Position numbers and translations under genes: made by a program. A DNA stretch of 64,000 nt from Terriglobales bacterium (lineage in GTDB: Bacteria; Acidobacteriota; Terriglobia; Terriglobales; Acidobacteriaceae): positions 35,273 to 99,272 of the forward strand of contig DASPRM010000004.1 in the NCBI GenBank assembly GCA_035624455.1, in the 5' to 3' direction. Of this stretch, positions 1 through 64,000 are shown in pieces. The first letter of the stretch is position 1. The number at the start of each line of letters is the position of its first letter. Under the pieces are notes generated by a model. The model made no database searches, was not told the origin of the DNA, and saw only the letters and a program-made list of their open reading frames with translations.

Positions 1-1173
1 CGACTCCGTCTCACGCACATCTTCAACCGCGGGGTCGGCCGAAAACGGGTGTCCTGGATGCCGCCGCATGTCCACTGGACAGAAGACATCGAAGACATTG
101 TCAGCTCCGATGCGGACATCGTCGTGGAAGTCCTGGGCGGCCTGGATCCTGCAGAGCAGTGGATACGCCGGCTGCTCGAGTCCGGGAAATCAGTGGTGAC
201 GGCCAACAAACAACTCATTGCGAAGTCCGGGCCAGAGTTGCAGGAACTGGCGCAGAAGCACGGACAGCAATTGGAATTCGGGGCATCGGTCGCGGGCGGC
301 ATTCCAGTGCTCTTGGCCCTGCAACAGGGTCTCGCCGGTGATGTGATTTTCAAGGTTACAGGAATTCTGAACGGTACGTGTAACTACATCCTGACGAAAA
401 TGGAAGCGGCGGGTGCGACGTTTGAAACGGCGCTCGCTGAGGCGCAGCAATTCGGATTTGCCGAGGCCGATCCTACCGACGATGTCGAAGGGTACGATGC
501 GCGGGCCAAGCTGGCCATCCTGGCGCGCGTGGGTCTGCACGCACAGATTCGGCCCGAGGACATTAGTTGCGCATCGATTCGTCCACTGGGAGCTGCCGAT
601 TTTGTTTACGCCACCAAACTCGACTGCACCATACGCCAGGTTTCACGAGCGGAAGTGGAAGGCCGTCACGTGGTGGCGGCGGTGGAACCAGCGTTGGTTC
701 CCGTCTCCTCGCCGCTGGCACGTGTGCAAGGCAGCCAGAACCTGGTAATTGCCACCGGAAAATATGGCGGCGAAACTGTTCTGGCGGGGCACGGCGCTGG
801 CGGGCACCCGACGGCGGTGGCCGTGGTCTCGGACGTGATCGCGATTGCCCGAGCGCGCTCCGAAGATGAAGGCTTTTTCCATCATCGGCGAATTACGCCG
901 TCGAAGATCACCGACGATTTCACCGCTCCGCGATACGTGCGCTTCGTGGTGAAAGACCGTCCCGGGATCATTGCACGTCTTTCCGGCACGTTCGCCAAGC
1001 ACGCCATCAACATTGATTCCGTTTTGCAATACCCGGGATATCCCAAGAACGAATTGCCATTCGTAATCACGCTGGAAGCATGCGGAAAGTCATTGCTGCA
1101 GGAAGCGTTGGCGGAAATTAAGGATGAGGATTTCCACGTCCAGCCGCCACTGGCCCTGCCGATTCTCCGCTGA
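1..1173 (+). CDS. hom: Homoserine dehydrogenase (5' end missing)
   Basis: Catalyses NADP(H)-dependent interconversion of aspartate semialdehyde and homoserine, the branch point to threonine and methionine. The frame is open from base 1, so the N-terminal part of the Rossmann domain lies outside the window. Visible family features are VVTANKQLIAK with the conserved Asn-Lys, FGASVAGGIPVL in the catalytic domain, the NGTCNYILT substrate segment, and a C-terminal ACT domain starting near YVRFVVKDRPGIIARLSG, the usual site of threonine feedback control. It stops 55 nt before metX on the same strand, so the two probably form a methionine-biosynthesis unit. Identity is firm; only the start is absent. 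Confidence 0.96.
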   Translation, partial: RLRLTHIFNRGVGRKRVSWMPPHVHWTEDIEDIVSSDADIVVEVLGGLDPAEQWIRRLLESGKSVVTANKQLIAKSGPELQELAQKHGQQLEFGASVAGGIPVLLALQQGLAGDVIFKVTGILNGTCNYILTKMEAAGATFETALAEAQQFGFAEADPTDDVEGYDARAKLAILARVGLHAQIRPEDISCASIRPLGAADFVYATKLDCTIRQVSRAEVEGRHVVAAVEPALVPVSSPLARVQGSQNLVIATGKYGGETVLAGHGAGGHPTAVAVVSDVIAIARARSEDEGFFHHRRITPSKITDDFTAPRYVRFVVKDRPGIIARLSGTFAKHAINIDSVLQYPGYPKNELPFVITLEACGKSLLQEALAEIKDEDFHVQPPLALPILR

Positions 1174-1228
1174 ACCTCAATTGCAGAGGGAGCAACACAA
1201 GATCAGGTCCGGCCACACGGGAGATGAT

Positions 1229-2374
1229 ATGAAACTGTTCGAGCCTACTCTGGAAGGCGACTTTCTTTTTGCCGAAGACCAACCGTTCCGGCTCGAAGCT
1301 GGCGGTACGCTGCAACCGGTTTCTCTTCACTACGCGATTTACGGATCCCTCAACGCGCTCGATAACGTGGCGCTCGTCTGTCATGCGCTATCAGGGTCGG
1401 CGCGGGTTGCCGATTGGTGGGAAGGAATGTTTGGCACCAGCGAAGCCTTCGATCTCGCGCGCTGCTGTGTTATCGGGATCAACGTGCTCGGGTCGTGCTA
1501 TGGCTCAACTGGTCCAACTTCAGTCAATCCGGAAACAGGAATCCCCTATGGTCCGGACTTCCCGCTCATCACCATTCGCGATATGGTACGCAGCCAGGCT
1601 CGCCTGCTGGATCATTTGGGGATTTATCGGCTACGGACGGTCATCGGCGGATCGATCGGCGGAATGCAGGCGCTGCAGTGGGCAATTGAGTTTCCCGATA
1701 GAGTAGCGACCTCGATTCCCATTGGAGCTACACCCCTCTCGGCCATGGGACTGGCGCTGAACCACATTCAGCGGCTCAGCATTCAGTCGGATACTCACTG
1801 GAACGGCGGCCGGTATACTCCCGAAGCACCGCCCAACGCGGGGCTTGGCCTGGCGCGGGCATTAGCCATGTGCTCATACAAATCGGCCGAGTTGTTTGAC
1901 GCTCGCTACGGGCGTCGCGCGAACCGCAACGGCGAAAACCCTTACGCATCGCTCGAGCACCGTTTCGATATCGCGGGCTACCTCGACTATCAGAGAAATC
2001 AGTTCAACAGCCGCTTTGATGCCAACACTTACATTACGATCTCGAAGGCGATGGATATCTTTGACCTGGTGCGCACTTACGGATCGGAAGACGCAGCGTT
2101 CGAGAGAATCCGCTCACGCGTGCTAATGATCGGAGTCTCCTCCGACTGGCTCTTCCCTGCAGCCGATGTGCGGGCTTTGACACTCAGGATGCAGAACGCA
2201 GGAGTTCGCGCCCGCTATGCGGAGCTGGTGAGTTCGCATGGCCACGATGCTTTTCTGGCCGATGCGGATGAGCTGTCGTCAGTGATTTCGGCGCATGAAG
2301 GCTGGTTGCATCCGACGGTGAATCGCATCCCGGAAGGTCGCCACGATCAGGGTTCATTAGCAGCGGGATACTGA
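1229..2374 (+). CDS. metX: Homoserine O-acetyltransferase MetX
   Basis: Alpha/beta-hydrolase-fold acyltransferase that activates homoserine for methionine synthesis in the cytoplasm. The ATG at 1229 is chosen because a GGGAGA Shine-Dalgarno site precedes it; the frame also extends upstream over the end of hom, which is unlikely. The product is 381 residues, the usual family length. The nucleophile elbow GGSIGGMQ places Ser at about residue 142, the acid is Asp306 in SSDWLFP, and the base is His339 in SHGHDAFL. The family splits between acetyl- and succinyl-transfer, which I cannot settle by eye. It follows hom directly, consistent with co-transcription. Confidence 0.95.
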   Translation: MKLFEPTLEGDFLFAEDQPFRLEAGGTLQPVSLHYAIYGSLNALDNVALVCHALSGSARVADWWEGMFGTSEAFDLARCCVIGINVLGSCYGSTGPTSVNPETGIPYGPDFPLITIRDMVRSQARLLDHLGIYRLRTVIGGSIGGMQALQWAIEFPDRVATSIPIGATPLSAMGLALNHIQRLSIQSDTHWNGGRYTPEAPPNAGLGLARALAMCSYKSAELFDARYGRRANRNGENPYASLEHRFDIAGYLDYQRNQFNSRFDANTYITISKAMDIFDLVRTYGSEDAAFERIRSRVLMIGVSSDWLFPAADVRALTLRMQNAGVRARYAELVSSHGHDAFLADADELSSVISAHEGWLHPTVNRIPEGRHDQGSLAAGY

Positions 2375-2472
2375 AGAGCGGCGCACCGCCAGGCCCTAGC
2401 CGCTGGTAACTTCCTCGATCCTTTGCGTTCGCTAACAGCCTGCCGGCCGGTTTACCATAGGCATGTCCCGGA

Positions 2473-5256
2473 ATGCCAAACTTCTACGACAAGATCCTGG
2501 AATCCGCAGGCAAGTGGCCCAACGCGACTGCCCTCCAGATGCAGTACGAGGATGGGAGGCTGGAAGGCTACACCTACTCCGAGGTCCGTCATATTGCGGA
2601 TAGCGTGGGCAATTGGCTGTCCAGGACAGAGCTGGCGCGCGGCAGCCGATGCGCAATCCTGGCCAACAATGGCCCTCGCTGGGTCTGCGTTTACCTGGGA
2701 ACCCTGGCGGCCGGGCTGGTGGCAGTTCCGCTGGACACCGCCTTCACTTCCAGCCAGGTCACAAAGCTGCTCACGGACTGTGGTGCTTCCCTGCTATTTG
2801 TCGACTCCAGGCAATTAGCCAAAGCGCGTGAGGCAATTACTGAAGTGGAAACGCCGGTGCGCCTGGTCTTGCTGCGCTCAACGGAAGAAGAATCCCGCCT
2901 GGTCTCTGTCGACGACATGCTCGGTTCCGGCAGCGGCGGATTCGAGCGAGTGGATGTCGGATTCGACGATACTGCCGCTATCCTCTACACCTCGGGGACT
3001 ACTTCCGATCCAAAAGGAGTAATGCTCAGCCACCGCAACATCGATGCGGAAGCTGAGAGTGCTTTCCAAGTGCTCACGGACATCGGACCGCAGGATTCCA
3101 TCCTGGGAGTCTTGCCCCTCTTTCATGCCCTGGCGCAGATGGCCAACCTGCTGCTTCCGCTGATCGTGGGAGCACGAATTGTTTTTCTTGAATCGCTGAA
3201 TACTACCGAACTACTGCGCGCGCTTCGCGAGCGCGACATTACTCTCTTCTGCTGTGTTCCCCAATTCTTTTACCTGATTCACACGCGCATCTTCAAAGAA
3301 GTGCATGCCCGCGGGCGCCTCACCGAAACGATTTTTTCCTATCTTCTGGCGCTCAATGGGCGGGCAAGAAGGTTCGGCATCAATCTGGGGAGGCTGTTCT
3401 TCCCACGTGTGCACGAGCTGCTGGGAAGGCGCATGCATTACCTGATCACCGGCGGTTCGCGCCTGGACCCGCAGGTGGGACGAGACTTCGAAGCGCTGGG
3501 CTTCACCATCCTCAACGCCTACGGGCTGACGGAAACCAGCGGCGCCGCCACCCTGACGCCGCCGAAGAAGAATGTAGTCGGGTCAGTGGGCAGAGCGCTG
3601 CCGGGAAATGAAGTTCAGATCTTGCGCCCTGAGACCGATCCCGAGACTGGCCATCGGATCGGCGAAATCGCTGTCCGCGGCGGGATCGTAATGAAGGGTT
3701 ATTACAACCGCCCCGATGCCACCGCTGCGGCGCTCGAGGATGGGTGGCTGCGCACCGGCGATCTCGGCTTCATGGATGCTGAGGGCAACGTTTTCATCAC
3801 CGGCCGAGCCAAGGAAGTCATCGTCCTCAGTTCGGGAAAAAATATATATCCCGAAGAAATCGAAGCGCACTATGGCCGCAGCGCGTTCATCAAGGAGATG
3901 TGTGTGTTGGGGATCGAGGGCCAGCCGGGCGAGCCGCTCTCCGAGAGACTTCACGCCGTGATTGTTCCCGATTTTGACGTTCTGCGCGAGCAGAAGATTG
4001 TGAATGCGAGAGAGATCATTCGCTACGAAATCGAGGGTTTCTCTTCCCAACTGCCTTCCACCAAACGAATTTTGAGCTACGAAATATGGCAGGAGGACCT
4101 TCCGCGTACCACGACGCGCAAGCTGAAGCGAAACGCGGTGGAAGCGCAGGTGAGAGCAGGCGATGGACAGCGGGCCGAAGCGGAGCCATTGCGGCCGCGA
4201 GCCTTGAATGCAGGTGATCGCGAATGGGTGGCAATTCCAGATGTCCAGCGCGCGCTGGAAGTGGTACGGGCCTCGTCAAAAAAGCAGGTTGCGGAGGTTC
4301 ACCCCACGGACAATCTGGAGCTTGATTTGGGCTTGGACTCGATGGAGCGCGTCGAACTACTAGTGTCGCTGGAGCGCGAACTTGGGGCTCACGTTCCCGA
4401 CGGAGTCGTGTCGGAGGTTTACACGGTTCGCGAGTTGATAGATGCCGTGCGTAGCAACATGGGCAGCAATGGCAAACGCAAGTCCGCCACCGCTTGGGGC
4501 TCCGTACTTAGCGCCGATCCCACCGAACCCGAAATTGTCGAGTTTTCCAAGCCTCACTCGTTCGCGCTGCATTTTTGGTACACCGTGGGTTGTATTGTTC
4601 AACTATTCGCGCGAGACCGATTCCAGCTGAGCGTCACCGGTCTGGAAAAACTGCCAAAGAGCGGTCCGTTTATTCTTTCGCCCAATCATCAGAGCTATCT
4701 CGACCCAATCATTTTGCTGAGTGTCCTCCCCTGGCGGTTGTTTCGCGACCAGTTTTCGGTGGGGACCAGCGAGATTTTCGGAACCGGCCTGGCGCGAAAG
4801 CTGGCGTACACGCTGAATCTGGTACCGGTAGATCCAGATGCCAATCTGGTTCCCGCTATGCGCGCCGGCGCTTTCGGTTTGCGGCGCGGAAAGGTGCTCA
4901 TTCTTTTCCCGGAAGGCGAACGAAGCATCGACGGCAGCCCGAGGATTTTCAAGAAAGGCGCCGCCATTTTGTCCTGTAACCTCCAGGTCCCAATCTATCC
5001 CGTCGCGCTTGATGGATTTTATGAGGCTTGGCCACGCGGCAAGCATTTCCAGCGATTCGCGCCTTTGAAGATGGCATTCGGCGATCCCATCTATCCGCCC
5101 AAGGAGACTTCAGATCCCGAAGCTGCCTACGAAGAGCTAACCTCTCTGCTGAAGAAGCGAGTGATGGAAATGTGGCTGGCACTGCGCGGGGAGCAGCGGC
5201 CTACAGAGAATGGCAATGCTGCGGTGCAGGAGCCGCAGGCTATGTTGGCCAGGTGA
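2473..5256 (+). CDS. AMP-ligase / acyl carrier / 1-acylglycerol-phosphate acyltransferase fusion
   Basis: A 927-residue protein with three fused modules. Residues about 1-580 form an acyl-adenylate ligase: P-loop TSGTTSDPKG at 173-182, NAYGLTETSG, and the GWLRTGDLG and GRAKEVIVLSSGKN motifs. Residues about 585-660 form an acyl-carrier domain with the phosphopantetheine site GLDSMERVEL near 620. The C-terminal PlsC-type domain has NHQSYLD (HX4D box) near 738 and FPEGERS near 812. This points to activation of a fatty acid, loading on an internal carrier and transfer to a lysophospholipid or related acceptor, as in Aas-like phospholipid repair; the true acceptor is unknown. The start has only a weak ribosome site (CCGGA). 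It converges on topA, 12 nt away. Confidence 0.88.
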   Translation: MPNFYDKILESAGKWPNATALQMQYEDGRLEGYTYSEVRHIADSVGNWLSRTELARGSRCAILANNGPRWVCVYLGTLAAGLVAVPLDTAFTSSQVTKLLTDCGASLLFVDSRQLAKAREAITEVETPVRLVLLRSTEEESRLVSVDDMLGSGSGGFERVDVGFDDTAAILYTSGTTSDPKGVMLSHRNIDAEAESAFQVLTDIGPQDSILGVLPLFHALAQMANLLLPLIVGARIVFLESLNTTELLRALRERDITLFCCVPQFFYLIHTRIFKEVHARGRLTETIFSYLLALNGRARRFGINLGRLFFPRVHELLGRRMHYLITGGSRLDPQVGRDFEALGFTILNAYGLTETSGAATLTPPKKNVVGSVGRALPGNEVQILRPETDPETGHRIGEIAVRGGIVMKGYYNRPDATAAALEDGWLRTGDLGFMDAEGNVFITGRAKEVIVLSSGKNIYPEEIEAHYGRSAFIKEMCVLGIEGQPGEPLSERLHAVIVPDFDVLREQKIVNAREIIRYEIEGFSSQLPSTKRILSYEIWQEDLPRTTTRKLKRNAVEAQVRAGDGQRAEAEPLRPRALNAGDREWVAIPDVQRALEVVRASSKKQVAEVHPTDNLELDLGLDSMERVELLVSLERELGAHVPDGVVSEVYTVRELIDAVRSNMGSNGKRKSATAWGSVLSADPTEPEIVEFSKPHSFALHFWYTVGCIVQLFARDRFQLSVTGLEKLPKSGPFILSPNHQSYLDPIILLSVLPWRLFRDQFSVGTSEIFGTGLARKLAYTLNLVPVDPDANLVPAMRAGAFGLRRGKVLILFPEGERSIDGSPRIFKKGAAILSCNLQVPIYPVALDGFYEAWPRGKHFQRFAPLKMAFGDPIYPPKETSDPEAAYEELTSLLKKRVMEMWLALRGEQRPTENGNAAVQEPQAMLAR

Positions 5257-5268
5257 GACTCGCGTATA

Positions 5269-7746
5269 TTACGTCAGCTGCGGAACCGGAGCTTCGACGG
5301 GTCGCGAATACTCGCAGTTTTCGTTCGGACAGGCGATCACCGGCCCCGATTTCAGGAATTTCTGCACCAGGTACTCGTGTCCGCATTCCGGGCACCTCTC
5401 AGGAATCGGCCGATTGGCAGAAGTGAACTTGCATTTCGGGTAATTCGAGCAGCCGTAAAACGAGTTCCCTCGCTTGCGGGCCCGCTTTTCCACGAGCTCT
5501 CCGTCCTTGCATTGCGGGCATTTCATGCCAATGAAGTTCTGCTTGACGTACTTGCATTCCGGATAGCCACTGCACGACGTGAACTCACCATAGCGCCCAT
5601 GCCGGAGGATCAGATTCCGCCCGCACTGGGGACACTTCTCGTCCAGGGGAATGTCGGGGACCTTTTTCCCCTGATCGAGGCGCCGCGTGGTTTTACAATC
5701 CGGATACCCGGTGCAGGCCATGAACTGTCCGAAGCGTCCACGCTTCAGGACCATGGGGCGGCCGCAGTTTTCGCAGTACTCCTCCTGCGTGGTCTCCTGC
5801 ATGTCGGCCGAATCGAGATCCGGCAGATCGATAGGATTTTCCTTGGTGAAGGTGCAACTGTTGGGATCGTTTTTGTCGTAAGAACTGCAGGCATAAAACG
5901 ATCCGTGTTTGCCCCACTTGATAACCAGCGGTGATCCGCAGCGCTCGCACTTTTCGTCGGTGGGCTTCTCCATCGCCTTGAGATTTTCCATGTGCTTCTC
6001 GGCGTAGGAGAGGTCGCGCTGAAATTTCTTGTAGAACTCCTTCAGCGCCTCCGTCCACTTCTCTTTGCCTTCTTCGATATCGTCGAGTTCTTCCTCGAGA
6101 CGCGCAGTGTATTGCGGATCAAAGATGTCTTTGAAGTTCTCAACCAGAAGATCGGTGACCACCAGTCCAATCTCCGTGGGGACGAATTTGCCTCCCAATT
6201 TATTGACATACTGGCGCTCCTGAATCGTGCTCAGGATCGCCGAATAGGTGGAAGGACGGCCGATTCCGCGCTCCTCAAGCTCTTTCACCAGAGAAGCTTC
6301 GTTGTAACGCGGCGGTGGCTCGGTGAAATGCTGCTCCGGACGCAGTTGCCTGAGGGTGAGCTTTTGTCCCTCTGCCAGCGGTGGCAGCTTATGTTTCAGC
6401 GCCTCCTCGTCTTCGTCCCGCATGTCTTTCGATTCTTCGTAGACTTTGAGGAAGCCATCAAACTTCAGTACGGAACCGGTGACGCGGAGCCGGTAGGATT
6501 CGCTTCCCTGCTGGGCATCGATGTCAACCGTGGTTTGATCGAAAACTGCCGGCGACATCTGCGAGGCGACGAAGCGTTGCCAAATCAGCTTGTAAACCTT
6601 GTACTCGTCTTCCTTGAGATATTTCTTTATCGCGTCGGGATGGCGGAGAGCCGAAGTTGGCCGAATGGCTTCGTGCGCTTCCTGGGCTCCTTTCTTGGAT
6701 TTATAGAGATTGGCGCTTTCAGGAAGATACTGCGCTCCGAACTGCAGCGGGATCATCTCGCGCACTTCCGTCAGCGCGTCATTCGAGACGTGCACGGAGT
6801 CGGTGCGCATATACGTGATGAGCCCGACGAGGCCCTCGTCGCCCAACTCTACGCCTTCATAGAGACGCTGAGCGATCATCATTGCGCGCTTCACGCTGAA
6901 GCGCAGTTTGCGTGAGGCATCCTGCTGGAACTTGCTGGTGGTGAACGGAGCTGCCGGATTGCGGCGGCGTTCCTTCTTTTCGACCGAGCGGACAACCCAG
7001 TCCGCCTTTTCCAGGAAAGTCTTGATCTTGTCGGCTTCTTCCTGGTTGGGAATTTCGATTTTCTCGTTGTCCTGGCCCTTGCCGATCAGGCGTGCATCGA
7101 AGGCAGGCGGTTTTGCCGCGGCCAGATGGGCATCGATGGTCCAGTATTCCTGCTTCTGGAACGCCTTGATTTCGCGTTCGCGCTCGACAATCAAGCGCAG
7201 CGCTACGGTCTGGACTCGTCCCGCGGAGAGCCCACGACGTACCTTATCCCAGAGCAGCGGGGAAACCTGGTAGCCTACCAGGCGATCTAAGACGCGGCGG
7301 GTTTGTTGGGCATCGACCAGATTGCGGTCGATGTCGCGCGGATGCTCGAACGCCGCCTTCACCGCGCGTGCCGTGATTTCGTTGAAGGTGACGCGGCGAA
7401 TATCCAGTTTGCTAGCCTTCTTTTTCTTCTTTCCGTTGAATGCCTCCCCGCCAAGCTCTTCCGCTAAGTGTGCAGCGATGGCCTCGCCTTCGCGGTCGGG
7501 GTCGGGCGCCAGATAGATTGCATCCACAGACTTGGCGGCCTTCTTCAGCTTCGCCAGTACTTTTTCTTTACCGGGGATGACGACGTACTCGGTTTCGAAG
7601 TCGTTATCGATATCGACCCCGAGATTGCTTTTGGGCAGATCCTTCACATGGCCGAGTGACGCCTCGACCGAATAGCCCCTTCCCAGGTATTTCTGTATGG
7701 TTTTCGCCTTAGCCGGCGATTCAACGACAACTAAACCTTTCGCCAA
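5269..7746 (-). CDS. topA: DNA topoisomerase I
   Basis: Type IA topoisomerase (825 residues) that relaxes negative supercoils. The TOPRIM domain starts at VVESPAKAKTIQKYLG and carries the metal-binding DPDREGE set at 82-88. The strand-passage tyrosine is Tyr312 in GLITYMRTDS. The C-terminus carries five successive four-cysteine zinc ribbons from about residue 595 (for example CERCGSPLVIKWG, CENCGRPMVLKRG, CPQCGRNLILRHG), more than the three of E. coli. Several long open frames on the opposite strand (such as 5377-5934 and 5992-6915) are shadows. dprA lies upstream in the same orientation, a common bacterial pairing. Confidence 0.98.
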   Translation of the reverse strand: MAKGLVVVESPAKAKTIQKYLGRGYSVEASLGHVKDLPKSNLGVDIDNDFETEYVVIPGKEKVLAKLKKAAKSVDAIYLAPDPDREGEAIAAHLAEELGGEAFNGKKKKKASKLDIRRVTFNEITARAVKAAFEHPRDIDRNLVDAQQTRRVLDRLVGYQVSPLLWDKVRRGLSAGRVQTVALRLIVEREREIKAFQKQEYWTIDAHLAAAKPPAFDARLIGKGQDNEKIEIPNQEEADKIKTFLEKADWVVRSVEKKERRRNPAAPFTTSKFQQDASRKLRFSVKRAMMIAQRLYEGVELGDEGLVGLITYMRTDSVHVSNDALTEVREMIPLQFGAQYLPESANLYKSKKGAQEAHEAIRPTSALRHPDAIKKYLKEDEYKVYKLIWQRFVASQMSPAVFDQTTVDIDAQQGSESYRLRVTGSVLKFDGFLKVYEESKDMRDEDEEALKHKLPPLAEGQKLTLRQLRPEQHFTEPPPRYNEASLVKELEERGIGRPSTYSAILSTIQERQYVNKLGGKFVPTEIGLVVTDLLVENFKDIFDPQYTARLEEELDDIEEGKEKWTEALKEFYKKFQRDLSYAEKHMENLKAMEKPTDEKCERCGSPLVIKWGKHGSFYACSSYDKNDPNSCTFTKENPIDLPDLDSADMQETTQEEYCENCGRPMVLKRGRFGQFMACTGYPDCKTTRRLDQGKKVPDIPLDEKCPQCGRNLILRHGRYGEFTSCSGYPECKYVKQNFIGMKCPQCKDGELVEKRARKRGNSFYGCSNYPKCKFTSANRPIPERCPECGHEYLVQKFLKSGPVIACPNENCEYSRPVEAPVPQLT

Positions 7747-7854
7747 AACAACCTCATTCTTAAGAAACTGTTCTTGAAGCTAGCACGGATACGGGACGGT
7801 TCGTCAACCGTTGGTTTGAGAACGGAAGTGTTATTCCCTTGGCAACCGGCTGAT

Positions 7855-9009
7855 TCAGAAAGTCTTGACGTAATTTTTCCCGGGCAGTTGCTTCACTCTT
7901 CCCGACATCTCCAATTCAAATAGCGACGCGAAAATTTCCGATGAGGACATCGCGTCGGCCAAGCGTTCCACGATCTCGTCGATGTGCACCGCCTCGTCCG
8001 CCCGCAGCAGCTGAAATATCTTCCTCTCCTGCGGCGCTAACGATTCCTGCTCGAATAACGATGCCGTAGAACCGCCTTTGGTTGCGAAACCCGCCTCGGG
8101 CGCGAGTTGCAGCCGCAGATCTGGAGGGATCTCTTCCCACACATCTTCCCAGGTTGCAGTGAGCTTCGCTCCCTGCTTGATGAGGGTGTTAGGTCCCCAG
8201 GAGTTCTTGTTGGTCACATTTCCGGGAACGGCGAAAACTTCGCGGCCTTGCTCCAGTGCGCAACGTGCGGTAATGCGTGTGCCGCTGTATTCGCCCGCCT
8301 CAATCACCAGCACGCCGATCGAGAGCCCGCTGATAATGCGGTTGCGAATCGGAAAATTCTGCGGAGCTGCAAAGGTCCCCAACGGGAACTCAGAGATCAA
8401 AGCCCCACCCAGAGCCAGAATCTGCTCCGACAATTTCTGATTTTCGCGGGGATAAATGACGTCGACGCCGGTCCCAAAGACAGCTACGGTTTTACCCTTC
8501 GCCTCGATCGCGCCGCGGTGGGCTGCGCTGTCCACCCCCCGGGCCATGCCACTAATAATGATGATGCCGCGCGCCGCCAAGTCGCAGGAAAGCCGGGACG
8601 CCATGCCGATCCCGTAGGGCGTCGGATGCCGGGTTCCGATCACGGCAATTCCGGCTGATCCAATAATTCCCTTGTTTCCAATGACATACAGGCACACCGG
8701 TGGATCGTAGATCTGCCGGAGCGGCGACGGATAGGCGTCGTCGGACAGCGTGATTATTTCGGCCCCCACCGCTGTTGCGCGTGCAACTTCCTCTTCCGCC
8801 TTAGCCAGCGATTCTCCGTTGAAGATCGCCTGCGCCGAAACCGGCTGCAGGCCAACAGCCTCCAACTCCGTAAGCGACGCGTGAAACACGCGGTCCGCAT
8901 TGCCGAAGTGATCCACCAGATGCCGTGAGCGCGTTGCCCCAAGACCTGGCGTAAGTGCCAGCGCTAACCATTCCAGTTGCTGTGTCGTAGCGGGAGATGA
9001 AGTACTCAA
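7855..9009 (-). CDS. dprA: DNA-processing protein DprA (Smf)
   Basis: Binds incoming single-stranded DNA and loads RecA during natural transformation. The Rossmann-like core shows IGTRHPTPYG, SGMARGVDSAAHRGAIEAKG and GTGVDVIYPREN, all family hallmarks, and the C-terminus is a winged-helix domain (about the last 60 residues). I place the start at a TTG at 9009, with AGGA seven bases upstream, giving a 384-residue protein of normal length. The frame also opens to 9096, but those extra residues look non-conserved and would crowd the divergent mqnA start at 9123. Gene identity is firm, start moderate. Confidence 0.93.
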   Translation of the reverse strand: MSTSSPATTQQLEWLALALTPGLGATRSRHLVDHFGNADRVFHASLTELEAVGLQPVSAQAIFNGESLAKAEEEVARATAVGAEIITLSDDAYPSPLRQIYDPPVCLYVIGNKGIIGSAGIAVIGTRHPTPYGIGMASRLSCDLAARGIIIISGMARGVDSAAHRGAIEAKGKTVAVFGTGVDVIYPRENQKLSEQILALGGALISEFPLGTFAAPQNFPIRNRIISGLSIGVLVIEAGEYSGTRITARCALEQGREVFAVPGNVTNKNSWGPNTLIKQGAKLTATWEDVWEEIPPDLRLQLAPEAGFATKGGSTASLFEQESLAPQERKIFQLLRADEAVHIDEIVERLADAMSSSEIFASLFELEMSGRVKQLPGKNYVKTF

Positions 9010-9122
9010 CCGAATTTCCTGAGGGTCCGCCGGGAATTCACTAAACCTGGCGAATGTATCCGGCTGTTGTCCGCGCGTCAAGGAAGTACGTCGCATTCGC
9101 TTTGTTACAATGGACCGTTTTG

Positions 9123-9974
9123 ATGCGCCCGCTCCGGATCTCCGCGATCTCCTACCTGAATACTGCCCCTCTTATGTGGGATTTCCAACACAGCTCGGTG
9201 GGAAAAGATTTTGAGATCTCCTACACCATTCCCTCGGCGTGCGCAGAAGCGCTGGCGACGGGCGTGGCTGACATAGGGATCATCCCCTCTGTCGTGTTCG
9301 CCACGATTCCGAATCTGCTGATCATTCCCGATGCAGCCATCGCCTCCAAACGGGCTGTGCGATCCATTTTGCTGATCTGCAAGAAGCCGCTGGAAGAAAT
9401 TCGCACCGTTGCTGCTGACACTTCGTCCCGAACTTCGGTGGCGTTGGCCCAGATTCTGATGGGAAGGTTTTTTCCAACCGGGGCCGGAGTGCGCCGGGAA
9501 TTCGTGCCCATGCCTCCAGATCTTGAGCTAATGCTGGCGGGATGTGATGCTGCATTGCTGATAGGGGATCGCGCACTGCAGGTGGGGCGCGAGCGATACC
9601 TGACCTACGACCTCGCGGAACAGTGGCATCAGTTCACTGGCAAGCCGTTTGTGTTCGCTTTCTGGGCCATCCGGATGGCGGCTCTGTCTGAAGCGCATCC
9701 GCGCATGGAACTGGACTCGATTTTCAGCAGCTCTCGCGATCATGGCTTGGAGCCGCAGAATGTTGCCACCCTGGGCCGTGAATGGGCGCCCAAATTAGGG
9801 CTCACTCAGGAAAACGTGCACTCTTATTTGACCCAGAACATTCATTATTATCTGGATCGCGAGAACCTGGAAGGGCTGGAACTCTTCTACCGTTATGCGG
9901 CCGAGTGTGGTTTGATCGCCGCGCCTCCGACGGTTCGCTTCGTGGGCAGTGCCGCGTTTCGGATGTATGGATAG
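9123..9974 (+). CDS. mqnA: Chorismate dehydratase MqnA (futalosine menaquinone pathway)
   Basis: Removes water from chorismate to give 3-enolpyruvyl-benzoate, the first step of the futalosine route to menaquinone. The fold is periplasmic-binding-protein-like. The conserved opening MRPLRISAISYLNTAPL fixes the start at 9123, because family members begin a few residues before ISYLNT; the frame runs 69 nt further upstream without homology. No clear Shine-Dalgarno site precedes this ATG, and a TACAAT box lies only 12 nt upstream, so the message may be leaderless. mqnC and mqnD occur at 10.8 and 17.0 kb on the same strand. Confidence 0.93.
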   Translation: MRPLRISAISYLNTAPLMWDFQHSSVGKDFEISYTIPSACAEALATGVADIGIIPSVVFATIPNLLIIPDAAIASKRAVRSILLICKKPLEEIRTVAADTSSRTSVALAQILMGRFFPTGAGVRREFVPMPPDLELMLAGCDAALLIGDRALQVGRERYLTYDLAEQWHQFTGKPFVFAFWAIRMAALSEAHPRMELDSIFSSSRDHGLEPQNVATLGREWAPKLGLTQENVHSYLTQNIHYYLDRENLEGLELFYRYAAECGLIAAPPTVRFVGSAAFRMYG

Positions 9975-10036
9975 GTTGGCTCTGAGCTCCTCGCCCAACT
10001 TAGTTCACGAACCTTCCACTCCAGAGCGGAAGCACC

Positions 10037-10639
10037 TTAGTCTGTCTTCCCCCGGCTGGCTGGCGGCACGATTCCGTTCATCCGCAGATACTCCACCATC
10101 TGTCCATAATGATCGTATGCGTGAGCAACGCCGAATGTAGCCAGATTCAGGCGCGGCGATCTGCTGTGCTCCGGCACCTGCATCATGTTTTCAGGTGTCA
10201 AGCTGGCAGCTGCTCTGTGCCCCAGGGCAAAAGAATCGTTCAAGAACTTCATGATCTCCGCTTTGGTCTTCAAGTTCTCGGGACCGTTCCCGTCCTTCAA
10301 ACCTTCGGGCAGCTTCTCGCCTGTAACCGGAGACCATATAAAGTAATTAGAAGCGGCAACATGCCGCACCTGCACAGCAAATGTGCGCACACCTTTGTAG
10401 TCGCTGCCGGGAATGTTCAAACTCTCAGGAGAGAAATTGAACTTATCTTCCGGCATGGCATCGGCGACGCCTACGATGAGCTTCTCAATGTTGCTGATTT
10501 GACGGTCCACCACCGACGCGACGGTTGGCGGCGGTTGCGTCTGAGGCGAACTCCCAGCCTGGCTGTTTGTCCCTTGTCCCATGAGCGTCACGGAAAAAAT
10601 AAGCACTGCCGATACGAAGAAGAGTCGCACTTGTTTCAT
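10037..10639 (-). CDS. Exported DinB-family protein
   Basis: A 200-residue protein with a signal peptide (MKQVRLFFVSAVLIFSVTLMGQG) followed by a low-complexity Gln/Pro linker and a DinB-like four-helix bundle. The family's three-histidine metal set is suggested by His residues in LGHRAAASL and in HAYDHYGQMVEYLRMNG. DinB/YfiT proteins are usually cytoplasmic metal-dependent thiol transferases or hydrolases; an exported form is common in acidobacteria but has no assigned substrate. The start at 10639 is chosen for its signal peptide and an AAAGG upstream; the frame extends 48 nt further. It converges on mqnA. Confidence 0.78.
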   Translation of the reverse strand: MKQVRLFFVSAVLIFSVTLMGQGTNSQAGSSPQTQPPPTVASVVDRQISNIEKLIVGVADAMPEDKFNFSPESLNIPGSDYKGVRTFAVQVRHVAASNYFIWSPVTGEKLPEGLKDGNGPENLKTKAEIMKFLNDSFALGHRAAASLTPENMMQVPEHSRSPRLNLATFGVAHAYDHYGQMVEYLRMNGIVPPASRGKTD

Positions 10640-10826
10640 TGGAGTAACCTTTCCCTGGCGGAGCCCGCAGGTTCCTGCCGTCGGCAAGCACCGGCTTTTG
10701 CTCCCCTTAGACGTAGGTTTGATTTGAAGGTTCTGGCAATTCTTTCAAACCATGACAAGCAGTGGTGCGCTTTCGCGGCTCTAGCGTCTACAATGAACCT
10801 GCGGGTTTCTTTACCCGGGAGTGGGG

Positions 10827-11873
10827 ATGTCGCTAACCAGACAACAAGCGCTCGAGATGTTCCGGTCTGACGACCTGATTGGCATCGGCATGGAAGCCGA
10901 CCAGCAGCGGCGAAAGCTTCATCCCGATGGCATCGTCAGCTACATCATCGACCGCAATATCAATTACACGAATTTCTGTACCGAGTACTGCACTTTTTGC
11001 GCGTTTTACCGTCCGCTGAAAGGCAAGCTGGCTGCCGAAGGCTACATCCTCGATTTTGAGACCATTTACGACAAAATCCGCGAGACCGTCGAGCTGGGGG
11101 GAACCGGCGTGTTGATGCAGGGCGGTCTGCATCCCGATCTGAAGATTGACTGGCACGAGCAGCTGTTGCGCGGCATCAAGCAGCTCTTTCCCAGAATTCA
11201 TCTGCATTGTTATTCGGCTTCTGAGATCATCGCCATCGCCGAGTACAGCGGGCTTACAATTGAGGACACTATTAGGCGTCTGCGCGACGCGGGCCTGGAC
11301 TCCATCCCCGGCGGCGGAGCCGAAATTCTCGATGACGAAGTGCGTTATCGAATCGCCCGGCTGAAATGCCTCACTGAAGACTGGATTAACGTTCACCAAA
11401 CCGCGCACAAGCTCGGCATGCGCACCACCGCTACCATGATGTTTGGCGTCGGCGAGAGTTACGAGCATCGTGTAAATCACTTCCAAAGGTTGTACGAGCT
11501 TCAGGAGGAAACCGGCGGATTTACAGCCTTTATCCCCTGGAGTTTTCAGCCTAAGAATACCGCTATGGGCGGACGCCACTGGGATGAAGCTACCGCGGTC
11601 GAGTACTTGAAGGTTCTGGCGATCTCCCGTTTGTATCTGTCGAATTTCTTGAATGTGCAATCAAGCTGGGTGACCCAGGGACTGAAGGTTTGTCAGCTGG
11701 GCCTGCGGTTCGGCGGCAACGATGTCGGTTCGGTGATGCTCGAAGAAAACGTGGTGAAGGCAGCAGGAACGAGCAACTGCACCACCGAAGAAGAGCTGCG
11801 TCGGATCATCCGCGATGCCGGCTTTCGCCCGGTGCAACGCGATACGCTATACAGAACGTATTTCCTGAATTGA
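10827..11873 (+). CDS. mqnC: Cyclic dehypoxanthinyl futalosine synthase MqnC (radical SAM)
   Basis: Radical-SAM enzyme that cyclises dehypoxanthine futalosine in menaquinone synthesis. The [4Fe-4S]-SAM motif CTEYCTFC sits at residues 51-58, followed by FYRPLKGK typical of MqnC/MqnE/CofG relatives. Length (348) fits MqnC, and no MqnE copy is in the window. Start: ATG at 10827 is six bases after GGGA, whereas the GTG at 10821 would touch the ribosome site. It is the first gene after a region containing a TACAAT box at 10789-10794. Antisense frame 10833-11660 is a shadow. Confidence 0.94.
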   Translation: MSLTRQQALEMFRSDDLIGIGMEADQQRRKLHPDGIVSYIIDRNINYTNFCTEYCTFCAFYRPLKGKLAAEGYILDFETIYDKIRETVELGGTGVLMQGGLHPDLKIDWHEQLLRGIKQLFPRIHLHCYSASEIIAIAEYSGLTIEDTIRRLRDAGLDSIPGGGAEILDDEVRYRIARLKCLTEDWINVHQTAHKLGMRTTATMMFGVGESYEHRVNHFQRLYELQEETGGFTAFIPWSFQPKNTAMGGRHWDEATAVEYLKVLAISRLYLSNFLNVQSSWVTQGLKVCQLGLRFGGNDVGSVMLEENVVKAAGTSNCTTEEELRRIIRDAGFRPVQRDTLYRTYFLN

Positions 11874-11978
11874 GATCCGCGGACAGTCATGATTGCCTGT
11901 CCTCGACAGACCCAACCGCCCTTCAAGTAAAATGCATCGTTAGCTGCTGCAAGTCGATCTCTGTTTCCCGGGGACAAA

Positions 11979-13613
11979 TTGGTTTTTGCGCTCGCATTCT
12001 TGGCGTTTAGTGTGTTTGCCCAACCGAGGGGGATTGGGCACTGGGTCCGCACCCACGTACTCGATACGACCTTTCGCGGGCTATACCGTGCCAATGCCTT
12101 CGATATGGCGCTGTTGATCCCCTATTTCATCGTTCTTATCCTGCTGGCGTTCTATGGTCTGCATCGCTATCAACTGGTCTACATGTATTACAAGAACCGC
12201 AGGAACAAGAAGACAGAGGCGACGCACAAATTCTCGGAGCTGCCTCTGATCACCATCCAGTTGCCTATTTTCAATGAACAGTTCGTGGTCGATCGCTTGG
12301 TGGACGCGATTTGCCGGCTTGAATATCCGCGCGAGAAGCTGGAAATTCAGGTACTCGACGACTCTACCGATGAGACGGTCGAAGTCGCACGCGGTGTCGT
12401 AGAGCGCTACGCTGCCATGGGTCACGCCATCAGCCATATCCATCGCAGCAATCGTTCGGGCTACAAAGCCGGCGCGCTGCAGCACGGGATGCAACAAACC
12501 AGGGGAGAGCTGATCGCGATTTTCGATGCCGACTTCGTTCCTGCGGAAGACTGGCTCATGCGCGTTGTCCACTTTTTTGCCGACCCTGAGATCGGCATGG
12601 TCCAGACCCGCTGGACTCACCTGAATCGCCACTACTCGTTTCTTTCCGAAGTGGAAGCCATCCTTTTGGACGGCCACTTTGTCCTTGAGCACGGCGGACG
12701 TTCGCGCAGCAATCTTTTTTTCAACTTCAACGGCACCGCCGGAATGTGGCGTCGAAAGGCCATTGACGAAGCGGGCGGCTGGCAGCACGACACGCTCACG
12801 GAGGATACCGATCTCTCCTATCGAGCGCAGCTGAAGGGATGGAAATTTCTCTACCTGGAGGACGTGGAATGTCCCGCCGAGTTGCCGGTGGAAATGACCG
12901 CCTTCAAGACCCAGCAGGCGCGCTGGGCCAAAGGTCTGATTCAGTGCGCCCTCAAAGATCTTCCCCTGGTTTTGAAAAGCAATGCCCCGCGACGGGTCAA
13001 GATGGAAGCCTGGTATCACCTGACGGCAAATATCAGCTATCCGCTGATGATCGTGCTATCGACCTTGCTGCTGCCGGCCATGATTATTCGCTTTTACCAG
13101 GGCTGGTTTCAGATGCTCTACATCGACCTGCCGCTGTTTATGGCCTCGACGTTTTCGATTTCCAGCTTCTACCTCGTCTCCCAAAAGCAGCTCTTTCCTC
13201 GTACCTGGCTTCGCACATTCCTCTACCTGCCCTTCCTGATGGCTTTGGGCATCGGTTTGACTATCACCAACACCAAGGCAGTGCTGGAGGCGCTCTTCGG
13301 AAAACAGACGGCCTTTGCCCGGACTCCCAAGTACCGGGTGATCTCCAAGAGCGACAAGCCGCGCACCGGCAAATATCGCAAGCGTCTGGGATGGATTCCC
13401 TGGGCCGAGCTGGGAATCGGGACGTATTTTGCGGCTACGGTTTACTACGCCGTAATCAATGAGAATTACATTACGGTGCCTTTTCTCGCCCTTTTCGTCT
13501 TCGGCTACTGGTGCACCGGTCTGATGTCGCTGTTGCAGGGAAGATTCGAGCGATTCCTGGGCCGGGAAGCGCGTGAGCCACAGACGGCAAAGCCCTATCC
13601 TGTCGGCGTTTGA
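11979..13613 (+). CDS. Membrane processive glycosyltransferase family 2 (cellulose/glucomannan synthase-like)
   Basis: Integral membrane polysaccharide synthase. After one or two N-terminal membrane segments the cytoplasmic GT2 domain shows the D,D,D,QxxRW signature: VLDDSTDE (about 125), IFDADFVP (about 181), TEDTDLSYR (about 273) and QQARW (about 311). Four or more hydrophobic segments follow, as expected for a synthase that threads its product through the membrane. The sugar donor and product are not determined by sequence; it resembles CslA-type synthases more than BcsA because no PilZ domain is present. The start used is a TTG with GGGGA five bases upstream; an ATG at 12105 is an alternative that would remove the first hydrophobic stretch. 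Confidence 0.88.
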   Translation: MVFALAFLAFSVFAQPRGIGHWVRTHVLDTTFRGLYRANAFDMALLIPYFIVLILLAFYGLHRYQLVYMYYKNRRNKKTEATHKFSELPLITIQLPIFNEQFVVDRLVDAICRLEYPREKLEIQVLDDSTDETVEVARGVVERYAAMGHAISHIHRSNRSGYKAGALQHGMQQTRGELIAIFDADFVPAEDWLMRVVHFFADPEIGMVQTRWTHLNRHYSFLSEVEAILLDGHFVLEHGGRSRSNLFFNFNGTAGMWRRKAIDEAGGWQHDTLTEDTDLSYRAQLKGWKFLYLEDVECPAELPVEMTAFKTQQARWAKGLIQCALKDLPLVLKSNAPRRVKMEAWYHLTANISYPLMIVLSTLLLPAMIIRFYQGWFQMLYIDLPLFMASTFSISSFYLVSQKQLFPRTWLRTFLYLPFLMALGIGLTITNTKAVLEALFGKQTAFARTPKYRVISKSDKPRTGKYRKRLGWIPWAELGIGTYFAATVYYAVINENYITVPFLALFVFGYWCTGLMSLLQGRFERFLGREAREPQTAKPYPVGV

Positions 13614-13717
13614 TCTCAGAGAGGGAAGGATGCTCTTTTCCTCTGGCCCGCTAAGCACTACAATGCCGCCCGGCTTTCCCCCAATTCACGATGATTCGGC
13701 CTCAATGGAGGTGTCTG

Positions 13718-14710
13718 ATGTCGTCGAAGCGAAGCTGTTGGTTGCTCTTACTTCCGGTTCTCCTTCTTGTTATTACAACCGGCTGTGGCGAGCACAGCGC
13801 TGATGAGCGCTATTACCTGGTTACCGTGAACACTCAAATTCCCTACTGGCAATCAGCGGCTGCAGGATTTCTCAAATCAGCCACCGAAATCAAGGTTCGG
13901 GCTGAGATCGCAGGACCAGACACCTACGACGCTAAGGCTCAACAAGACGAGTTCAGGCGGATATTGGCAAAAAATCCGAAGCCCTCAGGGATTCTTATTT
14001 CCCTTGCCGATCCCCAATTCATGAAGGCCGATATCGATAATGCGATTGCGGCGGGGATCCCGGTGCTCACTATCGATTCAGACTCTCCAGCCAGCAAACG
14101 CCTTTTCTTTATTGGCACAAACAACTACCAGGCCGGAATCCTGGGTGGCGAGATCGCGGCTAAGCAACTGCAGGGTAAAGGCACGGTCATCGTGTTCACC
14201 ATGCCCAATCAGACCAACCTCGAGGATCGCTTACGCGGGTACCGGCAGGTGTTTGAGAAGTATCCTCAAATCAAAATTGCTCGCGTCGTGGACATTAAGG
14301 GCGACCCGCGCGTGGCCTTCGACGAAACTCAAAAGGTGATCGACAGCAAGGAGAAGATCGATGGTTTTCTCTGTCTGGAAGCTCTGGCGGGGAAAGAAGT
14401 AGCCACCGTCATCAACAACAGTAAAACTGCCGGAAAAACCATTATCGCCATGGACACCGATGAAGCTACGCTGGACTGGGTGAAGAAAGGCGTCATCGCG
14501 GCTACTATCGCGCAACGGCCTTACACCATGGGTTACTTCGGCCTGAAGATGCTGGATGACCTGCACCACGCGTATCCCACGCTGCCTTCGGTCTCCGGCT
14601 CCACAACTTCTCCACTTCCCGCTTTTGTGGACACCGGGGCGATCTTGATCGATAAGACGAATGTCGACAGCGTGATCCAGGCACAAGCTGCCAACAAGCC
14701 GGGTAAGTAA
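13718..14710 (+). CDS. Sugar-type periplasmic binding lipoprotein (Peripla_BP_4)
   Basis: A ribose/rhizopine-type substrate-binding protein of about 330 residues. It begins with a lipoprotein signal ending TTGC-G, so it should be anchored by an acylated Cys. The rest matches class B binding proteins: VTVNTQIPYWQ, ISLADPQFMKADIDNAIAAGIPVLTIDSD, a central hinge and YFGLKMLDD. Start chosen at 13718 because GGAGGTG precedes it. No permease or ATPase gene adjoins it, so it either serves a transporter encoded elsewhere or acts as a sensor. A TACAAT box lies about 55 nt upstream. Confidence 0.86.
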   Translation: MSSKRSCWLLLLPVLLLVITTGCGEHSADERYYLVTVNTQIPYWQSAAAGFLKSATEIKVRAEIAGPDTYDAKAQQDEFRRILAKNPKPSGILISLADPQFMKADIDNAIAAGIPVLTIDSDSPASKRLFFIGTNNYQAGILGGEIAAKQLQGKGTVIVFTMPNQTNLEDRLRGYRQVFEKYPQIKIARVVDIKGDPRVAFDETQKVIDSKEKIDGFLCLEALAGKEVATVINNSKTAGKTIIAMDTDEATLDWVKKGVIAATIAQRPYTMGYFGLKMLDDLHHAYPTLPSVSGSTTSPLPAFVDTGAILIDKTNVDSVIQAQAANKPGK

Positions 14711-14821
14711 GCCGGTTCCTTACAAATCGCGATTGCTGCAGTGTTGCGACGCTAGCGCATCGGAGATGAAAAATTGCCGATGTATAATCCCGCGCATCTC
14801 CTGCTGTAACTGCGAGGCAGA

Positions 14822-16141
14822 TTGCGCAAGCCGCTGATCCCTGTTCTTCTTCTGATTACATCGCTGTTGTGGGCGATCGAGCGTCAGCCGAATGCGGATT
14901 ACCGGGCTCGGCGCACTCGGCTCGCCGAGAAGGCTGAGGGTGCCTTCCTCGTTTTCGCGGCGACGGAAGCGCAAGGGCCCAATGCAGTTTATGGTTTTCG
15001 TCAGGACGACAACTTCTATTACTTAAGCGGATGGGCCGAGCCGGGGGCCGCAGTTCTCATCATCCCTGCGCACCCAGCAAGCGATTCAAGCCCGGCCCAG
15101 CCCTACAGTGAAATCCTGTTTCTTCCGGCTCATAATCCGATCCAGGAAAAATGGACTGGGGGCAAGCTGGGAGCAGACAACCGCCAAGCGGCGCAGGTTA
15201 CAGGCTTTGATCGCGTAGAGACGCTCGATCAACTGCGCGATGAGCTAATGCGACTTCTGCCCTCTGGCCGCAGCACGTTGTACGTCAACAAAGGGCCCAT
15301 CTCCGACGCGTCGATAGAATGGCTGCAGCGCGCCAACGCGTTTCCCCCATATCTGTCTATCGCCGACATCGGACCCCTTCTTGCCGCCCTGCGTGTGGTG
15401 AAGGATGCCGGGGAGATCCGGCTGATCCGAGCGGCTACCGATGCTTCCGTAGCGGCTCATCAGGCAGCCATGAAGGCAGTGCGGCCGGGGCTCAACGAGC
15501 ATGACATTTCCGCACTGATGCAGTACGAATTTCAGAAGCGGGGCTGCGAAAGGCCAGCCTATGCACCGATTGTGGGTTCAGGCCCTGATTCCACGGTGCT
15601 GCACTACTCCAGGGACGACCGAGCGATAAAAGATGGAGACCTGGTACTAATGGATGTTGCCGGAGAGTACTCAATGTACGCCTCCGATATCACTCGTACC
15701 CTGCCTGCCAACGGCAAGTTCACTCCTCGGCAACGCGAGATCTATGACATCGTGCTGGGTGCGCAGGATGCCGCCGTCAGGGCATTTCAAGCCGGAAAGT
15801 CCAGCCTCGGCCGTGATGGTCCGGACTCGCTTTACCGGGTTGCCCTCGATTACATCAATAGCCATGGCAAAGACCTGCACGGTCATCCATTGGGCCCGTA
15901 CTTCATCCACGGGCTCAGCCACCACGTAGGTCTGAATGTCCACGATGTAGGCGACACTTCCATCCCGCTCGACAAGGGCATGGTATTCACCATTGAACCC
16001 GGAATATACATTCCCGAGGAGAACCTCGGAGTCCGCATCGAGGATATCTTTTGGGTCGATGAGGGCGGCAGGCTGGTACGCTTGTCAGGAAACCTGGTAC
16101 GGACAGCGGACGAAGTAGAGGCGGCGATGGCGGCCAGGTAG
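14822..16141 (+). CDS. pepP: Exported Xaa-Pro aminopeptidase (M24B)
   Basis: Dimetal peptidase that removes an N-terminal residue preceding proline. A signal peptide is visible at the start (RKPLIPVLLLITSLLWA), so it likely acts in the periplasm. The N-terminal AMP_N domain includes DDNFYYLSGWAEPGA; the catalytic pita-bread domain keeps the metal ligands in DVAGEYSMYASDITR, HGLSHHVGLNVHD, TIEPGIYIP and RIEDIFWV. The TTG start has GAGG five bases upstream and a TATAAT box 34 nt before it. Length 439 is normal for PepP. Confidence 0.92.
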   Translation: MRKPLIPVLLLITSLLWAIERQPNADYRARRTRLAEKAEGAFLVFAATEAQGPNAVYGFRQDDNFYYLSGWAEPGAAVLIIPAHPASDSSPAQPYSEILFLPAHNPIQEKWTGGKLGADNRQAAQVTGFDRVETLDQLRDELMRLLPSGRSTLYVNKGPISDASIEWLQRANAFPPYLSIADIGPLLAALRVVKDAGEIRLIRAATDASVAAHQAAMKAVRPGLNEHDISALMQYEFQKRGCERPAYAPIVGSGPDSTVLHYSRDDRAIKDGDLVLMDVAGEYSMYASDITRTLPANGKFTPRQREIYDIVLGAQDAAVRAFQAGKSSLGRDGPDSLYRVALDYINSHGKDLHGHPLGPYFIHGLSHHVGLNVHDVGDTSIPLDKGMVFTIEPGIYIPEENLGVRIEDIFWVDEGGRLVRLSGNLVRTADEVEAAMAAR

Positions 16142-16213
16142 AGGGAATCGCCCTCTGCTCTAACCGCCCGGCTGAGGAGAATTCAGTACTGACTTTGGTA
16201 TTCTATTCACGCA

Positions 16214-16387
16214 TTGATAATTAAATTCCTGTTTGCGGTCTGTGTGCTGAGTGGAGTGGCGCTGCTGTGGGCGTCAGCTTCGTTCTATCTCCGTATTCGC
16301 CACGAGATGTTTGAGTCCGATGCCATGCTGCGCAAAGCCCTTCAGGAGATCGAAGAGCAGCAGATGGTGAGCAGCGGCAGAGACTAG
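16214..16387 (+). CDS. Small single-pass membrane protein, hypothetical
   Basis: A 57-residue frame reading IIKFLFAVCVLSGVALLWASAS followed by a charged tail rich in Glu, Arg and Gln (LRKALQEIEEQQMV), i.e. one membrane helix plus a short cytoplasmic helix. It begins with TTG and has no clear Shine-Dalgarno site. It ends 21 nt before bioY. Codon use and the hydrophobic/charged pattern look protein-like, but I recognise no family, and an opposite-strand frame overlaps. Treat as plausible only. Confidence 0.4.
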   Translation: MIIKFLFAVCVLSGVALLWASASFYLRIRHEMFESDAMLRKALQEIEEQQMVSSGRD

Positions 16388-16408
16388 TCGCGGAAAGGGG
16401 GAAACAGC

Positions 16409-16993
16409 ATGTCAAAGACAGCGGTGAGCGCTGCATCACGACCGTCGTCGGTGATCCTCAAACAGGTGGCGCTCGTGGTCGGAGCCAGCCTGTTTATGGC
16501 TGTGTGTGGACGGTTATCCATTCCTTTACCTTTTACCCCTATTCCTCTGACATTAGCTAATTTCGGCGTGCTATTGATTGGATTGGTCTTGGGTGCGCGT
16601 CGAGGTTTTGCTGCCCTCGTGCTTTATCTGCTGGAAGGCGCGTCAGGTATGCCGGTGTTCAGCCCCGCCGGTCCGGGAGGAATTGCTCAGCTCTTTGGCC
16701 CGACTGGTGGCTACCTGATGGCTTACCCATTTGTGGCCGCGCTGACGGGCTGGATCGCTCAAAGTGATGGGGCCAGTTTCTTACGAAACCTGGTTGCTTG
16801 TTGCGCAGGTGAGTTGGCGCTCTTTGCTTCCGGGATCGGTTGGCTGATGCTCCTGATCCACACGCCTTTCAGCAAGGCGGCCTATTTTGGCTTCTATCCA
16901 TTCATTTTCGCAGAGGTTATCAAGATCCTATCTGCGGCAGCAATATCGTTGCGACTGAAGCGCAGCCCTATTATCGGGAGTTTCTTCAGCTAA
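16409..16993 (+). CDS. bioY: Biotin transporter substrate-binding subunit BioY
   Basis: S component of an ECF-type biotin importer, about 194 residues with six predicted membrane helices. Family motifs include PLPFTPIPLTLANFGVLL, GARRGFAALVLYLLEGASG and FGPTGGYLMAYP. Start supported by an AGGGGG site. No EcfA/EcfT genes adjoin, so it either works alone or uses a shared energising module. It ends 47 nt before mqnD; the shared strand suggests co-transcription but no functional link is evident. Confidence 0.93.
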   Translation: MSKTAVSAASRPSSVILKQVALVVGASLFMAVCGRLSIPLPFTPIPLTLANFGVLLIGLVLGARRGFAALVLYLLEGASGMPVFSPAGPGGIAQLFGPTGGYLMAYPFVAALTGWIAQSDGASFLRNLVACCAGELALFASGIGWLMLLIHTPFSKAAYFGFYPFIFAEVIKILSAAAISLRLKRSPIIGSFFS

Positions 16994-17040
16994 GCTCCGG
17001 CCAGCGGGAGATTGCGAGAATCGCTCCGGGGAGACCGAAA

Positions 17041-17898
17041 ATGGCGACCACTAGTACAACTGCACTCGTTCAAGACGTCACTGTCGCCCACAGTCCGGAT
17101 TCCGATGATGCCTTCATGTTTTACGGACTGGCGACAAACAAAGTCCGGGTTCCTGGCCTCAAGTTCAGCCATACCCTCTGTGATATCGAGACACTGAATC
17201 GCAAAGCGATGGATGGCGTATACGACGTTTCCGCCATTTCCTTCCACGCCTACCCCTATGTGCAGGAGAAGTATGCGCTATTGTCGAGTGGAGGCAGCGT
17301 AGGGGAAGGATATGGGCCCATGATCGTCGCCAACCGAAAATTTTCCGTCAACGAGATCAAGGAGATCAGGCTCGCGATTCCTGGCACGCTAACGACCGCG
17401 TATCTGGTGCTGCGATTATTCGCGCCCAGGGTGGAAACCGTTGTGGTGCCTTTCGATCAGATCATCCCACGTATTCTCGAAGGCCGATACGACGCTGGAT
17501 TGATTATTCATGAAGGGCAGTTGACCTATTCCAGGTCGGGTTTGCACCGCATCGTGGACCTGGGAAAATGGTGGCGCGATATGACAGGTTTCCCCTTGCC
17601 TCTGGGCGGAAATGTGATCCGGAGAGACCTGCAGCCGGAAGTGATCAAAAGCGTCGCTCTGGCATTGAAGAACAGCATTCAATACGCATTGGATCATCGC
17701 GAAGAGGCCCTGGCCTATGCCATGCAGTTTGCCCGCGATCTCGATGCACAGTCAGCCGACAAGTTCGTGGGAATGTATGTTAACGAGCGCACGGTGGACT
17801 ACGGAGCGGAAGGGCGGGAAGCGGTGCGACGGCTTCTGGATATGGGCTATGAGGCGGGGATCATACCGCATCCGGCGAAAGTCGATTTCGTGAGCTAA
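17041..17898 (+). CDS. mqnD: 1,4-dihydroxy-6-naphthoate synthase MqnD
   Basis: Last dedicated ring-forming step of the futalosine menaquinone route, with a periplasmic-binding-protein fold like MqnA. The family opening VAHSPDSDDAFMFYGL is clear, followed by ISFHAYPYV, GEGYGPMIV and LPLGGNVI. ATG at 17041 has GGGGAGA upstream; the frame overlaps bioY further upstream without homology. Length 285 is standard. Together with mqnA and mqnC this shows the organism respires with menaquinone made by the alternative pathway; mqnB and mqnE are not in the window. Confidence 0.94.
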   Translation: MATTSTTALVQDVTVAHSPDSDDAFMFYGLATNKVRVPGLKFSHTLCDIETLNRKAMDGVYDVSAISFHAYPYVQEKYALLSSGGSVGEGYGPMIVANRKFSVNEIKEIRLAIPGTLTTAYLVLRLFAPRVETVVVPFDQIIPRILEGRYDAGLIIHEGQLTYSRSGLHRIVDLGKWWRDMTGFPLPLGGNVIRRDLQPEVIKSVALALKNSIQYALDHREEALAYAMQFARDLDAQSADKFVGMYVNERTVDYGAEGREAVRRLLDMGYEAGIIPHPAKVDFVS

Positions 17899-17966
17899 AC
17901 TTTCCTTCAGGAACCTCCGACTCAGTTTCAAACCAAACATAAGGCACTCTGTTTGATTTGTCGATA

Positions 17967-18677
17967 ATGGCTGCTTTGTCCAACAACGGCTCCCAAACTC
18001 TGCTGATCGATGCAGATGACACGCTTTGGGAAAACAACATCTATTTCGAGCGCGCTATTGCCAATTTCATTTCTTTTCTGGATCAGAAGCACTATTCGCC
18101 TGCTGAGGTGCGCGAGTTTCTCAACGACGTAGAGCGCGGCAACATCCTGAAGCACGGATACGGCCTGCACAGTTTCGCTCACGCTCTGGTGGAAACCTTC
18201 GAACGGCTTTCGGTCGAGCCGATCACTCACGAACTCCACCAGAAGATAGTTGGTTTCGCCCACTCGATTGCCGACCACCCCGTGGAGATCATCGAAGGCG
18301 TGCCCGAGACGCTGCTGTATCTTTCCGAGCGGCATCATCTCATTCTGGTCACCAAGGGCAACCTGACGGAGCAGTCCGGCAAGGTCGAACGCTCTGGTCT
18401 GAAAGAATATTTTGCCGCCATTGAAGTGGTGGCAGAAAAAGATGTCCCGGTCTATCGATCGATTGTCCAGAAGTATGGCTTATCGACCGAGGTCACCTGG
18501 ATGGTGGGCAACTCTCCCAAATCCGATATTAATCCGGCAATCGGCGCCAGTCTGAACGCGGTTTTTGTGCCCCACGATAACACCTGGGTACTGGAGGACG
18601 AAGACCTCTGCTCCGAACCCTCGAATCGCAAACTTCTCGTCTTGAAACGCTTTCCGGAGCTGCGCGCGTATTTCTGA
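17967..18677 (+). CDS. HAD-superfamily hydrolase
   Basis: About 236 residues with HAD motif I in LLIDADDTLWENN (nucleophile and acid Asp pair), motif II in LILVTKGN, a lysine in the KVERSGL/AEKDVP region and motif IV in WMVGNSPKSDINPA. A helical cap sits between motifs I and II, making it a C1-cap phosphatase-like protein. Substrate cannot be read from sequence. Neither the ATG at 17967 nor the TTG at 17958 has a convincing ribosome site; the ATG is preferred. It follows mqnD by 68 nt. Confidence 0.82.
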   Translation: MAALSNNGSQTLLIDADDTLWENNIYFERAIANFISFLDQKHYSPAEVREFLNDVERGNILKHGYGLHSFAHALVETFERLSVEPITHELHQKIVGFAHSIADHPVEIIEGVPETLLYLSERHHLILVTKGNLTEQSGKVERSGLKEYFAAIEVVAEKDVPVYRSIVQKYGLSTEVTWMVGNSPKSDINPAIGASLNAVFVPHDNTWVLEDEDLCSEPSNRKLLVLKRFPELRAYF

Positions 18678-19026
18678 GCGCAGAGCGGGTATCAGAAGTT
18701 TTTATCCCCTCCATACAAACTTCGCATGTCGGCCCTTACGACTTCTTTATGCGATTCGGTCTACCTTTCGCTTACTTGAACATTTCAGATTGCCCGCACC
18801 AAAGAATGACTTCGTGAGGGGAAGATGTCCGACTGCTAATAGCTTTCTCAGTGCCTGGCATAAGAATTCGTTTCCCACGTAATTCCCTGATGTTTGCAAC
18901 AAAACTTATGCGTGGAAGAAGCGCAGGGGGATTTCTGTACCTCCTCCAGAGAATAGGGTCAGCAGTCGTGGATTTCTGAACCGCAATACAAAGGAGCAAG
19001 TCTGGCTCCCCCGGAGGGTGCATCAC
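18678..19026. other. Intergenic region before the Oar-like receptor
   Basis: About 350 bases without a credible gene. A minus-strand frame (18772-19095) has no recognisable protein character. The only functional element I can support is the GGAGG ribosome site at 19013-19017 for the downstream gene; the promoter of that gene must also lie here. Confidence 0.6.
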
Positions 19027-22000
19027 GTGCTTAGACTTTCGTCGGCTGCAACTGTTCTGCTGGCCTGTGCCGTTGTTCTCTCCTCGGCGGCACATGCCCA
19101 GTCCACCTTCGGCTCGATCCTGGGCGTAGTAAAAGACCCCAGCGGGCTAGTCATCCCTGCGGCCAAGATCACGCTTCTTAGCCTGGAGGAGCAGTCCACG
19201 CATGATACCGCCTCTGAAATGGATGGCTCCTTTCAGTTCATGAACGTAAAACCTGGTCGCTACGAGATCACGGCCAATGCCCAGGGCTTCAACCAATTCA
19301 AGCTGGAATCGGTGCAACTCGAAGCTCGTCAGACTCTGCGTGTCGATCTCTCGATGAAAGTGCACAGCGGATCAGAAATCGTCGATGTCGGCAGCACCGC
19401 GCCCATGATCAACACCGAAAGCGCGACGCTCGCCGAGTCCAAGGACTTCATCCAAATCTCTCAGCTCCCGGTCAACTATCGTGGCGCAACCACCAGTTCC
19501 CTGGCAATGCTGGCCACGGTCCCAGGCACACAGCAGGATGGCAACGGCAATGTCACCATTGGCGGCGGCCTGCCCTCGCAAGTCCAGTACTCGGTCGACG
19601 GCGCTTCCACGGTCAACATCCGACAGAACGGGGCACTGGCGAATATGAACCCTTCGTCGGAGCTCATCAGCGAGTTCAAGGTCTCGCAGTTCAACAACAA
19701 CGCGGAATTCGCTCAGCTCGGCGATGTCACCATCGCCACCAAGAGCGGCGGCGATCACTTTCACGGCAGCGCTTTTGAGTACCTGCAAAACAGCGCTCTG
19801 GATGCCACCACTTATGGATTTCCCAGCAAGCCCCATAAGGCCTTCAACACCTTCGGCGGAAGCCTGGGAGGACCGCTGAGGATTCCCCACCTGACGGGCA
19901 AGACACCCCACACATTTTTCTTTGTCGCTTACGAAGGAAACCGTCGCCGCACAGTAACGCCGTTGTTCTTAAACGTGCCGAGTCTAGATATGCGGGCGGG
20001 CAATCTGAATGAGCTGACTGGCAGCTACGGCCGGGTAGTTGATCCGCTTACTGGTCAGCCGTTCGCCAACAACACGATTCCCGCCAACCGCATTAGCGCC
20101 ACCTCCGCATCGTTGTTGCAGAATTACCTGACGCAGCTACCTAATGCGACAGCGGCAGGCGCAAATTATCTGCAGCAGACTGCAACCCCCAGCAACACCG
20201 ATGGCTACGACATCCGCGTAGATCACACGCTGACTAACAAGCAGTCTCTCTACGTTCGCTGGAGCGCGAAAAACATTTCTACCACGATCGCCAACCCGCT
20301 TCTTCCCAGCGATCAAGACAGCGAAACCGATCGCAACTTGATCTTCTCTCACAACTACGCGATCACCAACACTCTGGTGAATGAAGCGCGTTTCGGACTA
20401 TCGATGTTCCGGATGAGCGTGCAGTTTCCCATTCAGGGTGCGACCGCAGTGCAGGACTTGGGCCTGCTCGGGCTTGACCTCAGCGACCACCCCGATGCTT
20501 CGGCCTTTCCTACTTTCAATTTCAACGACGGCACGGGTCTCACTCCCATTGGTCGCGACAAAGCGGGCGTAACCAAGTCGCAAACGATCCAATTCACCGA
20601 CAACCTGAGTTGGGCACGCGGCAAGCACAGCCTGAAGTTTGGGGCTGACATTCGTCGTGTCGCTTACGCCGATATCGAGAGCTTCGGCGGATCCGACGAC
20701 TTCGGGGCGTTTACGTTTACCTCCGGCGCTCTGACGGGAAACAAGGCCTGCGGCGATCCCACCGCAACGGCTCCTTATCTCTGCGAGTCGGCATTTGCCG
20801 ACTTCCTGCTCGGATTGCCGGCCAAGACCTATGTGGCACAATCAGGGCCGGATGTGCTTGCCCACACCTGGCAGACCGGACTCTACGCGCAAGACGAATG
20901 GCGCATCCACCCTCGGTTGACCTTGAGCTTCGGCCTGCGCTGGCAAGCCTTGCCGCCTTTCGTCAGCCCGCTCAACAACCTCACCGCATTCGACAAGAGG
21001 AATGGAGGCGTAATTGTTCCTGATCACAACGTGCCCGTGCAGGGATTCCTCGAGTCCATCAATGCTTGTGCTGGAGCGTACAACCCCTATGGTATCTCCA
21101 ATCCCGCGCTTCCCTGCGGTCCGGTAGAATCCGCCAGCTCGCAAGGACTGGGCTCTGGGGTCCGCGAGTTCTACAAAAAGAACTTTCAGCCGCGCATCGG
21201 ATTCGCCTATCGCCCATTCGGCAACGAAAAAACTGTGATCCGTGGCGGCTTCGGGATTTTCACCATGACAAACCTGGGGCAGCTCTCGTTCAACACCACC
21301 AATATCAGCGTAGGTGTTGTGCGCACCACCGCCAATGGTGTGGTCAGCGGCCTGCCGGCCTACCAGTTCCCCAACGTTCGCACACCCGACAATCCTCTGA
21401 CGATAGCCGGAACGGGCGACTTCTATCAGAACACGCCCATCAACTATCGGGATCCGCAGTCAGCGCAATGGAATTTGACTGTGGAAAGAGAATTGATTCG
21501 CGACACCACCCTGCGTGTCAGCTATGTCGGCACCAACTCGTATCGCATGAGCCAGACCGTGGACTTGAATCAGGTCCCGCCCAGTGCAGTGTCGCCCAAT
21601 CCCAATCTGCGGCCGTACCTCAACTGGGGACGCATTCTCTCCTCTGAGAATCAAGGCTCCGTCAACTACGAAGCCCTGCAGTCGGAAATCAACCATCGCA
21701 GCCGCGGTGGCCTGACGCTACAGGCGAGTCACGTGTGGGCCAAGAGCCTGGGCAATGTGGGCGGAGATGCTCCCACTGCCTTCTCTCCCGAAGTCATCTA
21801 CGGAACCCCCGTAGCCAACCGATTCGACCTGGCGGCCAATCGCGGTGACGTCGCGGCCGTTCGGCGTAATCGGGTGCTGGTCTCCGCGATCTACGAACTT
21901 CCGGTGGGCAATGGCCGGCACTTCCTCAACCATATGAGTTCCGTGCCACAAGCCATTTTTGGTGGATGGTCGATCAGCACCGTCAGCATGTGGCAGACGG

Positions 22001-22431
22001 GACCATTTCTGACTCCGGTGACGAGCCCCAATTACGATCCTGGAAATCTCAACCTTGTTTATCGTGGCGCACTCCAGCGGCCGGATTGCGTAGCCAACGG
22101 TAACCTCTCGCAGCCTACCGTGAACGAATACTTCAATATCAACGCGTTCAATCCTGTTCCTGCTGGAGCAACCGGCAACTGCCGCGTTGGAAGTCTGGTA
22201 GGCGCAGGCACGGTGGCAATTGCGGGCGGACTCTCCAAAACCTTCGCTATTGGGGAGAAGGCTCGAATCAAATTTGAGAGCACGTTCACCAATCTGCCCA
22301 ATCATCTCAACTATGCAGCCCCTTCGACCGATGTTTCTTCTCCCGCCACCTTCGGGAAGATCACCAGTGTTCAGACCGCCGAAAACGCCGGCAACCGCAC
22401 AGGTCAGCTGGCGCTACGGGTCGAGTTCTGA
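19027..22431 (+). CDS. Oar-like TonB-dependent outer-membrane receptor with carboxypeptidase-regulatory domain
   Basis: A protein of 1134 residues with signal peptide ending AHAQS, then a CarboxypepD_reg-like beta-sandwich (GSILGVVKDPSGLVIPAAKITL ... GSFQFMNVKPGRYEITANAQGF), a plug-like segment, and a very long beta-barrel rich in Asn, Thr and aromatic residues ending in a Phe (LALRVEF), as outer-membrane barrels do. Such Oar/RagA-like proteins are abundant in acidobacteria, and are thought to import oligosaccharides or peptides; the ligand here is unknown. GTG at 19027 lies nine bases after GGAGG; the GTG at 19018 would abut that site. A hairpin terminator follows the gene. Confidence 0.88.
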   Translation: MLRLSSAATVLLACAVVLSSAAHAQSTFGSILGVVKDPSGLVIPAAKITLLSLEEQSTHDTASEMDGSFQFMNVKPGRYEITANAQGFNQFKLESVQLEARQTLRVDLSMKVHSGSEIVDVGSTAPMINTESATLAESKDFIQISQLPVNYRGATTSSLAMLATVPGTQQDGNGNVTIGGGLPSQVQYSVDGASTVNIRQNGALANMNPSSELISEFKVSQFNNNAEFAQLGDVTIATKSGGDHFHGSAFEYLQNSALDATTYGFPSKPHKAFNTFGGSLGGPLRIPHLTGKTPHTFFFVAYEGNRRRTVTPLFLNVPSLDMRAGNLNELTGSYGRVVDPLTGQPFANNTIPANRISATSASLLQNYLTQLPNATAAGANYLQQTATPSNTDGYDIRVDHTLTNKQSLYVRWSAKNISTTIANPLLPSDQDSETDRNLIFSHNYAITNTLVNEARFGLSMFRMSVQFPIQGATAVQDLGLLGLDLSDHPDASAFPTFNFNDGTGLTPIGRDKAGVTKSQTIQFTDNLSWARGKHSLKFGADIRRVAYADIESFGGSDDFGAFTFTSGALTGNKACGDPTATAPYLCESAFADFLLGLPAKTYVAQSGPDVLAHTWQTGLYAQDEWRIHPRLTLSFGLRWQALPPFVSPLNNLTAFDKRNGGVIVPDHNVPVQGFLESINACAGAYNPYGISNPALPCGPVESASSQGLGSGVREFYKKNFQPRIGFAYRPFGNEKTVIRGGFGIFTMTNLGQLSFNTTNISVGVVRTTANGVVSGLPAYQFPNVRTPDNPLTIAGTGDFYQNTPINYRDPQSAQWNLTVERELIRDTTLRVSYVGTNSYRMSQTVDLNQVPPSAVSPNPNLRPYLNWGRILSSENQGSVNYEALQSEINHRSRGGLTLQASHVWAKSLGNVGGDAPTAFSPEVIYGTPVANRFDLAANRGDVAAVRRNRVLVSAIYELPVGNGRHFLNHMSSVPQAIFGGWSISTVSMWQTGPFLTPVTSPNYDPGNLNLVYRGALQRPDCVANGNLSQPTVNEYFNINAFNPVPAGATGNCRVGSLVGAGTVAIAGGLSKTFAIGEKARIKFESTFTNLPNHLNYAAPSTDVSSPATFGKITSVQTAENAGNRTGQLALRVEF

Positions 22432-22468
22432 AGATGCGGCAGGTCGGCTGAGAGGAACAGCACAATGA

Positions 22469-22498
22469 GGGCGCGGCTCTCGGGTCGCGCCCGCTTTT
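22469..22498 (+). terminator. Rho-independent terminator after the Oar-like receptor
   Basis: A seven-base GC stem (GGGCGCG at 22469-22475 with CGCGCCC at 22486-22492), ten-base loop, then GCTTTTAG. It lies 38 nt after the stop codon. Confidence 0.7.
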
Positions 22499-22743
22499 AG
22501 CGCGCGGACCCCGTCATTTGCTCTACTTCGGAAGTATCTACAAGATCGCACGCGACATCAAGTCGACTTCCACATCGCAGCCGGACTCTCTGGAGCAGCA
22601 CCCGACGTGTTCGTCGGAGCAGGCTATTCGTTTCTGTTTCGATTGGCAAAGTGAAGCAGGAGCCCTGCTTTATGGTTCTTTTATGAACCTTTTATTCAAA
22701 CGTTATGCCCTCGGGTATCCAATCAAAGCGAGGGATGATTGGT

Positions 22744-22992
22744 ATGTCCATTAAAGAAGTCTCTGCCGAACAGCTCGCACAACTCTTTCATCATTACCAC
22801 GAAGCGCTTGCCGCCGATTTTGGCTGCAACCACCAGCCCAGTGCTGAGACCTGGGGCGAACTCTCCGCCAACGAGCAGCGCCGGATGGTTGCGGCGGCGC
22901 GCCTGGCATTACTGGAAATCAATACTCATCAGGACCAACAAGAGCAACGGCGCTGGTTTGCGAAACCAGGCCAAGCCGAATGGGGTTGTTGA
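22744..22992 (+). CDS. Small hypothetical protein (82 aa)
   Basis: A soluble helical protein starting MSIKEVSAEQLAQLFHHYHE and rich in Trp, His and Gln. ATG at 22744 is chosen because GAGGG ends nine bases upstream, whereas the ATG at 22735 would touch it. It ends 48 nt before the winged-helix gene, in the same orientation, so the two may be co-expressed. No family recognised; the overlapping frame 22739-23062 is a shadow. Confidence 0.6.
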   Translation: MSIKEVSAEQLAQLFHHYHEALAADFGCNHQPSAETWGELSANEQRRMVAAARLALLEINTHQDQQEQRRWFAKPGQAEWGC

Positions 22993-23040
22993 ACACAGTT
23001 GCATCGCCAACAACACAAAGTATTCAAAGAAGGAGGGCCC

Positions 23041-23415
23041 ATGGCTCATACCGCAAACGTAAGGCCATTTCCTCAACGCGCGAGTGACGACGAAGGAGGC
23101 CATCCGTCAACCGATGTTATCGATGTGGGTGACTTTCACATTGACCTCTCGGCGCGCACCGCCACCGTGCGAGGGCGAGAACTGCGGCTCACACCCGAAG
23201 AATTTGATCTGTTGATGTTTCTCACGTCGCATCCCAAAAAGCTGGTCACACCATCGACGCTGCTATCCACCAACTGGAATCGGAAGGGAGTGCAGCACGC
23301 GGAGTTCCTTCGCGTTCTACTGTCACTGCGGAGGAAATTAGAAGAGGATGGGCCTCAACATTACATCCGAACTGAGCCTTGGGTCTTATACCGCTTCGAC
23401 CCCGTAGCCTCCTGA
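23041..23415 (+). CDS. Stand-alone OmpR/PhoB-type winged-helix DNA-binding protein
   Basis: A 124-residue protein. After a polar N-terminus, residues about 35-122 form a Trans_reg_C winged helix: FHIDLSARTATVRGRELRLTPEEFDLLMFL, the turn KKLVTPSTLL and the recognition region FLRVLLSLRRKLEEDG ending in YIRTEPWVLYRF. There is no receiver domain in front and no histidine kinase nearby, so it is an orphan output domain, possibly controlled by abundance or by the 82-residue neighbour. GGAGG six bases before ATG supports the start. Confidence 0.8.
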   Translation: MAHTANVRPFPQRASDDEGGHPSTDVIDVGDFHIDLSARTATVRGRELRLTPEEFDLLMFLTSHPKKLVTPSTLLSTNWNRKGVQHAEFLRVLLSLRRKLEEDGPQHYIRTEPWVLYRFDPVAS

Positions 23416-23548
23416 GCAAATGGGTACGGGGCGCGAATGGTCATCGCCGCTTGATACTCGGGTCTTCGCATTGGGCGCTGCCTCCCATTCGGGGCTGTTG
23501 AGGAAGCAGTTGTCATAAAGCCAACCGGTTTGCGACGGCTCCAGTCCA

Positions 23549-23923
23549 TCAATTCTTTCGCGCGATCCCCACGATCTCAAAGCGTCCCTGCCGGAGCAGT
23601 GGGCCCGACCCAATGAAGGCTCGTGCGGGCAGAGGTCCCTGGAAATACTCGCGGTATCTTTTGTTGAAATGCTCGAATAGTCCGAGGTTGCAGCAGAATA
23701 TCTGCACCAGCACCAGGTCATTCAAGGTCATCCCCGCTTCCGCCAGGACGGCCCGCAGGTGCTCGAACAGCAGCGTGATCTCGTGATCCACATCCATGGG
23801 CGCAATGCCCAGGGCGGGATCGATTCCGATACATCCTGATAGATAGAGCGTGTCGTCGACCAGTACGGCATCACTAAACGGTAAACTCTCCGGATGATGA
23901 AGCAGGTTGATGTGCGTGCGCAT
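23549..23923 (-). CDS. RidA/YjgF-family protein
   Basis: A 124-residue member of the Rid family, trimeric proteins that hydrolyse reactive enamine/imine intermediates of amino-acid metabolism. Matching segments are VDDTLYLSGCIGIDPALG, LFEHLRAVLAEAGMTLNDLV and PLPARAFIGSGPLL; the Arg of PARAF corresponds to the catalytic Arg of RidA. The C-terminus FEIVGIARKN is typical. The start codon lies 30 nt inside the upstream extension of the CYTH frame, so the two are divergent. Confidence 0.87.
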   Translation of the reverse strand: MRTHINLLHHPESLPFSDAVLVDDTLYLSGCIGIDPALGIAPMDVDHEITLLFEHLRAVLAEAGMTLNDLVLVQIFCCNLGLFEHFNKRYREYFQGPLPARAFIGSGPLLRQGRFEIVGIARKN

Positions 23924-23980
23924 GCAGTCTATCTACTCCTGAATTGTTTAAACCTTGGGCCTGAGAGGAACAGCCCTGCG

Positions 23981-24574
23981 ATGCCGCAGATAACTTATAC
24001 TTCTTTGGTGGCTGAGCACAAAGAAGTCGAAATCAAGTTTCGGATTCCCGATCTGACGAAGCTTGAAGCGCGACTGTTTGAGCTCAACTTCCACCAGCAG
24101 ACGCCACCCAGCCATGAGATGAACATACTCTACGATCGCGGAGGTGAACTACGCCGCGGTGGTTCTTTGCTTCGGCTGCGCAAGTACGGCGACACCTGGC
24201 TGCTGACGTACAAGGGACGCTCGGACGAGAACGGCAGCCACAAAACCCGCATCGAGATTGAGACCGAAGTGGCTGATGGCGAGCGGATGAATGCCATGCT
24301 GCTGGCTCTAGGCTATGCTCCCAGCTTCCGCTACGAAAAGTTCCGCAGCGAATGGACTGACGGTGAAGGAAAGGTCGTGCTGGACCAAACTCCCATCGGC
24401 AACTTCGGCGAAATCGAAGGTTCTCCTGATTGGATCGACCGCATTGCCTCTGAGCTTCACATCCCTCGTGAGCACTACATCACCAAGAGTTACGCAGAGC
24501 TGTTTTTTGAATGGCAGAAACAGACTCACAACGAAGCCGAAGAAATGACCTTTGCGGCGATACCGCGACTCTAG
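23981..24574 (+). CDS. CYTH-domain protein (class IV adenylate cyclase / triphosphatase family)
   Basis: A 197-residue tunnel-fold protein. The defining ExExK motif is HKEVEIKFRI near residue 15. Further charged tunnel strands are LLRLRKYGD, LLTYKGR, KTRIEIETEV and FRSEWT, as in CyaB/thiamine-triphosphatase relatives, and the end ITKSYAELFFEW is typical of CyaB. Whether it makes cAMP or hydrolyses a triphosphate cannot be read from sequence. Start at 23981 follows GAGAGGAA and places ExExK near the N-terminus as in homologues. It converges on secA. Confidence 0.86.
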   Translation: MPQITYTSLVAEHKEVEIKFRIPDLTKLEARLFELNFHQQTPPSHEMNILYDRGGELRRGGSLLRLRKYGDTWLLTYKGRSDENGSHKTRIEIETEVADGERMNAMLLALGYAPSFRYEKFRSEWTDGEGKVVLDQTPIGNFGEIEGSPDWIDRIASELHIPREHYITKSYAELFFEWQKQTHNEAEEMTFAAIPRL

Positions 24575-24605
24575 AGTGTGAATGAGAACCTGACGTTTGG
24601 AATGG

Positions 24606-27554
24606 TTACGCGTTCTGGCCGCAGCACTTCTTGTACTTTTTGCCGGAGCCGCAGGGGCACGGATCGTTGCGGCCAATCTTGGCGCTGCCCCGAACCACCT
24701 GCTGCACCTGGCGCATGTCGCCGGCTCCCGCCATACGCGCTTCCTCCAGTTCGCGTTTCTTGCGCCGCAAAAATGCCTCTTCGATTTCGTCGACACTGGT
24801 CGCCAGGGGCCGGGGACGCCGTCCATCACCGCCTCGCGGCTCGCGCGCTCCCAAATCAGGCGGCTGTTCGCCCCCCGGCGCACCCACAGCAACCTCAACT
24901 CCGGCCGGCCCGATGATCTGCATCAGGTACAGATAGCGCGTCGTGTCCTCCTGGAAGCGCTTCATCATCTCTTCAAACATATCGAAGGACTCGCGCTTGT
25001 ATTCCACCAGAGGATCGTGCTGCCCGTACCCGCGAAGCCCGATGCCTTCCTTCAGATGATCCATGTTGAGCAGGTGATCCTTCCACTGCGAATCGAGCAC
25101 ACTCAACATGATCATGCGTTCGTGGCGGCGCATCTCGGTGGGACCGATCAACCTCTCCTTAGCGTCGTAACGCTGCTTCAGCTTGTCAAAGATCGCGTCG
25201 CCGAGCTCCTGCCGGTTGAGAGTCTCCGGCTTGATGCCCTCAGCTAGAATGTCCACACCGAACCGGGTGAAGATCGCATCTTTCAAGCCCTTGGTGTCCC
25301 AGTCCTCCGGATGCACATCCCGGGCACAGTAGCGATCCATCAGATCGCTCAGGATGTCGGCGACATAATCTTCCAGAATCAGTTCTTTCTGATCGACACC
25401 CTCCAGCAGCTGGCGGCGAAGGCTGTAGACAGCCTCGCGCTGCTTGTTCATCACGTCGTCGTATTCCAATAGGTGTTTGCGGGCTTCAAAGTTCTGCGCT
25501 TCTACGGCTTTCTGTGCGGCTTCAATCCTGCGAGTGATCAGCCGCGACTCGATGGGAATGCCCTCTTCCATGCCCAGCCGCTGCAGCAGCGTCGAAACCC
25601 ACTCCTTGGCGAAGATGCGCATCAAGTCGTCTTCCAGCGACAGATAAAACCGGGAAGAACCGGGATCGCCCTGGCGTCCAGCACGACCGCGTAGCTGGTT
25701 ATCGATCCGTCGGGCCTCGTGACGTTCGGTGCCCAGGATGTGAAGCCCACCAACGCCTACAACTTCCCCGTGATCGCCATCGGTTTGGGATTTGTACTTT
25801 TCCAGGGTCTGATTCCATAGATCAGCCGGACATTCGAATTCGCTGCCCTGGTAGTACCAGACGGTGGTGTTCTCGGTGTCGTGAGTTTCAATTTCGCCAC
25901 CTGCCTGCTGCACGGCGCGGGCGATCCCCTGCTTCACCAGTTCCTGCTTAGCCATGAACTCGGGATTCCCACCCAACAGGATGTCCGTTCCGCGCCCGGC
26001 CATGTTGGTAGCGATGGTGATGGCTCCCTTGCGGCCTGCTTGCGCCACGATTTCCGCCTCTCTTTCGTGATACTTGGCGTTCAGCACCACATGCCGTTTT
26101 AAGCCTTTCTTCGTCAACAGTTCCGCGAGCCGCTCCGATTTTTCAATCGAGGTAGTACCCACCAGAATCGGCTGGCCGAGATCGTTCAATCTCTTAATTT
26201 CGTCGGCCACTGCGAAATACTTCTCCCGCTCCGTGCGATAGACGATGTCAGAATTCTCAACGCGCAGCAGCGGCCGGTTCGTGGGAATCACGATGACTTC
26301 GAGCTTATAAATCTTGTCGAACTCGGGCGCTTCGGTCTCGGCGGTACCAGTCATGCCGGCCAGTTTCTTGTACATGCGGAAATAGTTCTGGAACGTGATG
26401 GTGGCCAGCGTCTGATTTTCCCGCTCGACCTTGACGTTCTCTTTCGCCTCGACCGCCTGATGTAGCCCATCGGACCAGCGGCGGCCGGGCATCAGGCGTC
26501 CGGTGAACTCATCCACAATAATGACTTCACCCTCTTTGACCACATATTCGACATCGCGCCGATAGAGCGCGTGAGCTTTGACCGCGGTTTCCGCGTGGTG
26601 CTTGAGATCCCAGTTTTCTGGATCTGCAATGTTGCCGATGCCCAGCAACTGCTCCACCTTCTCCCAGCCTTGGTCGGTGATGGTGATGGTGCGGTGCTTC
26701 TCGTCAACTGTGAAGTCCCCGGTATAGGTCTTCCCTTCCCCCGGCGGTCCATCAATTTCCTCACCCTTCGTGAGCTTGGGAATGATCTTGTTTACGCGGT
26801 AATACTTGTCGGTGGATTCCTCGCTGGCGCCGCTGATGATCAAGGGTGTACGCGCTTCGTCAATCAGGATGGAGTCGACCTCGTCCACGATGCCAAAGTT
26901 GTGCCCCCGCTGCACACATTCCGATAGATCGAATTTCATGTTGTCGCGGAGATAGTCGAAGCCAAATTCGTTGTTGGTCCCATAGGTGACATCGGCGGCA
27001 TAGGCTTCGCGCCGCTGATTGTCGTCGAGATCGTGAACGATCACCCCCACGCTCAACCCCAGGAAGGTATAGATCTTGCCCATCCACTCCGAGTCGCGTT
27101 TGGCCAGGTAATCGTTCACCGTGACAACGTGAACACCGCGTCCGGACAGCGCATTCAAGTACACCGGAAGGGTGGCAACCAAGGTCTTTCCTTCGCCGGT
27201 CTTCATTTCGGAAATCCTGCCCTGATGCAGCACCATGCCGCCGATCAACTGCACATCGAAGTGACGCATGTTCAGGACACGCCGGCCCGCCTCCCGAACC
27301 ACAGCGAAGGCTTCGGGCAGGATCTGTTCCAGAATTTCCTTCAACGCCTGCGAACGCTCGTCTTCATCCTCCAAGCCTTCCAGATGTGCGGCGATGCGCT
27401 TGCGGAATTCGTCGGTCTTTTCTCGCAGCTGCACATCCGAGAGTTTCTTCATCTCCGGTTCCAGTGCGTTGATCTGCTGCACGACCGGCTGCAGGCGCTT
27501 GATCTCGCGCTCGTTCTTGGTCCCAAAAACCTTACCTAAAAGCTGATTAATCAA
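24606..27554 (-). CDS. secA: Protein translocase ATPase SecA
   Basis: Motor of the Sec pathway, 982 residues. Walker A is [14 protein letters not shown]; the DEAD-type box is [26 protein letters not shown] and [12 protein letters not shown] are helicase motifs in the second motor domain. The C-terminal zinc-binding SecB/membrane site [18 protein letters not shown] is intact. The start is a TTG at 27554, with AAGGGA seven bases upstream, and gives the conserved opening [18 protein letters not shown]. Several opposite-strand frames are shadows. Confidence 0.98.
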
Positions 27555-27781
27555 TGTCTTATCCCTTCCGTGATCATCCCAAGTGAAGGAAAGAAAGCCG
27601 GGGCATGCTACAGGCTAACACACATCTGTTAGATGATCCTTGGCCAACCGAGAACCACATTCCCAGAAGAATTCCGGGGGACAGCTATAATGCATGGCAC
27701 TATTTCGAGCCCGGCTACTGGTTTTGGGATTCACACCGATCCCCAGCCCCTTGAACCGATTGCTCGTGGAGGATAGGAACA

Positions 27782-28309
27782 ATGAAGAGATGGTTCTCCC
27801 TGGCCGCCATTGTAGTCATCTCCTGCTGTGCCCTGATGTGGTCACAGACCACGAAAACGCAGGACAGCAAGCCCGCAGAAACCCAACAAGAAGCGTTGAA
27901 GCAGTTTGGCAGTACGGATTCCGCTAAGTGGACGGACACCAGCAAAGAAGCGGCTGCTACCGACGAGCAAAAAGCCTGGCTCAACAAAGGCAAGCCGGAA
28001 ACCATCAGCGGCGAGGTGGTGGACGTCTCCTGCTACATGCAACTGGGCAAGACAGGTGCCAAGCACGCCGACTGCGGCGGCAAATGCGTGAAGAACGGGC
28101 AACCGATCGGGATTCTCACTTCCAGCAAAGAGCTATACCTGGTTATTCCGGAAGAGCATCACCCACGGCGCGACGGCCAGACCAATATTCGCGACGCTTT
28201 CGCCGCGCAGATGGGCAAGCAGGTCAAAGTAACGGGGATGGTACAGCAGACTCCGCAAGGCAAGGCGATTTTCGTCTCCAACATGGATGTGCAGAAGAGC
28301 GGCGACTAA
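27782..28309 (+). CDS. Exported small protein with Cys-containing core, hypothetical
   Basis: A 175-residue protein with a signal peptide (MKRWFSLAAIVVISCCALMW), a charged linker, then a compact domain whose core is GEVVDVSCYMQLGKTG ... HADCGGKCVKNGQPIGIL, ending in KQVKVTGMVQQTPQGKAIFV. The pattern of short strands suggests an OB-like fold, and the three Cys residues could bind metal or form a disulfide. Related sequences are common in acidobacteria without assigned role. GGAGGAT precedes the ATG; a TATAAT box is at 27686-27691 and a terminator follows. Confidence 0.75.
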   Translation: MKRWFSLAAIVVISCCALMWSQTTKTQDSKPAETQQEALKQFGSTDSAKWTDTSKEAAATDEQKAWLNKGKPETISGEVVDVSCYMQLGKTGAKHADCGGKCVKNGQPIGILTSSKELYLVIPEEHHPRRDGQTNIRDAFAAQMGKQVKVTGMVQQTPQGKAIFVSNMDVQKSGD

Positions 28310-28330
28310 GCTCTGGAGTTCGATAACGCG

Positions 28331-28357
28331 AAGGGGCGGCGCGGGCCGCCCCTTTTC
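28331..28357 (+). terminator. Rho-independent terminator
   Basis: Perfect nine-base stem AAGGGGCGG / CCGCCCCTT with a six-base loop, running into TTTTC, 21 nt after the stop of the exported small protein. The gene on the other side (SYLF) converges on it. Confidence 0.85.
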
Positions 28358-28410
28358 GTTGACAATCTGTTTGTGCAGAATGCCGAAGGCTTCTCTGGGT
28401 CCGTCCCGTG

Positions 28411-29103
28411 TTAAGACGCCACGTGCTTGGGAGAGGCCTTTGTCAGTTCGCTCAGCAAAGCAGCACTTGCTGGGGGCGCTTTGACTGCCCCTTCCCGAAC
28501 AATCTGCTTCGCTGAGAATTCTTTTCCGTAAAGATCCTTGTTGCCGCCATCATCGGAGCGGAGAGTAGAACCTTCCAGCGAGATCCCCGCAAAGACCCCC
28601 TGAGCACGTGAGTAGGAGAGCATTTCGGCTTTCATGACTACATCCGTGGCAGCGGCGGCATCGCGCCCCTTTGGCCCAGCCGCCGCGGAAGCGTCCGCTC
28701 CAAGCTTGACCTTACTGGACATCACCGAATTCGCCCCACGTTCGTTCATAACCAGAATCACGAAGTCAGTTGCCTCGCCGCCGATCTGCAAACCGAAACT
28801 CCCTCCTTCGAGGGCAAACATTGCGGGAGCGCTCCAGCCACCATTGAACTCCTTCCCTTTGCGACAGGTAATCACCCCTCGGCCATAGCTGCCACCGACG
28901 ATGAAAGCTGCTTTCTTCACTCTGGGAAATACGATCACGCAAAAGGATTTGTTGAGTAGATCCTTGGGAATGCTCTCCGGCATCCCCAGGATTTCCTTCA
29001 GCACGTCGGCGGATTCCTGCAGCCGCTCCTGTTCCTTTTTCTGGCCGAACCCGGGTAAGGCCATGGCCAGGCAAACCAGCACCAGCATGCACTTCCTCAT
29101 CAT
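28411..29103 (-). CDS. Exported SYLF-domain (Ysc84-like) lipid-binding protein
   Basis: A 230-residue protein with a signal peptide (MMRKCMLVLVCLAMALPGFGQ) and a SYLF domain, a family that binds phosphoinositides in eukaryotes and is of unknown role in bacterial envelopes. Family features are IVFPRVKKAAFIVGGSYGRGV, WSAPAMFALEGGSFGLQIGGEATDF and the later SYSRAQGVFAGISLEGS. Start at 29103, after GGAGG, rather than the much longer frame reaching 29355. A three-copy 15-base repeat lies in its upstream region. Confidence 0.86.
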   Translation of the reverse strand: MMRKCMLVLVCLAMALPGFGQKKEQERLQESADVLKEILGMPESIPKDLLNKSFCVIVFPRVKKAAFIVGGSYGRGVITCRKGKEFNGGWSAPAMFALEGGSFGLQIGGEATDFVILVMNERGANSVMSSKVKLGADASAAAGPKGRDAAAATDVVMKAEMLSYSRAQGVFAGISLEGSTLRSDDGGNKDLYGKEFSAKQIVREGAVKAPPASAALLSELTKASPKHVAS

Positions 29104-29137
29104 TTCCTGCCTCCAGTCGAGAGATTCGGGCGTTGTT

Positions 29138-29181
29138 GAAATTCCGGGCATCGAAATTCGGGGCATCAATTTCGGGGCATC
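29138..29181. repeat. Three tandem copies of a 15-base unit
   Basis: Units GAAATTCCGGGCATC (29138-29152), GAAATTCGGGGCATC (29153-29167) and AATTTCGGGGCATC (29168-29181). They lie 35 nt upstream of the SYLF gene start. This could be an operator array or simple slippage; there is nothing further in the rest of 29104-29436 that I can assign. Confidence 0.7.
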
Positions 29182-29436
29182 AATAATGAGGGTGGACGGC
29201 AGATATTGCAACTGATGTAAAGTCGAGAGGGTTCCGCTAGAGTCGGGATCGGGAGTCTGTAAGGTGGGGTTTGCGGTGAGACCAGAACTTCTGGCGCGTT
29301 TGTAATCAAGCCGTCTGAGGCCAGCAAGACCATGCAAATAGGTAAGCCAGCTCATCTGTTACAATGCCTGAGGCTTAATGCAGATTTTTCTGCATGCCCG
29401 GCGTGCAAAAGCACGCGGCCTGATTCCTGCCAGAGC

Positions 29437-29514
29437 GTCCCCGTCGTCTAGCCCGGCCTAGGACATCGCCCTTTCACGGCGGTAACACGGGTTCAAATCC
29501 CGTCGGGGACGCCA
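29437..29514 (+). tRNA. tRNA-Glu (anticodon TTC)
   Basis: Acceptor stem GTCCCCG (29437-29443) pairs with CGGGGAC (29504-29510), discriminator G at 29511 and an encoded CCA at 29512-29514. The anticodon stem encloses the seven-base loop CTTTCAC with TTC at 29473-29475. The T arm ACGGG-TTCAAAT-CCCGT is standard. Confidence 0.97.
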
Positions 29515-29599
29515 AGATTCCAAAGCAATTAGCTGGATTTTAAGTTTAGTCAGGACTTCGCGATCACGATGAGCTCATGATCGAAACCGATTTCTCACC

Positions 29600-30060
29600 G
29601 ACTCCAGGGAGTTTTCGGTTTCCTACCTAACAGGTAGAGAGCCGATCTTGGCCACCACATGAGATCTTTGGCATCAACGTCTTCAAGACGCTCATCATGC
29701 CGGCAATCACGCCTATGCCAGGCTCTCCCAAGCACGTGCTGGGCGTAGCGAACATCCGGGGCCAGATCATTCCGGTCATCGACTTCCCTCTGTCGTCGGC
29801 TGCACTCCCACGGCCCGCAACATACTCCTGGTCACGGAGTATGCACGCTCCGTGCAGGGGTTTGCCGTGGAGGAGGTCGAAGAGATCGTGCGCCTGGAGT
29901 GGAACCGGGTAGTTTCGGCAGAGAAATCGGCGGCTGGCGCGCTAGCACTAACCGCGTCGGGCGAACTTCGGCCTGGAAACGCTCACCGCCCCTTGGGCGT
30001 GTGTCGCTCGGGGGCTGGATCTCAGCCGACCCGCCCCCCTCCCGAAGCTGGATGAAATGG
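29600..30060 (+). pseudogene. Decayed CheV/CheW-like chemotaxis coupling gene
   Basis: Fragments of a CheW-type coupling domain occur in order but alternate between frames. VSYLTGREP (29618 on) is in one frame. EIFGINVFKTLIMPAITPMPGSP ... GQIIPVIDFP (29661-29786), the CheV signature, is in another. LPSVVGC ... NILLVTEYARSVQGFAVEEVEEIVRLEW (about 29783-29900) is in the first again. At least two frameshifts and loss of the N-terminus and any receiver domain make it non-functional. No other chemotaxis gene is in the window. It lies directly downstream of tRNA-Glu. Sequencing error alone is unlikely because several shifts are needed. Confidence 0.75.
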
Positions 30061-30077
30061 TGGTAGGGATGCAAACC

Positions 30078-31445
30078 TCAACCGACCGCCTGACCGGAAT
30101 AAGTCAGCTGTTCGCATGCGGCTTCGACGGTCTCACAATCCACCAATCCGGCAGCGCCGTAGAGTACCGGCAGCAGCTGGCTCGGCGCATACTTGCGGCG
30201 CAGTTCTGCGACTCTCTCCGTGCCGCAACGGTAAGCCGGCAGATACATCCGTCCCAAGAGCGGATGACGTGCCCACGCGCCGGAGAGTTTGTCGGCACGC
30301 TCCTCGGTGACCAGGTAGTCCCGCCGAAGAATAGCGGCGACTTCTTCTTTCGGCATCTTCTCGCTCCAGGTGAGATACGAAGCTTCGTTCTTGGCGTCAT
30401 CCTGCAAGAGCGCCAGGAGCACACCAATTTGTAAATCTTCATCTGGAAGCTGGTCCACTTCGGTGACGCCATGCGCGATCAGGATGGCGTTGTTCGCGAT
30501 TCCTTCAAAAAGAGTGGCGGCACGTGTGTTCATGGTCAGGACCGTAGCCTCGAAACCCACCCGCCCGCGCACATACATGTCCTGCAAGTAGGCAAATGTA
30601 GTCACGTGTCCGGGCACAACCTCGTGACTGATCAATTGCTCGAATTCCGGGATGGAAATCTGCAGAGATGCGTTGATCTCGTAGGTTGCCTCATATTTCG
30701 GCTTTCCATCTGCCGTGCGGGCCCGCCCGACGTAATTCATGGAACCGGAAAACCAGGCATCCTTAATGGGAAGAAATTCGATGTTGGCGCGCGGCACGCG
30801 AGCCAGCTCGTGGGGAAGGTGAGGCATGAGATTCTGCTCGCTGAGCCGGTCGAAGTGGGCAATCACCGCGCTACTCAGGGCGCGCACTGAAGCCATGGGA
30901 ACCGTGCGCTCGCGCCGCCAAGCGTCCACCGCGCCGAGAATTCCGCCCGAGCCCGACGGCGAATAGCCGGCTCGGCCCAACAGCCCTTCAACCCGCCGCC
31001 GCTTCGCTTCCGGCTGGGACGGCTCCGGCGCGCGCCCGGTGGAAGCTCTGACGCTTCGCTCATAGGGCACGGGATCGCCTTGGCCGAGGATCTCCATCGC
31101 CAGGTCCCACATGGTTTCCAAGCAAATCGCCAAACCGGATAAGTACTGACCACGTAAGCCGCCAATCTTCGGGCTTTCCTGGCGAACACCATGAATGGCG
31201 GCCGGAAGATCGACCTTCGCCAAATACTCATCCAGGGCGGCACGATCGACATTCTTGCCCGCAACCCCGCCGGATTCCCTCACGCGAGCCGCGGCTGGAA
31301 GGGTATAAGCAGGAGGCAGCGGCTCATCCGAAAACCAGGAATCGGCGATGAACCGGCCAGTTCCGGAGGGACACATCACATCACCGCCCCAGATCGTATC
31401 GATCCCAAGGATTGCATCAGCAGCGAATTTCCCTGCCTTGTCCAT
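30078..31445 (-). CDS. Putative DUF885-like zinc metallopeptidase
   Basis: A 455-residue protein without a signal peptide. The motif ISHEVVPGHVTTFAYLQD matches the HExxPGH type zinc site of DUF885-like carboxypeptidases, and a downstream Glu (GIANNAILIAHGVTEVDQ region) could complete the site. ATG at 31445 is preceded by AAAGGAG; the frame extends 120 nt further upstream into the transporter gene. The start overlaps the transporter stop as TGATG, so translation is likely coupled. Pairing with an oligopeptide transporter suggests it degrades imported peptides. The exact family is moderate confidence. Confidence 0.75.
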   Translation of the reverse strand: MDKAGKFAADAILGIDTIWGGDVMCPSGTGRFIADSWFSDEPLPPAYTLPAAARVRESGGVAGKNVDRAALDEYLAKVDLPAAIHGVRQESPKIGGLRGQYLSGLAICLETMWDLAMEILGQGDPVPYERSVRASTGRAPEPSQPEAKRRRVEGLLGRAGYSPSGSGGILGAVDAWRRERTVPMASVRALSSAVIAHFDRLSEQNLMPHLPHELARVPRANIEFLPIKDAWFSGSMNYVGRARTADGKPKYEATYEINASLQISIPEFEQLISHEVVPGHVTTFAYLQDMYVRGRVGFEATVLTMNTRAATLFEGIANNAILIAHGVTEVDQLPDEDLQIGVLLALLQDDAKNEASYLTWSEKMPKEEVAAILRRDYLVTEERADKLSGAWARHPLLGRMYLPAYRCGTERVAELRRKYAPSQLLPVLYGAAGLVDCETVEAACEQLTYSGQAVG

Positions 31446-33451
31446 CACATCTCCTTTGCTTTTGTCAGCGAAGTGAACCAGACGTACAGACACAGACCAA
31501 TGAAAGCGAGTGCCGAAATGGTCTGCGAAATCGCAATGTTCTCGTAGAACGGCGTCTGAAGCCACTCTTCTTTGAAGTGCGGGAGCACCCGCAGCGCCGC
31601 CCCAATCACGCCGCCGAGCGCGCCGCCAGCCATCAAGCCGCCGGCAATGATGATACCTCGCTCGCGGATTGTCCTACCTTGCTGGCCCCCCGTCTTTTCG
31701 GAGCGCTTGTTTACAAGGTGCGAGAGAAATCCCCCAGCCAGGATGGGGGTGGTCAACTGCAGCGGCAAATAGATTCCAAGCGCGAAGACCATGGAGGAAA
31801 GGCCGAGCATCTCCAGCACCACGGTGACCATGGCGCCGAGACCGAACAATATGTAGGGAGCGGGCTGGCCACTCATGAATCCCGAGACCACGGCTTTCAG
31901 CGCAGAGGCCTGGGGCGCAACCAGCACCTGCCGCGGATCGCCGGGCACGGCCTCTCCGAACTGGAATGCCTTGGCCAGCAGAATGATGGTCAAACCTGCC
32001 GTGATGGCCGACGCGACCACCCCGATGAACTTCACCTTCTCCTGCGCTGCGGGCGTGGAACCGACCCAATAGCCGGCCTTCAGATCGGTGACGAATTGTC
32101 CTGAGGCGCAAAGGGCAACGCAAACCATGCCCGCCAGGGCCATCACGAAGAACATGCCGGTGGCTCCCGAGAGCCCGAACTTAAGCAGCACGACCGCAGA
32201 GACGATTACGGTGAGCAAGGTCATTCCGCTGGCGGGGTTGTTGGCTGTCGTGGCAATGGCATTGGCAGCTACCGTGGTGAAAAAGAATGAAAACAGCAGG
32301 GTAAGTGCCAGGCCCATTCCAACCACCGTCCATGAAACATGAAGCTGTCCAAAGAAGGCAGCCACTGCAATTGCGCCCAGCACGACTCCGAGCAGGATAG
32401 TGATGATGGGAATGTCACGGTCCGTGCGTTCCATGTGCGGCGCTTCACCGTGACGAAAGGCGTGCAGCGCGATGCCAAACGATCCCGCAACCACGCGCAG
32501 CGATTTGAGAATTCCAACCAATCCGGCGCTCGCGATGGCTCCCACGCCGATGAAGCGCACGTAGTTGCGGTAGATGTCCGCAGCCGCCATGTGCGAAATG
32601 GGGATGGTGGCAGGGTACACGGTAACATCGCCCATGTGGCTGCCGAAAAACCAGATCATCGGCACGACTACGAAGTTCACCAGTACGCCGCCGGCACAAA
32701 AGATGAGAGCAACACGCAAGCCCATCACGTATCCCAGACCGAGAATGAAACTAACCGCATCGAAATTGAATACCATGCGGCTGCGATCCGCGAGTGACCG
32801 CACCACCGGCAGAAACTGGAAGTTCAGGTACTCTTTCCAGATATGAAAGGTGGTGACAAAGAAGTCGTAAATCGCGGCGATGACAGTGGCCTGAAGGAGA
32901 AGCTTGGCTTGCGAGCCGCCTTTTTCGCCTGTTACGAGGACTTCGGTGATGGCCGTGGCCTCCGGAAATGGGAACTTGCCGTGCATTTGGCGCACAAAGT
33001 AACGCCGCAGCGGGATGAGAAAGAGAATGCCAAGGCACCCGCCGGCCAGGCAGATGAAAATCGTCTGCACGGGATGCGGGTCGAGATGGAGAGCGTAAAG
33101 CGCCGGCACGGTGAAAACAGCGCCTGATACTACGGCGGCGGAAGCGCCGCCCATGCCGGTGATGATCACGTTCTCCAGCAGGGAGGAGCGCCGCTGGTAC
33201 AAGCGCGCCAAGCCGATGGCGAGGATGGAGATGGGAATCGCAGCCTCCATTCCCTGGCCGACTTTGAGAGCGGAATAGGCCGACGCTACCGAGAAGATCA
33301 CGCAAAACAGGACTCCCCACAAGATGGAGCGCGATGTCAGTTCTGGTAATTTTGCGGTAGCCGGGACGATGGGCAGATACAATTCGCCGTCATGCAGCGG
33401 CTTGTAGGCATTTTCGGGAAGAGTCTTGGTGTCGATGAGCTCAGCCGGCAT
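31445..33451 (-). CDS. OPT-family oligopeptide transporter
   Basis: A 668-residue inner-membrane protein with about 14-16 hydrophobic segments. Segments typical of bacterial OPT proteins include LTSRSILWGVLFCVIFSVASAY near the start, GKFPFPEATAITEVL, and ATTANNPASGMTLLTV in the centre. These proton-coupled carriers import small peptides or metal chelates. It is followed, with a one-base stop/start overlap, by the metallopeptidase gene. Opposite-strand frames over this gene are shadows. Confidence 0.9.
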   Translation of the reverse strand: MPAELIDTKTLPENAYKPLHDGELYLPIVPATAKLPELTSRSILWGVLFCVIFSVASAYSALKVGQGMEAAIPISILAIGLARLYQRRSSLLENVIITGMGGASAAVVSGAVFTVPALYALHLDPHPVQTIFICLAGGCLGILFLIPLRRYFVRQMHGKFPFPEATAITEVLVTGEKGGSQAKLLLQATVIAAIYDFFVTTFHIWKEYLNFQFLPVVRSLADRSRMVFNFDAVSFILGLGYVMGLRVALIFCAGGVLVNFVVVPMIWFFGSHMGDVTVYPATIPISHMAAADIYRNYVRFIGVGAIASAGLVGILKSLRVVAGSFGIALHAFRHGEAPHMERTDRDIPIITILLGVVLGAIAVAAFFGQLHVSWTVVGMGLALTLLFSFFFTTVAANAIATTANNPASGMTLLTVIVSAVVLLKFGLSGATGMFFVMALAGMVCVALCASGQFVTDLKAGYWVGSTPAAQEKVKFIGVVASAITAGLTIILLAKAFQFGEAVPGDPRQVLVAPQASALKAVVSGFMSGQPAPYILFGLGAMVTVVLEMLGLSSMVFALGIYLPLQLTTPILAGGFLSHLVNKRSEKTGGQQGRTIRERGIIIAGGLMAGGALGGVIGAALRVLPHFKEEWLQTPFYENIAISQTISALAFIGLCLYVWFTSLTKAKEM

Positions 33452-33562
33452 TGGTATTCCCTCGTTCCCAAGTGGACCATTCCCCTCCCATTCAGATCAG
33501 TGACACGAATCACCTTTTGGTGGAATATCACCCCTTGGTATTAAGGGGTTAAGGAGTCTTAT

Positions 33563-34747
33563 ATGGCAAAGAAGCGCATAGGAATACTCACCGGTGGTGG
33601 CGATGTCCCCGGGCTGAACTCGGTAATCAAGTCGGTGGTCTATCGCGCTGCGGAAATCGGAGGCGAAGTCATAGGTATCCGCCGGGGCTGGGAAGGATTG
33701 ACCCATGTTGATCTAAATGATCCGGCCAGCAAAGCGCGCTACATCCTGCCCCTGAATCGCGAGAACACGCGCACCATTGATCGCACCGGCGGTACCTTCT
33801 TGCACACCTCGCGTACTAATCCCGCCAAGATGAAGAAGCTGCCTCCGGTTCTGCAGGGGCAGAAGTTTGCTGCCACAGAATCGACCAAGAAGGGTGTGGT
33901 CAGTACGGTGTTCGATGTGACCCCGGCGGTGCTCAAGAACATCGAGACGCTGGGTTTCGATTACCTGATTGCAATTGGTGGCGACGACACACTGAGCTAT
34001 GCCTCGGAACTGGATCGCAAGGGGGTGAAGGTGGGTGCTGTGCCCAAGACGATGGACAACGACGTACGCAATACGGAATACTGCATCGGGTTCTCGACGG
34101 CGATTACGCGCGCCATGGACGCCATCGACCGCCAGCGTACCACGGTCGGCTCGCACGAGCGCATTGGCATCTTCCGTGTGTTCGGCCGTGATGCCGGCTA
34201 CACCGCCCTCTACACAGCCTACGTGACCGCGGTGCGTTGCTGCATTCCTGAGTACAAGGTCGACCTTAAGCGCCTGATAGAGTTGCTCATCGATGATAAG
34301 CGCAACAATCCGAGCAACTACTCACTGGTCATTCTTTCCGAAGGCGCCGAGTGGCAAGGCTACACAGTAAAGGAATACGGAGAAGCCGACGCCTTCGGAC
34401 ATCGCAAAAAGATGAGTGTCGCCGAAGACCTGAGCGACGAGATCAAGAGGACGACCGGTGAAGAGACCGTGGTCAGCGACCTGACTTACGACCTCCGCTC
34501 GGGTAGCCCCGATTTCGTCGATCGCCTGGTGGCATTTACGTTTGCGGGCATGGCCATGGACGCCTTGGAACAAGGCAAATCCGGACTGATGACCGCGATC
34601 AACGAGGGCCGCTATGCAATGGTGCCGATTCCCGATCCGAAGCTGGGTCCACGCAAAGTGGATGTCGCATCGATGTACAACACCGAGCGCTACCGCCCGA
34701 AGTACGACCACAAACTCGGCCTGCCAATCTTTTTGACGCGGCCCTAG
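33563..34747 (+). CDS. pfkA: 6-phosphofructokinase with pyrophosphate-type active site
   Basis: A 394-residue phosphofructokinase: GILTGGGDVPGLN at the N-terminus, IGGDDTLSYA at 138-147, VPKTMDNDV at 160-168 and FRVFGRDAGYTA. In ATP-dependent enzymes the two diagnostic positions are Gly (GGDGS and the residue before TxDND). Here they are Asp142 and Lys162, the combination that defines pyrophosphate-dependent enzymes. It therefore probably makes fructose-1,6-bisphosphate reversibly with PPi. AAGGAG lies before the ATG. It is monocistronic by context. Confidence 0.9.
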   Translation: MAKKRIGILTGGGDVPGLNSVIKSVVYRAAEIGGEVIGIRRGWEGLTHVDLNDPASKARYILPLNRENTRTIDRTGGTFLHTSRTNPAKMKKLPPVLQGQKFAATESTKKGVVSTVFDVTPAVLKNIETLGFDYLIAIGGDDTLSYASELDRKGVKVGAVPKTMDNDVRNTEYCIGFSTAITRAMDAIDRQRTTVGSHERIGIFRVFGRDAGYTALYTAYVTAVRCCIPEYKVDLKRLIELLIDDKRNNPSNYSLVILSEGAEWQGYTVKEYGEADAFGHRKKMSVAEDLSDEIKRTTGEETVVSDLTYDLRSGSPDFVDRLVAFTFAGMAMDALEQGKSGLMTAINEGRYAMVPIPDPKLGPRKVDVASMYNTERYRPKYDHKLGLPIFLTRP

Positions 34748-34845
34748 TTCCATGTTCCCCGTCACAGACAGAGGACGACCTGGTGCGCGATCATAAGTGT
34801 GCGGACTGAGAATCTCGTCAGCGAACTCTCCTGGGGAGATGACCT

Positions 34846-35193
34846 ATGAGAAAAGCAGCAATTTTCCTCCTGGCATCCCTCCTGCTTGCGATTTTTACTG
34901 CACTAGCGCAAGTCGGGCAGGAACAGAGTGAATTCCTGAAAATCACGGTAAAGAGCAGGGAGGTAAGCAACGGTGTTGTAATCCTTGCCGTTCAGCAGGG
35001 CAAAAAATCTTTTGAGTTGCAGTGCAACAAGGGTTTCCGAGGTTGCACCGGGCTGGAGCCAGCAGACTACTTCATGGTGAGACTTCCGAAGGGCCACGGA
35101 ATTTACGATTGCGTGAATGCCGATATTTATCGAAACTCGACCGATCCCATAGACGACAAAATCGGCGAATATTGCCTGATCGAGGCAAAGTGA
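34846..35193 (+). CDS. Exported small protein, hypothetical
   Basis: A 115-residue protein with signal peptide (MRKAAIFLLASLLLAIFTALAQ) and a beta-rich mature part with three or four Cys (LQCNKGFRGCTG, YDCVNAD, EYCLIEAK) that could form disulfides. GGGGAG precedes the ATG. No family recognised. Confidence 0.65.
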   Translation: MRKAAIFLLASLLLAIFTALAQVGQEQSEFLKITVKSREVSNGVVILAVQQGKKSFELQCNKGFRGCTGLEPADYFMVRLPKGHGIYDCVNADIYRNSTDPIDDKIGEYCLIEAK

Positions 35194-35231
35194 TTTCCCT
35201 GGATTGAAATTCGCCGTGACTCCCCCGGCGG

Positions 35232-35741
35232 CTATGCCCGGCGAATGCGAATTACCTCTGTTCTGTCGCTAGCCGCTGCGCCCGATGCTGCTTCACCATC
35301 CTGACGAAGTAGGGCCAAGTCGCGAACGCGCGCACACTCCCACATCACGGATACCGATTGGCTTCGCGAAAACATGACATTTTTTTGCGCTTTCGAGAGG
35401 TAAGGTGAGGAAGTAACCGCGGAATCGATAGTAGTTGCCAGCAACTGTGCCCATACTCGAAAGCCCCTGCTAATGATGCGCGAAATCAATATCGCGAAGA
35501 TGGCACAGCCTGCCAGCGAGGCACACACAACCGGAAACCCTGAACGCTCGGCTGATCTTGCTTGGTAGACAATAAGTGCGGCAAACCAAATTACTCCTGC
35601 CAAGAAAAGGCCACCGTTCCTGATGGTCTCGCTAAAGCCGGTGGTAGTCTCCGCTACCTGATAGGCATTGCGATAGCGCTCTCTCACGGCTTCGTTTTGC
35701 TTCGTTTCGGGCGCGAAGGGGACGACGACCGTGCTGCCCAT
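35232..35741 (-). CDS. Two-helix membrane protein, hypothetical
   Basis: A 169-residue protein with two hydrophobic segments (GGLFLAGVIWFAALIVY and VVCASLAGCAIFAILI) and a polar C-terminus ending EVIRIRRA. GGAGGAGG before ATG 35741 fixes the start; the frame extends 51 nt upstream without support. No family recognised. Confidence 0.65.
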   Translation of the reverse strand: MGSTVVVPFAPETKQNEAVRERYRNAYQVAETTTGFSETIRNGGLFLAGVIWFAALIVYQARSAERSGFPVVCASLAGCAIFAILISRIISRGFRVWAQLLATTIDSAVTSSPYLSKAQKNVMFSRSQSVSVMWECARVRDLALLRQDGEAASGAAASDRTEVIRIRRA

Positions 35742-36034
35742 AAGAACCTCCTCCGGGGGAGGAATCGCTCTTCGAAACCACTCCCCTTGCAAGCGCTAGC
35801 ACAGTCAGATAACAAGTTCAGTGACTAAGCACACCTGCATAAGTGAGCATTCACTCAAGAATTTGCCTTGTTTCGAAATCGTACCTGGCAATTGGGACCA
35901 GCCGCCTATTTGCGGTGGCATTCTTAAATTCCGATGTGTGGCAATGCGGTACCAAAACGGAATTCGGGATAAGTGTCGCATCGATTGTTTCTCCAGCAGT
36001 TGCCTCTCGAGGCAGACTCATTGCAAGGGTGTTG

Positions 36035-36283
36035 ATGATGTCCGAAGTACCCAGGCAATTGCCGTGGAAGCGTTTTGTTCACGTCCTCCAGCGGTTGGGA
36101 TACCGACAGGTGAAGGCACGTCGGGGTTCGACCCGACTGTTCTCTCACCCTAGCCGTAACCCTAGTCTGATCTCCCTACACGAACCTCACCCGGGCGACA
36201 CCATTCATCCCGGCACACTGCACAATTTTCTTCAACGGCTTCAGATGAGTCCCGAGGAATTCATTGAGTTGCTAAGAAAATGA
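36035..36283 (+). CDS. Orphan HicA-like (YcfA) protein, catalytic His apparently replaced
   Basis: An 82-residue dsRBD-like protein. The C-terminal half, ISLHEPHPGDTIHPGTLHNFL and MSPEEFIELL, is characteristic of HicA, and the glycine turn is RRGSTRLFSHP. In active HicA the residue two after GS is the catalytic His (as in GSNH or GSHH); here it is Arg (GSTR). No HicB antitoxin gene is seen on either side. ATG at 36035 has AAGG six bases upstream. It may be an inactive relic or RNA-binding protein rather than a toxin. Confidence 0.6.
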   Translation: MMSEVPRQLPWKRFVHVLQRLGYRQVKARRGSTRLFSHPSRNPSLISLHEPHPGDTIHPGTLHNFLQRLQMSPEEFIELLRK

Positions 36284-36465
36284 CTCATATCGCCTGGCCC
36301 GGAGACGATGCTTCCAGGGACTGTCTTCCGCTTGCAAATACCCGAAACAGGTGACCTTGCTCACAGCAGTCGGGTAACCATTCAGAGGAACATTGCTTGC
36401 GCCAAAGAGTTCCAGATTTCATGCCAGACTCTGGTAACCGGTTCCCTTCTACGAGGAGTGCCAGA

Positions 36466-38118
36466 GTGCCTCATGTCAAACCAACCAGACTGCGCTGGCT
36501 TTCGCAGCTCATCTTCTTTTTGCTGTTTCTGTTCCTTTTGCTGCATACAGAGTTCCGCGGATCCTTGCGCGCCGTAGGGGCGGATATTCGCCTGCCCTAT
36601 CCGGTCAACCTCTTCTTGCGATTCGATCCCCTGGTGGCACTGTCGAACGCTCTGGCGAGTCGCGCTTTGTATCACGGGTTGTTGTGGAGCCTGCTGATTC
36701 TGATCCCAACGATGTTCCTGGGGCGCTTCTTCTGTGGATGGATCTGCCCGCTGGGGTCTCTGCACCATTTCTTCAGCAGCCTGAAATCAGAGCGCAAGCG
36801 CGGAAAACAGCTGATTGAATCGAACCGCTATAAGCGCTGGCAGACCACGAAGTACTACCTCTTAATTGCGGGCTTGATCGCCGCGCTCTTGGGCAGCGGA
36901 ATGGTTGGGTGGTTGGATCCGTTCTCGTTGCTGGTGCGCTCGCTTGGCCTGTCTATTCTGCCGGGAACGAACTATGCGTTGAGTGCCGTGCTAGCCGCTT
37001 TAGAACACAGCCGGTTCGCAACGGTCCAGACCGCGGGTAGTGTGCTGCATTTCATCCTCGGAGCACTGTTCTTAAGTTTCAAGCAGCCGTATTTTCGGCA
37101 AGGCGTCTGGCTGGGCTTGATCTTCATTCTTGTTGTGGCTCTGAATTTTCACATCACTCGGTTCTGGTGCCGCGCGCTCTGTCCGCTGGGTGCTTTGCTG
37201 GGCCTGGTTTCGCGCTGGCCGATTCTCGGGCTGGTCAAGAGCGCGGAGCGTTGTGAGAACTGCAACCGTTGTCTGCTGCGATGCCAGGGAGGCGACGACC
37301 CGATCCGTGGGGTTCCCTGGCGTCAGCCTGAGTGTCATTTATGCCTGAACTGCGTTGATGGGTGTCCAGAGCACGGCCTGCAGTTCAAGTTCTTCCCCGC
37401 CCAAAGCTGGAGCGGTGTAAACCTGCAGCGGCGCAAGGTGGTGATGGGATTGGGAGCGGGGGCAGCCGTCATTCCGCTGTTGCGTAGCACCCCTGGATTC
37501 GCCGTCGAGCGCCACGACCGGCTACTGCGCCCCCCGGGGGCACTCGATGAGGGGTCCTTCCTGGCGCGCTGCATACGTTGCGGCGAGTGCATAAAGGTTT
37601 GTCCAGACAACGCTCTGCATCCCGCCTTGAGCGAAGCGGGGCTGGAAGGCCTTTGGACGCCAGTCATGGTCCCGCGAATCGGTTACTGCGAGAGCAGCTG
37701 CGTGCTGTGCTCGCAAGTCTGCCCCACGGGCGCAATCTGGGAGATCACAGCCCAAGACAAGGGCTGGGCTGTGGGGGCGGCCACTGACCTCAAGCCCATC
37801 AGCCTGGGAACGGCATTCGTAGATCGCGGCCGCTGCCTGGCGTGGGCGATGGCGACGCCGTGTATCGTCTGCGAAGAATGGTGTCCGACATCACCTAAGG
37901 CCATCTACCTCCAGCCAGCCGAAGTGATGGATGCAGAGGGGCATCTCAAACAAGTGAAACAGCCGTACATCAATCCAAAGCGCTGCGTCGGCTGTGGCGC
38001 TTGTGAGTACGCGTGCCCGGTACAGGATCGGGCAGCCATTTACGTGACCAGCGTCGGTGAGAGCCGGTCGCGGACGAACCAGATCCTATTGAATCGAAGC
38101 CGGGGAAACGGGAAATGA
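36466..38118 (+). CDS. NapH-like membrane polyferredoxin
   Basis: A 550-residue inner-membrane electron-transfer protein. The first half has about five membrane helices and two NapH-type CxxxCP sites, FFCGWICPLGSLH and FWCRALCPLGALLG. The second half carries at least six ferredoxin-like cysteine groups, including CENCNRCLLRC, CHLCLNCVDGC, CIRCGECIKVC, CVLCSQVCPTG, CIVCEEWCP and CVGCGACEYAC. GTG at 36466 is used because GAGGAG lies seven bases before it and the protein then opens directly into the first helix; the frame reaches 36397 (TTG). It overlaps the next gene by four bases (ATGA). Likely passes quinol-derived electrons across the membrane; partners are inferred from the cluster. Confidence 0.85.
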   Translation: MPHVKPTRLRWLSQLIFFLLFLFLLLHTEFRGSLRAVGADIRLPYPVNLFLRFDPLVALSNALASRALYHGLLWSLLILIPTMFLGRFFCGWICPLGSLHHFFSSLKSERKRGKQLIESNRYKRWQTTKYYLLIAGLIAALLGSGMVGWLDPFSLLVRSLGLSILPGTNYALSAVLAALEHSRFATVQTAGSVLHFILGALFLSFKQPYFRQGVWLGLIFILVVALNFHITRFWCRALCPLGALLGLVSRWPILGLVKSAERCENCNRCLLRCQGGDDPIRGVPWRQPECHLCLNCVDGCPEHGLQFKFFPAQSWSGVNLQRRKVVMGLGAGAAVIPLLRSTPGFAVERHDRLLRPPGALDEGSFLARCIRCGECIKVCPDNALHPALSEAGLEGLWTPVMVPRIGYCESSCVLCSQVCPTGAIWEITAQDKGWAVGAATDLKPISLGTAFVDRGRCLAWAMATPCIVCEEWCPTSPKAIYLQPAEVMDAEGHLKQVKQPYINPKRCVGCGACEYACPVQDRAAIYVTSVGESRSRTNQILLNRSRGNGK

Positions 38119-38627
38119 GGAAAGGGTTCAGTCCATTGCGTTTGGCGTTGATGATCGCCGTGTGTGGCGCACTCTTGGGAAGTGCCGGTTGCAATCGAGG
38201 GACTCGGACGAATACTACTCCGTTTCCGGCTTCTGACGAGGTTGAAGGATGGGCCAGGACTGGTGCGATACGCAGCTTTGAGGCGGCCGACCTGTGGAAG
38301 TACATCGACGGCGAGGCGGAACGGTATTTGAAGTCTGGGACGCTGAGAGTAGTTACCGCTGATTACAAGTTTCAGAATCAGGTTGAGGCAGTAGTCGACA
38401 TCTACACTATGGGAAATTCTGAGAGCGCGGCGAAGATATTCGACTCCGAGCCGATCGGGGACGCCAAGGAGGTCCAACTCGGAGACGGCGGCCGGTTGTA
38501 CGGACAGAGCCTCGTATTTCGCGCCGGACCTTACCTGGTGCGGATTGTTACCTATCAGGAGTCCGCCCAAACCGCGCAGGCGCTGTTGCAACTGGGACGC
38601 AGTATCGAGCGGAGGCTAACGAGATAA
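38115..38627 (+). CDS. DUF6599-like lipoprotein
   Basis: A 170-residue lipoprotein with signal ending GSAGC-N. The mature part has LWKYIDGEAERYLKSG, the recognisable core of a family seen in acidobacteria and related phyla beside redox genes. Start overlaps the preceding stop as ATGA, implying translational coupling to the polyferredoxin. Function unknown. Confidence 0.72.
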   Translation: MRKGFSPLRLALMIAVCGALLGSAGCNRGTRTNTTPFPASDEVEGWARTGAIRSFEAADLWKYIDGEAERYLKSGTLRVVTADYKFQNQVEAVVDIYTMGNSESAAKIFDSEPIGDAKEVQLGDGGRLYGQSLVFRAGPYLVRIVTYQESAQTAQALLQLGRSIERRLTR

Positions 38628-38745
38628 GTCAGTGCCGAAAGTTGTGTGCGGTTATCACTGAAAACCTAAGCCGGTTTGAGGTATGGGTGGAATGAATCCG
38701 GCCGGGGATCAAGTAAGCCTTATACGCAGTCTGGGAGCTGCCTTT

Positions 38746-39753
38746 ATGGACCAAACAAGCGATACGAGCCGGCGAGACTTCCTGAAGAAATGCGTCATGG
38801 GGACCGCCGTCCTGCGAACCGCCAAACTGCCATTGTTGGGGATGGCAGGACAGGAATCAACGCCCGGCAAATCGAAGGTTGTGATCGCAAATGATGCACA
38901 GCTCCGCGGTGCGAAAACCACCGTCGACTCCAGTCGGATTGCTAGTCTTCTCGACCGCGCCATGCAAAGCCTATTCGATCTGGATGATCCGATTGAGCCC
39001 TGGAAAAAGCTCGTCCGCGCGGGGCAAAGGGTCGGAGTGAAAGTAAATGCACTTGGAGGACGCGGCCTTTCCAGTAACGTTCAGCTAGTTGAAGCTATCT
39101 GTGAAAGATTGCAGGAAGCTGGAATCAGGGGGAACGACACCGTCATTTGGGACCGCGACACTGAGGAGCTGGAACGTGCCGGATTCCACGTTGCCACGGC
39201 CGGAAACCGCGTTCAATGTTTCGGCAGCGATCGGCTGGGTTACGAAGAGAGGCTGGCGACATATGGCAGCGTCGGCAGCCGGCTGTCGAAGATCCTCACG
39301 CAGCGCAGCGACGTGCTGATCAATGTGCCAGTGCTGAAAGATCATGATGGGGCCGGAGTCACCATCGCCTTGAAGAACATGTACGGCGTAATTCACAACC
39401 CCAACAAATATCACCCCAATGGCTGCAATCCGTATATCGCCGACGTGAATATGCTGCCCGAGATCAGAAGCAAGATGCGGCTGACGATTTGCGATGCCAC
39501 AACCGCCTCGTATGAAGGTGGTCCCGGATACAAGCCGCAATACAGCTGGAAGAATGATGGCCTGATCATCTCGCAAGATCCGGTGGCGCTCGACTATATT
39601 GGCTGGCAGATCATCGAGCGTAAGCGGGCTGAGAAGGGACTGAAGACGCTGGAGGGCGTCGGCAGATCGCCGGCATACATCGCAACAGCCGCCGACGCAG
39701 GGCATCGGCTAGGCATGAATGATCCGCGGCGAATCGCGACTGTCGAAGTGTAA
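38746..39753 (+). CDS. Tat-exported DUF362 protein (first copy)
   Basis: About 335 residues. The N-terminus MDQTSDTSRRDFLKK is a twin-arginine signal, fixing export of a folded, probably cofactor-bearing protein. The DUF362 domain shows VGVKVNALGGRG, DVLINVPVLKDHDGAGVTIALKNMYGV and DPVALDYIGW. GGGAG precedes ATG 38746; the frame also opens at 38683. DUF362 proteins often sit with iron-sulfur proteins, but no ferredoxin motif is present here. A second, diverged copy is at 44945. Confidence 0.82.
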   Translation: MDQTSDTSRRDFLKKCVMGTAVLRTAKLPLLGMAGQESTPGKSKVVIANDAQLRGAKTTVDSSRIASLLDRAMQSLFDLDDPIEPWKKLVRAGQRVGVKVNALGGRGLSSNVQLVEAICERLQEAGIRGNDTVIWDRDTEELERAGFHVATAGNRVQCFGSDRLGYEERLATYGSVGSRLSKILTQRSDVLINVPVLKDHDGAGVTIALKNMYGVIHNPNKYHPNGCNPYIADVNMLPEIRSKMRLTICDATTASYEGGPGYKPQYSWKNDGLIISQDPVALDYIGWQIIERKRAEKGLKTLEGVGRSPAYIATAADAGHRLGMNDPRRIATVEV

Positions 39754-39771
39754 GCGGCGTGAGGTAGTGAG

Positions 39772-41016
39772 ATGTCACGCGAGCTGGATGCGCAAGCAGA
39801 GGGGGAATGGCGGGCCGCAGCGGCGGCAGAAAGTAGCTTGCTCTTAAGCCCTAAGTGCTTCCCGATGCTGTCCCCAGTCGATCGCCGATCGTTTTTGAAA
39901 TGCGCAATGTTATCGGGCGCAGCTCTAAGCCTAGGTGATCTTGGTCAAGATTTGGTCGCTGTCCCTCTCAGTGCATTTCCGCAGAAGCTGGACGATTCAC
40001 GTTTCACCGTCGAGGCTAGGTTCTACCAGAAAATTGAGAATAAGCGGATCAAATGCAAGTTATGCCCGCGCGAATGCACGGTGGGAGACCGGGAGCGTGG
40101 ATACTGTGGTGTGCGAGAAAATCGCGGCGGCACCTACTACACGCTGGTGCACTCGCGCTTGTGTGCGGCACACGTAGACCCCATCGAGAAGAAGCCTTTC
40201 TTCCACTACCTGCCGGGAACTATGGCTTTCTCGCTGGCCACCGCTGGCTGTAACGTCAATTGTAAGTTCTGCCAGAATTGGGACATTTCGCAGGTGCGCC
40301 CGGAGCAAGTTCCCGCCAACTATGCACCCCCAAGATCGGTCGCCGACCTGGCCAGGCAATACCACTGTCCGACGATTGCCTACACCTACAGTGAGCCGGT
40401 GGTCTTCAGCGAGTACCTGATGGATGCGGCGGATGCCGGACACGAAGCCGGCATCCGCAGTGTGGTCGTCTCCAACGGCTATATGCAAGCAGACGCTCTC
40501 AAGGCCGCGTATGGAAAGATGGATGCCGTCAAGATCGATCTGAAAGCCTTCTCCGAATCCTATTACCGCGATGTCGTTGTCGGGGAATTGAAGCCGGTGC
40601 TGAATGCCCTGGTCACTTTGCGAAAAATGGGCAAATGGACTGAAATTGTCTACCTGGTAGTACCGACCCTCAACGATAGCGATGCCGAGTTTCGCGGCCT
40701 GGTTCGGTGGATCAAGACAAATCTCGGCGTAGATGTACCTGTGCATTTTGCGCAATTTCATCCGGAATATCTGCTGAAAAACCTGCCGATTACGCCGGTA
40801 CCGACCCTGGAGCGCGCCAAAGCGATCGCCGACGCTGAGGGACTGCACTACGTCTACATCGGCAATGTGCCAGGGCATCCCGCGGAAAACACCTATTGCC
40901 CGAAGTGCCGCCGCATGCTGGTGGAACGCGTAGGATTGACGGCCAGGCAAATGCTCATCCGCAAGAATGCCTGCCCATTCTGCCAGCAACCGATTCCGGG
41001 AGTGTGGCACGCATGA
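39772..41016 (+). CDS. amrS: AmmeMemoRadiSam system radical SAM enzyme AmrS
   Basis: A 414-residue radical-SAM protein. The cluster motif CNVNCKFC is at 160-167, preceded by an extra cysteine set CKLCPRECTVGDRERGYC (95-112) and followed by C-terminal zinc-ribbon-like pairs (CPKC, CPFC). An N-terminal DRRSFLK twin-arginine-like motif followed by a hydrophobic stretch suggests export or membrane attachment, odd for a SAM-dependent enzyme. GAGG precedes the ATG. Directly followed by the AmrB-AmrA fusion, the two partners that define the system. The reaction is unknown. Confidence 0.88.
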   Translation: MSRELDAQAEGEWRAAAAAESSLLLSPKCFPMLSPVDRRSFLKCAMLSGAALSLGDLGQDLVAVPLSAFPQKLDDSRFTVEARFYQKIENKRIKCKLCPRECTVGDRERGYCGVRENRGGTYYTLVHSRLCAAHVDPIEKKPFFHYLPGTMAFSLATAGCNVNCKFCQNWDISQVRPEQVPANYAPPRSVADLARQYHCPTIAYTYSEPVVFSEYLMDAADAGHEAGIRSVVVSNGYMQADALKAAYGKMDAVKIDLKAFSESYYRDVVVGELKPVLNALVTLRKMGKWTEIVYLVVPTLNDSDAEFRGLVRWIKTNLGVDVPVHFAQFHPEYLLKNLPITPVPTLERAKAIADAEGLHYVYIGNVPGHPAENTYCPKCRRMLVERVGLTARQMLIRKNACPFCQQPIPGVWHA

Positions 41017-41038
41017 GGTCCGAGAGGAGGGCTCGCGC

Positions 41039-42547
41039 ATGAGTATGAAAATTCGCGGCGCAATGTATCGTGCGGCGATCCTACTGATCACGGTTCTGCT
41101 GATTGCGGCATTCCGGCACGATTCGGCTATGAGCCCGGAACACCTGCGGCCGGCTGGAGTGGCAGGCGGCTTCTATCCAGCCGACCCCAAGGCGCTCACG
41201 GCAATGATGGATGACATGCTGGCACATGCATCGCCGCCGCCGATCACGGGCTCGATTGTCGCTGTTGTAGCACCACATGCGGGTTATCAATTCTCCGGCC
41301 CTGTCGCTGCCTTCACGTATGCGGCATTGAAAGGGCAGAAGTTTTCCCGAGTCGTGGTGATCGCCCCGTCGCATTACGAATCCTTTGAATTCACCTCAAT
41401 CTATGACGGTGACGGTTACACGACGCCGCTCGGAACGGTTCGTGTGGACCATGCCTTCGCCGCACAGTTGGTGAAGATGAGCCCCAGCATCAAGCTCTCG
41501 GGCCGCGGACATCTTCCTACCCCCAATGGCACTGAGCATGCACTCGAGGTGGAGTTACCGTGGTTGCAACGGGTTCTGAGTGATTTCCAGCTCGTGCCCA
41601 TCGTCATGGGCGATCGGAGTTATGAAAGCAGCCGTGCCTTGGGAGTAGCTCTTGCGAAGCTGATCCACGGTAACGACACGCTGATCGTGGCGAGCTCCGA
41701 CCTCTCGCATTATCACCCTTACGACGAGGCGGTGAAGATCGACCACAAAACACTCAGCGCACTACAGGCGTGGGACTACTTCAGCATGTCGCAGAACTTC
41801 GGGGCACGAGTTTGGGAAGCTTGTGGCGGCGCACCAATCGTGGCCGCGATGATCGCCGCCGAACGCCTGGGTGCAAATCAGGCTCAGGTGCTGAAGTATG
41901 CCAATTCGGGCGACGTAACATCAGACCGCTCGCGGGTTGTGGGATATAGCGCCGTGGCTCTGGTGAAGACTCCACACTCTCAGTCCGCTGAACCGCCGTT
42001 CTCACTGACCGCGCGCGAGAAAAGCGAACTGCTTGCTCTGGCTCGCACGTCTGTAGAACACGCCGTACAGGAAAAGAGCGCGTATCAACCAACTTCGAGT
42101 ACCAGCGAGGTGCTGAATCAGGAGCACGGCGCCTTTGTGACCTTGCGAGAGTCGCGTGAGCTGCGAGGATGCATTGGCTACACCTCTGCGATGAAGCCTC
42201 TCTACCTGGCAGTGCGGGACACCGCCACGCTGGCTGCCCTGCGCGATCCGCGATTCAGGCCAGTCTCCAGCTCCGAGTTGCCGCAACTCCAATATGAAAT
42301 CTCCGTGCTTTCACCGCTGCGGCGCGTGCAGGATATTCAACAAGTTCAAGTCGGCCGGCACGGTCTGCTGATGAAGAATGGCAGTCGTGAGGGCCTGTTG
42401 CTGCCACAAGTTCCTGTAGAAGAAAAATGGGATCGCAAGCGGTTCCTGGATGAAACCTGCGCTAAGGCCGGCATGCACTTCGGCTGCTGGAAGGATGAGA
42501 ACACCGACATCTTCATGTTTACCGCAGTCGTGTTTGGGGAGAACTGA
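41039..42547 (+). CDS. AmmeMemoRadiSam AmrB (MEMO)-AmrA (AMMECR1) fusion
   Basis: A 502-residue protein. An N-terminal hydrophobic segment (YRAAILLITVLLIAAF) probably anchors it. Residues about 35-310 are MEMO-like: VAPHAGYQFSGPVAAF, THALEVELPWLQ, IVASSDLSHYHPY. Residues about 330-500 are AMMECR1-like: HGAFVTLRESRELRGCIGYT and KWDRKRFLDETCAKAGM. In most genomes these are separate genes or a different order; the fusion shows the two act together with AmrS 22 nt upstream. GGAGG precedes ATG 41039. Function unknown. Confidence 0.88.
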   Translation: MSMKIRGAMYRAAILLITVLLIAAFRHDSAMSPEHLRPAGVAGGFYPADPKALTAMMDDMLAHASPPPITGSIVAVVAPHAGYQFSGPVAAFTYAALKGQKFSRVVVIAPSHYESFEFTSIYDGDGYTTPLGTVRVDHAFAAQLVKMSPSIKLSGRGHLPTPNGTEHALEVELPWLQRVLSDFQLVPIVMGDRSYESSRALGVALAKLIHGNDTLIVASSDLSHYHPYDEAVKIDHKTLSALQAWDYFSMSQNFGARVWEACGGAPIVAAMIAAERLGANQAQVLKYANSGDVTSDRSRVVGYSAVALVKTPHSQSAEPPFSLTAREKSELLALARTSVEHAVQEKSAYQPTSSTSEVLNQEHGAFVTLRESRELRGCIGYTSAMKPLYLAVRDTATLAALRDPRFRPVSSSELPQLQYEISVLSPLRRVQDIQQVQVGRHGLLMKNGSREGLLLPQVPVEEKWDRKRFLDETCAKAGMHFGCWKDENTDIFMFTAVVFGEN

Positions 42548-42551
42548 CTGG

Positions 42552-44969
42552 TTATGTCCGAGCGCTCTTTGCCAGGCTCAACCGGCTAGCCAGAAGCAGG
42601 GGCGCCAGGTTGACTGCGGCAGTGAGCCATGCGGTCTTCCAAAACCCGAATACCGGAATGAGATAACTGCTCAACAACAAAGCGCCGGCACAACCGCCAA
42701 GCAAGTCGATCGCATAGAGTACGCCCACACCGGTTTCGGCTCGACGACCGCCAAGATAAATCTCTGTGGCGATGGGAAACTGATATCCCCCCGCTATTCC
42801 GCACCATACCGCTAAAGCTGGAAAAGCAAGCTGCGCACCCAAAAGAATGCCCGGTCCGCTAGAGCTTCGGGACAGCAGGCTCACTCCAAACAGCAGTACT
42901 GGCGCTGATAGGGCTAGCAGAAGTTGAGCGATTGCGGCAGTTGTCATGTTTGGCCCGCTATCGGAAGCACGAGTGCGAGCGATCCCCAGCCAACTCCCAA
43001 ACGCGATGCCCGCCATGAACATACCGATCAGGATCGCAAGTTGATGGTAGACATAGCCGAAAAGAGACTGGAACGACAGCAGGAGAAAAATCTGTAAAGC
43101 CATCAGCGTGAACCCCGTCGCCGCCACACAGTAGGCCGCCGCTGCCCGCGCGCGTCGCTCCCGTGCGGGCAGATACCCGAGTACAGCGGCTACGAGCAGC
43201 AGTGCGACAAGCACTCCGTCGATAATCGGCCTGAAGGCAATGTGCGCTGCAGCCTGGAATAGACGGGAATAGGCCAATTTGAACTGAGCACTCCACAACA
43301 CCACGTCAAAGTAGTAGGCAATCGGCTCGAAGTCGCGATTGACTGGCGTCGCAGGCAGCGGTTGTAGCAGCTCACGAACTTGAGCCATGCGATCCGGCAT
43401 CATGCGAAATGGGATGAAATATTCCCGCACGTATTGCGTCTGCAGATGCCGGCTCTGCAGCCGGGAAATCAATACTTGCGGATCATCGGTCAAAACATTC
43501 GGTTGCACAGCCGCGAAGAAGTGTGCTGTTTCGCCGGGGATGATGACGACCTGAGGAAAAACCTGTCGCAGCGTATGGTGAATGCAGCGCAGAAATTCTG
43601 CCAATTCTGGGCTGATGTAGTCCTCCGACGAGCGCAGGTCTAACGCCAGCAGCCCTCCAGCAGCGAGATGATGACGAGCCGAATGAAAGAACTCGGCCGT
43701 GTAGAAACGGTTGAGCTGCGCGGTTTGGGGGTCGGGCAGATTCAGAATGATTACATCAAATGAATCAGCCGCCATCTGGAGATAGTGCCGCCCGTCCGCG
43801 TAATGGATGTGGACGCGAGGGTCAGAAAGAGCGGGCGCCGAATACGTCGGGAAAAATTCGCGGAATAGATGAATCAGTGTGGGGTCGAGCTCAACATAGT
43901 CGAGCTGCTCCAGGGTGGGATGCTTCAGCGCTTCGGGAATACTACCATTGACACCGCCGCCCATGAGCAAGACTCGCTTCGGCGCAGGATGCTCAAGCAG
44001 GGCGTAGTGGACGGCCTCTTCGGCAGCATTTGGATCAGGCGTGCTGGCCAGGATCACACCGTTGTCGTAAATACTGCGGATATTACCGGTCTCGACGACC
44101 GTGAGATTGCCGTAGATCGAGTCGCGAATTCCCAAGACGCTGAATCCTCGCCACAGGCGTTGTTGTGCAGACCTGTCGAAGGATGGCGCGATATATAAAA
44201 GAAGCGGAATCGCAAAGCAGGCGGCTGCCACAACCCAACCCGCCACCTGTTTGGGCTTCATCCGCAATAATAAGGTCGCGGCCATGCATAGGTTCAGCAG
44301 GGCGACGAGAATGGCAATCTGAAAAGAGCTCAGGAAACGCAGCAAAACGATGCTGGCCAGGACTCCGCCCAAACCGGAGCCGATGGCCTCAAGCAAGTAG
44401 GCCGAACTGCTCGCGAGGCGGCCGGAAACCGCGCACTCCTGTTGGTACATGCGCGCCGCCACGACGAACAGGCATCCTGAGAGAACACAAAACGTACCCA
44501 GGCACACCAGGGACGTGAGCAGCATCGGCAGCGGACCCACCAGTTCTCCCGGCACTGTCTGAAAGAAAGCCCTGGAGGTGCGTACGATCCAAATCGTTGG
44601 CAGCAGGCTAATGCCCAGCAGGCATTCGATCGCCGCCACCGCCGTCCGAGCATTGTTTTGGCCGATTCCCATCCGGCCGGCCAGGCTGCTTCCGGCGGCA
44701 GTCCATAAAAGCCACGTCGCCAGCATAATTCCCAGAGAAATCTCATTGCCGTTGAACACGACGATAAGTTCCCGCATGAGAAGAATCTGGCCGATGACCG
44801 CGCTGAATCCAACCAAACCCAGAGCAGCTTTTACTGCAATCGTTAGCTGTCGCGCACAGGGCAGTGTGACGGGTTGCACAGGTGGGACCACCGGAACGAA
44901 ATTAGAATCTAGCTGCTGAACAAAAATCAAAAGGCGGTGCGAATATGCCGCCGGCCACCAACCCAACAA
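42552..44969 (-). CDS. Membrane-embedded spermidine-synthase-like protein (fused MFS/SpeE)
   Basis: About 790-805 residues. Six or more helices, then a soluble aminopropyltransferase-like domain with RVLLMGGGVNGSIPEAL, LDYVELDP, VHIHYADGRHYL and FDVIILNLPDPQTAQLNRFYT, then a second helical bundle. Such fusions are widespread but their product is unproven; the NLPDP in place of the usual D-S-(T/S)-D-P suggests an altered amine site. The start is uncertain: the longest frame (TTG 44969) overlaps the divergent DUF362 start by 25 nt, and later GTG/TTG codons lack ribosome sites. It converges on AmrBA with four bases between. Confidence 0.82.
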   Translation of the reverse strand: MLGWWPAAYSHRLLIFVQQLDSNFVPVVPPVQPVTLPCARQLTIAVKAALGLVGFSAVIGQILLMRELIVVFNGNEISLGIMLATWLLWTAAGSSLAGRMGIGQNNARTAVAAIECLLGISLLPTIWIVRTSRAFFQTVPGELVGPLPMLLTSLVCLGTFCVLSGCLFVVAARMYQQECAVSGRLASSSAYLLEAIGSGLGGVLASIVLLRFLSSFQIAILVALLNLCMAATLLLRMKPKQVAGWVVAAACFAIPLLLYIAPSFDRSAQQRLWRGFSVLGIRDSIYGNLTVVETGNIRSIYDNGVILASTPDPNAAEEAVHYALLEHPAPKRVLLMGGGVNGSIPEALKHPTLEQLDYVELDPTLIHLFREFFPTYSAPALSDPRVHIHYADGRHYLQMAADSFDVIILNLPDPQTAQLNRFYTAEFFHSARHHLAAGGLLALDLRSSEDYISPELAEFLRCIHHTLRQVFPQVVIIPGETAHFFAAVQPNVLTDDPQVLISRLQSRHLQTQYVREYFIPFRMMPDRMAQVRELLQPLPATPVNRDFEPIAYYFDVVLWSAQFKLAYSRLFQAAAHIAFRPIIDGVLVALLLVAAVLGYLPARERRARAAAAYCVAATGFTLMALQIFLLLSFQSLFGYVYHQLAILIGMFMAGIAFGSWLGIARTRASDSGPNMTTAAIAQLLLALSAPVLLFGVSLLSRSSSGPGILLGAQLAFPALAVWCGIAGGYQFPIATEIYLGGRRAETGVGVLYAIDLLGGCAGALLLSSYLIPVFGFWKTAWLTAAVNLAPLLLASRLSLAKSART

Positions 44970-45934
44970 TCAGCCGTCGCGAGGCTTTAGTCCAACTGCT
45001 CCGGCTGGGTGGAATTGCCGCGGGAACTACCAGGCTCGGATTCTGGCTTAGCCAGCGCAATCAGCATCCTCAGCCAGAGCTGGCGACAAGTCGGAAACGT
45101 AGTCATGCTGTCGCCGCCAATCCAGTACTGCCCGAGATGGCAGTCATTCAGGGTGCAAATCCTGCGCAACTGGCGCGTGAAGCCATCGAGGCCTTAGGCG
45201 GCATGAGCCGCTTCATCTCGCGCGCCGACATTGTTCTGGTGAAGCCCAACATAGGCTGGGACCGCACTCCCGAACAGGCGGCCAATACCAACCCGCTAAT
45301 CGTTGCCGAGATAGTCCGCCAATGTTGGAACGCCGGAGCCAAGAATGTCATTGTCACCGACGTCAGCTGTAACGAGGCCAGACGGTGCTTCCAGCGTTCG
45401 GGCATTGCCGAAGCGGCGCGGCGCGAGGGGGCGGAGGTCATCCTGCCCGAACCCGCCAGATTCAGGGACGTGGATCTACAAGGCGCAGTGCTGCGCGAGT
45501 GGCCGGTCTTCGATCCCTTCCTCAACGTCGACAAAATCATCAACGTCCCGATCGCCAAACACCACAGCCTGACTGGTACCACCCTGGGAATGAAAAACTG
45601 GTACGGCATCCTGGGCGGCCCCCGCCATCAATTGCATCAAAAGATCCACGAAAGCCTGGTGGATCTCGCAGATTTCATGCGTCCGACACTAACGCTCATC
45701 GATTGCTACCGAGTTCTGATGCGAAACGGACCCACCGGAGGCAACCTGGAAGACGTCGTTTTCAAGAAGACGCTGGTGGCCAGCACTGATCCAGTCGCGG
45801 TCGATGCTTATGTAGCCAATGCCTATTGGGACCTGAAGGTTTCCGCTCTTCCCTATCTGCAGATGGCAGCCCAACGCGGCCTGGGAACATATGAGTTTGA
45901 GCACCTTCGCACAATCGCGAAACAGCTGTCGTGA
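44945..45934 (+). CDS. Tat-exported DUF362 protein (second copy)
   Basis: A 329-residue protein with twin-arginine signal NPTISRREALVQLLRLGG. Domain features: VLVKPNIGWDRTPEQAANTNP, DVSCNEARRCFQRSG, INVPIAKHHSLTGTTLGMKNWYGI and DPVAVDAYVANAYW. It is diverged from the copy at 38746 but has the same architecture. AAGGCGG precedes the ATG. Diverges from the spermidine-synthase-like gene. Confidence 0.83.
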   Translation: MPPATNPTISRREALVQLLRLGGIAAGTTRLGFWLSQRNQHPQPELATSRKRSHAVAANPVLPEMAVIQGANPAQLAREAIEALGGMSRFISRADIVLVKPNIGWDRTPEQAANTNPLIVAEIVRQCWNAGAKNVIVTDVSCNEARRCFQRSGIAEAARREGAEVILPEPARFRDVDLQGAVLREWPVFDPFLNVDKIINVPIAKHHSLTGTTLGMKNWYGILGGPRHQLHQKIHESLVDLADFMRPTLTLIDCYRVLMRNGPTGGNLEDVVFKKTLVASTDPVAVDAYVANAYWDLKVSALPYLQMAAQRGLGTYEFEHLRTIAKQLS

Positions 45935-46031
45935 TGACGATACCGGGTTGGGAATTGGACCGGCCCATGAGGTCGGGCAGGTTCTGAGGTCGCGATTTTC
46001 GCGACCGCTGTATTCCTGATTCTGAGGCGTT

Positions 46032-48701
46032 ATGGCAATTCTCCTAAGCACGGGAATCCGCGACTTCAAACTTCGCGGTAATTTTGTTAACCAGCGCAAT
46101 CTCCTGGCCAGCAGAGATTTGCATTTTGGGCGCGGTCAAACCGGAACCGTGAAGGGTACCGGACAATCTCCGCCAGTAATCGAATATGAACTGGACGACG
46201 GAGCAACCAATTGCATTGCGGTCAGCGAAGCAGATATTCCGCTGCTCTGCTGCGATGACTTCGAAAAAGCTAAGGCACATCTAAAGCTGATTCTGGATGC
46301 GCGTCACGGAGACCTCAGGGCCGCTGGAGATCTAGCGCTCGCTGTCCAGGCTTCCGACGTTGCAGTTCGAGGGCAGCCGGTCGAAAGTGATTTCGTGGTT
46401 CCTTCCACGAGCTGTCAGGCGCACTCCGAACAAAAGATCAGTCAAAAGGGCTCCATTCTCCTGAAATTGAGCCAGCAGGGCTATCCGGTGCCAGATTTTG
46501 TCGTGCTGACATCGCTTGGCTATCTCGATCGGGCACAGCATCTCGAGGAACATGTCTCCAAGGCCACCCGGCAACTCGAGACTCTCACTATGCAGAGGCT
46601 CGGCGATTCCAGAAATCCCTTGGTGTTTGCCATGCGCTGCGCTACCCCCACCTATATTCCCGGACTCATGGATACCTACCTCAATGTCGGAGTGACAGAG
46701 GGTACGTTGCCAAGCCTGGAACAGATGTATGGCACGGTCGCAGCTCGCAGGATGTTCCTGAACAATTTGCGAAATCTCTGTCAAGCGCTACACCATGACG
46801 AGTACCTTGCCCTAATCAAGAAGTCGGGTTCAAACCTCTCGCCGGGTCAAGTGGCACGCCTGATCGACCAGCTCAGCTCGACGGTGAGATCCAGTGATCG
46901 AAATCTTGTGGATAGTCCAATCGCTCAAGCCATCTTCTTCGCGAAACTGGCCTATCAAGACTTCGAAGCGAATCAGGATCTCGTGCTAACCCTGTGTCGT
47001 GGAACAGAACACTACCCCAGTCTCATCCTCCAAAAAATGATCTGCACCGTGCGCCATGAAAGCGCTTATGCCGGTGTCATTTCCAGTCGCGACACCCACA
47101 CAGGAACGGGGATTGAACTGCAAACGGCTCGCAACATTTTTGGCGAAGAAATGATGACCGGCACTGCCGAGATCCAGGCTACGTCTTTCGAAGATCCGGA
47201 AGCGATCAGGAAAACATTTCCTGGCGTCTACCATTTCCTTCCCCACCTCGGGGATCTGGAAGGGGAGTTCGAATCGCCGGTCACGATCGAATTCGCAGTC
47301 GAGGCCACAGAACGGCATCAACTATTCGCTCTACTGCAGGTCAACCAGTGCGGTATGTCAGGACGGGCAGCCATCACTGCGGCGGTCGACATGCATAAGG
47401 CGGGCACGATTTCCCGGCAGCGAGTTTCCGAGCTCGTTCGTCCCTACCACCTCAAGCAACTCACAAGCGATACCATCGATCAGGATGACTTCAGCCTGCT
47501 CACTCCCTTCTGCTCGGGGATTGCGGTCCTGCCGAGGTCGGCGGTTTCGGCACGCATGTATTTCACCGGGGATGAAGCATTAAGGGCAAAGAGTCAGGGC
47601 GAGAAGGTATGCCTCTGCAAACAAACCTTTGTGCCGACCGACACCGTGGTGATGCGGGAGATGGATGCCATCGTCAGCCTGACCTCAGCCGCTGTCCATG
47701 TCGTCACCATATGCCAGAGCTTGGGTATTCCCGCGCTGTTGAGCCTGGAGAAGAGCGGGGTACAGCTGAACCCTGGCGGAGGTTTGTTCAATGCGGCGGG
47801 CCAGGAAATCAGGGAGGGGGATTGGATCACTGTTTCGTCGCGGCGAAGATGCCTCTATCAGGGACAAGCCAAGTACAAACCGGCGCGCCTGCTGCGATAC
47901 ATGAAAGGTGAGGCGGTCGAGATGGATGAGGGCGAAAAGAAATCCTTTGCCTCCATCGCTTACGCCTATCGCTACTACAAGCAATTAACTCGAGGGCTCG
48001 AGATTGACCAGATCTCGACATTGAGTGAAGTCGTACGGCTCGTAAATTTTGATCTGCGCGGCGAATTGGAGCAAGCCCAACCCCTGGTAAACGCCTGGTT
48101 TGACAAAAGCGAAACTCTTTACATGGAGGAAGTCCTCAAAAGCGACATAGGCGACCACCTGGGGCAAAGCAATGTCTTCGAGATGCTCACACTGGGGAGG
48201 AAAATAAGGTTCTTCAAACACGCACTAGCGAAATGCTTGCGCGAACATATTTCCGGCTATGAGGCAGGAGCGTTCATGTTGGGACGTTTTCTGTGCCTCT
48301 CTTACCCCGTTGCCTTCTGGCGATCCTTTACCCCCTCGGAAATCGGATTACTGGTAAACGAGTGGGTCCTGTTTGAGAAATACATGCAGGTTCTGCACAG
48401 CGTAGGCGAACGCAGGATTCTATTAGCACGAAAGCAGATCTTAAAAGGTGGCCTCGAGGAGCTTTCCCTTCACCCCCGCAACGTGCTGGCTCTCATCACG
48501 CTGAAGCTGAGCGGCGCGAAACTGGACGAGGTCAGGTCCGTACTCCCCGAATGGGCCGACCCGCAATGCCAAGGCGTTATTGAACTCCTGCAGCAGCCCT
48601 ACCGCGTGTTTTACGATTTCAAAGCACCCTGGTCGGTTAGCCAGCTCGAAAAGATATGCCGGGAGGAGAACCTCCCCTTACCGAGTCCCGACGACTGCTA
48701 G
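46032..48701 (+). CDS. Pyruvate-phosphate-dikinase-like protein lacking the PEP/pyruvate domain
   Basis: An 889-residue protein. Residues 1-130 are unrecognised. About 135-460 resemble the PPDK nucleotide-binding domain: GSILLKLSQQGYPVPDF, LVFAMRCATPTYIPGLMDTYLNVG, QKMICTVRHESAYAGVISSRDTHTGTG and LLQVNQCGMSGRAAITAAVDMHKAG (the ATP-contacting Arg of QTR is Asn here). About 480-612 match the swivelling phosphohistidine domain; His556 aligns with the PPDK catalytic His when GIP is anchored (HVVTICQSLGIP against HAAVVARGMGIP). The C-terminal 280 residues are a helical domain unrelated to the PEP barrel. So it may phosphorylate a different acceptor. GAGG precedes the ATG. Converges, with 24-nt overlap, on the permuted enolase gene. 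Confidence 0.8.
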   Translation: MAILLSTGIRDFKLRGNFVNQRNLLASRDLHFGRGQTGTVKGTGQSPPVIEYELDDGATNCIAVSEADIPLLCCDDFEKAKAHLKLILDARHGDLRAAGDLALAVQASDVAVRGQPVESDFVVPSTSCQAHSEQKISQKGSILLKLSQQGYPVPDFVVLTSLGYLDRAQHLEEHVSKATRQLETLTMQRLGDSRNPLVFAMRCATPTYIPGLMDTYLNVGVTEGTLPSLEQMYGTVAARRMFLNNLRNLCQALHHDEYLALIKKSGSNLSPGQVARLIDQLSSTVRSSDRNLVDSPIAQAIFFAKLAYQDFEANQDLVLTLCRGTEHYPSLILQKMICTVRHESAYAGVISSRDTHTGTGIELQTARNIFGEEMMTGTAEIQATSFEDPEAIRKTFPGVYHFLPHLGDLEGEFESPVTIEFAVEATERHQLFALLQVNQCGMSGRAAITAAVDMHKAGTISRQRVSELVRPYHLKQLTSDTIDQDDFSLLTPFCSGIAVLPRSAVSARMYFTGDEALRAKSQGEKVCLCKQTFVPTDTVVMREMDAIVSLTSAAVHVVTICQSLGIPALLSLEKSGVQLNPGGGLFNAAGQEIREGDWITVSSRRRCLYQGQAKYKPARLLRYMKGEAVEMDEGEKKSFASIAYAYRYYKQLTRGLEIDQISTLSEVVRLVNFDLRGELEQAQPLVNAWFDKSETLYMEEVLKSDIGDHLGQSNVFEMLTLGRKIRFFKHALAKCLREHISGYEAGAFMLGRFLCLSYPVAFWRSFTPSEIGLLVNEWVLFEKYMQVLHSVGERRILLARKQILKGGLEELSLHPRNVLALITLKLSGAKLDEVRSVLPEWADPQCQGVIELLQQPYRVFYDFKAPWSVSQLEKICREENLPLPSPDDC

Positions 48702-51218
48702 CTCCCTTGCCGGCTCCTGCATTCGCTCCTTAATGCCGTACAGAACGTCGCGGTCGATGGTTGTTTCCAGTTCGTGAAGGATGTCAGGCAGTTCCTTTCC
48801 ATCCCTTGCGGCCACCAGCCGTCCAAGGGCAAGCGACAGCGACAGCACCGCGTTCATGCCGAGGTTGGCCTTGCGCTGCATGATCTGGACTTTCTCTTCG
48901 TCAGAAGCGCCGAGTGCGATTTTCCCCCGCTTCATTGCCAGGTCCAGCTCCATCAGCAGGAGTTCGCGATCGATGTCGGCCAGCGTACCCAGCGCCGAGA
49001 TCTTCTGTCCCAGGAAGCGAGGAGCCAGGACCTCCGTGACATTGTGCACTGCGTTCAGACAGCCCTTGCCGCCATAGCGTTTTGACCGTACCCACAAGTC
49101 GGCAAGTTCGCGATTCTCGGTGGCGAGAGTTTCAGCCTTGACTCCCGATGCGAAGCGGTAAGTCTTTTCCTTCTCTTTGTAGACGAAATACTGCGAATAC
49201 TTTCTGGTAAGTGGCGATGCTTCGATAATGCTGTCAACCAGGTGGATGGCTTCGTCCGTCCCTGCGGACGTGCCGAGTGGGGTAGCGCCGGAGAATTTCA
49301 TTCCATTGTCCAGCATCACAACAACTCCCACGGTCGGAATGCCGGCATTGGTCGGTTCCTCGTGAGCGGATATATCCGCAATCACCAGATCGGGGTCGAG
49401 TCTCCGCGTAACCTTAGTTCCTTTCTTGGCCATCTCCATGAGGTCGACGATTCGCCCATATTTGACGAGCCTCTCGGTGTTAGCCCCACCTCCGCATTTC
49501 AAGCCAAGCGCTCCGACCGCGAAACTGATGTCCGCTTCCATCACCTCATTGGGGGATTTCGAGCGGTGTGAGACCACCAGCGCGAGCTTCATCTGTTTCG
49601 CTATGCGGGTAGCTAGCAAGGTTTCGCTCAATGTTCCGATCTGATTAGCTTTGATCAGCGCGGTATTAATCAGGCCCTGTTCGGCGCACCGCTGAATCGT
49701 AGAATCCTTGGTGGTAACCAGGTCGTCTCCAATGATCAGGATTTCCTGATCGAGCGCCTTCATCAGTTTCTTCCAGCCTTCGTAGTCGTCTTCCGCGAAG
49801 GGGTCTTCTAGCGAGACAATCGGATACTTCTTCACCCAGCTCACAAAAAGATCCACCATCTCGTCGGTGGTCATCACCCTAGGATCTTCGGCTCTCCAAA
49901 ACAGATACTGGCCAACCGAGTCCTTCTCCCCGGTCTTCTCGCGGTAAGCATTGCTGAGTTCGCTGGCGGCTGGATCCAGAGCAAGGCATACGTCCCGGTC
50001 AGGCACGAATCCACATTCTTCGATCGCCTGCACCGCAACCCTCAATGCCCGTTCTTCGGGCAGGAGGTCACCCTTTTCCTTGGCATAGGAGGCGACAATC
50101 CCACCCTCCAGGCCAATGCCGACGAAATTCAGTCCTTCGGTGTCCTGGATAATCTGGATGGCCCTGCTTTGTAGAAGATTCGTGACCCGCTGGGCTTCGA
50201 TATAGTCTTTGGCGGTGAGCGGTAGGAACATCAATTCCTGAAAACTGAGATTACCGCCCATCTCCTCGGTGTGACGTCCGCCCATAATCGAATTTCGAAA
50301 TTCCCAGGGGGCAAACACAATCCGGCCGTCAGGCAGTTCCAGTTCCTGCAAGCGGTGCAGGCGCAGCTTGCGTCGCAACTCAGAGGGCTTCACGGGACGT
50401 ACTTCCTGAGTCATGCGGGCCGGTTCAGCCACCCTAACTTCCGCTGCCTTTGCCGCCGCCTCTTCCTGCCGTTCACGGAATGCCTTGTACTTGCCGGCAT
50501 CGGACAGCAGGAAATCAAAAAGCGCAACCACGCCGATCGTGAAGCAGAGTCTGCCCAGGTAGACGGCTGCCGGAAACGCCATGCGGAGACCAATGATGAT
50601 CAAGAGAATTCCCGGGACAAAAAAGATTTGGCTGAGCACTTTGCTCGCCCTTGGCCCCGCAGCTGCCACCGCGAGATTTTGTGTCTTCACACTGGGGTGA
50701 AAGCTGCCCGCCTCCTTGTTGACTCCAAGAAATGCTCCCCAGGGGATCTTCACAAACATCTCCAGATACCAGCGCAGTCTCCCCAATACGCCCTGCTTGA
50801 GTTTTGCCTGCGCCTGTTCCTCAAGCTCTGGCCGCAGGTTATTCGTCCTGACCGCGGCCAGATAGTGCCCCATCTCGTGGATGGCAATATTCGTATGCCA
50901 GGCCGCATACCAGATGATGGAAGAGATCACTACCTCCACGCTGAGAAACATCTGCCGCATGACATCAAACCTCGACGCCACACTCGTCGAAATGCTAAGC
51001 AAGGACGTCAAGAATGCAGCGTGGAATGAGACCAGCTTATGGTTGGCGATGATCCAACCACGATCCAGCCCCGGAAGGTCGCTCGGCTTGGGGATTACCG
51101 TGCAGAAGCAGCGCCTAACCACTTGCGCAAAATCTGCGATTCCTTTCAGCAATCGGTTCCTATGAGTGCTGCCATGCGGGCCGCACGAATGGACGGCGAG
51201 ATCTCGGAAGTAATTCAT
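48678..51218 (-). CDS. M50-like membrane metallopeptidase fused to a circularly permuted enolase
   Basis: An 846-residue protein (ATG 51218, GGAG upstream). Residues about 65-240 are membrane-spanning with HEMGH at 114-118, AAAGPRAS near 187 and Asp240 in LLSDAGKY, resembling a site-2-protease zinc site. A charged linker follows. Residues about 305-600 read as the enolase barrel: IMGGRH (His316), FQELMFLP (Glu328), GLEGG (Glu371), LALDPAASE (Asp415), VSLEDPFAEDD (Glu471), IGDDL (Asp498), IKANQIGTL (Lys523), VVSHRS (551-553), GLKCGGGANTERLVKY (Lys574). Residues about 615-822 read as the enolase N-terminal domain: GIPTVGVVVMLDNG, PLGTSAGTDEA (Ser651), YGGKGCLNAVHNV, GMNAVLSLSLALG. The order is reversed relative to every enolase I know, and catalytic residues are retained. 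Confidence 0.85.
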   Translation of the reverse strand: MNYFRDLAVHSCGPHGSTHRNRLLKGIADFAQVVRRCFCTVIPKPSDLPGLDRGWIIANHKLVSFHAAFLTSLLSISTSVASRFDVMRQMFLSVEVVISSIIWYAAWHTNIAIHEMGHYLAAVRTNNLRPELEEQAQAKLKQGVLGRLRWYLEMFVKIPWGAFLGVNKEAGSFHPSVKTQNLAVAAAGPRASKVLSQIFFVPGILLIIIGLRMAFPAAVYLGRLCFTIGVVALFDFLLSDAGKYKAFRERQEEAAAKAAEVRVAEPARMTQEVRPVKPSELRRKLRLHRLQELELPDGRIVFAPWEFRNSIMGGRHTEEMGGNLSFQELMFLPLTAKDYIEAQRVTNLLQSRAIQIIQDTEGLNFVGIGLEGGIVASYAKEKGDLLPEERALRVAVQAIEECGFVPDRDVCLALDPAASELSNAYREKTGEKDSVGQYLFWRAEDPRVMTTDEMVDLFVSWVKKYPIVSLEDPFAEDDYEGWKKLMKALDQEILIIGDDLVTTKDSTIQRCAEQGLINTALIKANQIGTLSETLLATRIAKQMKLALVVSHRSKSPNEVMEADISFAVGALGLKCGGGANTERLVKYGRIVDLMEMAKKGTKVTRRLDPDLVIADISAHEEPTNAGIPTVGVVVMLDNGMKFSGATPLGTSAGTDEAIHLVDSIIEASPLTRKYSQYFVYKEKEKTYRFASGVKAETLATENRELADLWVRSKRYGGKGCLNAVHNVTEVLAPRFLGQKISALGTLADIDRELLLMELDLAMKRGKIALGASDEEKVQIMQRKANLGMNAVLSLSLALGRLVAARDGKELPDILHELETTIDRDVLYGIKERMQEPARELAVVGTR

Positions 51219-51523
51219 GATGTACTCCACTGGGAAGGCAGGCGTGAGGCAGGATTCCGCAAATATGCCGGCGCCACGATGCGCCCACGATCTGCAGACT
51301 CGCTGCTTTGAGTGAGGTGCACTCTTGACTCCAGCACGGAATCAGCGTGCGTTCTGTAGATTCTCCATTGGAGGTGGGCACGGGTCTGTGACCCTGATCA
51401 CGTGGAGAAGCCCAACAACTGCGGGTGTCTTTCTAAAGGCGAGGGATGTTAGCCCTCGCCCTTTAACCGATGGCGCGAGCTGTGGGGCTCGTGCGGATTC
51501 TACGTGTATTGCGCGAGAAATAA
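51219..51523. other. Intergenic region upstream of the permuted enolase gene
   Basis: About 305 bases with no credible gene; overlapping short frames (51039-51311, 51325-51666) have no protein-like pattern. It should hold the minus-strand promoter of the permuted enolase, which I could not pick out. Confidence 0.55.
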
Positions 51524-51551
51524 GAAGCGCCGCCCTAGGCCAAGGGGCGGC
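51524..51551 (-). terminator. Rho-independent terminator of the minus-strand small gene
   Basis: Seven-base stem GCCGCCC (51529-51535) / GGGCGGC (51545-51551) with a nine-base loop. Read on the minus strand it is followed by GCTTCTTATTTCTC. It lies about 20 nt beyond the stop of the 90-residue gene at 51570. Confidence 0.6.
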
Positions 51552-51569
51552 GGGTGCTTTCGTCTGCTC

Positions 51570-51839
51570 TCATCTCCGTCGCTTTCGCCGGACGAATTTT
51601 ACCGGGCTTTTCGGCGAGGAGGGAAGAAGTCTTCGGGCGATTGCCAAGTCTTCTTCGAAACGCTGAACCAGACGCTCCCCATTCTCGCGCAGCTTTCTGA
51701 CGTCGGCGACCACTGTCGCGCTCTCTTGGGCAGACTCTTTGTACATGGCTACGACGTCGCGCGCGCGCTCTCTTGCTTTCCGACAGCTTTCCAGCAGGTC
51801 GTCCGGCGCCGGGGCCTCGGATTTGTGGGTAGCGACCAT
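51570..51839 (-). CDS. Small charged coiled-coil protein, hypothetical
   Basis: An 89-residue frame reading MVATHKSEAPAPDDLLESC and then a long Arg/Glu/Val heptad-like helix (ATVVADVRKLRENGERLVQRFEEDL) with a basic tail ending VRRKRRR. The pattern is protein-like and a terminator lies directly downstream on this strand, which supports it. There is no clear ribosome site; a TTG at 51854 is an alternative start. The plus-strand frame 51504-51971 over it looks like a shadow. Confidence 0.5.
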   Translation of the reverse strand: MVATHKSEAPAPDDLLESCRKARERARDVVAMYKESAQESATVVADVRKLRENGERLVQRFEEDLAIARRLLPSSPKSPVKFVRRKRRR

Positions 51840-52335
51840 GCGGAGTTCACGCAAGCTGGTTGCCGGGCGTCGCCGCGCTCAAGCCCGCGTTGGTGCAGAG
51901 GTCGAGTGAGGACTTTCGGACGACTCCCGGCCCGAATTCTTCATACCACATTGGGTACGGAAATTCAGTGATGTGAAGTGTTATATGTATTTCCTGCCTT
52001 CATACGGCAATTACGCCTATGGTTGCCTCCGCTCCTCCATGCCAGGGGTGGGATTGCCTTGACGTCGACGCCGCCCAAAACTCGTCGCCATAGTTCTTTA
52101 CTTGGAAGCAACTCGTAGCGGTGCCATTCCCGTAGTGCGCTCCTTGGCAAGACTGCCTGCGGGGGTGCTTCGGATGTGGTCGGCTCAGGCACCCCTCGTG
52201 GTGTTCCCCGTCACAGACTGACTACTCCAGGAGCGAGACGCTATTAGCAGAAATTGGCGTTCCACACGTACTGGTGCATTCACCCGCCGTGGCCGATGAC
52301 TCGTTGTCGTGCCTCTACCGGGGAAGAAGGGACAG
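51840..52335. other. Intergenic region upstream of the hydrogenase operon
   Basis: About 500 bases without a convincing gene. It must contain the operon promoter. I looked for a sigma-54 site (GG-N10-GC), as in E. coli formate hydrogenlyase; the nearest matches (around 52030 and 52153) are off by one base in spacing. A 17-base sequence at 52202-52218 is shared exactly with 34753-34769. Confidence 0.5.
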
Positions 52336-54360
52336 ATGGCCCAGACGCTGACTACTTGCACGTTTTGCGGCGTTGGTTGCGGCCTCTATCTGGAGAGCAG
52401 TGACGGGAGGGTAGTGGGCGCATACCCAAGCCTTTCTCATCCCGCCAACTCGGGCCGGCTGTGTGTGCGCGGGTGGCACGTGCACGAAGTGTGCAGTTCG
52501 CCTGACCGGCTGCGGTCGCCGCTGTTGCGGAGGAACGGCACACTAGAGGAAGTGGGATGGGACGAAGCCCTCGGCTTTGTAGCTGACAAGCTGATGCGAA
52601 TCCGCGCGCGCGACGGACCGGACGCGCTGGCTTTCCTCAATTCTCCCCGATGCGCCAACGAAGAATCTTATCTTCTGCAAAAACTAGCTCGCGCCGCGAT
52701 CGGCACCAATAACGTGGACCACGGAAGCGGGGTTTACTGCCACAACTCCATCAACGTGTTACTGGAAACACTGGGGCTGCCAGCCACCACCAACTCCATT
52801 TCGGATCTGGCAAACAGCGAAGTGATCGTCGTTGACGGCGTCGACCTCGCGCGCCGTCTACCCGTGATTGCTGGCGCCGTACTCCGCGCCAAACTCTCTG
52901 GCGCCAAGCTGATTGTTATTGGTAGCCGGTACCATCGAATCGCCCGCTCGGCTGATTTGTTCCTGCAAGTGCTCCCCGGCACCGAGGCGATGCTCTACGG
53001 CGCACTCGCTAAGGCAATTGTCGACCGCGGCCTGATGAACCACTCTTTCATCCATAAACACTGTCGCGATTACGAGTCGTTCCTGGCACATATCCGCCTT
53101 TACGACGTGTTCGAGGCAGCCGAGAGCTGCGGCGTGTCGCCCGACTTGATTGAAGAGGCGGCGCAGGTTTACGCAGGCGCGCGCTGCGCGGCTGTGCTGT
53201 ACTCGACGGGGATCGAGTCGCGAACGCGCGACAGTATCCGCGCCATCGTCAACTTGGCTCTGTTGACCGGGAATCTCGGCAAGCGCGGCGCCGGCATCTT
53301 CGCGCTCACAGAACACAACAATCTGCAAGGCGTTTGCGACATGGGTGTCCTCCCTGATCGCTTGCCGGGATACCGACCGGTCGGCGATGCAAGGGCGCGA
53401 GCTGAGGTGGAAGCGCTCTGGAAGACGACAATCCCTTCCAGCCCTGGATTTGGAGCACGATCGATGCTGACAGATCGAGGCGATGGCAGCTTGAAGGCGC
53501 TGTGGCTCTGTCGCTGCGACCCATTCAGCACGGCATTTTTTGGGGATCCTGCCAATTCGCTTCGCCATTTTGAACTCATCGTTGTCCAGCATCTCTTCAT
53601 GACCGGAACCGCGGAATACGCCCACGTCGTTCTCCCCACGACATCGTTTGGAGAGGAGCGCGTATCGTTCACCAGCACGGAGCGAAGGATTCAGCTCGCG
53701 GAACGGGCCGTTGCGCCGCCCCCAGGACCGCTACCGGCTTGGGAACAACTGGTCCGAGTGGCTCGTCTGTTAGGTGCGGACTGGAGTTACCGTAGCTCCG
53801 CGGAGGTGATGGACGAAATCGGGGCTGTCGTGCCCTTCTACAGTGGGGTGAATTACCGTAACCTCGGCAGCCACTACGGACGGCAATGGCCATGCACTAA
53901 AGAACAGCCGCTAGGAACATCACTGCTGTTCGGGAATCACAATGGCAATCATGCGTTCCGATTCGCGGCGGTTGCCAAGCCGACGATCATTCCGCCGCCA
54001 CCGGAGTTCCCGCTCATCCTGGTTTTCGGTCAGTCGCTGTACTACTGGAACCAAAGCGTCCTTATTCAGCATAGTGAGACGCTTCGCCGTGAACACCGCA
54101 TTTTGCTGCTCGACTATCCGCAAGGGTTTGTCGAGATCAATCCCGCTGACGCCCAGGCCCTGGGTATCCACGACGGGCAAAAGGTCCGCCTCGTTTCTCC
54201 CGATGCCGCTGCCGTATCTACCGCACGAGTAACTGACGAGGTGCGGCGAGGCACGGTGTGCGTTCCGTACTTTGTTCGGGAAGTCGAGCGCCAGATTCTG
54301 GGAAGCGTAGCGGGTGGCGCAGCACTGGTCTGGATCCGTCTCGAGAAGGAGGCAGCGTGA
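52336..54360 (+). CDS. Formate-dehydrogenase-like molybdopterin oxidoreductase
   Basis: A 674-residue Mo/W-bis-MGD enzyme. The [4Fe-4S] site is C8-x2-C11-x3-C15 and C43 (CTFCGVGC, GRLCVRG). The metal ligand position has Cys135-His136 in VYCHNSI, the Cys version of the Sec-His of FdhF. However, the segment equivalent to VRGQNNVQG of FdhF reads LTEHNNLQGVCDMG, so the arginine that holds formate appears to be Thr325. Start at ATG 52336 (AAGG upstream). First gene of the hydrogenase operon; its stop overlaps the next start. It is a formate dehydrogenase by context, but the missing Arg leaves the substrate open. Confidence 0.82.
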   Translation: MAQTLTTCTFCGVGCGLYLESSDGRVVGAYPSLSHPANSGRLCVRGWHVHEVCSSPDRLRSPLLRRNGTLEEVGWDEALGFVADKLMRIRARDGPDALAFLNSPRCANEESYLLQKLARAAIGTNNVDHGSGVYCHNSINVLLETLGLPATTNSISDLANSEVIVVDGVDLARRLPVIAGAVLRAKLSGAKLIVIGSRYHRIARSADLFLQVLPGTEAMLYGALAKAIVDRGLMNHSFIHKHCRDYESFLAHIRLYDVFEAAESCGVSPDLIEEAAQVYAGARCAAVLYSTGIESRTRDSIRAIVNLALLTGNLGKRGAGIFALTEHNNLQGVCDMGVLPDRLPGYRPVGDARARAEVEALWKTTIPSSPGFGARSMLTDRGDGSLKALWLCRCDPFSTAFFGDPANSLRHFELIVVQHLFMTGTAEYAHVVLPTTSFGEERVSFTSTERRIQLAERAVAPPPGPLPAWEQLVRVARLLGADWSYRSSAEVMDEIGAVVPFYSGVNYRNLGSHYGRQWPCTKEQPLGTSLLFGNHNGNHAFRFAAVAKPTIIPPPPEFPLILVFGQSLYYWNQSVLIQHSETLRREHRILLLDYPQGFVEINPADAQALGIHDGQKVRLVSPDAAAVSTARVTDEVRRGTVCVPYFVREVERQILGSVAGGAALVWIRLEKEAA

Positions 54361-55439
54361 GGGCGCGGATTGTCGCACGCAACGACGTACTGAAGATCGT
54401 GGACCTGCTGAGCGCTTCCGGCTATGAGGTTCTGGCATTGTTCCGGGATCATGGCGTCGACACCTTTTTTGATGTAGTCACGCCGGCAAACAGATCGCAG
54501 ATCCAAATGCATGCGCCAAATCCTTGCAATCCGCCAAAGCGCTTTGTTCTTCCGCACCTCGAGCCGTTGCTCACCGTCCATCGCAGGAATGGACAGGTGC
54601 ACATCGAGCCTGTTTATGATGATCGAAAACGCGCGATCTTCGGCATGAGGTCATGCGATATCGCGGGCGTCTACCACCTGGACCGGTTCTATCTCGGACG
54701 GGACTATCGCGACATCTATTACGAAAAACGCCGCCAGAACCTGTTCCTGGTCAATTTTGTGTGCACGGATCCGGAAGCAGATATCGGGGCCAATTGCTTC
54801 TGTGTCTGTGCCGACACCGGCCCGGCGGCGCGCGCTCACTTCGATCTTCAGCTCATCGATCTGGGCGACGACTACATGGCCGTTGCCGGCAGCGCCGCCG
54901 GTGAAGCACTCTTCGCAGAGAGTATTTTTCGGCGAGGCACTGCTGAACATATTGCGCGCAGACGAGCTGTCCTGGAAGAAACACGGAAGAAGTTCAAGCA
55001 TGCAACCAGTTGGTTCTCCGCTGGCGTACGTTGTATTTCGCGCGGTGAGATACCGGAGAAAACGTGGGAGGAGATCGCCGACCGCTGCATAGAATGCGGT
55101 GGCTGTACTTATGTGTGCCCCACATGCACTTGCTTCACCGTCAGCGACCGGCAAAGCGGGCCGGGCGAAGCCGAGCGCGTACGAATCTGGGACTCATGCG
55201 CACTAAGCGGCTTCACCCGCATGGCCGGCGGCTTCAATCCGCGCCGCGCAGTGCACGACCGCCGAAACCGTCGCTTCTTTCGCAAACTAGCCCATTACTT
55301 CGTGCAACGTGAATTGTCGGTGGCCTGCGTGGGTTGCGGGCGCTGCGCCACCGTGTGCCACGGGGACATCGGCATGCCAAACGTGGTGGAAATGATTCGC
55401 CGTGCAAGCTCGGAGCAACATGCAGCAGTTTCTCACTGA
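54357..55439 (+). CDS. Dicluster [4Fe-4S] subunit (HydB/sulfhydrogenase-beta-like)
   Basis: A 360-residue electron-transfer subunit. The N-terminal part matches the HydB/AsrA type (GMRSCDIAGVYHLDRFY, NCFCVCADTGP). Two ferredoxin-like clusters follow: CIECGGCTYVCPTC (244-254 set) and CVGCGRCATVC (324-334 set). GTG start at 54357 with AGGAGG upstream overlaps the preceding TGA. Probably passes electrons between the FAD/NAD(P) subunit and the hydrogenase. Confidence 0.85.
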   Translation: MRARIVARNDVLKIVDLLSASGYEVLALFRDHGVDTFFDVVTPANRSQIQMHAPNPCNPPKRFVLPHLEPLLTVHRRNGQVHIEPVYDDRKRAIFGMRSCDIAGVYHLDRFYLGRDYRDIYYEKRRQNLFLVNFVCTDPEADIGANCFCVCADTGPAARAHFDLQLIDLGDDYMAVAGSAAGEALFAESIFRRGTAEHIARRRAVLEETRKKFKHATSWFSAGVRCISRGEIPEKTWEEIADRCIECGGCTYVCPTCTCFTVSDRQSGPGEAERVRIWDSCALSGFTRMAGGFNPRRAVHDRRNRRFFRKLAHYFVQRELSVACVGCGRCATVCHGDIGMPNVVEMIRRASSEQHAAVSH

Positions 55440-56268
55440 AAACGTTTACCTGCCCAAGGTGGCAGTGCTTGATCGTGTGGAAGACGATATTGCCGAGGTC
55501 AAGACCTTCTATTGGCATTTTCGTGAAACCGAAAACCAGGAGCGCTTCCGCCATTTCCGGCCGGGACAGTTTGCACAAGTGTCGCTCTTCGGTGTGGGCG
55601 AATTTCCCGCGTCCTTGCCTCCGAGTCCGACTGAGAACGACACCTTCTTTACCATTCGGCAGGTCGGCAGTTGTACGGGAGCCCTGCACCGGTTGCGTCC
55701 CGGTGATCAGTTTGGGGTCCGCGGGCCCTACGGTAATGGGTTTCCGATGGAACAATATCGCGGCAAGAACCTGGTCTTCGTTGCGGGCGGGATCGGGCTG
55801 ATTCCGCTGCGGTCGTGCATTGTTTACGCGCTAGCTCATCGCGCCGATTACGCCCGGATACAGATCTTTTACGGCTCGAAAACGCCCAAAGAATTGATGT
55901 ACGTCCCGAAGCTGCGCGAGTGGGAAGCCTGCGAGGGAGTCGAGTGCCACCTGGCTGTCGATCGTGGCCAGGACGGCTGGACGGGACATGTGGGCGTAGT
56001 GGGCAGCCTGTTCAAAAAGGCCGGGGTACAGGTCCCGACGGAGAACACGATTGCGTTCGTCTGCGGCCCTCCAATCATGTTTCGCTTCGTCATCAAGGAT
56101 TTGCTGGCCATGGGAATGCCTCAGACAAACATTGTTTCTACGCTCGAGCGTTATATGAAATGCGGTGTGGGCAAGTGCGGACACTGCTGTATCGGTGTCG
56201 CCTACGTCTGCATCGATGGCCCGGTCTTTACGTATCAGCAGATAAAGCGATTGGGCGAGGAGATCTGA
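55420..56268 (+). CDS. FAD/NAD(P)-binding subunit (HydG/sulfhydrogenase-gamma-like)
   Basis: A 282-residue ferredoxin-NADP reductase-fold protein. FAD-binding segment FRPGQFAQVSLFG and the GPYGNGFP loop, NAD(P) segment VFVAGGIGLIPLRS, CGPPIMFRFV, and a C-terminal [2Fe-2S] cysteine group MKCGVGKCGHCCIG ... VCIDGPVF. It resembles HydG/AsrB/PyrK. ATG 55420 has GGAG five bases before it and overlaps the previous gene by 20 nt. It provides an NAD(P)H entry or exit to a complex that in E. coli uses only formate. Confidence 0.87.
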   Translation: MQQFLTENVYLPKVAVLDRVEDDIAEVKTFYWHFRETENQERFRHFRPGQFAQVSLFGVGEFPASLPPSPTENDTFFTIRQVGSCTGALHRLRPGDQFGVRGPYGNGFPMEQYRGKNLVFVAGGIGLIPLRSCIVYALAHRADYARIQIFYGSKTPKELMYVPKLREWEACEGVECHLAVDRGQDGWTGHVGVVGSLFKKAGVQVPTENTIAFVCGPPIMFRFVIKDLLAMGMPQTNIVSTLERYMKCGVGKCGHCCIGVAYVCIDGPVFTYQQIKRLGEEI

Positions 56269-56777
56269 TGCCCGACTTGCGCGCACAACTCGCCGATTTG
56301 CTAAGAGGACAGGTGGGCTTTGTTGGTATCGGCAATGTGGACTGCGCTGATGATGGCTTTGGGGTGCAACTCGCGGAGGCGCTGCTGGCTAAAGGTGTGC
56401 CGAATGTTTTCGTGGCAAGGAGCACACCAGAGCGGTGGATCGGCCGCATCGCCGATGAACACTTTTCGACCCTGCTGTTCCTCGACGCGGTTGATTTCGG
56501 TGCTGACGCGGGCTCGCTCGTGTTGATGAAGAGCGCAGAAATCGCCGAACGATTCCCTCAGATTTCGACTCACAAGATTTCGCTCGGGGTTTTGGCGCGC
56601 TGCGCGGAGGCCAACGGCGACACGCGGGTCTGGTTGCTGGGAGCACAACCAGAATCGGTTTCCTTTGGCAAACAATTGTCACCGGTCCTGCAGACGACGA
56701 TAAGTGCTGTCTCCACACTGCTCGGCGAACTCGCGTGTGAGGGCAGGGCGACAGCCTCGGGAGGGGTGGGACAATGA
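56268..56777 (+). CDS. Hydrogenase maturation endopeptidase (HycI/HyaD-type)
   Basis: A 169-residue nickel-dependent protease. The conserved opening VGFVGIGNVDCADDGFGVQLAEAL carries the Asp of the GxGNxxxxDDGxG motif, and LLFLDAVDFGADAGSLVLM carries the second Asp; His of STHKISLGVLA is the third ligand. It trims the C-terminal extension of the large subunit after nickel insertion. Start overlaps the preceding stop as TGATG. Confidence 0.85.
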   Translation: MPDLRAQLADLLRGQVGFVGIGNVDCADDGFGVQLAEALLAKGVPNVFVARSTPERWIGRIADEHFSTLLFLDAVDFGADAGSLVLMKSAEIAERFPQISTHKISLGVLARCAEANGDTRVWLLGAQPESVSFGKQLSPVLQTTISAVSTLLGELACEGRATASGGVGQ

Positions 56778-58660
56778 CGCCGGAACGCGCGATTGTCGCT
56801 GCGATCCTGCTCTGCATTGCGGGCGCGGTAATAACGCTCTTATGCGCACGGTTCCGAACCCTGGCGGCCTGGGTTTCATTCGCCGTCACCGCGGCCAGTG
56901 CTGTTCTCGTCGTGTTTGCCTGCGGACGTGTCTGGCTTCTTGCACCCTCGGAAAAGCCGGCGAGTTTCTGGTCGATGCCCAACCTCAGTTTCGCGTTGCG
57001 CCTGCACGTGGACGGGCTCAATTCCGTGTTTCTATTGCTGGCCGTTGCGATTGCTGTTCCTGCGGCACTGTACTCGATCTCCTACATGCAGCATTACTCG
57101 GCCTACGGTGTCGCCCGTTACTACCCGAATTTTCTATTGTTCCTCGCTGCCATGTACGGCTTGCTTACCACGACGGACATGATGTGGTTCTTCTTCATAT
57201 TTTGGCAATTGATGACCCTGCCCGGTTATGCACTGATCCGTTTCGAACGGCACAAACCGACCGCGGTTCGGGCCGCAAACAAGTACCTGATCATGATGCA
57301 GATCGCCTGTGCATTCACGTTGATTGGCGCGCAAATCGTGGCCACGGCTGTCGGCGAAGGCAGTCTCAAGTACGACTTTCAAACCGTGAGTGCACACCTG
57401 CCGCGACTGCTCGCCGCCCAACCCTTTCTGGCGCAATTCGCATTCGCTCTGTTCATGATCGGATTCGGGATCAAGATGGGCATGTGGCCTTTCGGGCAAG
57501 TGTGGCTGCCGGACGCGCATCCAGCCGCGCCTTCGCCAGTCAGTGCAATGTTGTCAGGGGTGATGATCAAAACCGGCGTTTACGGATTGATTCGCTATTT
57601 TCTGTGGCTGGTCCCGGCACAAGCCCTCGATCTGTATCCCCTGCATAGTTGGGGAAATATTGTTGCGGCGCTTGGCACAGTTACGCTGTTCACCGGCACC
57701 ACGCAGGCGCTGCAACAGGAGCAGTCGAAGCGCTTACTCGCCTATCACAGCATCGGCCAGATCGGCTACATCCTACTGGGAACCGGCATATGCATGGCGC
57801 TATTGCCTGCTGGCGCGGCGCTGGCGCCAGTTGCTGCGCTCGCGCTGTTCGGGGCGCTGTTGCATGTTGCCAATCATGGGCTCTTCAAGGGGCTTCTGTT
57901 TTTCAACGCCGGGTCCATGTTATACGCGACCGGCACGCAGGACTTGAACCGTGTCAGCGGATTGATGCGCTTCATGCCTATAACCGCAGTGACCACCCTG
58001 GTGGCTTCCTGCTCGATTTCCGGCGTGCCCCTGTTCAATGGTTTTATCAGCAAATGGACGATCTACGTAGCAGCCCTGCGCGGAGCTACTGCCGCCCATT
58101 ATCTGGTAGTGTGCGCCATCGCCGCCATTTTTATCAGTGGCGTGACGCTCGCGTCGTTCATCAAGTTCTTCGGCGCGAGCTTCATGTCGCGTGCCAGTGC
58201 CCTGGTGCTGGCGTGCGCGCAAACCCGGCGCTTGGAGCCCGGCTGGCTGATGCAGATCCCTCAGCTTTTTCTCGCGCTGCTCTGCATCTTGCTCGGGCTC
58301 TGGCCTGCAATAGGGTTTGCGCTGGTGCGACGCGCCATCTCCCACAACCCGGAGGCTGTGATCGCGCGCCTTGCAGATGTGGTCCCGGTGAATTCCGGCG
58401 GGTTGAGCGGTGCAGAACTGCTCAACTCCGGCCGATTTGTGCCCCTGGCTCTGGTGGCAGTCATGGCATTGATGTTTGCGGTCGCGGCCGCTGCCTCAAA
58501 GATCGGTGGCGCGCGGCGCCGCACTGCCGCTTTATGGCTCTGTGGATACGCAACTGAATCCGACTGCTACCGCTATGTCGCTCACAATTTTTACGGTGAG
58601 CTGAAAACCTATTTTCGCTACCTGGGAGGCTCGGCGGCGAAGGCCGAGAAGCACCCATGA
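56774..58660 (+). CDS. hyfB: Antiporter-like membrane subunit HyfB/HycC (NuoL/M type)
   Basis: A 628-residue membrane protein with about 16 helices. Family core: GFGIKMGMWPFGQVWLPDAHPAAPSPVSAMLSGVMIKTGVYG, with Lys234 and the MIK lysine retained, and HVANHGLFKGLLFFNAG. The helix-5 position that is Glu in NuoL/NuoM (FWE) is Gln145 here (IFWQLMTLPGYAL). It overlaps the protease stop by four bases (ATGA) and the next gene likewise. It is the only antiporter subunit in the operon, as in the small Hyc-type complex. Confidence 0.88.
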   Translation: MTPERAIVAAILLCIAGAVITLLCARFRTLAAWVSFAVTAASAVLVVFACGRVWLLAPSEKPASFWSMPNLSFALRLHVDGLNSVFLLLAVAIAVPAALYSISYMQHYSAYGVARYYPNFLLFLAAMYGLLTTTDMMWFFFIFWQLMTLPGYALIRFERHKPTAVRAANKYLIMMQIACAFTLIGAQIVATAVGEGSLKYDFQTVSAHLPRLLAAQPFLAQFAFALFMIGFGIKMGMWPFGQVWLPDAHPAAPSPVSAMLSGVMIKTGVYGLIRYFLWLVPAQALDLYPLHSWGNIVAALGTVTLFTGTTQALQQEQSKRLLAYHSIGQIGYILLGTGICMALLPAGAALAPVAALALFGALLHVANHGLFKGLLFFNAGSMLYATGTQDLNRVSGLMRFMPITAVTTLVASCSISGVPLFNGFISKWTIYVAALRGATAAHYLVVCAIAAIFISGVTLASFIKFFGASFMSRASALVLACAQTRRLEPGWLMQIPQLFLALLCILLGLWPAIGFALVRRAISHNPEAVIARLADVVPVNSGGLSGAELLNSGRFVPLALVAVMALMFAVAAAASKIGGARRRTAALWLCGYATESDCYRYVAHNFYGELKTYFRYLGGSAAKAEKHP

Positions 58661-60354
58661 TCGCTCGCCAATTGTTCATATTGCTGAAGGATGGCTTCGG
58701 CCAAGCCATCAAGCGCGCTGACCTTGCGAGCGACCAGCGCTTGTTCATTTTTGTGGAGCCTGCGGCACTGAAAGGCATCTGCTATTACCTCTTCCGTCGC
58801 TATGATGCCCGCTACGTGCTTACGATGGGAGCGGATGATCGCCCTTACAGCGGGAACTTCCTGGTTGCGCACAACTTTGCGCTGGATCGCGATCACCTAC
58901 TGTTCAGTGTCCTTGCATACCTTCCCAGCGATAACCCTGAAGTCGAGACTATTTCCGACGTCGTACCGGCGGCGAGCTGGGGCGAACGCGAGATGTGGGA
59001 TTTGGTTGGCATTCGGCCGGTTGGGCATCGCTATCTGAAGCGCCTCGTCCTGCCCGACGGATGGCCTGAAGGCGTCCACCCGCTGCGCAAAGATGTGCCC
59101 TGGAACCACGTTCCCGAAGCCTTCGACAGCCGCCGCGAGTTCACGTTTGATGAACCGCCGGAAGGCTGTACGGTGGTGCCCTTCGGTCCGTTTCATCCCA
59201 CGCTCGACGAGCCCGCGCACTTCCGGCTCTACGTGGAAGGTGAATTCGTCCGTGGGTGCGAGTACCGCGGATTCATGGCCCATCGCGGTATCGAGAAGCT
59301 GGCCGAATCGGTGATGGGCTATGACGATATCCCGATGCTAGCCGAGCGCATCTGCGGAATTTGCGGTTGCGTACATAGTGTGGCGTACGCACAAGCTGTC
59401 GAATCAGCCGCCGCGATCACCCCGCCTCGGCGCGCCGAGTTTATCCGCACCATCATGCTGGAACTGGAGCGGCTCCACAGCCACCTGCTCTGGGTCGGAC
59501 TTGCGTGTCACGTTCTGGGATTCGACACCCTGTTCATGCATGCGTTCCGCATCCGTGAACCAGTCATGCGGATTGCAGAGAAGATCAGTGGCAATCGCAA
59601 GACTTATTCCTTGTGCGTAATCGGCGGCGTGCGCTGCGACATCAGCCTTGAACTGCAATTAGAGCTTCGCTCCGTGCTGGAAAAGCTAGAGGAAGAGTGG
59701 AAAGCAGTGGTTGCGGCGGTCAGCGGAGACCGCAATATTCAGCGACGCACACGGGGAGTGGGGGTTGCTGATCCTGCGCTCGTCAAGGATTCCGCTGCAG
59801 TCGGCCCGGTAGCGCGAGCGGCCGGTGTCGACATCGATTGCCGACGCGATCATCCCTATGCGGCCTACAGTCGCGTTTCCTTGGAGGTGATAACTGAGCA
59901 GGATGGGGACGTTTGGTCGCGTTTACTGGTGCGAATGAAAGAGGTGTTTCAATCCACTCGCATCATCCGGCAGTGCCTGGAAAAGATGGAGGCCGGCCCG
60001 CTGCAGGCTGCAATTGAGGAGGAGTTGCCCGCCGCTCGCATGGGGCTAAGTTCCGTAGAGGCGCCGCGTGGCGAGAGCCACCACTTCATTGTCACCGGCG
60101 AGAACAATCGGCCGCGTCGGTGGCGAGTTCGCGCCCCGACTTATCAAAACCTGCAAGCTGTCCCCACCATGATCAAGGATCAGCGGATCGCAGATATGAC
60201 GATCTCGCTCGCCAGCATCGACCCGTGCTTTTCCTGCACCGATCGGCTGGAAACCATTGATGTGCATTCGGGAACACTGAAGGTCTGGACCCAGGAAGAA
60301 CTGTTGCGGGCAACCCAGTCAGCCCGGAGTGCGGCGCGAGGAGAAAACGCGTGA
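58657..60354 (+). CDS. hyfG: Group 4 [NiFe] hydrogenase large subunit (NuoC-NuoD fusion, HyfG/HycE-like)
   Basis: A 565-residue catalytic subunit. Residues about 1-165 are the 30-kDa NuoC-like part (ASWGEREMWDLVGI). The rest is the NuoD-like hydrogenase. The nickel ligands are all present: RICGICGCVHS with Cys233 and Cys236, and DPCFSCTDR with Cys524 and Cys527. A 35-residue C-terminal extension follows Arg530, the usual protease target, matching the protease gene in the operon. So this is a genuine hydrogenase, not a complex I relative. Overlaps neighbours by four bases on both sides. Confidence 0.93.
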   Translation: MIARQLFILLKDGFGQAIKRADLASDQRLFIFVEPAALKGICYYLFRRYDARYVLTMGADDRPYSGNFLVAHNFALDRDHLLFSVLAYLPSDNPEVETISDVVPAASWGEREMWDLVGIRPVGHRYLKRLVLPDGWPEGVHPLRKDVPWNHVPEAFDSRREFTFDEPPEGCTVVPFGPFHPTLDEPAHFRLYVEGEFVRGCEYRGFMAHRGIEKLAESVMGYDDIPMLAERICGICGCVHSVAYAQAVESAAAITPPRRAEFIRTIMLELERLHSHLLWVGLACHVLGFDTLFMHAFRIREPVMRIAEKISGNRKTYSLCVIGGVRCDISLELQLELRSVLEKLEEEWKAVVAAVSGDRNIQRRTRGVGVADPALVKDSAAVGPVARAAGVDIDCRRDHPYAAYSRVSLEVITEQDGDVWSRLLVRMKEVFQSTRIIRQCLEKMEAGPLQAAIEEELPAARMGLSSVEAPRGESHHFIVTGENNRPRRWRVRAPTYQNLQAVPTMIKDQRIADMTISLASIDPCFSCTDRLETIDVHSGTLKVWTQEELLRATQSARSAARGENA

Positions 60355-61265
60355 TTGCAAGCGTCACTGCTGGCCTGCTGAACGTGGTTATGGTGCTCCT
60401 CGTGTCTCCTTTCCTCCACGGACTGCAGAGAAAGATCGTCGCGCGCATCCAGGCGCGCCAGGGACCTCCGCTGTGGCAGCCTTACTACGATTTGCTCAAG
60501 CTGGCCGGCAAAGAAGATATCGAAGTTGGTGAGGTACCTGCTATGCAGCGCTTTGCAGCTTATCTCGCGCTGGCAGTCGTGCTGACGATTGCGTTTGTCC
60601 TGCCGATGGGAACCGCGGCCCCGGGTGCGAGCATCGGGGATGCGATCATGCTTGTATATTTGCTCACCCTCATGGGCATTTGCACCATCCTGGCGGGCCT
60701 CGCTGCCGGGTCGACGTATTCGTTGGTCGGGATCAGCCGGGAGATGATGAGCATGGTCACACTTGAGCCCCTGTTCGCCGTTGCCGTGCTGATCGCCGGT
60801 TTGCACGTTGGATCGCTGCATCTCGACCTCGTATTGAAGGGAGGAGTGTATGCGGTAGCAGGAATTCCCTGGTCGGGCCTTGCGATGCTGGCTCTGATGC
60901 TGCTCGCCTTTCAGGCTTTTGTGCAGCGAATTCCGTTCGACACCTCGGAAGCCGAAACCGAGCTCATCGAGGGTCCGTTGATGGAATACTCCGGCCCCAA
61001 GCTGGCGCTGTTCAAGTATGCCCAAATGGCGAAGCTGGTAGTCTTTGCTGCGCTGTTCATCGGATTGTTCGCGCCCTGGTCCGGGACCTCGAACCTGCTC
61101 ATTGCCTGGTTAGTCTTTTGGCTGAAAGTGGTCGTGCTGATGCTGTTTGTCACCGCCATCGCGGCGCTCCACGCCCGCTACCGCATTGACCAGGCCATCC
61201 GCTACTTTGTGGTCATGGACATCGCATCTTTGGGAGCACTGGTGGTTGCTGCGTATGGTCACTGA
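60351..61265 (+). CDS. hyfC: Hydrogenase membrane subunit HyfC/HycD (NuoH-like)
   Basis: A 304-residue protein with about eight helices. NuoH/HycD features: RIQARQGPPLWQPYYDLLKLAGKEDI and IPFDTSEAETELIEGPLMEYSG. It anchors the soluble arm and forms the base of the quinone-like cavity. GTG start after GAGGAG, overlapping the hyfG stop (GTGA). Confidence 0.92.
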   Translation: MIASVTAGLLNVVMVLLVSPFLHGLQRKIVARIQARQGPPLWQPYYDLLKLAGKEDIEVGEVPAMQRFAAYLALAVVLTIAFVLPMGTAAPGASIGDAIMLVYLLTLMGICTILAGLAAGSTYSLVGISREMMSMVTLEPLFAVAVLIAGLHVGSLHLDLVLKGGVYAVAGIPWSGLAMLALMLLAFQAFVQRIPFDTSEAETELIEGPLMEYSGPKLALFKYAQMAKLVVFAALFIGLFAPWSGTSNLLIAWLVFWLKVVVLMLFVTAIAALHARYRIDQAIRYFVVMDIASLGALVVAAYGH

Positions 61266-61280
61266 GAAGGCGAACAGGTG

Positions 61281-61799
61281 ATGCTGAGCAAACTCAAAGA
61301 AACGTTGCTTTGTCTTAGGCCGGGAAAGGTGACTCTGCCCTATCCCGCCCAGGCGCAACCCACCCCGGAAAACTTCCGTGGCGTGCCCCGCTGGAACGGC
61401 GACAAGTGCATCGGTTGTGCCGGCTGTGCCAGCAACTGTTCGGCACGCGCAATTCTGGTAACCGACATCTGCCAGGAAATTCGCGTTTTGAACTATATCG
61501 GGAACCGCTGCACTTATTGTGGCCGCTGCGCCGAGGTCTGCCCCGAAAAGGCCATCACTATGAGCCGCGACTTTGAGCAGGCTACGAATGATGTAGCCGA
61601 TCTACGGCAACGATTGGAGTTGTTCATGAGCACCTGCCAGCGCTGCGGACGTTGTTTCAAGATTTCCGATGTGTTGGAGCAATTGAAAATGCCAGGGTAT
61701 CGCTTTGACGATTTCGAGCAGGCGCGCTGGGTATGCCGTTCGCGATCATTCTTTGAGGGGGATCCGCTGGTCGACGATATTCGCATTGAACTCGACTAG
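61281..61799 (+). CDS. hyfH: Hydrogenase ferredoxin-like subunit HyfH/HycF (NuoI-like)
   Basis: A 172-residue Fe-S protein. Two [4Fe-4S] groups CIGCAGCASNC and CTYCGRCAEVC are of NuoI type; a further CQRCGRC is present near residue 115. It relays electrons to HyfI. ATG 61281 chosen; the GTG directly before it at 61278 is also possible, with GAAGG seven bases upstream. Confidence 0.9.
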   Translation: MLSKLKETLLCLRPGKVTLPYPAQAQPTPENFRGVPRWNGDKCIGCAGCASNCSARAILVTDICQEIRVLNYIGNRCTYCGRCAEVCPEKAITMSRDFEQATNDVADLRQRLELFMSTCQRCGRCFKISDVLEQLKMPGYRFDDFEQARWVCRSRSFFEGDPLVDDIRIELD

Positions 61800-61812
61800 C
61801 ACCGAGGTAGCC

Positions 61813-62349
61813 ATGCTGGAGAACCTGTGCCAGAAGATGTTCCGCCGTTCGCTGTGGGTCTATCATGCGAACAGTGGCGGCTGTAATGGGTGCGATATCG
61901 AAGTCCTCAACGTGCTCACGCCCTATTACGACGTGGAGCGGTTCGGGATCAAGCTGGTCGGATCGCCACGGCACGCGGACGTGATGCTCTGCCAGGGACC
62001 GGCTCTCCGTTCGACTGCCGACGCGCTGCGTCGCGCTTACGAGGCGATGCCTGCGCCCAAGCTGGTGTTTGCCATCGGATCGTGCGCTTGTGGAGGAGGC
62101 CTGTGGTTCGACAGTTATGCCGTTCTCGGTGCGGTGGAGAAGGTCATCCCCGTCAACTTTTATATACCCGGCTGTCCACCTCGGCCTGAGGCCATCATTT
62201 ACGGCGTGGCGGTTGCTCTCGGCATGGTGGAGAAGAAAGCCGCTCCCGTTGTATTCAAGCAGGCAGAATTTCCCATTCCCACCTATCACCCCGATCAGCT
62301 CTGCGGCGAAAACGAACTGGTCGTCTATGAGAAGTCAGAAAAGGTGTAG
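61813..62349 (+). CDS. hyfI: Hydrogenase small subunit HyfI/HycG (NuoB-like)
   Basis: A 178-residue subunit carrying the proximal [4Fe-4S] cluster: Cys24 and Cys27 (SGGCNGCDIE), Cys91 (AIGSCACGGG) and Cys121 (YIPGCPPRPEAI). GAGG five bases before ATG 61813 fixes the start; the frame extends into hyfH. Last gene of the operon. Confidence 0.92.
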   Translation: MLENLCQKMFRRSLWVYHANSGGCNGCDIEVLNVLTPYYDVERFGIKLVGSPRHADVMLCQGPALRSTADALRRAYEAMPAPKLVFAIGSCACGGGLWFDSYAVLGAVEKVIPVNFYIPGCPPRPEAIIYGVAVALGMVEKKAAPVVFKQAEFPIPTYHPDQLCGENELVVYEKSEKV

Positions 62350-62355
62350 CCACGC

Positions 62356-62560
62356 GCTTGCCCTCATGAACTAGCTGCGACAAAGGCGAAGGAATTCCAT
62401 TTACGAGCAACAGATCGATTTCGGTGTGGGGCACTCCGAGTGCTTCGATCATGTCTTTGAGCGAGCTGCTGAATTCAGAGTCATGCACGAACTCAACCTG
62501 CTTCCGTTCCGGCGGAAGGAAAATCGTTGAGAGCTGGGTAGAAACGGAACGACTTTGGGA
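62356..62560 (-). pseudogene. Remnant of a Mut7-C ubiquitin-like domain protein
   Basis: Minus strand. FRFYPALND in one frame is followed, after what looks like one extra T in a run of four, by IFLPPERKQVEFVHDSEF and SLKDMIEALGVPHTEIDLL and LVNGIPSPLSQLVHEGKRV. This is the pattern of the ThiS-like domain that precedes Mut7-C RNase domains (RFYAELNDFLPPERR ... LGVPHTEVDLILVNG). The end of the domain and the nuclease part are missing, and the remnant abuts hyfI. Nothing else could be assigned between 62561 and 62799. Confidence 0.7.
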
Positions 62561-62799
62561 GAACGCTCTTCAAGAATTAGGTGTTGGCATGTTCAATGCG
62601 GTCTCACGCAAACACAGGATGACCTGCGAATCAGGAGCACTTGGAGAAATCTCCCGAGCAAATATGCTGGCGTGCGGCAGGCTTGGTACCTTGTGTGCAG
62701 CGCTTCCCGAAACGGGAGGCAAATCACCAGTGTGACGCAGTAGCTTGACCTCAAAGGGGATGGCGGCCTAGCGTTTAGATGGCGCATGGGGGGTGGTCT

Positions 62800-63411
62800 A
62801 TGTATTTATGTCCCTATTGCGCGGTAGATTACACGCTTGAGAGACCGTGTTTCTGCCATCCACCGCCCCCAATCAAGTCAACCTCTGCGAGAGTGCCAGA
62901 GGTGGAAGGTGCTTGGGGCGAGGCGGCAGCGGCTTGGTCCTTGAAGTCAGATCTTCCCGCAGAACCCCTACCCGAACCAGTTTTGGTCGAGGTTTGCTTC
63001 CTTCACTCACCCTCTCAACATGCAACTCCGCCGTCCCGGGTTCAAGTGCCGTGGGGCGAAGCAGCGGCAGGCTGGTCGTTCGATGTACCTGCCGGTTCGC
63101 AATTCCCAGAGACTCCCAGGGTTGAAGACTGCGTTCACGTGGGAGACACGGTAAAGAGCATTCCGACTTCCAAGCACATCGTAAATGGTCCGTGGGGCGA
63201 GGCCGCGCCAGCCTGGTCACTCGGGCCGGGTGTTAAAGCGGAACCGCTACCTGAGCCGCGCACAGTTGGAGACTGCTCCCGCCTTGTGTCGCTTCGCTTG
63301 AAGCGAACCTGCATTGCGGGAGTGCGTGCGAGAGTCCCCTGGGGAGACGCCGGAGAAGTGTGGTCTGTGGAGCAAGATGTCGCCACGGAAACGGTAAGGC
63401 AACCCCCCTGA
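62800..63411 (+). CDS. Novel protein with four ~47-residue W-G-E-A repeats and an N-terminal Cys cluster
   Basis: A 203-residue protein. The N-terminus MYLCPYCAVDYTLERPCFC has four Cys (4, 7, 17, 19) that could bind zinc. Then come four copies of W-G-[ED]-A-x3-W-S, at 39-47, 85-93, 132-140 and 181-189, spaced 46, 47 and 49 residues. Linkers contain Pro-rich LPAEPLPEP-like segments and one Cys each (66, 111, 159, plus 171). I recognise no family. ATG 62800 is chosen because a G-rich stretch precedes it; ATG 62779 is possible. Expression unit unclear. Confidence 0.65.
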   Translation: MYLCPYCAVDYTLERPCFCHPPPPIKSTSARVPEVEGAWGEAAAAWSLKSDLPAEPLPEPVLVEVCFLHSPSQHATPPSRVQVPWGEAAAGWSFDVPAGSQFPETPRVEDCVHVGDTVKSIPTSKHIVNGPWGEAAPAWSLGPGVKAEPLPEPRTVGDCSRLVSLRLKRTCIAGVRARVPWGDAGEVWSVEQDVATETVRQPP

Positions 63412-63437
63412 AAGATCCCTCGCCATTTGAAGGCTAG

Positions 63438-64000
<563 letters not shown>

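Follow-up and report, generated by a model that had tools for sequence, protein, structure and literature searches.

A minus-strand gene in the window (the whole stretch of 64,000 nucleotides of Terriglobales DNA analysed) encodes a protein in which an M50-like membrane domain is followed by the enolase barrel and then by the enolase N-terminal domain, the two enolase halves being exchanged (Table 1). Few enzymes are as conserved across life as enolase, and we know of no solved enolase in which the N-domain does not precede the barrel. The protein belongs to a whole family, present in several phyla, with the halves exchanged, the catalytic residues kept and an M50-type membrane domain attached, and it is paired with a protein resembling part of pyruvate phosphate dikinase (PPDK), a link that rests on co-occurrence and natural fusion. 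From these sequences we propose, with our confidence evenly balanced, that the protein may be a membrane-bound enolase, interconverting 2-phosphoglycerate and phosphoenolpyruvate (PEP) with a dedicated dikinase-half partner. If active, it would be a case of a core enzyme permuted circularly in nature and of a PEP reaction carried out at the membrane, apart from glycolysis, and it might tie the PEP/adenylate state directly to regulated proteolysis.

Table 1. Coordinates of the two genes and their features in the window
Feature	Position	Strand	Basis
Partner CDS, 889 aa: PPDK-like ATP-grasp (~136-500), phosphohistidine domain (~500-610), helical C-terminus	46032..48701	+	
Partner His556, aligned with the PPDK catalytic histidine, invariant in 16/16	47697..47699	+	
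24-base 3'-3' overlap of the two convergent genes	48678..48701	.	
CDS, 846 aa: M50-like membrane domain, enolase barrel, enolase N-domain (permuted order)	48678..51218	-	
Enolase N-terminal domain after the barrel, residues 611-830; inserts ~668-712 and ~758-778	48729..49388	-	
TPLGTSAGTDE loop with Ser651, counterpart of the enolase VPSGASTG loop	49251..49283	-	
Enolase C-terminal (TIM barrel) domain, residues 298-600	49419..50327	-	
M50/site-2-protease-like membrane domain, residues 51-262	50433..51068	-	Pfam, model
Asp240, alternative candidate third zinc ligand	50499-50501	-	
Asp235, candidate third zinc ligand, in helix 216-239	50514..50516	-	role inferred
HEMGH motif, residues 114-118 (HExxH zinc motif)	50865..50879	-	

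The frame, described as uninterrupted in the earlier note, is indeed open throughout on the minus strand, from an ATG at 51218 (an alternative GTG at 51230 would give 850 aa) to a stop codon at 48678-48680. Its first ~50 residues are not conserved (dN/dS ~0.5-0.8, with one saturated pair), and translation may therefore begin at a later codon. Across seven locus pairs, dN/dS values of 0.09-0.13 for the M50 part, 0.02-0.06 for the barrel (again with one saturated pair) and 0.04-0.11 for the N-domain indicate purifying selection on all three parts.

The inversion of the enolase halves, also claimed previously, is borne out by Pfam, phmmer and the relatives. Enolase_C (PF00113) matches residues 304-595 (188.1 bits, cut-off 21.5), and the best stretch of Enolase_N (PF03952), residues 681-761 (53.1 bits, cut-off 35), lies C-terminal to the barrel, where its absence had been named beforehand as evidence against permutation. 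A phmmer comparison with the solved enolase 3tqp gives the same order: residues 299-593 strongly match enolase 140-407, and residues 612-666, 713-751 and 781-811, each weak alone, match enolase 4-58, 58-93 and 102-130. An HMM of the N-domain built from ordinary enolases matches C-terminal to the barrel in 371 of 372 relatives (347 from protein listings plus 25 loci, partly overlapping, 10 repeat loci having been dropped beforehand), which takes the domain order far beyond chance; the sole exception is cut by a contig end. The AlphaFold model of the 846-residue protein (pLDDT 82.5, pTM 0.80) predicts three strands and then helices in the C-terminal part, a secondary structure that fits an enolase N-domain, with low confidence in the loop at ~650-662 of the relocated N-domain. 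The barrel is ~30-41% identical to that of ordinary enolases, and the score against the NCBIfam eno equivalog TIGR01060 (239.9) is under the cut-off of 300. Membership of the MR/MLE superfamily was rejected, since PF13378 reaches 19.5 bits (cut-off 29.4) and the kept residues are those of enolase.

The barrel carries H316, E328, E371, D415, E471, D498, K523, H551, R552, S553 and K574. The catalytic residues listed in the earlier note, Ser651 included, all lie where it placed them and align with canonical catalytic positions. At the 12 positions that we take to be the catalytic and metal residues of enolase, the enolase residue is found in 370 (H316) or 371 of the 372 rows, the remainder being gaps; none is replaced in any aligned row. 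The second shell differs, LDSRGNPT having become PTNAGIPT, GDEGG GLEGG, SHRSGETED SHRSKSPNE and KTGSASR KCGGGAN, and substrate or oligomer may therefore differ. Extra residues also adjoin the catalytic loop (RHTEEMGGN, after the loop-2 His).

Homologue searches at E≤0.001 returned 1,071, 1,022 and 363 proteins, from each of which the best 120 were taken and whose remainder may include ordinary enolases; the best 120 of the 1,071, the window's own copy among them, are 79-100% identical. The earlier note overlooked both the size of this family and the PPDK-like partner. Among 298 genomes of the order, the permuted enolase occurs in 14 and the partner in the same 14; in some genome searches only the top 2 or 3 candidates per genome were scored. 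In distant relatives the permuted enolase and the dikinase form one chain of ~2,000 residues, and in one genome this long chain is divided between two adjacent genes. A Planctomycetota locus (L032) has no partner within its 12.9 kb, of which 7 kb lie downstream. Simple patterns applied to 120 long forms find the phosphohistidine motif in 108, a GGKG-like motif in 115, an Arg92-like motif in 118, E..Q.R in 73 and HExGH in 117; the misses may come from truncated sequences, too narrow a pattern or genuine change.

The partner matches PPDK (1dik) in phmmer at 1.7e-20. In the window copy the ATP-grasp part scores 17.3 with Pfam (cut-off 27) and the phosphohistidine part 16.8 (cut-off 23.1), both too low, and a scan at E≤0.001 assigns the copy to no Pfam family. 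In the PPDK ATP site, presumably formed by Lys22, Arg92, Glu323, Gln335 and Arg337 (numbering by alignment), the first four correspond to K139, R202, E420 and Q436 of the partner, none of which varies among the 16 sequences aligned. The Arg337 position is held by N438, nearly invariant as Asn in the same 16; many long-form relatives retain an Arg337-type residue. The PEP/pyruvate-binding barrel gave no match in any of three sequences: the partner, searched at E≤10, and the fusion of 2,038 aa and the split gene of 1,179 aa, both searched at E≤0.1. The partner model, built from 16 sequences, has low confidence (pLDDT 64.7, below 50 in the phosphohistidine part), and the Foldseek matches obtained with it, to PPDK (3.6e-17) and rifampin phosphotransferase (2.4e-07), are therefore weak support.

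The M50-like membrane domain with its HEMGH motif, likewise proposed in the earlier note, stands: Peptidase_M50 (PF02163) matches residues 111-205 with 24.7 bits, below the cut-off of 27.2 (25.5 with the membrane part alone), and is matched at E≤1 in 15 of the 16 members of the alignment. H114 is present in 367 of the 372 rows (5 gaps), E115 in 367 (4 gaps, one Met), H118 in 368 (4 gaps), and D235 and D240 in 370 each (2 gaps). The predicted order is an HExxH helix (94-124), a β-hairpin (166-175) and helices 182-213 and 216-239. This order fits the published description of SpoIVFB, which has HExxH, antiparallel strands that form a re-entrant loop separating TM2 from TM3, the ligands H43, H47 and D137, and an interdomain linker before a cytosolic CBS domain (PMC11486902). 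For the membrane part, the fold-search lists, filled by enolases, contained no match, and the best PDB sequence match had a non-significant E of 0.87. Loop charge counts give no clear membrane side.

An ordinary eno, which the earlier note suggested looking for, is present in the window's genome, together with a strong PPDK-type match, so the permuted enolase does not owe its presence to house-keeping PEP supply. Across 30 distinct genomes (26 plus 4 new, with duplicates merged by identical coordinates), 26 carry an ordinary eno; a full separate copy was not found in G064, G252, G317 or G321, the last of only 1.7 Mb. G064 is computed to be 100% complete, in 8 contigs. In its congener G159, eno adjoins gpmI, which G064 also lacks, and when that region of G159 was used for a DNA search of G064, no syntenic site emerged: the hits were the fused gene and short, repeat-like stretches, the best of which fell in an unrelated region. 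Loss of eno and an assembly gap are thus indistinguishable in G064, and the suggestion that the permuted enolase is its sole enolase was set aside.

In the proposed membrane enolase, the soluble enolase part would face the cytosol, an orientation assumed from the chemistry, and barrel and relocated N-domain would close over a normal two-metal site. The partner's phosphohistidine would be charged from ATP and then serve a substrate sitting at the enolase or close to it, an arrangement that would stand in for the PEP/pyruvate barrel of PPDK. With less support, the M50 part may still bind zinc and cleave a membrane substrate, and the metabolic state at the enolase and dikinase could couple to proteolysis. 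The fullest version, a membrane machine reading central carbon metabolism, in which the phosphohistidine swings between the ATP site and an active permuted enolase and the state of the reaction drives the attached site-2-type protease, appears unlikely to us; if true, it would be the first glycolysis enzyme built into an intramembrane protease. Counting against the membrane enolase are the score under the eno equivalog cut-off, the changed second-shell motifs, the ordinary eno and PPDK-type match in the same genome, N438 at the Arg337 position, the partnerless locus L032 and the low-confidence loop at ~650-662.

The main rival, tentative and in our judgement somewhat doubtful, makes the M50 domain the output of a metabolite-gated intramembrane protease. 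The enolase and dikinase would be its cytosolic sensor of 2-phosphoglycerate, PEP and adenylates, placed where SpoIVFB and mjS2P carry CBS domains, and the state of the ligand would open or close the protease. The HExGH motif and the Asp after it vary hardly more than the enolase residues, the predicted order of helices and hairpin agrees with what PMC11486902 gives for SpoIVFB, and the ordinary eno in most carriers leaves the permuted copy free for another job. A pure sensor would, however, be expected to lose catalytic residues, and 0 of 12 are replaced in the aligned rows; the long forms moreover keep the dikinase, most of them with PPDK-like motifs (by simple patterns), and no conserved protease-substrate gene adjoins the module in the longest frames of 25 loci.

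Retention of the first shell alongside a changed second shell would also suit an enolase-fold lyase that works with the metal and base residues of enolase but whose substrate is another phosphorylated hydroxy acid. That acid might be attached to the membrane or produced by the dikinase, glycerate phosphorylated in situ being an example. The extra residues by the catalytic loop and the dikinase half lacking a PEP barrel agree with such a lyase, as does the tree, in which the permuted rows form one clade ~3 changes per column from 48 ordinary enolases, although 17 database proteins in it were hand-picked from the 347 and the long branch between permuted and ordinary enolases may be a false join. 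Yet none of the enolase residues that contact 2-phosphoglycerate itself is missing, a point in favour of that substrate or one almost identical to it, and we rate the lyase as quite improbable. Chance fusion, assembly error or gene decay, to which the unconserved first 50 residues might point, is refuted by the recurrence of the architecture, seen in 371 of 372 proteins, across many assemblies and several phyla, and by purifying selection on all three parts, and its probability is negligible.

Compared with ordinary enolase (PF03952 + PF00113, TIGR01060; E. coli 1e9i), the membrane enolase proposed here has its halves inverted, extra inserts, a membrane domain and a dikinase that is paired with it or fused to it. 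With SpoIVFB and mjS2P it shares HExxH, a following Asp, a predicted inter-helix β-hairpin and a soluble C-terminal domain after a linker; unlike in those proteins, the soluble domain is enolase (plus dikinase) and not CBS, and the window's M50 score is under the Pfam cut-off. The partner has ATP-grasp and phosphohistidine parts as do PPDK, PEP synthase and rifampin phosphotransferase, but differs from PPDK and PEP synthase in carrying a helical extension in place of a detected PEP-binding barrel, and Asn for Arg337; the long forms, unlike PPDK, place the dikinase behind enolase in one chain. Some long relatives are labelled 'enolase/phosphoenolpyruvate synthase/pyruvate phosphate dikinase' in the database, a label that covers the same proteins but omits the permutation and the membrane part. 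Among the matches listed from open-licence full texts, no description of a permuted membrane enolase was found, in agreement with the earlier note, which knew of none. Each domain is familiar by itself; the system formed from them is new among the literature matches listed.

A fixed pathway context was rejected, since among 25 loci no more than 2 share any flanking gene other than the partner, in a comparison of longest frames that can miss genes under a longer antisense frame, as happened with the partner in L149. Malic enzyme-PTA is encoded near L031 and L143, a suggestive observation only.

The two halves of the permuted enolase are truly exchanged with respect to ordinary enolases, since a solved enolase aligns with it in permuted order (its residues 140-407 with query 299-593, and its residues 4-130 with query 612-811 in three pieces, each weak alone) and the Pfam domains follow the same order, with the Enolase_N match after the barrel (see table). 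The inverted arrangement proposed in the earlier note is thus borne out, and the catalytic and metal-binding residues that it named are all found where it placed them. Its M50-like membrane domain is supported as well: the zinc-motif positions are nearly constant in relatives, but the Pfam score is below cut-off.

Coordinates of the permuted enolase, its domains and the partner gene (window positions, or residues of the permuted enolase)
Feature	Position	Strand	Remarks
Partner CDS	46032-48701	+	Tail to tail with permuted enolase, 24-base overlap
Permuted enolase ORF	48678-51218	-	Open for 846 codons from ATG 51218, 850 from GTG 51230
Peptidase_M50	residues 111-205		Pfam 24.7 bits, under cut-off 27.2
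Enolase_C	residues 304-595		Pfam 188.1 bits
Enolase_N, best stretch	residues 681-761		Pfam 53.1 bits, cut-off 35

The same domain order, sought in other proteins as the earlier note had proposed, defines a sizeable family. The best 120 homologues of the permuted enolase, the window copy among them, share 79-100% identity over 92-100% of the query. With the window copy, a 58%-identical Planctomycetota copy and one long form (permuted enolase and dikinase in one chain) as queries, the matches listed include at least 227 short-form proteins, encoded by a separate gene, and at least 120 long ones. By record title, carriers belong to the Acidobacteriota, Elusimicrobiota, Myxococcota (“Deltaproteobacteria”) and Planctomycetota. 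HMMs built from 20 ordinary enolases of gene-carrying genomes place the barrel before the N-domain in 371 of 372 proteins; the exception, at locus L033, is a gene cut by the contig end. The enolase residue is kept at H316 in 370/372 rows and at each of the other 11 catalytic or metal positions in 371/372, the remainder being gaps. The M50 positions are almost equally constant: H114 and E115 are each kept in 367 rows (the others being five gaps, and four gaps and one Met, respectively), H118 in 368, and D235 and D240 in 370. Across seven locus pairs, dN/dS is 0.09-0.13 for the M50 part, 0.02-0.06 for the barrel (one value saturated), 0.04-0.11 for the N-domain and about 0.5-0.8 for the first 50 residues (one value saturated). 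In a barrel tree made by a quick method, rooted for drawing only and accompanied by the tool's warning of long branches meeting, 43 permuted rows and 48 ordinary bacterial enolases fall on opposite sides of a fully supported branch and differ by about 3 changes per column. The permutation is most simply explained by a single origin.

Two family tests, on domain order and on the NCBIfam eno equivalog score (239.9 bits, cut-off 300), keep the permuted enolase from being classed as an enolase. It very probably works like one. When 26 permuted sequences (25 in the N-domain) are aligned with 20 ordinary ones, the first-shell residues, whose roles we take to be those of the aligned enolase positions, are kept, whereas neighbouring residues are changed: LDSRGNPT becomes PTNAGIPT, VPSGASTG becomes TPLGTSAG, GDEGG becomes GLEGG, SHRSGETED becomes SHRSKSPNE and KTGSASR becomes KCGGGAN. 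The permuted proteins also show GGRHTEEMGGN, with three extra residues behind the loop-2 His, and N-domain inserts at about 668-712 and 758-778. We infer from this that the enzyme probably acts on 2-phosphoglycerate/PEP or a closely similar compound.

The partner resembles PPDK, with Pfam scores below cut-off (PPDK_N 17.3 bits, PEP-utilizers 16.8 bits) and a phmmer match over residues 136-618 at 1.7e-20; no PEP-binding barrel is matched in it by Pfam. His556 corresponds to the phosphohistidine of PPDK; like K139, R202, E420 and Q436, it is invariant in 16/16 relatives. N438, the counterpart of PPDK Arg337, is nearly always Asn. Residues 610-889 form a helical C-terminal region with conserved AGAFMLGRF and NEWxLFxKY motifs and no Pfam match.

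The partner is the convergent neighbour in 18 of 20 short-form loci (the window and L015-L033), with stop codons no more than 150 bases apart in 14 of 16 measured. It was not seen at L033, which ends inside the enolase gene, nor within the 12.9 kb of L032, six of whose neighbour genes were scanned. A sigma-54 activator gene follows this Planctomycetota copy (L032:3446-5890), whose subfamily (P0121-P0147) may work without the partner. No other flanking gene is common to more than two of 25 loci compared. Among 298 genomes of the Terriglobales, 14 carry the permuted enolase (over 900 bits) and the identical 14 the partner (chance figure 2.7e-24, the 14 representing 9 genera and not being independent).

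In distant relatives the two are joined by fusion. A phylum-wide draw gives matches at E <= 1e-150 in 9 of 396 genomes. Five of these genomes lie outside the order; the match in one has 76% identity, and those in the remaining four have 49-51%. Three of these four are open frames of 2,051-2,184 codons, arranged as M50-like part, barrel, N-domain, helical region, PPDK ATP-grasp and phosphohistidine domain (one was scanned with Pfam); the fourth, in genome G409, is the same chain as two adjacent genes in one direction. Nearly all of the best 120 database relatives of one long form have precomputed Enolase_C, Enolase_N and at least one PPDK domain, under record names including Aminicenantes, Krumholzibacteria, Gemmatimonadales, Holophagae, Planctomycetota and Desulfonatronum. 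Twenty-one exceed 2,200 residues; P0267, the one of these scanned, has an HD domain (PF01966) at residues 886-991, between enolase and dikinase parts, and a simple HD pattern occurs in 9 of the 21. That the two parts are fused in one lineage and strictly co-occur in another is strong evidence for their joint action. Among the open-licence texts matched and listed, none describes an enolase that is permuted or fused to an M50 domain or a dikinase, in agreement with the earlier note, which knew of no described protein like this; source-given database names of some long forms mention enolase and dikinase together.

Domain order, residues, partner and fusions are direct observations on this module. 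They are consistent with a membrane-bound, catalytically competent enolase making or using PEP in concert with the dikinase module, a reading to which we give about even chances. The enolase part would lie on the cytosolic side with 2-phosphoglycerate as substrate, the partner histidine would be charged from ATP, and the phosphoryl group would pass to or from a ligand of the enolase part. In the boldest form of this reading, which we consider rather unlikely, the phosphohistidine domain would move to the enolase instead of to the PEP barrel that the module lacks, and the protease would be the output. The main rival, to which we give a lower probability than to the main reading, is a metabolite-gated protease with the enolase as sensor. 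The near-constant zinc motif points to a living protease and the conservation of all 12 catalytic residues to catalysis; both may hold.

The normal eno sought in this genome is present on contig C160, the permuted gene being on C4, and a 735-residue frame on C67 with a strong PEP-utilizers match most likely encodes a PPDK or PEP synthase of the ordinary kind. Ordinary eno is also present in 26 of 30 distinct genomes carrying the permuted enolase. In G064 (8 contigs), which has the permuted enolase (C2:723404-725815) and partner, neither ordinary eno nor gpmI was found; gpmI adjoins eno in its congener, so a gap is as likely as a true lack of eno.

A malic enzyme-phosphotransacetylase gene adjoins the module in two distant loci (L031:4155-6455 and L143:1328-3640), which hints at the PEP-pyruvate-oxaloacetate node; the search of the other loci yielded no such gene. 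In an Elusimicrobia locus a 463-aa frame (L029:9709-11100) sits between permuted enolase and partner. Elsewhere in the window, genes for a spermidine-synthase-domain protein (42552-44969, -) and a DUF362 protein (44945-45934, +) overlap at their 5' ends and were not found in relatives' loci. Molybdopterin oxidoreductase, Fe-S protein and NAD-binding reductase genes lie in a row at 52309-56268 (+) and may form a cluster for a formate dehydrogenase or a hydrogenase.
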